From IMG/VR virus record IMGVR_UViG_3300042558_001525, positions 1 through 21,495 of that record: 21,495 nucleotides of DNA; one strand, given 5' to 3'. Positions 1-21,495 of the stretch are shown here, one piece after another; position 1 is the stretch's first letter; each line of letters opens with the position of its first letter. Made by a program: the position numbers and the translations under genes. This DNA is from a virus. A model generated the notes under the pieces. That model was not told the origin of the DNA. It saw only the letters and a program-made list of their open reading frames with translations, and did no database searches.

Positions 1-96
1 GAGGTAAAACAAGAGCCTGTTTACATTCCTATTCCTGTTCCTGCGGAATATTTCCAAAACGAAGAAGAAGAAAATATTACTAAACCAAAAAAATAA
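1..96 (+). CDS. C-terminal end of an unknown late gene (partial)
   Basis: An open frame enters from the left edge and ends in TAA, giving 31 residues. The visible tail has an alternating Ile-Pro/Val-Pro stretch, then a run of four Glu and a Lys-rich end. It stops 6 bases before the tail tube gene and lies in the same direction. A position just before the tail tube gene is typical of head-tail completion or tail terminator genes, but nothing in the visible part identifies the family. Function unknown. Confidence 0.6.
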   Translation, partial: EVKQEPVYIPIPVPAEYFQNEEEENITKPKK

Positions 97-102
97 ATAA
101 AA

Positions 103-531
103 ATGGCAACTACTGGCATAATTAATGGTACGTTGATGCGACTATACAAAGATAGTACTGCTATCGGTTACGCAACATCTTGCCAAATGAACATTTCATC
201 TGCTATGCGTGAAATTCTTACAAAGGATTCTGCGGCAGGTGGATGGAGGGAAGTAAAGAAAGGACAACTTTCTGGAACACTATCTACGGAGGCGTTATAT
301 GCTGGCCCGGGAGATGCTTCAACAAACTATTTGTTTGACGACCTGTTTACCGACCTTGTAGCAGGTACCGCATTGACCATTAAGTTTACAACCGACGTTG
401 TGGGTGATAATGTTTACACAATGAGTGCCATTTGTACATCATTAGACCTTAATGCTGGTGTGGAAGAAAATGTAAGTTATTCAGCTTCATTTGAAGTTAC
501 AGGCGCAATCGTGAAAACTACTAAAGCATAA
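103..531 (+). CDS. Major tail tube protein
   Basis: A 142-residue protein that most likely polymerises into the tail tube of a long-tailed phage. It starts with Met-Ala-Thr-Thr-Gly and is followed by a beta-rich sequence with short Gly turns. Features of the TP901-1-type tube family are an N-terminal 'G..NGT' segment, a central 'WREV..GQ.SGT.S.EAL' strand pair around residues 47-65, and a C-terminal 'YSASFEVTG' strand. Size fits the family (about 130-170 residues). The two genes downstream are the frameshifted tail chaperones and the tape measure gene, the conserved order in siphoviruses, which supports the call more than sequence alone. The start is preceded by an A-rich stretch with no Shine-Dalgarno site. 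Confidence 0.8.
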   Translation: MATTGIINGTLMRLYKDSTAIGYATSCQMNISSAMREILTKDSAAGGWREVKKGQLSGTLSTEALYAGPGDASTNYLFDDLFTDLVAGTALTIKFTTDVVGDNVYTMSAICTSLDLNAGVEENVSYSASFEVTGAIVKTTKA

Positions 532-548
532 TTTAAAAATTACCTAAA

Positions 549-917
549 ATGAAAACAATAAAAATAGCTAATGCGGACATTCCAATTAAATTTGGTATGT
601 TCGTTTTAGGTACATTTTTAAGGGAAAGGAAGCTTAAATTAAGTGACCTTTCCCTCCTTGGCGAAGATCTTCTTTTGGCTCTTGAACTTGCCTTTGCAGG
701 CGTTCAACAAGGGTATAAAGCTAAAGGCGAAAAATGTCCTTACGATTTACAATCTTTTTGTGATTTGGTTGATACTGATATGGGTGGCATAGCTCGTATC
801 ATGGAAATGATTTCAAATGAGATTTCACCACCAGAAGATGATATCCAAAAAAACGTAGTGGCGAAGGCGGAGAACTCACCCTTGAATACATCGAACGCTT
901 TTGTTTCGGAGTTTTAA
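549..917 (+). CDS. Tail assembly chaperone, short form (lambda gpG-like)
   Basis: This 122-residue soluble, largely helical protein sits between the tube gene and the tape measure gene, where the G/GT chaperones of long-tailed phages are encoded. In the family the short form coats the tape measure protein and keeps it ready for tube assembly. The central segment (about residues 20-90) is acidic and helical, with 'LSDLSLLGEDLLLALELAFAGVQQGY' character. The zero frame ends at TAA 915-917. A slippery heptamer at 848-854 (codons 101-102) allows a fraction of ribosomes to shift into the -1 frame and make a longer product. Assignment rests on position, size, fold character and the frameshift signal. 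Confidence 0.78.
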   Translation: MKTIKIANADIPIKFGMFVLGTFLRERKLKLSDLSLLGEDLLLALELAFAGVQQGYKAKGEKCPYDLQSFCDLVDTDMGGIARIMEMISNEISPPEDDIQKNVVAKAENSPLNTSNAFVSEF

Positions 918-932
918 GATTCCCTCCTTCGC
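848..932 (+). promoter_or_regulatory. Programmed -1 ribosomal frameshift signal
   Basis: Zero-frame codons 846-854 read CAA AAA AAC, so 848-854 is a correctly phased A AAA AAC slippery heptamer. After a six-base spacer a stem begins: GCGAAGG (861-867) pairs with CCTTCGC (926-932). It continues after one mismatch with GG/CC (869-870 with 923-924), AGAACTC (871-877) with GAGTTTT (909-915), and CGAA (892-895) with TTCG (905-908). The zero-frame stop (915-917) lies inside the structure. The -1 frame is open from here through 1195. Phase, spacing and structure are seen directly; shift efficiency cannot be known from sequence. Confidence 0.85.
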
Positions 933-1195
933 AATACAATGATATGAGTTTTAAAGAGGTTGTTATGGCTATGCAAGGTTATAACAATCACTTTGAACAA
1001 CAGGAGCAAACAGAATGGGAACGAATAAGATGGCAAACAACACTTTTACTAAATGTCCATACGGCAAAAGGAAAGAGTTTAAAGCCAAAAGATTTAATTG
1101 AATTTCCATGGGAGAATCCTACTAAAAAAGAAACTAAAAGAAGTTTGACAAATACTGACAAAACAATATTTGACAAATGGGATAAAGAAGCATAA
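854..1195 (+). CDS. Tail assembly chaperone extension (gpT-like), made as a frameshift fusion
   Basis: This frame has no need of its own start codon. It is entered from the upstream chaperone frame by a -1 shift at 848-854, giving a fusion of about 215 residues (102 from the first frame, 113 from this one). In lambda the G-T fusion recruits tail tube subunits to the tape measure. The extension begins 'RSGEGGELTLEYIERF' and includes a 'FPP' turn, an aromatic and Glu/Gln-rich middle ('NNHFEQQEQTEWERIRWQT'), and a Lys-rich tail. An ATG at 944 would give an 83-residue stand-alone product, but would lose the segment between 854 and 943, which reads as normal protein. Its TAA overlaps the tape measure ATG by one base. 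Confidence 0.78.
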   Translation, partial: RSGEGGELTLEYIERFCFGVLRFPPSQYNDMSFKEVVMAMQGYNNHFEQQEQTEWERIRWQTTLLLNVHTAKGKSLKPKDLIEFPWENPTKKETKRSLTNTDKTIFDKWDKEA

Positions 1196-3294
1196 TGGCA
1201 ATAGGTAAACTACTTTTAAAGCTGGGGATTGATACCACTAATCTTGACAAAGAGTTAGGTAAGGTAGAAAAATCTATGACAAGATTTGGACAAAATATGT
1301 CTAATCTTGGTTCAACTTTAACCCAGTCATTAACACTACCTATTATTGGTGTCGGTGCGGCTGCATTAAAATCTTTTGCGGATATGGAAAAACTGCAAAA
1401 TGGTTTAATTGCCATTATGGGAAGTAGTGAAGGGGCAGCTATTGAATTAGAAAAACTACGAAAGGTTGCTGAAAATCCTGGTCTTGCTTTACCCGAGGTT
1501 GTTAAGGCTTCAGCTTCTTTACAATCTGTAGGTATGAGTGCCGACGCTGCAAGGGAAACTATAACACAATTTGGTAATGCTGTAGCAAGGGCAGGAGGTG
1601 GAGCAGAACAGTTTAGCGGTGTTACATTAGCTTTAAGCCAAATAAGCGCAGTTGGTAAAGTTACGCAAGAAGATCTTAATCAGATTAAAGAAAGGCTGCC
1701 AGAGTTTGCTCGTGTAATGAAAGAGGAATTTGGCACTGTTACAGCCGAAGGCATTAGAGCCATTGGCGTAAATAGTGAAGAGTTTATTACGCGTTCGGTA
1801 TCGGCTTTAAGCAAATTAGAAAGAGCCAACGGAGGTTTAGGTAATGCTTTTGATAATCTAAAAGATAACGTTACAAATAGTCTTGCAGAACTTGGAAAAG
1901 CAATAAATAATAGTTTGAATTTAGAGGCAGTATTTACGGCTTTATCTGAAAAGATAAACTACTTAGTAGAGGGTTTTAAAGGTCTTAATCCTGCCACTCA
2001 GGAATTTATTGTTAAAACTGCTTTAATTGTAGCGGCTATTGGGCCCGCAATATTTATAGTGGGTAAATTAATCACTACTTTCGGAGCGCTTGCAGGAACT
2101 ATACGATTAATAAGAACTACAATTTTATTAATGAGTAGTGCAATATCTACGGCTTTTGCTTCTATTCTTGCTAATCCTGTTATACTTGCAGTTGTGGCTG
2201 CCATTGCTGCCGTTGGCGCGATTGCTTTATACGTTTATGATAACTGGAAAGCGTTTAGCGATAATTTTAAAAATATTTGGATAAATATTAAGAACTCCGT
2301 AATGCAAGGAGTTACTTTTATTGTCGGTAAATTAGATACACTTCAAAAGTTTTTAGGTCTTCAATTATTTGATTTGTCTGGTATGACAAAGTATCAAGAA
2401 GAACAAAGAGTAGTTGCAGCGGAATTTAAAAGCATCGGTGAAACAGTTGATAGCCTTAAAGGTAAATTAAAAAGTTTATTTGTAGCTACTCCAAAAACAG
2501 GAGGTAAAACAGGTGGTATTGTTACCGAGGATATAATAGAGCCAACAACCACAACGACGGGAGGTGGAGGTGGCGGTGTAGTTACACAACCTAAAAATGA
2601 AACATTATCACCTACAAATTTACTTCCAACAATAGGTAAATTACCTGAACAATTAAGAAGTGTTACTGCTGAAACACAAAGAGCAAAAGAGGAGACAGAT
2701 GCTTTTGCAATGGCTCAAAATGCAGCCGCTAAAGCGGTTCAATACACCGATGAAAAAATTGCTGGATTAATAAAAATGAATAAAGAGTTAAGCGAAGGTT
2801 TAACTAATTTAGTTAATGGAGTATTAACAGACGTTGCGACTGGTTTTGGCGAACAACTTGGTAATGCTTTTTCAGGTGCTAAATTTCAAGTAAAGGCGTT
2901 ATTAATACCATTAGCGGATGCGATTATTCAGTTTGGTAAAATGGCTATTCAGGCAGGTATAACCGCTCTTGCAATAAAAAAGGCTCTTACCTTAGCGCAG
3001 GCCCCTCTTGCTATTGCGGCTGGTATTGCTTTAGTTGCTATTGGTACTGCTATTAAAAATGGTATTGCTGCTCCAAAATTAGCGGAAGGTGGTTTGGCAT
3101 ACGGCCCAACTATGGCAATGGTTGGAGATAACAAATCCGCGCGAGTTGACCCGGAAGTAATTGCACCTTTATCAAAGTTAAAAAGCATGATGGGTGATAT
3201 GGGAATAGGTGGTAGCTTAGAAACAAGAATTAGCGGAAATGATTTGATTATTTTATTAAATCGTTCACAAAAGACTTTAAATAGAGTTCAATAA
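1195..3294 (+). CDS. Tape measure protein
   Basis: A 699-residue protein that sets tail length and probably helps DNA pass the host envelope. The N-terminal 60 residues have the 'LGIDTTNLDKELGKVEKSMTRFG' helix typical of tape measure proteins. Residues about 100-215 match the tape-measure core domain ('LSQISAVGKVTQEDLNQIKERLPEF' character). A long hydrophobic region spans about residues 264-348 and a second about 566-630. A Thr/Gly-rich low-complexity linker lies near residues 440-465. The C-terminus has the frequent 'AEGGLAYGPTMAMVGD' motif. At the usual 0.15 nm per residue the tail would be about 105 nm; this is an inference. TAATG overlaps couple it to the genes on both sides. Confidence 0.92.
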   Translation: MAIGKLLLKLGIDTTNLDKELGKVEKSMTRFGQNMSNLGSTLTQSLTLPIIGVGAAALKSFADMEKLQNGLIAIMGSSEGAAIELEKLRKVAENPGLALPEVVKASASLQSVGMSADAARETITQFGNAVARAGGGAEQFSGVTLALSQISAVGKVTQEDLNQIKERLPEFARVMKEEFGTVTAEGIRAIGVNSEEFITRSVSALSKLERANGGLGNAFDNLKDNVTNSLAELGKAINNSLNLEAVFTALSEKINYLVEGFKGLNPATQEFIVKTALIVAAIGPAIFIVGKLITTFGALAGTIRLIRTTILLMSSAISTAFASILANPVILAVVAAIAAVGAIALYVYDNWKAFSDNFKNIWINIKNSVMQGVTFIVGKLDTLQKFLGLQLFDLSGMTKYQEEQRVVAAEFKSIGETVDSLKGKLKSLFVATPKTGGKTGGIVTEDIIEPTTTTTGGGGGGVVTQPKNETLSPTNLLPTIGKLPEQLRSVTAETQRAKEETDAFAMAQNAAAKAVQYTDEKIAGLIKMNKELSEGLTNLVNGVLTDVATGFGEQLGNAFSGAKFQVKALLIPLADAIIQFGKMAIQAGITALAIKKALTLAQAPLAIAAGIALVAIGTAIKNGIAAPKLAEGGLAYGPTMAMVGDNKSARVDPEVIAPLSKLKSMMGDMGIGGSLETRISGNDLIILLNRSQKTLNRVQ

Positions 3295-5516
3295 TGGCTG
3301 TAAGGTATCAAACGACGGTATATAATGAAAAGGGTAGAAAAATTACTATATCAATAAAAGATACAGTTTTTTCAGGCTCCGTTGGCACTTTTGATACAAT
3401 TAATGTTCAACTTCAATATGATAGCGAAACAAGTCAGGGAATGGAGCGTTTTGCTCCAATAATTGGATCTCGTTTAAGATTAAATTTAATTATAAATACA
3501 GAGCAATTACAAACACTACTTAATGACATAGGTTTTGCGGTTGAGGGTAGATTCAGTATGGAGCTTACAAGTTATGAGGATGATAACACAACTGTATTAT
3601 TTAAATGGTATGGTTATATAGTTACCGATTTAGTGGAATTTGAAGACGTTACAACTGATATAGGATTTATTGCACAGATAGAAGCCGTTGACGGATTAGC
3701 TTATTTAAAAACAATTCTTTATAAAAGTGAGGTTGGTCCTTATTTAGGTCAAGATACAGTCGTTCAACACATTTGTAATTGTCTTAATCAACTTGATTTT
3801 GTCCAGGAAAACTTAGTGGCTAATAATTTACCTATACTTCATACCGTTTTTAATTGGCATGAAAATAGTATTAATTATTCGGCTGATAATGACTTTGCAT
3901 TACGTACAGTTATAAATCATAGGGCTTTTTATCATAGAGATACAAAAAATAATTATACCTATCAAAGTTGCTATGATGTTTTAAAAAAGATATGCCAGAC
4001 TTTTGGCGCAAGATTATTATTTAGTGGTAATCAATATTGGTTTATTCAAGTCAATGAATACCTTAATCCTAGTAATCATAGGTATTTTAAATATAATGGT
4101 TTTGGTATTCAAAGTTCTGGAACTTTTAATTTAGATTTTAGAATTTTAAATCTTCAAACTGATTTGGAAAATAGTCAGTTGATGCGTTTAAGTGGCGGAA
4201 GGTGGTCATATTATCCTCCTTTAAAAAATGTAGTTATACGTTATAATTATTTTGGTAAACAAAATTTACTTGCAGGAAAAGAATATAGCTACGCAACTAA
4301 CGCCACGCCTGAACAAGTTATCACACCTACATTAGATAGCACAAATGTAGAAGCAAGGTTAAGCTATACAGGTATATTAAACTTTTATGCAAGTGCGTTA
4401 ACGCCTGCTAATTTTGAACCTTATCAATTTGTATTTGCTATAAAATTAGCTTCAATTGTAAATTCTTTTCCATTACAAGGATTTGCTTCAGCTAATTGGA
4501 CATTAGGTAGCGGATGGCTAATTGATAATGCAATACTAGAAGGAACTTTAGTTGCAACGGAAGCATATTATACTTCTTTTAGTGTTACAGCAAATAGAAA
4601 ATATTATGTAAATATTAAAGTTAAACTAGAAAACACAGGTGAATTAAGATTGCGTTTAGGTGGAGTAACAAAAACAATAACCGAAACGGGCGATTATGAA
4701 TATATTATTGAATCAACAAACACAGATACATTAAAATTAGATTCAATTTCTACGCCAAAATTTACGGGTAAAATAACTTCATTACAAGTTAAGCAAGAAA
4801 ATAAATACTTAAAAAGGAATGTAGTATATACTTCTGGATTTAATTTTCAATTAGATGCTGCAAGCTGGGAAACAACGGCTGCAGAATATGAGTTTAATGT
4901 CGAAACAGTTTTTTCCGATAATGCTTTTGTTGTAAATAAAACTATTTCATTTGACACTTTAGATATTCCGGACACTGCGGAGTATGTATGGTCAATGCGC
5001 TTAAAAGAAATGCGAAATGAAGCAGGTACAAATATTATAAGTAATTACGCTTTATCTTATACGATAATGAATAATTATTTAGAATTTTTACCAGATGGAA
5101 CAATAGGAGGACAGGCAGATATTCAGGAATACGGATCAGATAATGATGAAAAATCGTCCGTAATATTTGATTTAGATACCTATTTAGGTGATGGAATTTC
5201 AGCCACAACAAATGGAGCTTTAAAGGTTAAAGAGGACGCCGGTACATTTAAATTAAGTAATACTTGGGACGTTGCAAACGGACAGGGATTTAATAAAGTG
5301 ACGCAGCTACTTGTAAATGAAGTAATAAAAGGACAGTTAAGACCTTTACCTCGAATGATTGATATGCCATTTCAAAATCTAAGTATTGATAATGTTTATT
5401 TGCCTCACAAAGTCATTGAGTATTCTGGAGGCTACTATATTTTTGAACGTGGTTTATTTGATTTAAATACCGATATTTGGAGAGGTGATTTTTTTAAAAT
5501 AGATGACCATGCCTAG
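3294..5516 (+). CDS. Large tail protein, probable baseplate/distal tail component
   Basis: A 740-residue protein directly after the tape measure gene, the place of the distal tail and tail-associated (hub) proteins in siphoviruses. It is rich in Tyr, Asn and Phe with alternating beta-strand patterns and has no signal peptide or membrane segment. The first 150 residues include a 'FKWYGYIVTDLVEFEDVTTD' stretch followed by 'AVDGLAYLK', a pattern I associate with tail proteins of Bacteroidota phages, though I cannot name a specific family. Residues about 400-500 look like a carbohydrate-binding-type beta sandwich (Trp-Thr-Leu-Gly-Ser-Gly-Trp, then 'GELRLRLGG'), which is only an impression. It starts with a TAATG overlap and its end overlaps the next gene by 14 bases. 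Confidence 0.65.
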   Translation: MAVRYQTTVYNEKGRKITISIKDTVFSGSVGTFDTINVQLQYDSETSQGMERFAPIIGSRLRLNLIINTEQLQTLLNDIGFAVEGRFSMELTSYEDDNTTVLFKWYGYIVTDLVEFEDVTTDIGFIAQIEAVDGLAYLKTILYKSEVGPYLGQDTVVQHICNCLNQLDFVQENLVANNLPILHTVFNWHENSINYSADNDFALRTVINHRAFYHRDTKNNYTYQSCYDVLKKICQTFGARLLFSGNQYWFIQVNEYLNPSNHRYFKYNGFGIQSSGTFNLDFRILNLQTDLENSQLMRLSGGRWSYYPPLKNVVIRYNYFGKQNLLAGKEYSYATNATPEQVITPTLDSTNVEARLSYTGILNFYASALTPANFEPYQFVFAIKLASIVNSFPLQGFASANWTLGSGWLIDNAILEGTLVATEAYYTSFSVTANRKYYVNIKVKLENTGELRLRLGGVTKTITETGDYEYIIESTNTDTLKLDSISTPKFTGKITSLQVKQENKYLKRNVVYTSGFNFQLDAASWETTAAEYEFNVETVFSDNAFVVNKTISFDTLDIPDTAEYVWSMRLKEMRNEAGTNIISNYALSYTIMNNYLEFLPDGTIGGQADIQEYGSDNDEKSSVIFDLDTYLGDGISATTNGALKVKEDAGTFKLSNTWDVANGQGFNKVTQLLVNEVIKGQLRPLPRMIDMPFQNLSIDNVYLPHKVIEYSGGYYIFERGLFDLNTDIWRGDFFKIDDHA

Positions 5517-5880
5517 TTATACCGAAAGAGTAGTTATTTCAAAGCCTAGAGATTATCAATTAGTTGCAAATAACGCAGGTAGTGGCGGCGTGGTTAATAA
5601 TAATGTAAATGAAAGTATTACAAACGTTACGGTAACTGGCTCCCTAATTTCTATATTTTCCGAAGAGTTTTTAAACACTTCATCCAACGTTTTGACATAT
5701 ACTAAAAATAGCGGTGTTTTGCCAACTACAAATACAGATGCTTCAATTCAGGTTTATCAAAACGGTCAAAAATTAATAGCATCTCAATACATCATTACCC
5801 AGCCAGACACTATTACCATTGACAGTAATACTCATTACGATGGTTCAAATTACATTGTATTTGCAATAAACATAAACTAA
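5503..5880 (+). CDS. Small tail fibre-associated protein with an 'NGQ' beta module
   Basis: A 125-residue protein; an alternative ATG at 5509 would remove only two residues. The first 40 residues are polar with an Asn-rich patch. Residues about 60-123 form one copy of a module with the pattern 'VYQNGQKLI..SQYIIT....ITI' ending in a hydrophobic strand. The same module occurs twice in the large fibre protein that follows (near its residues 398 and 595). This suggests a phage-tip or fibre role, possibly linking the fibre to the baseplate. It overlaps the preceding gene by 14 bases and its TAA overlaps the next ATG. No named family recognised. Confidence 0.6.
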   Translation: MTMPSYTERVVISKPRDYQLVANNAGSGGVVNNNVNESITNVTVTGSLISIFSEEFLNTSSNVLTYTKNSGVLPTTNTDASIQVYQNGQKLIASQYIITQPDTITIDSNTHYDGSNYIVFAININ

Positions 5881-8800
5881 TGGAAGAAATTAAGGCACCA
5901 AAAAAAGAAAGAAAATTTTTAAAAGCCATTGGCAATATTGGTAAAGTTTTAGTGAAAGAGTTAGTCATGGGAATAGCAAGAAAGTTTATTGGCAAAACCA
6001 TTGACAAAGTAGGGAATAAAAAACAAGGTCTTGTTATTGCTTTTATTGTTTTGGCTTCATCATTTGTATTTGCCCAATTTCCTACAAATACCAATAAACA
6101 AAGATTAGGTTTTCAGACCACAGCGGACGGTTTGGTTTGGCGCGGTTCAATTTCCGACACTGCAAGCATTCAACCCCTATCAAATCAAAACGCATGGTTA
6201 ATTATTGATACGGTTAATTTAAAAATATACTCATTTGATTTTACTTCAAACGTTTGGGGCTTGGTTGGCGGTGGTGGAGGTATAACCATGCCTTTTGATT
6301 CTATTACTTTTAATACGGCAAAAGATGGAACGGTTGGAGTAGGTGAGGTTGAATATAATGATACGCAAGGAAGTTTGATTCAAGGATTAAAGGGAGGTAA
6401 TGTTACCAATGTTATTGGGCAACAATTACACCAACGGGTTAATAATCGCACGGGTGCAACGTTATCAAAAGGAACGGCGGTGTATTTATCAGGTAGTCAG
6501 GGAAATAGAATAACCGTTGCAAAAGCCTTAGGCGTTACAGATGCCTTTTCTGCTAATACTTTTGGAATAGTTGCTGAAAGCATAGCGAATAATCAAAGCG
6601 GATATATAATAACAGAAGGATTAATTACGAATATAAATACAAGTGCATTAGTAGAGGATTCTGCGGTTTATTTATCGCCAACGGTCGCAGGAGGATTAAC
6701 ATCAACAAAGCCGCAAGCACCACAACACACGGTATATATTGGTGTTTGCGTTAAAAGTAACGCTGGTTCGGGAGAATTATTTGTCAAAATTCGCAACGGG
6801 CAGGAATTAGACGAGCTTCATGATGTACGTATAACTTCGCCAGTTGACAAGGCATCTTTATATTATTCTGGTGGATTATGGCGCGATACAACGGCAGCCC
6901 TTTTAGTAAGTGATACGGCTGCAATGTTAGCCAACTATGCAACCAAAGCATACGCGGACACAACGGGTAGATTATATGCAAGACAGGATTATAGTACAGG
7001 CGTAACAACGTCAACCTTAACTTGGACACAAACAGACACTTTAATTCCCGGGGGAGTTACTTTTATTCAAGTGTATCGCAACGGACAAATCTTATTACCT
7101 TCTCAATACACCGTACCAACGTCAACAAGCGTGGTTATTTCAGCTTCATCATTCAAAGTTAACGATAATTATACGGTAATTTTTCCCCGTGGTGGTGGTG
7201 CAGGTTCGGGTGGAGGATCGGGAAGCCTTACCTCAATTTCAGGTGGTACGGGAATACTTGTATCACCTAATCCAATCACAACCACGGGCACGGTGTCGGC
7301 TGATTTATCTGTATTAATGGAGTTAACAGATACAAGTTTATTAAATCTTACTACAAGATTTGCATCAAAATTAAATCCATCTGATACTATATCATTATCA
7401 AATAGAATAGATGCAAAAGGAACGGGTACTGTTACAAGCGTTGGTTCTGGTTTTGGTTTACTTGGCGGTACAATAACAACGACGGGAACTTTGCGTTTAG
7501 ATACGTCAACGATTTACGCAAGGCTTCAGGATTCAATTAATGTAGCTATCGGAAATGATACCATAAAGATTTTAAAACAAGAATATCAACCAGCCTTATC
7601 AAGTGTTTTAACGTGGACAATAACTCCTAAATTTCCCATTCAATTAAAAGCGTATATTTTAGTTTTTAGAAACGGGCAACTATTAAACAATGACCAATAT
7701 AATTTAACAGATACAAATAAAATTACTATTGCCTCTACCTCGTTTAAAATAGGTGCAAATTATACCGTAGCAACTGTAAGTGGTATTGGTTCAATAAATA
7801 CAGGCGTGTTTCCAAATCCTATTTACCCAGATGCAGGCATAGCCCTTTCAACAGGTTCAACTTGGGCGTCATCTATTCCAAATAATTCGAGTAATTGGAA
7901 TACCGCATTTACCGATAGACTAAAATGGGACGGAGGTAGCACTGATTTAGTGCCATCTACGGGCCGCACAAGTTTAGGCGGCACAACGGTAGGGCAATCA
8001 ATGTTCACTTTGACAAATCCTTCGGCAATAACTTTTCCGAGGTTTAACGCTGATAATACTGTTTCGGCTTTAACGGCTACTAACTTTAGGAGTGCTATTG
8101 GTGCAGGTACTGTCACAACGGTAAATGCTGCAACTACTTCGGGTAATCCAATTTCAATAGACAATAACACAACTACTCCAACAATAGAATTATTAAGTGC
8201 AACAAGCGCAAGAAATGGGTATTTAACTTCAACTGATTGGACTACATTTAATAACAAACAAGCCGCTTTAGGATTTACGCCAGCAAATAGCACAATAACT
8301 ATAGCAACAACGGCGCCATTACAAGGGGGAGGTAATTTGACGGCTAATAGGACTTTATCTATAACACAGGCAACAACCTCCGTAAATGGTTTTTTGACAT
8401 CAACTGATTGGAATACTTTTAATAATAAAGTTAATATATCTGATACTTTAGATATGTTATCACCGTATTTTCGAGATGCTGATACATCTTTATTAAATCT
8501 TACTTCAAGATTTGCGGCAAAACAAAACAATATTACACTAACCACAACGGGCACAAGTGGAGCAGCTACATTAATAGGTAGTACTTTAAATATTCCACAA
8601 TACAGCGGAGGAGGTGGAGGAACTGGTACCGTTACAAGTGTAGGTTTAACCGCACCTTCTATATTTAATGTAAGCGGTTCACCTGTTACAACAAGCGGCA
8701 CTTTAGCACTTACATACAGTGGTACAGCTTTACCTTTATTAAATGGTGGTACGGGTGCAACTACAGCCGATGGAGCATTGACAAATTTAGGCGCAACGGC

Positions 8801-9773
8801 TCAAGGTAAATTATTGTTTGGGATTACAAATACCGTATCTGATAAATTTATTAAAGTTAATACAAACAACACAATAACCCTTTTAAATGCAGCTGATACA
8901 AGAACGGCTATTGGCGCAACCGTGAGAGGTGCTAATACATTTTTATTAGCTGATTTAGGGGCTATATCCTTTTTACGATATAATGCAGATAACACAGTTA
9001 GCCAAAGGGCAGCCGATGGAATGCGTAGTGATTTGGGAGGTACAACAATAGGACAAAATATGTTTATGCTTACTAATCCTTCAGCTATAACATTCCCGAG
9101 ATTTAACGCAGATAACACTGTAAGTGCTTTAAGCGCATCGGATTTTAGAACGGCTATTGGAGCAGGCACAGGTAATGGAAATGGAACGGTAACAAGCGTT
9201 ACAGGCTCATTACCTATTTCATCAAGCGGAGGTACTACTCCTAATATCACAATAGCTAACGCTGGAGTATCTACAACAGGTGTAGTAACTGCATCTACTC
9301 AAACATTTGGAGGTACTAAAACATTTGCAGGAGATATTAATGGTAGTTCAGCTTTAAATATTACGGGATTTAGTACATTGACAGGCGGTGCAAGCATAGG
9401 TACAATGGCAACAACTTCATCCTTAACTCATATAATTGGTGTAAATAGTAGTAATGCTATAGGTGAAATAGCTTTAGGTAGTGGTTTAAATTTATCAAGC
9501 GGAACATTAAATTTAGGAGGTTTTGTGTTAGCTACATTAGATTTTCCAAATACAAGCGCGCAAAGCTCAAGCGATATAACAGTTTCATATACAGGAGCGG
9601 CTGTTTCTCATCCAGTAATGTTAGCTATTCCAGATGGTTCAGCGCCTGCAAATACTAATTATACTGCATGGGTTTCAAGTGCTAATACAGTTAAAATAAG
9701 ATTTAATAATTATAGTAGTGGTTCTATAAATCCTGCTTCTGGTCAATTTACAGTATTTGTTTTAAATTTATAA
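5880..9773 (+). CDS. Large repetitive tail fibre-like protein with an internal signal-peptide-like segment
   Basis: A 1297-residue Thr/Ser/Gly/Asn-rich fibre-type protein, probably involved in host-surface contact. Residues 1-47 are cationic and amphipathic. Residues 51-65 form a hydrophobic stretch ending Phe-Ala before Gln66, like a signal peptide. Next comes a domain ('RLGFQTTADGLVWRG') also found at the mature N-terminus of the protein encoded at 9797. Two 'RNGQ' beta modules centre on residues 398-403 and 595-600. Later come tail-fibre repeats: 'LTSTDW.TFNNK' twice, 'TSLLNLT.RFA.K' twice, 'GTGTVTSVG' twice, and a 46-residue duplicate unit. The last 90 residues are a separate beta-rich end domain. 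No S74 or lyase motif is visible. Receptor-binding function is inferred from position and composition. Confidence 0.75.
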   Translation: MEEIKAPKKERKFLKAIGNIGKVLVKELVMGIARKFIGKTIDKVGNKKQGLVIAFIVLASSFVFAQFPTNTNKQRLGFQTTADGLVWRGSISDTASIQPLSNQNAWLIIDTVNLKIYSFDFTSNVWGLVGGGGGITMPFDSITFNTAKDGTVGVGEVEYNDTQGSLIQGLKGGNVTNVIGQQLHQRVNNRTGATLSKGTAVYLSGSQGNRITVAKALGVTDAFSANTFGIVAESIANNQSGYIITEGLITNINTSALVEDSAVYLSPTVAGGLTSTKPQAPQHTVYIGVCVKSNAGSGELFVKIRNGQELDELHDVRITSPVDKASLYYSGGLWRDTTAALLVSDTAAMLANYATKAYADTTGRLYARQDYSTGVTTSTLTWTQTDTLIPGGVTFIQVYRNGQILLPSQYTVPTSTSVVISASSFKVNDNYTVIFPRGGGAGSGGGSGSLTSISGGTGILVSPNPITTTGTVSADLSVLMELTDTSLLNLTTRFASKLNPSDTISLSNRIDAKGTGTVTSVGSGFGLLGGTITTTGTLRLDTSTIYARLQDSINVAIGNDTIKILKQEYQPALSSVLTWTITPKFPIQLKAYILVFRNGQLLNNDQYNLTDTNKITIASTSFKIGANYTVATVSGIGSINTGVFPNPIYPDAGIALSTGSTWASSIPNNSSNWNTAFTDRLKWDGGSTDLVPSTGRTSLGGTTVGQSMFTLTNPSAITFPRFNADNTVSALTATNFRSAIGAGTVTTVNAATTSGNPISIDNNTTTPTIELLSATSARNGYLTSTDWTTFNNKQAALGFTPANSTITIATTAPLQGGGNLTANRTLSITQATTSVNGFLTSTDWNTFNNKVNISDTLDMLSPYFRDADTSLLNLTSRFAAKQNNITLTTTGTSGAATLIGSTLNIPQYSGGGGGTGTVTSVGLTAPSIFNVSGSPVTTSGTLALTYSGTALPLLNGGTGATTADGALTNLGATAQGKLLFGITNTVSDKFIKVNTNNTITLLNAADTRTAIGATVRGANTFLLADLGAISFLRYNADNTVSQRAADGMRSDLGGTTIGQNMFMLTNPSAITFPRFNADNTVSALSASDFRTAIGAGTGNGNGTVTSVTGSLPISSSGGTTPNITIANAGVSTTGVVTASTQTFGGTKTFAGDINGSSALNITGFSTLTGGASIGTMATTSSLTHIIGVNSSNAIGEIALGSGLNLSSGTLNLGGFVLATLDFPNTSAQSSSDITVSYTGAAVSHPVMLAIPDGSAPANTNYTAWVSSANTVKIRFNNYSSGSINPASGQFTVFVLNL
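7974..8111 (+). repeat. 46-codon repeat unit, copy 1 (in the large fibre gene)
   Basis: The encoded unit begins 'LGGTTVGQ', contains 'TNPSAITFPRFNADNTVSAL' and ends 'IGAGT'. The unit at 9033-9170 has exactly the same length and most of the same residues; a more diverged relative precedes that copy at about 8910-9010. The two copies differ at many silent positions, so they are not a fresh duplication. Confidence 0.85.
9033..9170 (+). repeat. 46-codon repeat unit, copy 2 (in the large fibre gene)
   Basis: This matches the unit at 7974-8111 in length and in most residues, with 'LGGTTIGQ' at its start, the shared 'FNADNTVSAL' core and 'IGAGT' at its end. It probably forms the same structural segment of a fibre shaft. 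Confidence 0.85.
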
Positions 9774-9796
9774 AAGCAAACTAAAAAAAAATAAAC

Positions 9797-10783
9797 ATGA
9801 AACAACTCCTTTCCCTCTTCCTCTTCCTTTTGCCTTGCATTGCATTGGCACAATATCCGAGCAATGGCAATCAAAAGATAACGCTCGGAGAACAGACAAG
9901 TGCCGATGGGCTTATTTGGCGAGGTGTGGCAGCAACTGATACAGTAAGAAAGCCTTCCATTGATACCATGGCTTACATGGTTCTTGATACGACTACCAAT
10001 ATAATATGGCATTATAAAAAAGCAATAAGTAACGCATGGTTGCGTGTTGGTGGTTCTATAACATCGGGATTAACGGGCACTTTACCTGTGGCAAATGGGG
10101 GAACAAATCGAACAACCATGCCAGCTGGATATATTTTGCATGGTGATGGAACAAGTGTTGATACATCTGGTCAATTATTTTGGGATAGAAGTAGTAATAG
10201 ATTGGGAATTGGTACAACGACTCCTGGATATCAATTTCAAGTTAAAGGTACTGACGCAACCATAATAGTTTCTTCAAATGACGATACAGCAGAATTTCGA
10301 CTTAACGCACAAAGCGGCCTCGCTATTTTTGAAACAACTACTAATACTGATATAAGAATTAGAGCAGGCTCTGATGAAAAAATGAGAATTGTAAATAATG
10401 GAGATATTAGAATTTTTGGTTTAGCCAACGCATCTAATCCAGTAAACGTACAAGTAGATGTAAATGGCGTATTAATAAGGTCATCATCTATTGAATTAAA
10501 AGATAATGTCCAAAACTTACCATATGGTTTAAATGATTTATTGTTATTAAAACCTTATAAATTTAATTATAAAGATAAATATAAATTTGGAGAAGGATAT
10601 GACATTGGTTTTATTGCAGAAGATGTAAATGACATTGTTCCAGAAGCGGTTGGTACTGGAGTAAATAGTGATATATTTATGGATAGCGTAAAACTCATAC
10701 CTATCCTTACCAAAGCCATACAAGAGCAACAAGTCCTTATCAAAGCCCTTGAACAAAGAATTATTAACCTCGAAAATAAATAA
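9797..10783 (+). CDS. Fibre-like protein with signal peptide and C-terminal S74 self-cleaving chaperone domain
   Basis: A 328-residue protein. Residues 1-18 form a clear signal peptide (Lys3, a Leu/Phe-rich core, then Leu-Ala-Gln). The next 45 residues resemble the large fibre protein ('GEQTSADGLIWRG'). A Gly/Thr-rich shaft follows, with 'GTLPVANGGTNRTT' and 'SSNRLGIGTTTPGYQF', typical of trimeric phage fibres. The last 100 residues match the peptidase S74 intramolecular chaperone domain: 'SSSIELKDN', 'LLKPYKFNY', 'DIGFIAEDV...PEAV', and a terminal coiled coil ('QEQQVLIKALEQRIINLENK'). Ser230 and Lys235 have the five-residue spacing of the known autocleavage dyad. In this family the chaperone trimerises the fibre and then cuts itself off. 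A signal peptide on a virion-type protein is odd. Confidence 0.85.
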   Translation: MKQLLSLFLFLLPCIALAQYPSNGNQKITLGEQTSADGLIWRGVAATDTVRKPSIDTMAYMVLDTTTNIIWHYKKAISNAWLRVGGSITSGLTGTLPVANGGTNRTTMPAGYILHGDGTSVDTSGQLFWDRSSNRLGIGTTTPGYQFQVKGTDATIIVSSNDDTAEFRLNAQSGLAIFETTTNTDIRIRAGSDEKMRIVNNGDIRIFGLANASNPVNVQVDVNGVLIRSSSIELKDNVQNLPYGLNDLLLLKPYKFNYKDKYKFGEGYDIGFIAEDVNDIVPEAVGTGVNSDIFMDSVKLIPILTKAIQEQQVLIKALEQRIINLENK

Positions 10784-10784
10784 A

Positions 10785-11381
10785 ATGAGATACCTATTTT
10801 TATTCCTTCCCTTGTTTTCTTTTGCGCAAGACGTTGTCAAAGACACTGTTTACATCCAAAAGAAAGATAGTATTTATTACATCATTCAGCAAACTACTTT
10901 GTCTGATTCAACAGTCACAGGATCAAAGCAAATATTAGGCGATAGTGCAACTGCCATTCAAAGCCTTGTCACCGATGCTGAAAGGCAAAGCAACACGATT
11001 GCTATTCATGCCAAGCCTATTATCACTAAAGGCAAAGCGGTGCAAAGGATTAATTACTACAATGATTTACACGTTCAAATTAGTGGTAAGCCTGTCTATT
11101 TTACAACGGCTCAACGGGACACGGCAAAGTTTCTTGGTGACTGGAAGTTAAATTTTAACGGTGAAATCATTGATGGTAAGATTGAGTTAAATGTAAACAA
11201 GCGTTTAATTTTCAATCCTGATAACGGCAAAGTTTACACGATATCAACCAACCTTCTTTTAGCCACATTTACTAATCAAATATCCTTTACATTTAACTCT
11301 ATCAAATATGACTTATACAAGTTTGCTGACGGCAAATTTGCAACCGTGGACGGTAATGTTAGGCTCATAAAACTTGAATAA
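10785..11381 (+). CDS. Secreted protein of unknown function
   Basis: I take ATG 10785, one base after the stop of the S74 gene, giving 198 residues; an in-frame TTG at 10749 lies inside the previous gene and would bury the signal peptide. Residues 1-15 are a signal peptide ending Phe-Ala-Gln. The mature part has a 'DTVYIQKKDSIYYI' strand, a polar helical middle and a beta-rich end. It carries no catalytic motif that I recognise. It sits between fibre genes and the holin and overlaps the holin start by TAATG. It could be a periplasmic factor made late in infection, or a short fibre component. Confidence 0.6.
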   Translation: MRYLFLFLPLFSFAQDVVKDTVYIQKKDSIYYIIQQTTLSDSTVTGSKQILGDSATAIQSLVTDAERQSNTIAIHAKPIITKGKAVQRINYYNDLHVQISGKPVYFTTAQRDTAKFLGDWKLNFNGEIIDGKIELNVNKRLIFNPDNGKVYTISTNLLLATFTNQISFTFNSIKYDLYKFADGKFATVDGNVRLIKLE

Positions 11382-11785
11382 TGAAAGCAACCTTAATCAA
11401 CTTTTTGCACCTTGGATGGGAGAAAATAACGTATGCCATTTGTTGCGGATGGATATTTTCATTCTTCGTTCCTATAAAGGGATTTTTAATATTTACGGTT
11501 TTCGTTGTTTTTGCTGACATGGCTACGGGAATCATTGCAGCAAAGAAGGAAGGGCAAAAGATAAATAGCCGTGGACTTTACCGTACCATAGAAAAAATAG
11601 TAGTATATTTTTGTGCTATTCTTATTTTCGAAGGTGCAAGAAATACTTTTAGCCTTCCGTTTAACATTACATACATGGCAGCGTTTTTAATTGCAACGGT
11701 GGAGTTATATTCCATTTCAGAAAATATAAAACGTATCACGGGTGTAAATCTGGGCGTTTTAATCACACGTTTTTTTAATCGTTAA
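11381..11785 (+). CDS. Holin (phage_holin_4 type)
   Basis: A 134-residue membrane protein that should open the inner membrane to release the endolysin. Hydrophobic segments lie at about residues 16-31, 34-51, 70-84 and 94-110. Between the second and third is the family signature 'DMATGIIAAKKEGQKINSRGL' (residues about 46-66), with the Asp-x-x-Thr-Gly turn and Lys-rich loop of the toxin-secretion/phage-lysis holin family. The end is basic. It is followed after 10 bases by a small unknown gene and then the amidase, a standard lysis layout. Confidence 0.9.
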   Translation: MKATLINFLHLGWEKITYAICCGWIFSFFVPIKGFLIFTVFVVFADMATGIIAAKKEGQKINSRGLYRTIEKIVVYFCAILIFEGARNTFSLPFNITYMAAFLIATVELYSISENIKRITGVNLGVLITRFFNR

Positions 11786-11795
11786 AATAAATAAT

Positions 11796-12089
11796 ATGCA
11801 GACTAATTTAAAAGAAGCCTTAAAAAGTGCTGATACAATAAAATCACCTTTAGGCGATGTGGCTTGTTATAGTTTCAATTTTGCGGAATTGACGCAAGAT
11901 ATTTCAGTGCATTTAGAAAACAACAAAATCAAATTTACATGGCGAGAATATGTTAAACTTGCTCAAATCATTTGGGACAAAATTAAGGAGACATCACGCG
12001 AATGTGCTGGGAAGGAGATTTCGGTGAGTTTGCCTCCCAAATTTTCTTTGATTTCCGCAGCTTTTTCGTTAATCGGATTTAAGTTATAG
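11796..12089 (+). CDS. Small unknown protein in the lysis cassette
   Basis: A 97-residue protein between holin and amidase. It is mostly polar and helical, with 'REYVKLAQIIWDKIKE' near residues 49-64, and ends in a short hydrophobic segment ('SLISAAFSLIGFKL', residues about 84-97). There is no signal peptide. Its placement suggests a lysis accessory (antiholin or regulator), but no family is recognised and this is a guess from context. Confidence 0.55.
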   Translation: MQTNLKEALKSADTIKSPLGDVACYSFNFAELTQDISVHLENNKIKFTWREYVKLAQIIWDKIKETSRECAGKEISVSLPPKFSLISAAFSLIGFKL

Positions 12090-12120
12090 GCGCAGACGAT
12101 TCGCTACCTTATGCGGCTTC

Positions 12121-12148
12121 AGGGAGGTATATTGATTTATGCCTCCCT
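12121..12148 (+). terminator. Hairpin ahead of the amidase gene (weak terminator or attenuator)
   Basis: AGGGAGGTAT (12121-12130) pairs with ATGCCTCCCT (12139-12148) over ten pairs including one G-U, closed by an eight-base loop and followed by TT then AAAA. The short T-run makes it a poor terminator. It lies 15 bases before the amidase ATG, so attenuation or translation control is possible. Confidence 0.45.
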
Positions 12149-12163
12149 TTAAAATTGTAAATT

Positions 12164-12829
12164 ATGAATAAAAATGAATTTTGTATTTTTTTAGATGCTG
12201 GTCATGGAGGTATAAATCCTAAAGTAAAATTACCTAATGGTTACACAACCTATCCTGCTAAATGTGCGCAACACAATAATGGCACTTTCCATTCGTATGG
12301 ATGGTTTTTTGAGGGTGTTTTTAATCGGGCAGTTGTGCAATATATTGAACAATATTTAAACGATTGGGGCTTTACTACAATGAAGGTTTACGATGAAATA
12401 ATAGACACATCATTAGGCAAAAGAGTAAATAAGGCAAACTTTGCGGCTAAAAATTATAAAGCATCTTTATATTTAAGTATTCACGGAAACGCAGCGGAAA
12501 ATAAAAGTGCTAGAGGATGGGAGGTGTTTACATCCCCAGGACAAACCAAATCCGATATTTACGCAGAAATTTTATTTAAAGAGGTAAAATCAAAATTTCC
12601 TAATTGGGTTTTTAGGCCTGATACAACCGACGGGGATCACGACAAAGAAGCTAAATTTCACGTTTTAACGCAAACTAATATGCCTTCGGTTTTGTCTGAA
12701 AATGGTTTTTTTACCAACTATCACGATGCGAAATTAATGTTTGATACAGACTTTCAAAATAAAATAGCTTTGTGTCACGCTAGAGCTGTTTTTGAATACG
12801 CAACAAAAATAGGTTTAGTAAATTTTTAA
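12164..12829 (+). CDS. N-acetylmuramoyl-L-alanine amidase endolysin (Amidase_3 type)
   Basis: A 221-residue zinc amidase that cuts the bond between N-acetylmuramic acid and L-alanine of peptidoglycan. The Amidase_3 motifs are all present: 'DAGHGG' (His14), Glu50 in 'FFEG', 'LYLSIHGN' (His107) and 'VLSENGFF' (Glu179), giving the two His and one Glu metal ligands plus the catalytic Glu. It has no signal peptide and no cell-wall-binding domain, consistent with release through the holin upstream. It is the last rightward gene before the convergent leftward unit. Confidence 0.93.
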   Translation: MNKNEFCIFLDAGHGGINPKVKLPNGYTTYPAKCAQHNNGTFHSYGWFFEGVFNRAVVQYIEQYLNDWGFTTMKVYDEIIDTSLGKRVNKANFAAKNYKASLYLSIHGNAAENKSARGWEVFTSPGQTKSDIYAEILFKEVKSKFPNWVFRPDTTDGDHDKEAKFHVLTQTNMPSVLSENGFFTNYHDAKLMFDTDFQNKIALCHARAVFEYATKIGLVNF

Positions 12830-12831
12830 AT

Positions 12832-12859
12832 AAAAAGGGGGCAACGCAAATGTTACCCC
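12832..12859 (-). terminator. Intrinsic terminator of the left leftward operon
   Basis: GGGGCAAC (12838-12845) and GTTACCCC (12852-12859) pair with one mismatch around a six-base loop. Read on the minus strand the stem is followed by the complement of 12832-12836, five T, as expected for a rho-independent terminator. On the plus strand no T-run follows. It lies between the convergent amidase gene and the last leftward gene. Confidence 0.65.
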
Positions 12860-12891
12860 GATATTACCACTAATTAACAAACGTAATCAAC

Positions 12892-13179
12892 CTAATTTAT
12901 AAATTTATTTAATAAAGTTAACGATAAATTTCTAATATTTTCACCGTCTGACTCTTTGTAAAATTTGTATGCTATGGTTATCATTCTCCCAGGCTCCATC
13001 ATATCCATTGGTGGCCTTTCATCTTTCATTAAAGGTTCAAGATAAAATTTAAGGATAGTTAATTTTGCAACCGTACCTTCGGCATATCTTATTGGTTTTG
13101 GATATTGCTTAGAAATTTTTTCAATTTCTTTCCATGTAGCAACACTAATGCCATCTATCATTTCATTATTTTTTTTCAT
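12892..13179 (-). CDS. Unknown small protein, last gene of the left leftward unit
   Basis: A 95-residue soluble protein, charged and helical ('ATWKEIEKISKQYP', then 'AKLTILKFYLEPLM'). Its start overlaps the end of the preceding gene by 14 bases, so it is translated as part of the unit. No family recognised. Confidence 0.6.
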   Translation of the reverse strand: MKKNNEMIDGISVATWKEIEKISKQYPKPIRYAEGTVAKLTILKFYLEPLMKDERPPMDMMEPGRMITIAYKFYKESDGENIRNLSLTLLNKFIN

Positions 13180-13411
13180 TCGTCTTTGTTTTGTTTAGTT
13201 CTTCAATCAAAGCATCTGCTACATCAACCGCACTTTCAACAATGTTTTCAATTTTAATATCAAGTCCATCCTTATTAGTTATTATTCCTTGCATTGCAAT
13301 AGCTGCAAAATATTCACGTTTAGTTAATCCTTCGTTCGATGCATCAAGACCAAAATAAGGATCATTATAAGCTGCTTTTGAAAAAGCTGGTTCATTTCCA
13401 TTTGTTTTCAT
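13166..13411 (-). CDS. Conserved phage protein with 'GLTKREYFAAIAMQG' motif
   Basis: An 81-residue protein. The N-terminal half has 'NEPAFSK' and then 'EGLTKREYFAAIAMQGI' (residues about 28-44), a signature shared by many small phage and prophage proteins of unknown function in several phyla. The C-terminal half is a helix with 'ESAVDVADALIEELNK'. It overlaps the resolvase gene by 20 bases and the next gene by 14 bases. The family is real and widespread; its role is not known to me. Confidence 0.7.
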   Translation of the reverse strand: MKTNGNEPAFSKAAYNDPYFGLDASNEGLTKREYFAAIAMQGIITNKDGLDIKIENIVESAVDVADALIEELNKTKTNEKK

Positions 13412-13889
13412 GTTTTTGATAATTTTTAGCCTTTAAAGCAAGAGTAAAACAATCTATTTCGTCCTGACTTATTTTGGCTGTTTTAAAATTTGGTTCAAAT
13501 TTGTAGCCTTCATTTTGAAAGACTTTCATAAATATTTCCTTTCCCCATTTTTTCCCCTTTTGTTCTGGGGAAATATTGTAGGCTTCGCAACCATTTTCTT
13601 TAATCCATTCGTAGGCTATTCGCGAAGCAGCTTGGTTCATGCCTACATTTCGGGACATTCGAGAAAGGATCGCGCGGTTAATGGAAGAGTTAAAAGTTAC
13701 ATTTTGAAGGCTACTATCTTCCACTAAAACAACAGCGTTTGGATAATCCATATGCCAGTAAAAAGAATCTTCCAAAAAATCTACAAACCTTTTGTATTTT
13801 TTAAATTCAACCTCTTTGTTTGGCTTAATAAAACAGGCTGCCATTCCGTTTAATCTTATTGCTGGGTCAACCCCTATGTATGTTCTCAT
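13392..13889 (-). CDS. RuvC-like Holliday junction resolvase
   Basis: A 165-residue protein with the RNase H-like layout of RuvC nucleases. The first strand carries the acidic residue in 'YIGVDPA' (Asp8), a second strand 'AVVLVEDSS' holds Glu57, and the last helix 'SQDEIDCFTLAL' gives Asp143 and Asp146. Size is normal for the family. Phage enzymes of this kind cut branched DNA made during replication and recombination before packaging. It overlaps the upstream gene by four bases. Recombination genes lie in the same direction at 19323-20880. Confidence 0.82.
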   Translation of the reverse strand: MRTYIGVDPAIRLNGMAACFIKPNKEVEFKKYKRFVDFLEDSFYWHMDYPNAVVLVEDSSLQNVTFNSSINRAILSRMSRNVGMNQAASRIAYEWIKENGCEAYNISPEQKGKKWGKEIFMKVFQNEGYKFEPNFKTAKISQDEIDCFTLALKAKNYQKHENKWK

Positions 13890-14281
13890 TTGTTTTTAAT
13901 TATTTCAATCATTTTTTGCAAGCCTGCAAGTTGAGCTTCTTCGTAGTTGTCGTAAAAACCGACATTGGTATACATAGTTTTAGTATCAATAAATCCACTA
14001 TATTGTTTAATTGTATTTTCATTATACTTAGAATAAGTCGTATTAATACTAAAATCTATATCATACTTATTTCTAAGCCATTTAAATACTTGCTGGTATA
14101 ATGGTGCTAAAGTAAATCCTAATTTTTTATTTCCCGAGTACGTCCAGGCATTACGTATGTCAATTGCTAAATGTGTTCTTAGGTTACTAGTAAGTTCATA
14201 ATAATATGTAAGACAAGGCTCATCAAATCCAAGTTCTTTAAGTTTTAAAGCAATTCCATAGCTTACAAATTCTTTTTCCAT
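13886..14281 (-). CDS. Conserved Bacteroidota protein of unknown function
   Basis: A 131-residue protein beginning 'KEFVSYGIALKLKELGFDEPC', with a central 'LAPLYQQVFKWLRNKYDID' and a terminal 'YEEAQLAGLQKMIEIIK' helix. This arrangement is familiar from many small proteins of Bacteroidota phages and mobile elements, but no function is known to me. The middle of this copy is Thr/Asn/Tyr-rich. Confidence 0.7.
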   Translation of the reverse strand: MEKEFVSYGIALKLKELGFDEPCLTYYYELTSNLRTHLAIDIRNAWTYSGNKKLGFTLAPLYQQVFKWLRNKYDIDFSINTTYSKYNENTIKQYSGFIDTKTMYTNVGFYDNYEEAQLAGLQKMIEIIKNK

Positions 14282-14283
14282 AA

Positions 14284-14823
14284 TTAAAACATTGATAATT
14301 GAAATGAAGTAATGTTTCTTTTAAAATTCTTAGGCACTTCTTCGTTGTTTATTGCAACAATCGTTTTACGTTTTCTACGTCTCTTTATAATTTTTGGTTC
14401 ATTAATTCCGTAGGCTTCTACTCCTTTATCTACGAAATTTATCTCCAAAAGATAGCCAAAAACTATAATAGTTCCAACAAATAAAAACATGGTTATATAT
14501 TCACCACCTTCGTAGTGTTCTTGTAATCCAAAGAATATTTCAATTAAAGCTACAATCGTCGCTCCTAATGCTATTTTAGGAGGGTAAGTACTTCTACCTT
14601 TAGTCGGGTTTAGGAAGTCCATGAAAACGACGGCAAAGCGTCCTAATTGTAAAATAGAGGCTGCAATAATAGCCAACCAAAAATCTAAGGGTAAAAATAT
14701 AGCAGTTAAGTACGCATTTATGCCATACGTCAAAAGGATAGTTATCAGCATAATAGTAGGAATATTGTCCGATATGCTTTCAAACGTCCATTTGAATTGA
14801 GTATTCGTAAAGTTTTTTTCCAT
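14284..14823 (-). CDS. Four-helix membrane protein of unknown function
   Basis: A 179-residue integral membrane protein with hydrophobic segments at about residues 22-43, 47-69, 83-100 and 109-128. A basic cluster 'KIIKRRRKRK' (residues about 144-153) follows the last helix, suggesting a cytoplasmic C-terminus. It lies four bases downstream of a coiled-coil gene and close to a membrane-anchored glucosaminidase, so the three may work together at the envelope. It resembles no holin family that I recognise. Confidence 0.68.
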   Translation of the reverse strand: MEKNFTNTQFKWTFESISDNIPTIMLITILLTYGINAYLTAIFLPLDFWLAIIAASILQLGRFAVVFMDFLNPTKGRSTYPPKIALGATIVALIEIFFGLQEHYEGGEYITMFLFVGTIIVFGYLLEINFVDKGVEAYGINEPKIIKRRRKRKTIVAINNEEVPKNFKRNITSFQLSMF

Positions 14824-14827
14824 TGGT

Positions 14828-15061
14828 TTATAAGTTTTCTAGTTGTGCTTTTAAATAAGATAATTGTTCTGTGTAATGGTTAATAGTAATTTCTTTTAGT
14901 TGCCTTATGAAATTAATGTCATCTATTAATACCCTATTAGTGTCGTATGGAGAAAAAACGACAATGTCTCCATTAATTTGTGTTAGAGATTTTATAATCG
15001 ATTCTTTCTCTTTAATACTTCTAGAAATTGAACTAATAAATTCTGCTTGACTTTCTGTCAT
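14828..15061 (-). CDS. Small coiled-coil protein
   Basis: A 77-residue charged protein with heptad-like helices at residues about 5-28 and 52-77 ('LKEITINHYTEQLSYLKAQLENL') and a short beta segment between them. It lies between the glucosaminidase gene and the four-helix membrane gene in the same direction. Function unknown. Confidence 0.6.
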   Translation of the reverse strand: MTESQAEFISSISRSIKEKESIIKSLTQINGDIVVFSPYDTNRVLIDDINFIRQLKEITINHYTEQLSYLKAQLENL

Positions 15062-15080
15062 TTTAGTTGGTTTTTTAAGT

Positions 15081-15926
15081 TTAAAATTGATTGTAATCTT
15101 TCTTTAAAGGAAAATTATCCCGTTTGATTTGCCAGTATTCAGCCATTAACGACGCTCTAAATTTGTAATCGGTGTCGGTGTGGTATCCCGATTTATAAAC
15201 ACATTTACAAATAGATTCATACAACCTTATGCCTTTCATCTTATAATTTGCCTTCTTGCAAGCCGCGTATCTTCCAGAGTTTAAAACACCTGCCCATAAC
15301 TCCATCCCTTGTTCTGTTGATTCAGCACTCATAAATTTAGCCCTGATAAACTTGTTTCTTCCTCTTATTACTTCGCGTGTTTTGTAGGTTACAGTACCAT
15401 GACCTTTAAGGGCCTTAACTCCTCCAGCGTTGGCGTGCTTTCTCCAAAGTTCTGTTTCAACCCCTTGACTGGTTGCCTCAATGATAAAAAAAGAATAAAT
15501 CATTGAAATAGGGAAGTCGGTTAAAAGGTGTACGTTCATTAGCATACTTTCATAGCAATAAGCAAGGTATATACGACGAAGCTTCGCCCTTTCAACTCCT
15601 TTTAAATTCCTAAAGCCTCTACCTTCCAATGTTTGTTTTAACTGTTCACCGGATAACTTGCGCACCTCCCAGCCGTATGAACGAGATCCGTAGGCTTCTT
15701 CATTTATTTCTTTTTTTTCGTCCTTACTTTGAATAGTTAACGACGTAATTTTGTGAACGTAAACAGTATCGCGCTGAATGATGGGAACAAATGAAGTGTA
15801 ATTGTATTGAGTATTTATTGGGGAATAAATCAATCCAATAACAAAAGCAACACCTAAGCCAGCAGCTACCTGATAAGGCAGCCTTTTATTTTGTGGGACG
15901 TATGTCTCAATTATTGGCTCTTTCAT
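15081..15926 (-). CDS. Membrane-anchored glucosaminidase (GH73/FlgJ-like)
   Basis: A 281-residue protein. Residues about 18-34 are a single transmembrane helix and residues 45-110 a linker. Residues about 115-270 fit the GH73 N-acetylglucosaminidase pattern. That pattern has 'FPISMIYSFFIIEATSQG' with Glu150 at the catalytic position, 'HANAGGVKALKG' in place of the usual Asn-x-Phe-Gly-Ile-Lys, 'KFMSAESTEQGMELWAGVL' for the S.EES segment, and 'SGYHTDTDYKFRASLMAEYW' for the terminal 'AGYATDP.Y' helix. Such enzymes cut glycan strands of peptidoglycan. It is apart from the late lysis genes and anchored, so local wall remodelling is more likely than lysis. Its start overlaps the upstream stop by one base. 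Confidence 0.7.
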   Translation of the reverse strand: MKEPIIETYVPQNKRLPYQVAAGLGVAFVIGLIYSPINTQYNYTSFVPIIQRDTVYVHKITSLTIQSKDEKKEINEEAYGSRSYGWEVRKLSGEQLKQTLEGRGFRNLKGVERAKLRRIYLAYCYESMLMNVHLLTDFPISMIYSFFIIEATSQGVETELWRKHANAGGVKALKGHGTVTYKTREVIRGRNKFIRAKFMSAESTEQGMELWAGVLNSGRYAACKKANYKMKGIRLYESICKCVYKSGYHTDTDYKFRASLMAEYWQIKRDNFPLKKDYNQF

Positions 15927-16192
15927 TATTCAACTATTTTTAGTTCTGCATAAAAATGACCTCCATCATACTCGATAGTTTCGTCGCTTGCATCTGCAAT
16001 CACATTGCCGTCGCAATCCTTAACAAGCCCTCCCCATAGGAAGAAATCATCTGGGAAATAATCTTCGTTACGCATTTTGGCATAAACCTTTTCAACAGCG
16101 TGCCTCTTAGAATAGGCGGCCACTTCTTCGCATAAATCTTGATAGATTTTAGCGTTGCCGAAGTACATAACTGTAAAAATTTGCTTTTCCAT
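15926..16192 (-). CDS. Unknown small protein, first gene of the left leftward unit
   Basis: An 88-residue acidic protein with a 'EKQIFTVMYFGNAKIYQDLCEEVAAYSKRHAVEKVYAKM' helix-strand N-terminus and a beta-rich C-terminus ('DFFLWGGLVKDCDGN', 'YDGGHFYAELKIVE'). The stop overlaps the glucosaminidase start (ATAATG). About 100 bases of nearly pure A/T precede it and probably hold the promoter for this unit. No family recognised. Confidence 0.6.
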   Translation of the reverse strand: MEKQIFTVMYFGNAKIYQDLCEEVAAYSKRHAVEKVYAKMRNEDYFPDDFFLWGGLVKDCDGNVIADASDETIEYDGGHFYAELKIVE

Positions 16193-16293
16193 TTGTTAAA
16201 ATTTAGTGATAATAAAAATGTTTTTTTGTTTCTTTTGTAAAAATATGTATAAATAATTATATAAAAAAATATTTATGTATTTATTTAAAAAAA
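16193..16293 (-). promoter_or_regulatory. AT-rich intergenic region, likely promoter of the left leftward unit
   Basis: The 101 bases between a strong terminator and the first gene at 16192 are almost all A and T. Since the terminator should stop transcripts from the right, a promoter is expected here. I see no clean Bacteroidota TTTG / TAnnTTTG pair, so exact elements cannot be placed. Confidence 0.35.
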
Positions 16294-16319
16294 AATCCCA
16301 TACCGAAAGATATGGGATT
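16286..16319 (-). terminator. Strong intrinsic terminator of the right leftward unit
   Basis: AATCCCATA (16294-16302) and TATGGGATT (16311-16319) form a perfect nine-base-pair stem with an eight-base loop. On the minus strand the stem runs directly into the complement of 16286-16295, a continuous T tract. It lies 25 bases after the last small gene of the right unit. Confidence 0.85.
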
Positions 16320-16343
16320 AAAAACAAGACTTTTAACAACTAA

Positions 16344-16490
16344 TTACTTATTAAACTTACTAATGGAAATTTCTTTATCCGGTACCTCAATTCTTAGCTT
16401 CTTAAAATTTTCTATAGCCTCTTCAACCGTCGGGGCGTTGGTGATTATTCTGCCTGACTTCCATTTTATTTCCCAATACATCAGTACCAT
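16344..16490 (-). CDS. 48-residue small protein
   Basis: A short frame from ATG 16490 to TAA. It begins 'MVLMYWEIKWKSGRIITNAPTV', then has a 'EEAIENFKKLRIEVPD' helix and a short strand. Its first ten bases overlap the end of the preceding small membrane gene, and it ends 25 bases before the terminator, so both ends fit the transcription unit. The sequence has normal protein character. Function unknown. Confidence 0.55.
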   Translation of the reverse strand: MVLMYWEIKWKSGRIITNAPTVEEAIENFKKLRIEVPDKEISISKFNK

Positions 16491-16609
16491 TTTTTTAAAG
16501 TGTCAATAATAAAGTAAATGGCATAAGCAAGAGTTAACAACCCTCCAGCGGCTACAATAATAAGGGCAATGTCTTTACCTAATTTTTGTTTTTCATTTTC
16601 GGTTAGCAT
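16481..16609 (-). CDS. 42-residue single-span membrane protein
   Basis: A short frame starting 'MLTENEKQKLGKD', followed by one hydrophobic helix (residues about 14-36, 'IALIIVAAGGLLTLAYAIYFII') and a 'DTLKKWY' end. It overlaps both neighbours by 7-10 bases, a mark of a translated operon gene. Its layout (short charged N-terminus starting Thr-Glu, one helix, Lys near the end) is like the 39-residue protein at 16863-16982. Function unknown. Confidence 0.55.
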   Translation of the reverse strand: MLTENEKQKLGKDIALIIVAAGGLLTLAYAIYFIIDTLKKWY

Positions 16610-16860
16610 GATTCTTTTTTTTGTTTTTGTTTTTTACGATATTCGGCTTGATAAGCCTTTATTTTCTCGGCATTTCTCAACCTATATGATTTGTGTTTGT
16701 CGTAATTTTCATTCTTGCAGGTTGTTTTATTTTCATGGTATATCCTTTTTTTGTTTTCAAGATTTTTTAATCGCCTTTTTTCCCTTTGATAATCATTCAT
16801 GTTTTGGTAGTATTTTTTCATATACTCCGATTTCCGAGCTTTTTTTTCCTCTGGTGTCAT
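16603..16860 (-). CDS. Lys/Arg/Tyr-rich small protein
   Basis: The ATG at 16860 ('MTPEEKKARK') gives 85 residues; an upstream in-frame ATG at 16935 would run through the gene before it. The protein is extremely basic and helical, with repeated 'K..YMKKYYQN', 'RRLKNLENKKRIYHEN', and 'RLRNAEKIKAYQAEYRKKQKQ'. Similar Lys/Tyr-rich helices sit beside HNH nuclease domains in phage proteins, but no HNH motif is present here; Cys is found only near residues 48 and 85. Nucleic-acid binding is a reasonable inference. Confidence 0.6.
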   Translation of the reverse strand: MTPEEKKARKSEYMKKYYQNMNDYQREKRRLKNLENKKRIYHENKTTCKNENYDKHKSYRLRNAEKIKAYQAEYRKKQKQKKESC

Positions 16861-16873
16861 GGCTATTTGTTTA
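16855..16873. repeat. 19-base direct repeat at a gene junction, copy 1
   Basis: The 19 bases from 16855 are identical to those from 16977. On the minus strand each covers the end of one gene (Asn-Lys-stop TAG), two bases CC, and the next gene's ATGACA. This copy joins the 39-residue membrane gene to the 85-residue basic gene. Confidence 0.9.
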
Positions 16874-16982
16874 CTAAAAAATAAATCAAATCGGCAAATA
16901 GACCTAAGCCCATAAATACTGATACCATAAACCAAACGTAAAAATTAAGTTCGTGTAATTTATCCCTTTGCTTTTCTGTCAT
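16863..16982 (-). CDS. 39-residue single-span membrane protein
   Basis: A short frame from ATG 16982 to TAG. It begins 'MTEKQRDKLHELN', then one hydrophobic helix (residues about 14-36, 'FYVWFMVSVFMGLGLFADLIYFL') and ends Val-Asn-Lys. It starts two bases after the stop of the dCTP deaminase gene and stops two bases before the 85-residue gene. Tiny membrane proteins are common in phage early regions, where some affect host envelope processes or superinfection; the role here is unknown. Confidence 0.6.
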   Translation of the reverse strand: MTEKQRDKLHELNFYVWFMVSVFMGLGLFADLIYFLVNK

Positions 16983-16995
16983 GGCTATTTGTTTA
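16977..16995. repeat. 19-base direct repeat at a gene junction, copy 2
   Basis: Identical to 16855-16873. This copy joins the end of the dCTP deaminase gene (Leu-Asn-Lys-stop) to the start of the 39-residue membrane gene. Confidence 0.9.
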
Positions 16996-17518
16996 AATAG
17001 TTTTTTGAGGCTACAGGATCTTTTCCCTGATTTTTATACTTTGCATCTGCTTTCGATGCATAATCGGTGTAAGGCATTTCGCTAATATCGTGATAACAGA
17101 TTTGTGCTATCTTCATTCCTGGGTAAATCTTTACTGGCTGGATGCAAGCAAGTTCAAGCGTCCAGTGTCCTTTAAATCCCGTGTCTCCAAAACCTGCGGT
17201 TATATGAACGAATAACCCAAGCCTTCCTAAACTCGATTTGCCTTGAATTATTGGAACGTGGCGCAAGGTTTCGGTATATTCGACAGTTGATGCAAGATAA
17301 AGGATACCTGGTTGCAAAATCATGCCTTCTTCAGGAATAATAATATCTACCGTTTGGGGTTTTTTCCTGACATCAAGAACATGGTCGGTGTACATTAACA
17401 AAGTTTTTGATAGCGTTAAATCAACACTATTTGTGCCAATGTTATCAAGAGTTAATGGTTCAATGACGATGTTTTTAGCTGCGATTTCGTCAATGATGGT
17501 TTTGTCTGTTAAAATCAT
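16985..17518 (-). CDS. dcd: dCTP deaminase
   Basis: I choose ATG 17518, giving 177 residues ('MILTDKTI', the normal family start); the longer frame from 17587 adds residues that overlap the upstream gene. The enzyme removes ammonia from dCTP to give dUTP (or dUMP in bifunctional relatives), feeding dTTP synthesis. Key features are 'GTNSVDLTL' near residue 28, 'IQGKSSLGRLGLFVHITAGFGDTGFKG' with Ser95-Ser96 and Arg99, the catalytic Glu122 in 'HWTLEL', and a C-terminal 'KYKNQGKDPVAS' tail of the type that closes over the substrate. All expected residues are present. A MazZ-family diphosphohydrolase gene is two genes upstream, so both probably tune the nucleotide pool for phage replication. Confidence 0.92.
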   Translation of the reverse strand: MILTDKTIIDEIAAKNIVIEPLTLDNIGTNSVDLTLSKTLLMYTDHVLDVRKKPQTVDIIIPEEGMILQPGILYLASTVEYTETLRHVPIIQGKSSLGRLGLFVHITAGFGDTGFKGHWTLELACIQPVKIYPGMKIAQICYHDISEMPYTDYASKADAKYKNQGKDPVASKNYLNK

Positions 17519-17522
17519 TTTG

Positions 17523-17750
17523 TTATATTTTAAAGTTTTGAATTTCTTGTTCAACTTCTTTCCAATAATTAAATAAATCAACGTCACCTTTTACTTCCAT
17601 AACAATTAATATTTCATAAACTGAATGTTCAGCGCATTTTTTAGCTAAAATAATTAATAGTAATTCATCTTCAAAAACTTCAAATGCCTCAATTAATTTT
17701 GTATAATAAGCAATCAACTTTTTTGCCTTTACCTTAGGTGCTAAAATCAT
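17523..17750 (-). CDS. Small conserved Bacteroidota phage protein
   Basis: A 75-residue protein: helical N-terminus ('PKVKAKKLIAYYTKLIEAFE'), then 'KKCAEHSVYEILIVM' and a C-terminal 'FNYWKEVEQEIQNF'. The pattern of a Cys/Ala helix followed by a Trp-x-x-Val-x-x-Glu-Ile end recurs in small proteins of Bacteroidota phages as I recall them. No function is known to me. It overlaps the diphosphohydrolase end by four bases. Confidence 0.65.
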   Translation of the reverse strand: MILAPKVKAKKLIAYYTKLIEAFEVFEDELLLIILAKKCAEHSVYEILIVMEVKGDVDLFNYWKEVEQEIQNFKI

Positions 17751-18160
17751 TTTATTTGTTTTTGTAAATCATTTAATTGTGGATGTGTAAAATAAAACTC
17801 TGTAAGCATTGCAGCATTAGCCATCAAGTGCGCGGAATGCAAAAGCCCACTTTCTTTATCAATCATTTCACCAAGTCGCATGGCTTCCAGGTGACGCATA
17901 GCGGAGGCAATTACAACGGAGAATGGAAAACCTTTCTCCCAGTTACCGGCAGGATATTTTTTTAATCCTTCAGTCCAAACCTTCGCATATTCCCTCTGCG
18001 CTATTGCTGGGCAAAGGTCGTAACGTAGTTTATTTTCATTTGTCCTAAATGCCTTGTTTTCGTCGTAATCTGGATTTCTGCCAGAAGCTATCATTAATTC
18101 CCTAACCCTTTGTTCATTTGTTTTTCTTATTAATTTTTCAACTTCATTCATAAATAGCAT
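17747..18160 (-). CDS. dATP/dGTP diphosphohydrolase family protein (MazZ-like)
   Basis: A 137-residue helical protein; ATG 18151 would shorten it by three residues. It has the family pattern: 'NKLRYDLCP' (residues 43-51), 'EGLKKYPAGNWEKGFPFS' (64-81), 'SAMRHLEAMRLGEMIDKESGLLHSAHLMANA' (87-116). Family members are all-alpha NTP pyrophosphohydrolases related to MazG, with acidic residues binding metal; Glu75, Glu92, Asp101 and Glu103 are candidates here. In phage S-2L the relative MazZ processes (d)GTP for 2-aminoadenine DNA. No PurZ or DatZ is seen in this window, so general nucleotide-pool control is equally possible. A 12-base palindrome lies just ahead of its start. Confidence 0.78.
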   Translation of the reverse strand: MLFMNEVEKLIRKTNEQRVRELMIASGRNPDYDENKAFRTNENKLRYDLCPAIAQREYAKVWTEGLKKYPAGNWEKGFPFSVVIASAMRHLEAMRLGEMIDKESGLLHSAHLMANAAMLTEFYFTHPQLNDLQKQIK

Positions 18161-18163
18161 CTT

Positions 18164-18175
18164 GTTGACGTCAAC
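18164..18175. promoter_or_regulatory. Perfect 12-base palindrome ahead of the diphosphohydrolase gene (possible operator)
   Basis: GTTGACGTCAAC is its own reverse complement and ends three bases before ATG 18160 on the minus strand. With no loop it suits a dimeric DNA-binding protein better than an RNA hairpin. I saw no second copy in the window, so an operator role is only a suggestion. Confidence 0.35.
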
Positions 18176-18189
18176 GATATGGTTTAAAA

Positions 18190-18214
18190 GTGCCGTCTTT
18201 CCGTGCTGTCAATA
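18190..18214 (-). repeat. Hairpin repeat, copy 1 (diverged)
   Basis: On the minus strand it reads TATTGACAGCACGGAAAGACGGC, a diverged copy of the hairpins at 18371-18397 and 18568-18594. The stem is GC-(A)-CG with CGGC, loop GAAAGA. The stem bases changed but pairing is kept apart from one bulged A, which supports an RNA role. No tRNA-like element follows this copy; it precedes the diphosphohydrolase gene. Confidence 0.6.
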
Positions 18215-18262
18215 TGGATATTTTGTGTACAATTCAGGATTCTCATATTTCTACCTTAGTTG

Positions 18263-18366
18263 TAGCAAGGGCAGGATTCGAACCTGCAAACTTGTTTGTT
18301 TGTTGGAACAAGTAATCCCAATGGTTGCGACCCATACACTGCGTTCACCAATTCCGCCACCTTGCC
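18263..18366 (-). tRNA. tRNA-like RNA 1, abnormal core (no assignable anticodon)
   Basis: A 104-base element on the minus strand. The acceptor stem is seven pairs (GGCAAGG with CCTTGCT, first pair G-U), discriminator A, and no encoded CCA. Then come T8-G9, a Leu-type D arm (GCG/CGC around a loop with the invariant GG) and a perfect T arm (GCAGG-TTCGAAT-CCTGC). Between D and T arms are 53 bases instead of about 35. They offer a four-pair hairpin with a seven-base loop GTCGCAA (18321-18335), a six-pair hairpin with a seven-base loop (18303-18321), or a seven-pair ACTTGTT/AACAAGT arm. None gives a normal five-pair anticodon stem at the right place. It may be a diverged class II tRNA or a tRNA mimic. 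Confidence 0.55.
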
Positions 18367-18370
18367 AAAT

Positions 18371-18397
18371 TTGCCTGTCTTTCCAGGCTGCCAATAC
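18371..18397 (-). repeat. Hairpin repeat, copy 2, just 5' of tRNA-like RNA 1
   Basis: GCCTG and CAGGC (on the minus strand, from 18388 to 18373) form a five-pair hairpin with loop GAAAGA, embedded in the conserved ATTGGCAGCCTGGAAAGACA sequence. It ends about five bases before the acceptor stem of the tRNA-like RNA, the position of a processing signal or leader element. Confidence 0.75.
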
Positions 18398-18442
18398 TTT
18401 ACACAATAGCTTTTTGTGTCAATCACTTAGGTATCAGTTTTG

Positions 18443-18565
18443 TAGCAAGGGCAGGAATCGAACCTACAAACAAAACTCATTGTTACCATTTACATTATCA
18501 CTTTTCAGTGAGCTGGATTTGAACCAACAAATAGAGCCCTTATGCCTCCAATACAACTCCTTGCT
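18443..18565 (-). tRNA. tRNA-like RNA 2, foldable as two tRNA bodies on one shared anticodon stem
   Basis: A 123-base element on the minus strand. Outer body: acceptor AGCAAGG/CCTTGCT (seven perfect pairs), D arm TTGT-ATTGGAGGC-ATAA, helix GGCTC (18534-18538) with GAGTT (18474-18478) where the anticodon stem belongs, then a six-base variable loop and T arm GTAGG-TTCGATT-CCTGC. Where the anticodon loop should be, there is a second set of arms: a five-base linker, T arm GTTGG-TTCAAAT-CCAGC, a stem TCACT-GAAA-AGTGA standing for a closed acceptor, T8-A9, and D arm ATGT-AAATGGTA-ACAA with the GG and flanking A residues. No anticodon remains in this fold. The alternative is a class II tRNA-Leu with loop TTCAAAT (anticodon CAA), but that leaves 11 and 30 extra bases. 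Confidence 0.55.
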
Positions 18566-18567
18566 AT

Positions 18568-18594
18568 TTGCCTGTCTATTTCCAGGCTGCCAAT
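18568..18594 (-). repeat. Hairpin repeat, copy 3, just 5' of tRNA-like RNA 2
   Basis: The same five-pair GCCTG/CAGGC stem as copy 2, with an eight-base loop (GAAATAGA on the minus strand) and the same ATTGGCAGCCTGGAAA flank. It ends two bases before the acceptor stem of tRNA-like RNA 2. Confidence 0.75.
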
Positions 18595-18609
18595 TCATCC
18601 TCTGACGCA

Positions 18610-18658
18610 TTTAGGTGGAAAGAAATGTCTAATCTGGGCAAAATAACATTCACCTAAA
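18610..18658 (-). ncRNA. Structured leader ahead of the tRNA-like cluster
   Basis: TTTAGGTG pairs with CACCTAAA (18651-18658 with 18610-18617, eight perfect pairs) and an inner AATGT/ACATT stem (18624-18628 with 18646-18650) stacks on it after a six-base bulge, closing a 17-base loop. The two stems give 13 pairs in a non-coding stretch. It is transcribed with the tRNA-like elements if they share a leftward promoter. It matches no riboswitch I know. Confidence 0.4.
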
Positions 18659-18668
18659 CCCGAGGTCT

Positions 18669-18706
18669 GCAAATATCTTTATGTAGTCATGTGACCGACC
18701 AATATT
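18669..18706 (-). promoter_or_regulatory. Possible Bacteroidota-type promoter for the tRNA-like cluster
   Basis: On the minus strand TATTG and GATATTTGC are spaced by about 22 bases, close to the Bacteroidota -33 TTTG and -7 TAnnTTTG consensus, with one mismatch in the second box. It overlaps the last codons of the gene at 18679-19089. Such motifs are short and this AT-rich genome will hold chance matches. Confidence 0.3.
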
Positions 18707-19089
18707 CTTTCTTGACGAAACGAACTCATTAAAGTTCGGTAAAGTTCACTGGTTGTAAGTAAAAGTTGCTTTACCGCCCGACATTGTTCGAATATCGCCG
18801 TAGCCTTCGGATATTTCCCTTTAACGTAAAAATCGGTTAATGTGGAGGAGTGTTTAACTCTTTTATACTCCTCCACTGGCATATCACGAATGCAAGTCAT
18901 CATTAGATAAGAATAAATACTTTCGTTCATGCCAGATATAACCGTATAGCGAGAGTAATAAGCAGATAATTGTCTTAAATATTCGTCACATTCATCTAGC
19001 ATTTCAGCAGATGGGGCTGTGCTAATCCAGGCGTTAACCTCTTCACAAAAAGCCTTAATTTCTAACATCTTACTATTATACTCTTTCAT
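18679..19089 (-). CDS. Helical protein of unknown function
   Basis: A 136-residue, almost wholly helical soluble protein ('MLEIKAFCEEVNAWISTAPSAEMLDECDEYL', then Tyr/Ser-rich, then 'AIFEQCRAVKQLLLTTSELYRTLMSSFRQER'). It lies downstream of the exonuclease and Bet genes in the same direction, separated by one small gene, so a replication or recombination accessory role is possible. No family recognised. A non-coding island of 518 bases follows its stop. Confidence 0.6.
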   Translation of the reverse strand: MKEYNSKMLEIKAFCEEVNAWISTAPSAEMLDECDEYLRQLSAYYSRYTVISGMNESIYSYLMMTCIRDMPVEEYKRVKHSSTLTDFYVKGKYPKATAIFEQCRAVKQLLLTTSELYRTLMSSFRQERILVGHMTT

Positions 19090-19098
19090 GATAGTTTT

Positions 19099-19311
19099 TT
19101 AAAATGGGAATCTTTCGTCGTTTATTATTCCATCGGTATATTTCATTCCCTCTTCAAATGATTTTACCAATTCATTTTCATATTTTGCTTTTGCATTTAT
19201 AGAAATTTCAGATAATATTGACAAATCATAAGGGTATTTATCGTTTAATAAATCTTCAATAATATCTAAAAGATACTCAATGGATATTAATTTTTCTTCT
19301 TGCTCTGTCAT
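19099..19311 (-). CDS. Small unknown protein
   Basis: A 70-residue acidic helical protein ('EEKLISIEYLLDIIEDLLNDKYPYDLS', then 'KYENELVKSFEEGMKYTDGI'). It starts 11 bases after the exonuclease stop and ends 9 bases before the next gene, so it is part of the unit. Function unknown. Confidence 0.58.
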   Translation of the reverse strand: MTEQEEKLISIEYLLDIIEDLLNDKYPYDLSILSEISINAKAKYENELVKSFEEGMKYTDGIINDERFPF

Positions 19312-19322
19312 TTTAATTTATT

Positions 19323-20126
19323 TTAAAAATCAAAAAATCCTTCACTATCTCCCCAAAATTCTGGGCCCATATCCATACCTTCCATGTTTACTCTATGGGC
19401 GGCTGCGATTAATCTATGCCATTGCCATCGGGCTTTTTCCCTGGCATCACGGGAAATTTTAAAAGGAGTAACGTATCCCTCATTATCAACCGCAATGATA
19501 AAGTAGTCAACTGGTATATTTTCAATGTCATATTTATGGCAATAAATGGCAGCTTGTAAGTCGTATTGGTTGTGCCTAATTTGCGACCTTACAAGTTGTT
19601 CGCCTGATCGCGCACCCATTCTTTTCAAATCCCAAATAACGTGCTTACCATTCCTATCTAAACCTTCAGCATCTTTAATTCCTTTGTGTTTAAATCCTTT
19701 GTAAAAGAAATCGGTGGTTACTTGAAATTTAAAGTTATCCGGATGAAGTAAGCCCTGAAATACAACAGTACTATTATTGCGTACACATTCAGCTATTAAC
19801 TCGCTATCGTCGTATTGATCCTGTGTAATTACAATTCTTTTGCCTATTCTTGATTGTATTTCTTCCCAAACAGTTATTTGCTCTAAAGTTTCGGCCGATG
19901 GTTTTTTAGCGTTTATTTGTGCTATAGTAGGCTTCTTTACACCTTCGGGCATAATAAAGAACCTATCATGAAATGTTTCTTCTTCAAATAAAAGGCAATC
20001 AAGTAAAGTACCTTCATCCATTGCTTTAGTAGATGTTCTAGTCTGCTCAATATATCTTTTAAGGCATAATGGAGAATGAGACAAAGCCTTTAATCTCGAA
20101 AAACTAAGATGGGTTATTTCATTCAT
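19323..20126 (-). CDS. RecE-type PD-(D/E)XK exonuclease
   Basis: A 267-residue nuclease of the exonuclease VIII / DUF3799 type, which resects double-stranded DNA ends to expose single strands for the annealing protein encoded just upstream. It starts 'ITHLSFSRLKALSHSPL'. The core includes 'EGTLLDCLLFEEE' (residues 38-50), 'KGIKDAEGLD' with Asp152, 'VIWDLKRM' with Asp166 and Lys168, and 'YDLQAAIYC' with Gln191 and Tyr195. These match the D...DxK...QxxxY pattern. The His usual in the first motif (GT..H) is Asp43 here. The start overlaps the Bet stop by eight bases, so the two are translated together. Confidence 0.85.
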   Translation of the reverse strand: MNEITHLSFSRLKALSHSPLCLKRYIEQTRTSTKAMDEGTLLDCLLFEEETFHDRFFIMPEGVKKPTIAQINAKKPSAETLEQITVWEEIQSRIGKRIVITQDQYDDSELIAECVRNNSTVVFQGLLHPDNFKFQVTTDFFYKGFKHKGIKDAEGLDRNGKHVIWDLKRMGARSGEQLVRSQIRHNQYDLQAAIYCHKYDIENIPVDYFIIAVDNEGYVTPFKISRDAREKARWQWHRLIAAAHRVNMEGMDMGPEFWGDSEGFFDF

Positions 20127-20880
20127 TTGGCTTGTTTTTTATAGCGTTAGCCATTTCGGTAAATAGGGCAGCGTGTTCTTTGTAAGCTAAATTTGATTTA
20201 TATAAATGCGTTAGTTCTTCTATTGTACCACAACTAAGTAGCTTATTTTGCAATTCATCGACATTTACCGATGGCCATGGTTTTGTTTCAGCAGCCTGTA
20301 TGGTAGCATCCTCAAAAGCCGCTTTTTCTTCTTCAATGTGTAGTCCTGAAAGTTCATCACTAAAAGCAATTTTTAAAGCCTTTGCCCTAGCGCACTTTGC
20401 AATCATGTTAAATGGCATGGTTGCGGCTTTTGAATAGCTATCTTTTCCCGATGAAACGGCAGGGTAATACTCCGCAAATAAAACAGTCGCGGTAAATGGG
20501 CAGCGAATCCCTCCAACAATAGCCCAGACGGTGACAGTGCAGGAAATAGGCATTTCTTTTGCGGCTTTTAGTTGGCTAGATGTTTGATAAGTGCCATCTG
20601 ACATTCTGTTATATTGCTCTTCATCTATTCCTGCAAACCTTCCAGTGCGCGCGGCTTTTTGTTGTAAACCGTCTATGCCTACAATCGTGTGGTATTTCAT
20701 ACCGTCTCGGCTGTTATATGCCACTAAATAAATCTCCTTTTTAAATGGAGATAAACCGTGTTGACGGCAACTTTCGGCAAATACCTCAACCTGTGCGGCT
20801 GGGGTTCCTGCAGGAATAACACCTGCTTGTGCTAAAGTTTCAATTTGTGCGGGAGTTATCCCAATTTTCGCTACTTCCAT
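20119..20880 (-). CDS. Bet/RecT-type single-strand annealing protein
   Basis: A 253-residue phage recombination protein of the Bet family, which binds the strand left by the exonuclease and anneals it to its complement. Typical segments are 'VEVFAESCRQHGLSPFKKEIYLVAYNSRDG' (residues about 31-60), 'HTIVGIDGLQQKAARTGRFAGI' (64-85), and 'MPFNMIAKCARAKALKIAFSDELSGLHIEEE'. The C-terminal 60 residues are a variable helical tail. It is paired with an overlapping RecE-type nuclease gene. The ATG shares one base with the stop of the preceding gene (ATAATG). Confidence 0.9.
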   Translation of the reverse strand: MEVAKIGITPAQIETLAQAGVIPAGTPAAQVEVFAESCRQHGLSPFKKEIYLVAYNSRDGMKYHTIVGIDGLQQKAARTGRFAGIDEEQYNRMSDGTYQTSSQLKAAKEMPISCTVTVWAIVGGIRCPFTATVLFAEYYPAVSSGKDSYSKAATMPFNMIAKCARAKALKIAFSDELSGLHIEEEKAAFEDATIQAAETKPWPSVNVDELQNKLLSCGTIEELTHLYKSNLAYKEHAALFTEMANAIKNKPNE

Positions 20881-21110
20881 TATTCTGCTTCTAATTTATC
20901 TCTAAGTTTTATAAAAGTTAATCTTTCGCTAACATAATCAAAATCAATAGCTTCAACCATTAGGCTATTAAACAAAGATTTGTATTGAGGCATAATATTT
21001 TCAAAATTAAAAATATCATCTATTGCTTTCTCTACACCTTCGACGGAGGTATCTTTTATGTGATAAACATCATTTAGGTAGTTTATCACCATTAAGTTTG
21101 TATCGTTCAT
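20880..21110 (-). CDS. Small unknown protein upstream of bet
   Basis: A 76-residue acidic helical protein ('NYLNDVYHIKDTSVEGVEKAIDDIFNFENIM', then 'KSLFNSLMVEAIDFDYVSERLTFIKLRDKLEAE'). It overlaps the genes on both sides by 1-4 bases, so it is clearly part of the recombination unit. No family recognised. Confidence 0.6.
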   Translation of the reverse strand: MNDTNLMVINYLNDVYHIKDTSVEGVEKAIDDIFNFENIMPQYKSLFNSLMVEAIDFDYVSERLTFIKLRDKLEAE

Positions 21111-21355
21111 AGTTTTGTAAATGGTTCGTTAAACTCTTTATTCATTTTAATTGCATCTTCTAAAATACCTTTGTAATATTTATGATTAAAATTATTGTAA
21201 TCTGTATCATTCACAATAGGTATCTCATCTATTATTTTCATCATATATTCAAGTCTATGAATTCCATCGCGTGAATGAGTGTGTGTTACCATAGCGTAAA
21301 TAGCTATATGGTAAAATGCCTCTGATATTGCTTTTTGTCTTTCTTCTGGTGTCAT
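21107..21355 (-). CDS. Small unknown protein at the start of the right leftward unit
   Basis: I choose ATG 21355 ('MTPEERQKAISEAF'), giving 82 residues. The longer frame to 21454 would begin inside the end of the neighbouring gene, run through a hairpin, and add residues that do not look like protein. It has a helical N-terminus with 'AFYHIAIYAMVTHTHSRDGIHRLEYMMKII' and a Tyr/Asn-rich end. Function unknown. Confidence 0.6.
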   Translation of the reverse strand: MTPEERQKAISEAFYHIAIYAMVTHTHSRDGIHRLEYMMKIIDEIPIVNDTDYNNFNHKYYKGILEDAIKMNKEFNEPFTKL

Positions 21356-21368
21356 GATTTTGGTTTTT

Positions 21369-21395
21369 AAAATAGGGCAGTTGGGGGACTGCCCT
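21369..21395 (-). terminator. Hairpin terminator or attenuator between two leftward genes
   Basis: AGGGCAGT (21374-21381) and ACTGCCCT (21388-21395) form a perfect eight-pair stem with a six-base loop. On the minus strand it is followed by ATTTTAAAAA, a short T-run. It lies between the stop at 21420 and the ATG at 21355 and leaves under 20 bases for a promoter after it, so readthrough or attenuation may set expression of the genes beyond. Confidence 0.6.
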
Positions 21396-21419
21396 GTGAA
21401 ACAATTATTAAGCGTAAAA

Positions 21420-21495
21420 TCAATTCCAAATAAGATAATGTGAACCATTATCAATAATATTTAAAGTGCTATCATCATAATAGTTAGCCGAAAGA
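21420..21495 (-). CDS. C-terminal end of an unknown leftward gene (partial)
   Basis: An open frame enters from the right edge on the minus strand and ends with TGA at 21420-21422, giving 24 residues ('LSANYYDDSTLNIIDNG' then 'SHYLIWN'). The composition is protein-like and a hairpin follows the stop, which supports a real gene end. Too short to identify. Confidence 0.5.
   Translation of the reverse strand, partial: LSANYYDDSTLNIIDNGSHYLIWN

Follow-up and report, generated by a model that had tools for sequence, protein, structure and literature searches.

Genes and RNAs of the Locus

The window considered here, meaning the whole 21.5-kb stretch of DNA that was analyzed, is a linear virus record whose genes include those for a tape measure protein, RecT-like, exonuclease-like, and dCTP deaminase-like proteins, and a dATP/dGTP diphosphohydrolase. 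On its minus strand, a conserved gene for a 136-aa protein (18679–19089), which has 89 relatives in viral contigs and neither a PHROG nor a Pfam match, is followed in order by a structured leader, a hairpin, a 123-nt RNA (RNA1), a linker, a second hairpin, a second RNA (RNA2), another linker, a third hairpin, and the conserved diphosphohydrolase gene (17747–18160; Pfam PF18909, E 7.7e-26). The leader (18591–18690, minus strand) contains a covarying long-range helix, with two-sided changes at eight pairs in an alignment of 20 sequences, and is kept in phages whose sites are empty. The hairpin directly before RNA1, GCCUG-GAAAUAGA-CAGGC (18570–18590, minus strand), likewise covaries; a second copy (18373–18390) lies directly before RNA2, and a third (18192–18208), before the dATPase gene, is also present in empty sites.

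RNA2 (18263–18366, minus strand) is a tRNA-like molecule of 104 nt that carries a long variable-arm-like insert and lacks a normal anticodon arm. It matches the Rfam tRNA model (44 bits, E 1.5e-6), is not called by ARAGORN, and has relatives in L014/L075, L017/L076, and L062/L086. A short arm of 4 bp (AUGG/CCAU) and a long helix resembling a variable arm can be discerned in it, and RNA2 is probably non-decoding.

Between the same conserved genes, the island is hypervariable. Loci fetched by means of the two flanking proteins (69 and 80 related loci) include empty, one-cassette, and two-cassette versions with different contents; L002, L004, and L007 have one hairpin and no cassette, and recurring cassettes, linkers, and hairpins are combined in many ways.

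Two tRNA Bodies on One Stem

Judged by its sequence, RNA1 (18443–18565, minus strand; RNA positions 1–123 correspond to 18565–18443) can form an outer tRNA body in which the anticodon arm is swapped for a second, circularly permuted tRNA body, the two bodies sharing one anticodon stem. The outer acceptor pairs AGCAAGG (18559–18565, RNA 1–7) with CCUUGCU (18444–18450, RNA 116–122) and is followed by a discriminator A at 18443, after which inspection of the sequence found no encoded CCA end. The outer D arm, UUGU/AUAA (18540–18556, RNA 10–13/23–26), has the loop AUUGGAGGC with a GG resembling G18-G19. The strand GGCUC (18534–18538, RNA 28–32), at once the 5′ strand of the outer body's stem and the 3′ strand of the inner body's, would pair with GAGUU (18474–18478, RNA 88–92) in a shared stem of five base pairs, three of them Watson-Crick and two G-U. 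Enclosed between these strands are the inner T arm GUUGG-UUCAAAU-CCAGC (18512–18528, RNA 38–54), the inner acceptor UCACU-GAAA-AGUGA (18498–18511, RNA 55–68), whose closure by a tetraloop makes the body circularly permuted, and the inner D arm UGU-AAAUGGUA-ACA (18481–18494, RNA 72–85), in which pair 10-25 would be A-A. The outer T arm GUAGG-UUCGAUU-CCUGC (18451–18467, RNA 99–115) completes the molecule, and the variable loops are UAUUU (inner, five bases) and UUGUUU (outer, six bases). A seven-base loop with an anticodon is absent from RNA1, the shared stem running directly into the other body. Every element of RNA1 listed in the initial annotation, including the shared-stem pairing, was found where that annotation had placed it.

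Relatives in Other Phages

The initial annotation had suggested a search of related phages for homologues, and these exist: 13 distinct double RNAs in two sequence families were aligned from 18 phage contigs, with one further copy in L257, and the contigs carrying doubles are about 8 kb to 270 kb long. Close copies of RNA1 occur in two contigs, one copy having a compensatory change of the inner acceptor from UCACU/AGUGA to UUACU/AGUAA. A covariance model (R1) built only from RNA1 and these two copies, three near-identical sequences, found L173, a 79-kb phage contig, and also, at full length, a second family (L163, L172/L134; E below 1e-9 for L163 and L172) that has almost no sequence likeness to the first in the inner body. 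A pattern derived from the second family then matched 15 contigs, 11 of them new. Another pattern scan added to the known cases only a match in L191, which was rejected as a chance hit in a coding region. An array of several odd tRNA-like RNAs lies beside the double in L173 (5516–7291).

The covariance-model match of RNA1 itself (E 2e-37) is a product of construction. Doubles score 67–137 bits and ordinary tRNAs in bacterial genomes up to about 52 bits, the latter because the outer body is a tRNA. The covariance search of bacterial genomes scored only nine candidates per genome and was supplemented by exact pattern searches, in which the family-B pattern was found in none of 395 Bacteroidota genomes. 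Among cultured phages, no near-identical relative of the window was found and the double RNA was not matched in those searched; a distant search gave short matches only, Bacteroides phage BS-TP2 being the informative one. The hosts of the double-RNA phages are probably Bacteroidota, an assignment that rests on BS-TP2, the Sphingobacterium cellulitidis genome discussed below, and the promoter type of relatives, and that is not established for the window.

Sequence flanking the double RNAs differs between phages, and the hairpin is not constant before them, being absent from L163, L333, and L338. In L333 (4857–4977) and L338 (1998–2119), a TAnnTTTG box (TAACTTTG and TATCTTTG) ends 3 nt before the double RNA. 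TAnnTTTG is the −7 element of Bacteroidota promoters, and given these boxes the two relatives may be separate transcription units. Before RNA1, neither a sigma-70 scan nor the TAnnTTTG pattern gave a promoter above chance.

Covariation and Its Controls

Across the 13 sequences, 96.2% of alignment cells are paired vs. a shuffled mean of 75.8%, and two-sided changes that keep pairing occur at 27 of 34 pairs vs. a shuffled mean of 16.4, a count of 27 being reached in none of 500 shuffles. When partners were slid by one to three columns, at most 47% of cells were paired and at most eight pairs showed two-sided changes. Compensatory changes are present in all seven helices and span the two families. 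They affect six of seven pairs in the outer acceptor, all four in the outer D arm (loop GG in 13 of 13), three of five in the inner and again in the outer T arm (each 100% paired), and one of three in the inner D arm (87% paired; loop GG in 12 of 13). The initial annotation had singled out two helices for such scrutiny, and it counted the absence of covariation at the shared helix as refutation; both vary on both sides at all five of their pairs, with the inner acceptor (UCACU/AGUGA in RNA1) 100% paired and the shared stem paired in 86% of cells, its fourth pair being non-standard in nine of the 13 sequences. The proposal of a permuted and GAAA-capped inner body, a shared anticodon stem, and no anticodon is thus borne out across homologues.

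These counts favor the structure to some degree, because the alignment was fitted to it and the model behind the alignment (R2) was trained on six of the same sequences. Model R1, with three training sequences, gave the same covariation picture for seven sequences. Family A has four sequences, of which three are near-identical. As a separate control, dinucleotide-shuffled inserts were placed between fixed outer arms, and a permuted inner tRNA was called by ARAGORN in none of 1500 shuffles for the window and in two of 1500 for L134. Taken together with covariation and the ARAGORN shuffle controls described next, this rules out a chance resemblance of RNA1 to tRNA. The fold of two tRNA bodies on a shared stem is, as inferred from these comparisons, almost certainly under selection.

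Hallmarks of tRNA and the Limits of Prediction

Each body was rewritten in the usual tRNA order, a dummy loop of seven bases standing at the anticodon-loop position, and in this form ARAGORN called a tRNA in 13 of 13 outer and 12 of 13 inner bodies, while shuffled inner halves gave no call in 2600 attempts. For RNA1 and three relatives, both bodies were called with three different dummy loops. The D-loop GG and a T-loop UUYRA are found in both bodies in 12 of the 13 sequences, the exception being the inner body of L173, which has no D-loop GG and received no tRNA call. The inner acceptor is capped by a four-base loop in every double, GAAA in 11 of 13, and total length is held at 120–125 nt. 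When 36 cassettes were scanned for circular permutation of a tRNA, about half of them being long enough for the test, only the four doubles were picked out.

A normal class II tRNA fold, which would have counted against the initial annotation, finds no support, ARAGORN having called no tRNA in any of the 13 intact double RNAs. RNA1 also has no match among 4227 Rfam families even at E up to 1, and an ordinary tRNA fold for it was rejected on these two grounds. Folding by energy was among the checks proposed in the initial annotation, and the ViennaRNA minimum-free-energy fold of RNA1 is another structure. For RNA1 of the window, the two-body fold is calculated at −25.8 kcal/mol vs. a minimum of −35.1, and for L163 at −31.6 vs. 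−34.6; other folds were favored by 3–9 kcal/mol in the five sequences evaluated. Natural tRNAs rely on tertiary contacts and modification, which may bear on this gap, for which there is no ordinary-tRNA control. The evidence for the two-body fold is comparative, not thermodynamic.

Relation to Known RNAs

Among familiar RNAs, tmRNA has a tRNA-like end and an anticodon stem replaced by another helix, and in this it is like RNA1; RNA1, however, has 123 nt, two tRNA bodies, and no tag region, and it received neither an ARAGORN tmRNA call nor an Rfam tmRNA match. Ordinary tRNA (RF00005) shares acceptor, D, and T arms with their loops with both bodies of RNA1, which differs in having two bodies per chain, no anticodon loop, and an inner body that is permuted with its acceptor end closed. 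In algae and archaea, circularly permuted tRNA genes have the 3′ half before the 5′ half, as does the inner body of RNA1; their transcripts are reported to be processed into normal anticodon-bearing tRNAs, whereas the permuted body here is nested in another tRNA and has no anticodon (PMC3978253). Processing of the inner body to an anticodon-bearing tRNA is excluded by the absence of any anticodon loop between the halves of the shared stem.

Two tRNA bodies joined by base pairing are also seen in the dimer of the mutant mitochondrial tRNA-Leu A14G, a misfold of two molecules held by D-arm pairing (PMC3587421), whereas RNA1 is a single, encoded, conserved chain joined via the anticodon stem. The engineered tRNA scaffold of Ponchon and colleagues retains acceptor, T, and D arms, has an unrelated RNA in place of the anticodon stem-loop, and protects that insert in the cell (PMC3753655); it is a laboratory construct, whereas the phage cassettes are natural and come with many inserts, a tRNA body among them. 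Phage tRNAs that evade tRNA-targeting defenses are again phage-encoded RNAs of tRNA type possibly shaped by host defense, but they decode and so compensate for cut host tRNAs (PMC10264068; PMC11555353), which RNA1 cannot do. Theta ribozymes, structured RNAs found at the 3′ end of phage tRNAs, mostly in Bacteroidota phages (PMC10879173), were rejected as an identity for the flanking hairpin, which lies 5′ of the RNA, on the other side, and is far shorter; with E allowed to reach 1, Rfam gave no HDV-type match for the window, the published theta descriptor not having been applied. No description of an RNA with two tRNA folds on one stem was found in the open-access papers searched, and as far as could be found this is an undescribed use of the tRNA fold.

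A Proposed Wider Class of tRNA-framed RNAs

Comparison of cassettes suggests that RNA1 is one case of a large set of phage RNAs, a class proposed here, in which a tRNA body serves as a frame for an insert. Most cassettes keep the acceptor, D, and T arms, and an unrelated structured insert replaces the anticodon arm. Two features mark its members: an insert enclosed by an acceptor and a T arm that are paired, as in RNA1 and 56 distinct cassettes, and a hairpin that covaries and lies a few bases 5′ of the RNA, as at 18570–18590 in the window. The hairpin followed by a tRNA-like start occurs in at least 119 viral contigs, and among the matches listed, 72 of the 81 starts read continue with a paired acceptor and a T arm; the hairpin pattern was found in none of 395 Bacteroidota genomes. 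In other phages, the variable pairs of the hairpin are paired in 64 of 65 cases. The spacing from hairpin to tRNA-like RNA is 2–9 bases, mostly 4–5. The 56 distinct single cassettes, all from other phages and 73–233 nt in total length, have a complementary 7-bp acceptor and a T arm, and with 30 different acceptor sequences among them several pair types occur at every acceptor position. Some members of the set are tRNAs of the ordinary kind or close to it, ARAGORN calling eight of the 56. The genome of Sphingobacterium cellulitidis also has a similar tRNA-like RNA, which probably sits in a prophage.

The inserts are diverse. In the 233-nt cassette of L262, a seemingly tRNA-like body is nested in the D loop, and in L167 (10908–11081, minus strand) three T-arm-like hairpins lie within 174 nt; these are possible further nested-tRNA designs. 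L013, L035, L037, L081, and L122 have the same acceptor as RNA1, AGCAAGG/CCTTGCT, but a long helix and a possible pseudoknot replace the D and T arms, and the interior of that cassette is not tRNA-like. Recurrent RNAs are also seen in the linker after the cassette in L008, L014, L017, L021, L043, and L046, and in further linkers of L003, L053, L123, and L131. They are of the types CTTAGCA...GGGTGACAGC and CTTACCACCCGAAGG...GGAACGGTGT, several begin at the tRNA-like 3′ end, and they could be ribozymes or separate RNAs. Self-splicing introns were judged an unlikely identity for the inserts, most of which are too short for group I introns.

Possible Function and Competing Explanations

The explanation preferred here makes RNA1 a phage RNA that does not decode, its tRNA body being a natural scaffold that has a second tRNA body as its insert. 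It would be transcribed with the operon, an inference made without expression data, and then trimmed by host enzymes in the manner of other tRNAs, with RNase P acting at the 5′ end and a tRNA 3′ nuclease at the other, followed by CCA addition. That RNA1 is matured like a pre-tRNA is probable, although the inference draws on tRNA biology and on no processing data. The tRNA body may in addition shield the RNA from decay, as it does in engineered scaffolds (PMC3753655). The least certain inference is that a host tRNA-binding protein, either a defense effector or an enzyme that processes, modifies, or charges tRNA, binds the acceptor end and one or both tRNA elbows that RNA1 presents and is thereby titrated or misdirected. 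Given that there are no binding data and nothing directly identifies a target, a role as protein decoy or ligand is possible but doubtful. With both bodies on one shared stem, the molecule would be roughly two-fold symmetric, and a dimeric tRNA-binding protein could, hypothetically, engage two elbows across the axis between them. Perhaps RNA1 is a counter-defense decoy, a hypothesis for which the rapid exchange of cassettes at the locus is the pattern expected from an arms race. Among the roles put forward in the initial annotation, that of an anticodon-nuclease decoy is the least likely since RNA1 has no anticodon loop; a better match is a decoy or ligand directed at proteins that recognize the elbow or acceptor end. 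The explanation as a whole, with maturation and protein binding included, is tentative, if not far from persuasive. More broadly, phages may keep a set of interchangeable effector RNAs built on tRNA frames, with maturation and stability supplied by the body and activity by the insert; the double would be a pseudo-symmetric member whose two elbows together bind a dimeric protein of tRNA handling or defense. In so specific a form this idea is speculative and somewhat unlikely.

Several other explanations compete with a non-decoding scaffold RNA. An action in cis, in which the cassette works within the operon, between the dATPase gene and its upstream neighbor, as a leader or processing marker and not as a free RNA, draws support from the placement of cassettes on the coding strand, from the 28 of 56 single cassettes that lie fewer than 60 nt before the following ATG, and from the covarying hairpin that precedes each cassette and also the gene. 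It is nonetheless unlikely, for gene order and hairpin are unchanged at empty sites, the site is shared by cassettes with unrelated structures, doubles are flanked by different sequence in different phages, and the doubles of L333 and L338 seem to have a promoter of their own. The many recombinations of cassette, linker, and hairpin, and the presence of cassettes in contigs as small as about 4 kb and as large as about 270 kb, would suit a selfish element that spreads between phages without benefit to them, the tRNA body being merely a stabilizer or mobility handle. However, no recombinase or nuclease was seen with the cassettes in the intergenic stretches read, and it is the RNA fold that is under selection, not DNA ends alone, which leaves this reading quite improbable.

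A precursor whose inner acceptor is opened by processing, with two tRNA-like halves either released or kept as a nicked, domain-swapped dimer, seems less credible again. The four-base cap present in every version could be a processing site, and permuted tRNA genes elsewhere are reported to be processed after transcription (PMC3978253). Yet the prevalence of GAAA suggests a stable closed end instead of an intervening sequence, and the product would have no anticodon. To our knowledge, moreover, bulge-helix-bulge splicing is not expected in bacteria. Finally, RNA1 could be a degenerate relic of two tRNA genes damaged by recombination and without present function, as the frequent recombination of the locus, the homology that tRNA arms supply for gene conversion, and the missing anticodon might suggest. 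A relic would lose covariation, length, and contact residues, whereas compensatory changes persist in seven helices of 13 sequences from two families, length is kept, and the T- and D-loop contact residues are retained in both bodies; this explanation is largely refuted and scarcely tenable.

A double fold of this kind separates tRNA shape from decoding, and the wider tRNA-framed set would supply new RNA domains and possible counter-defense RNAs. Such RNAs may be widespread yet unnoticed, because programs that search for tRNA genes either pass over them or report them as odd tRNAs. Expression and function are directly testable since one cassette is carried by a cultured phage, Bacteroides phage BS-TP2. 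There (PQ571275.1, handle L213, 1501–1635), a hairpin and a 108-nt tRNA-like RNA with the acceptor GGTATCG/CGATACC lie unannotated in the record, and a possible GAGCTTT/AAAGCTC pseudoknot replaces the anticodon arm.
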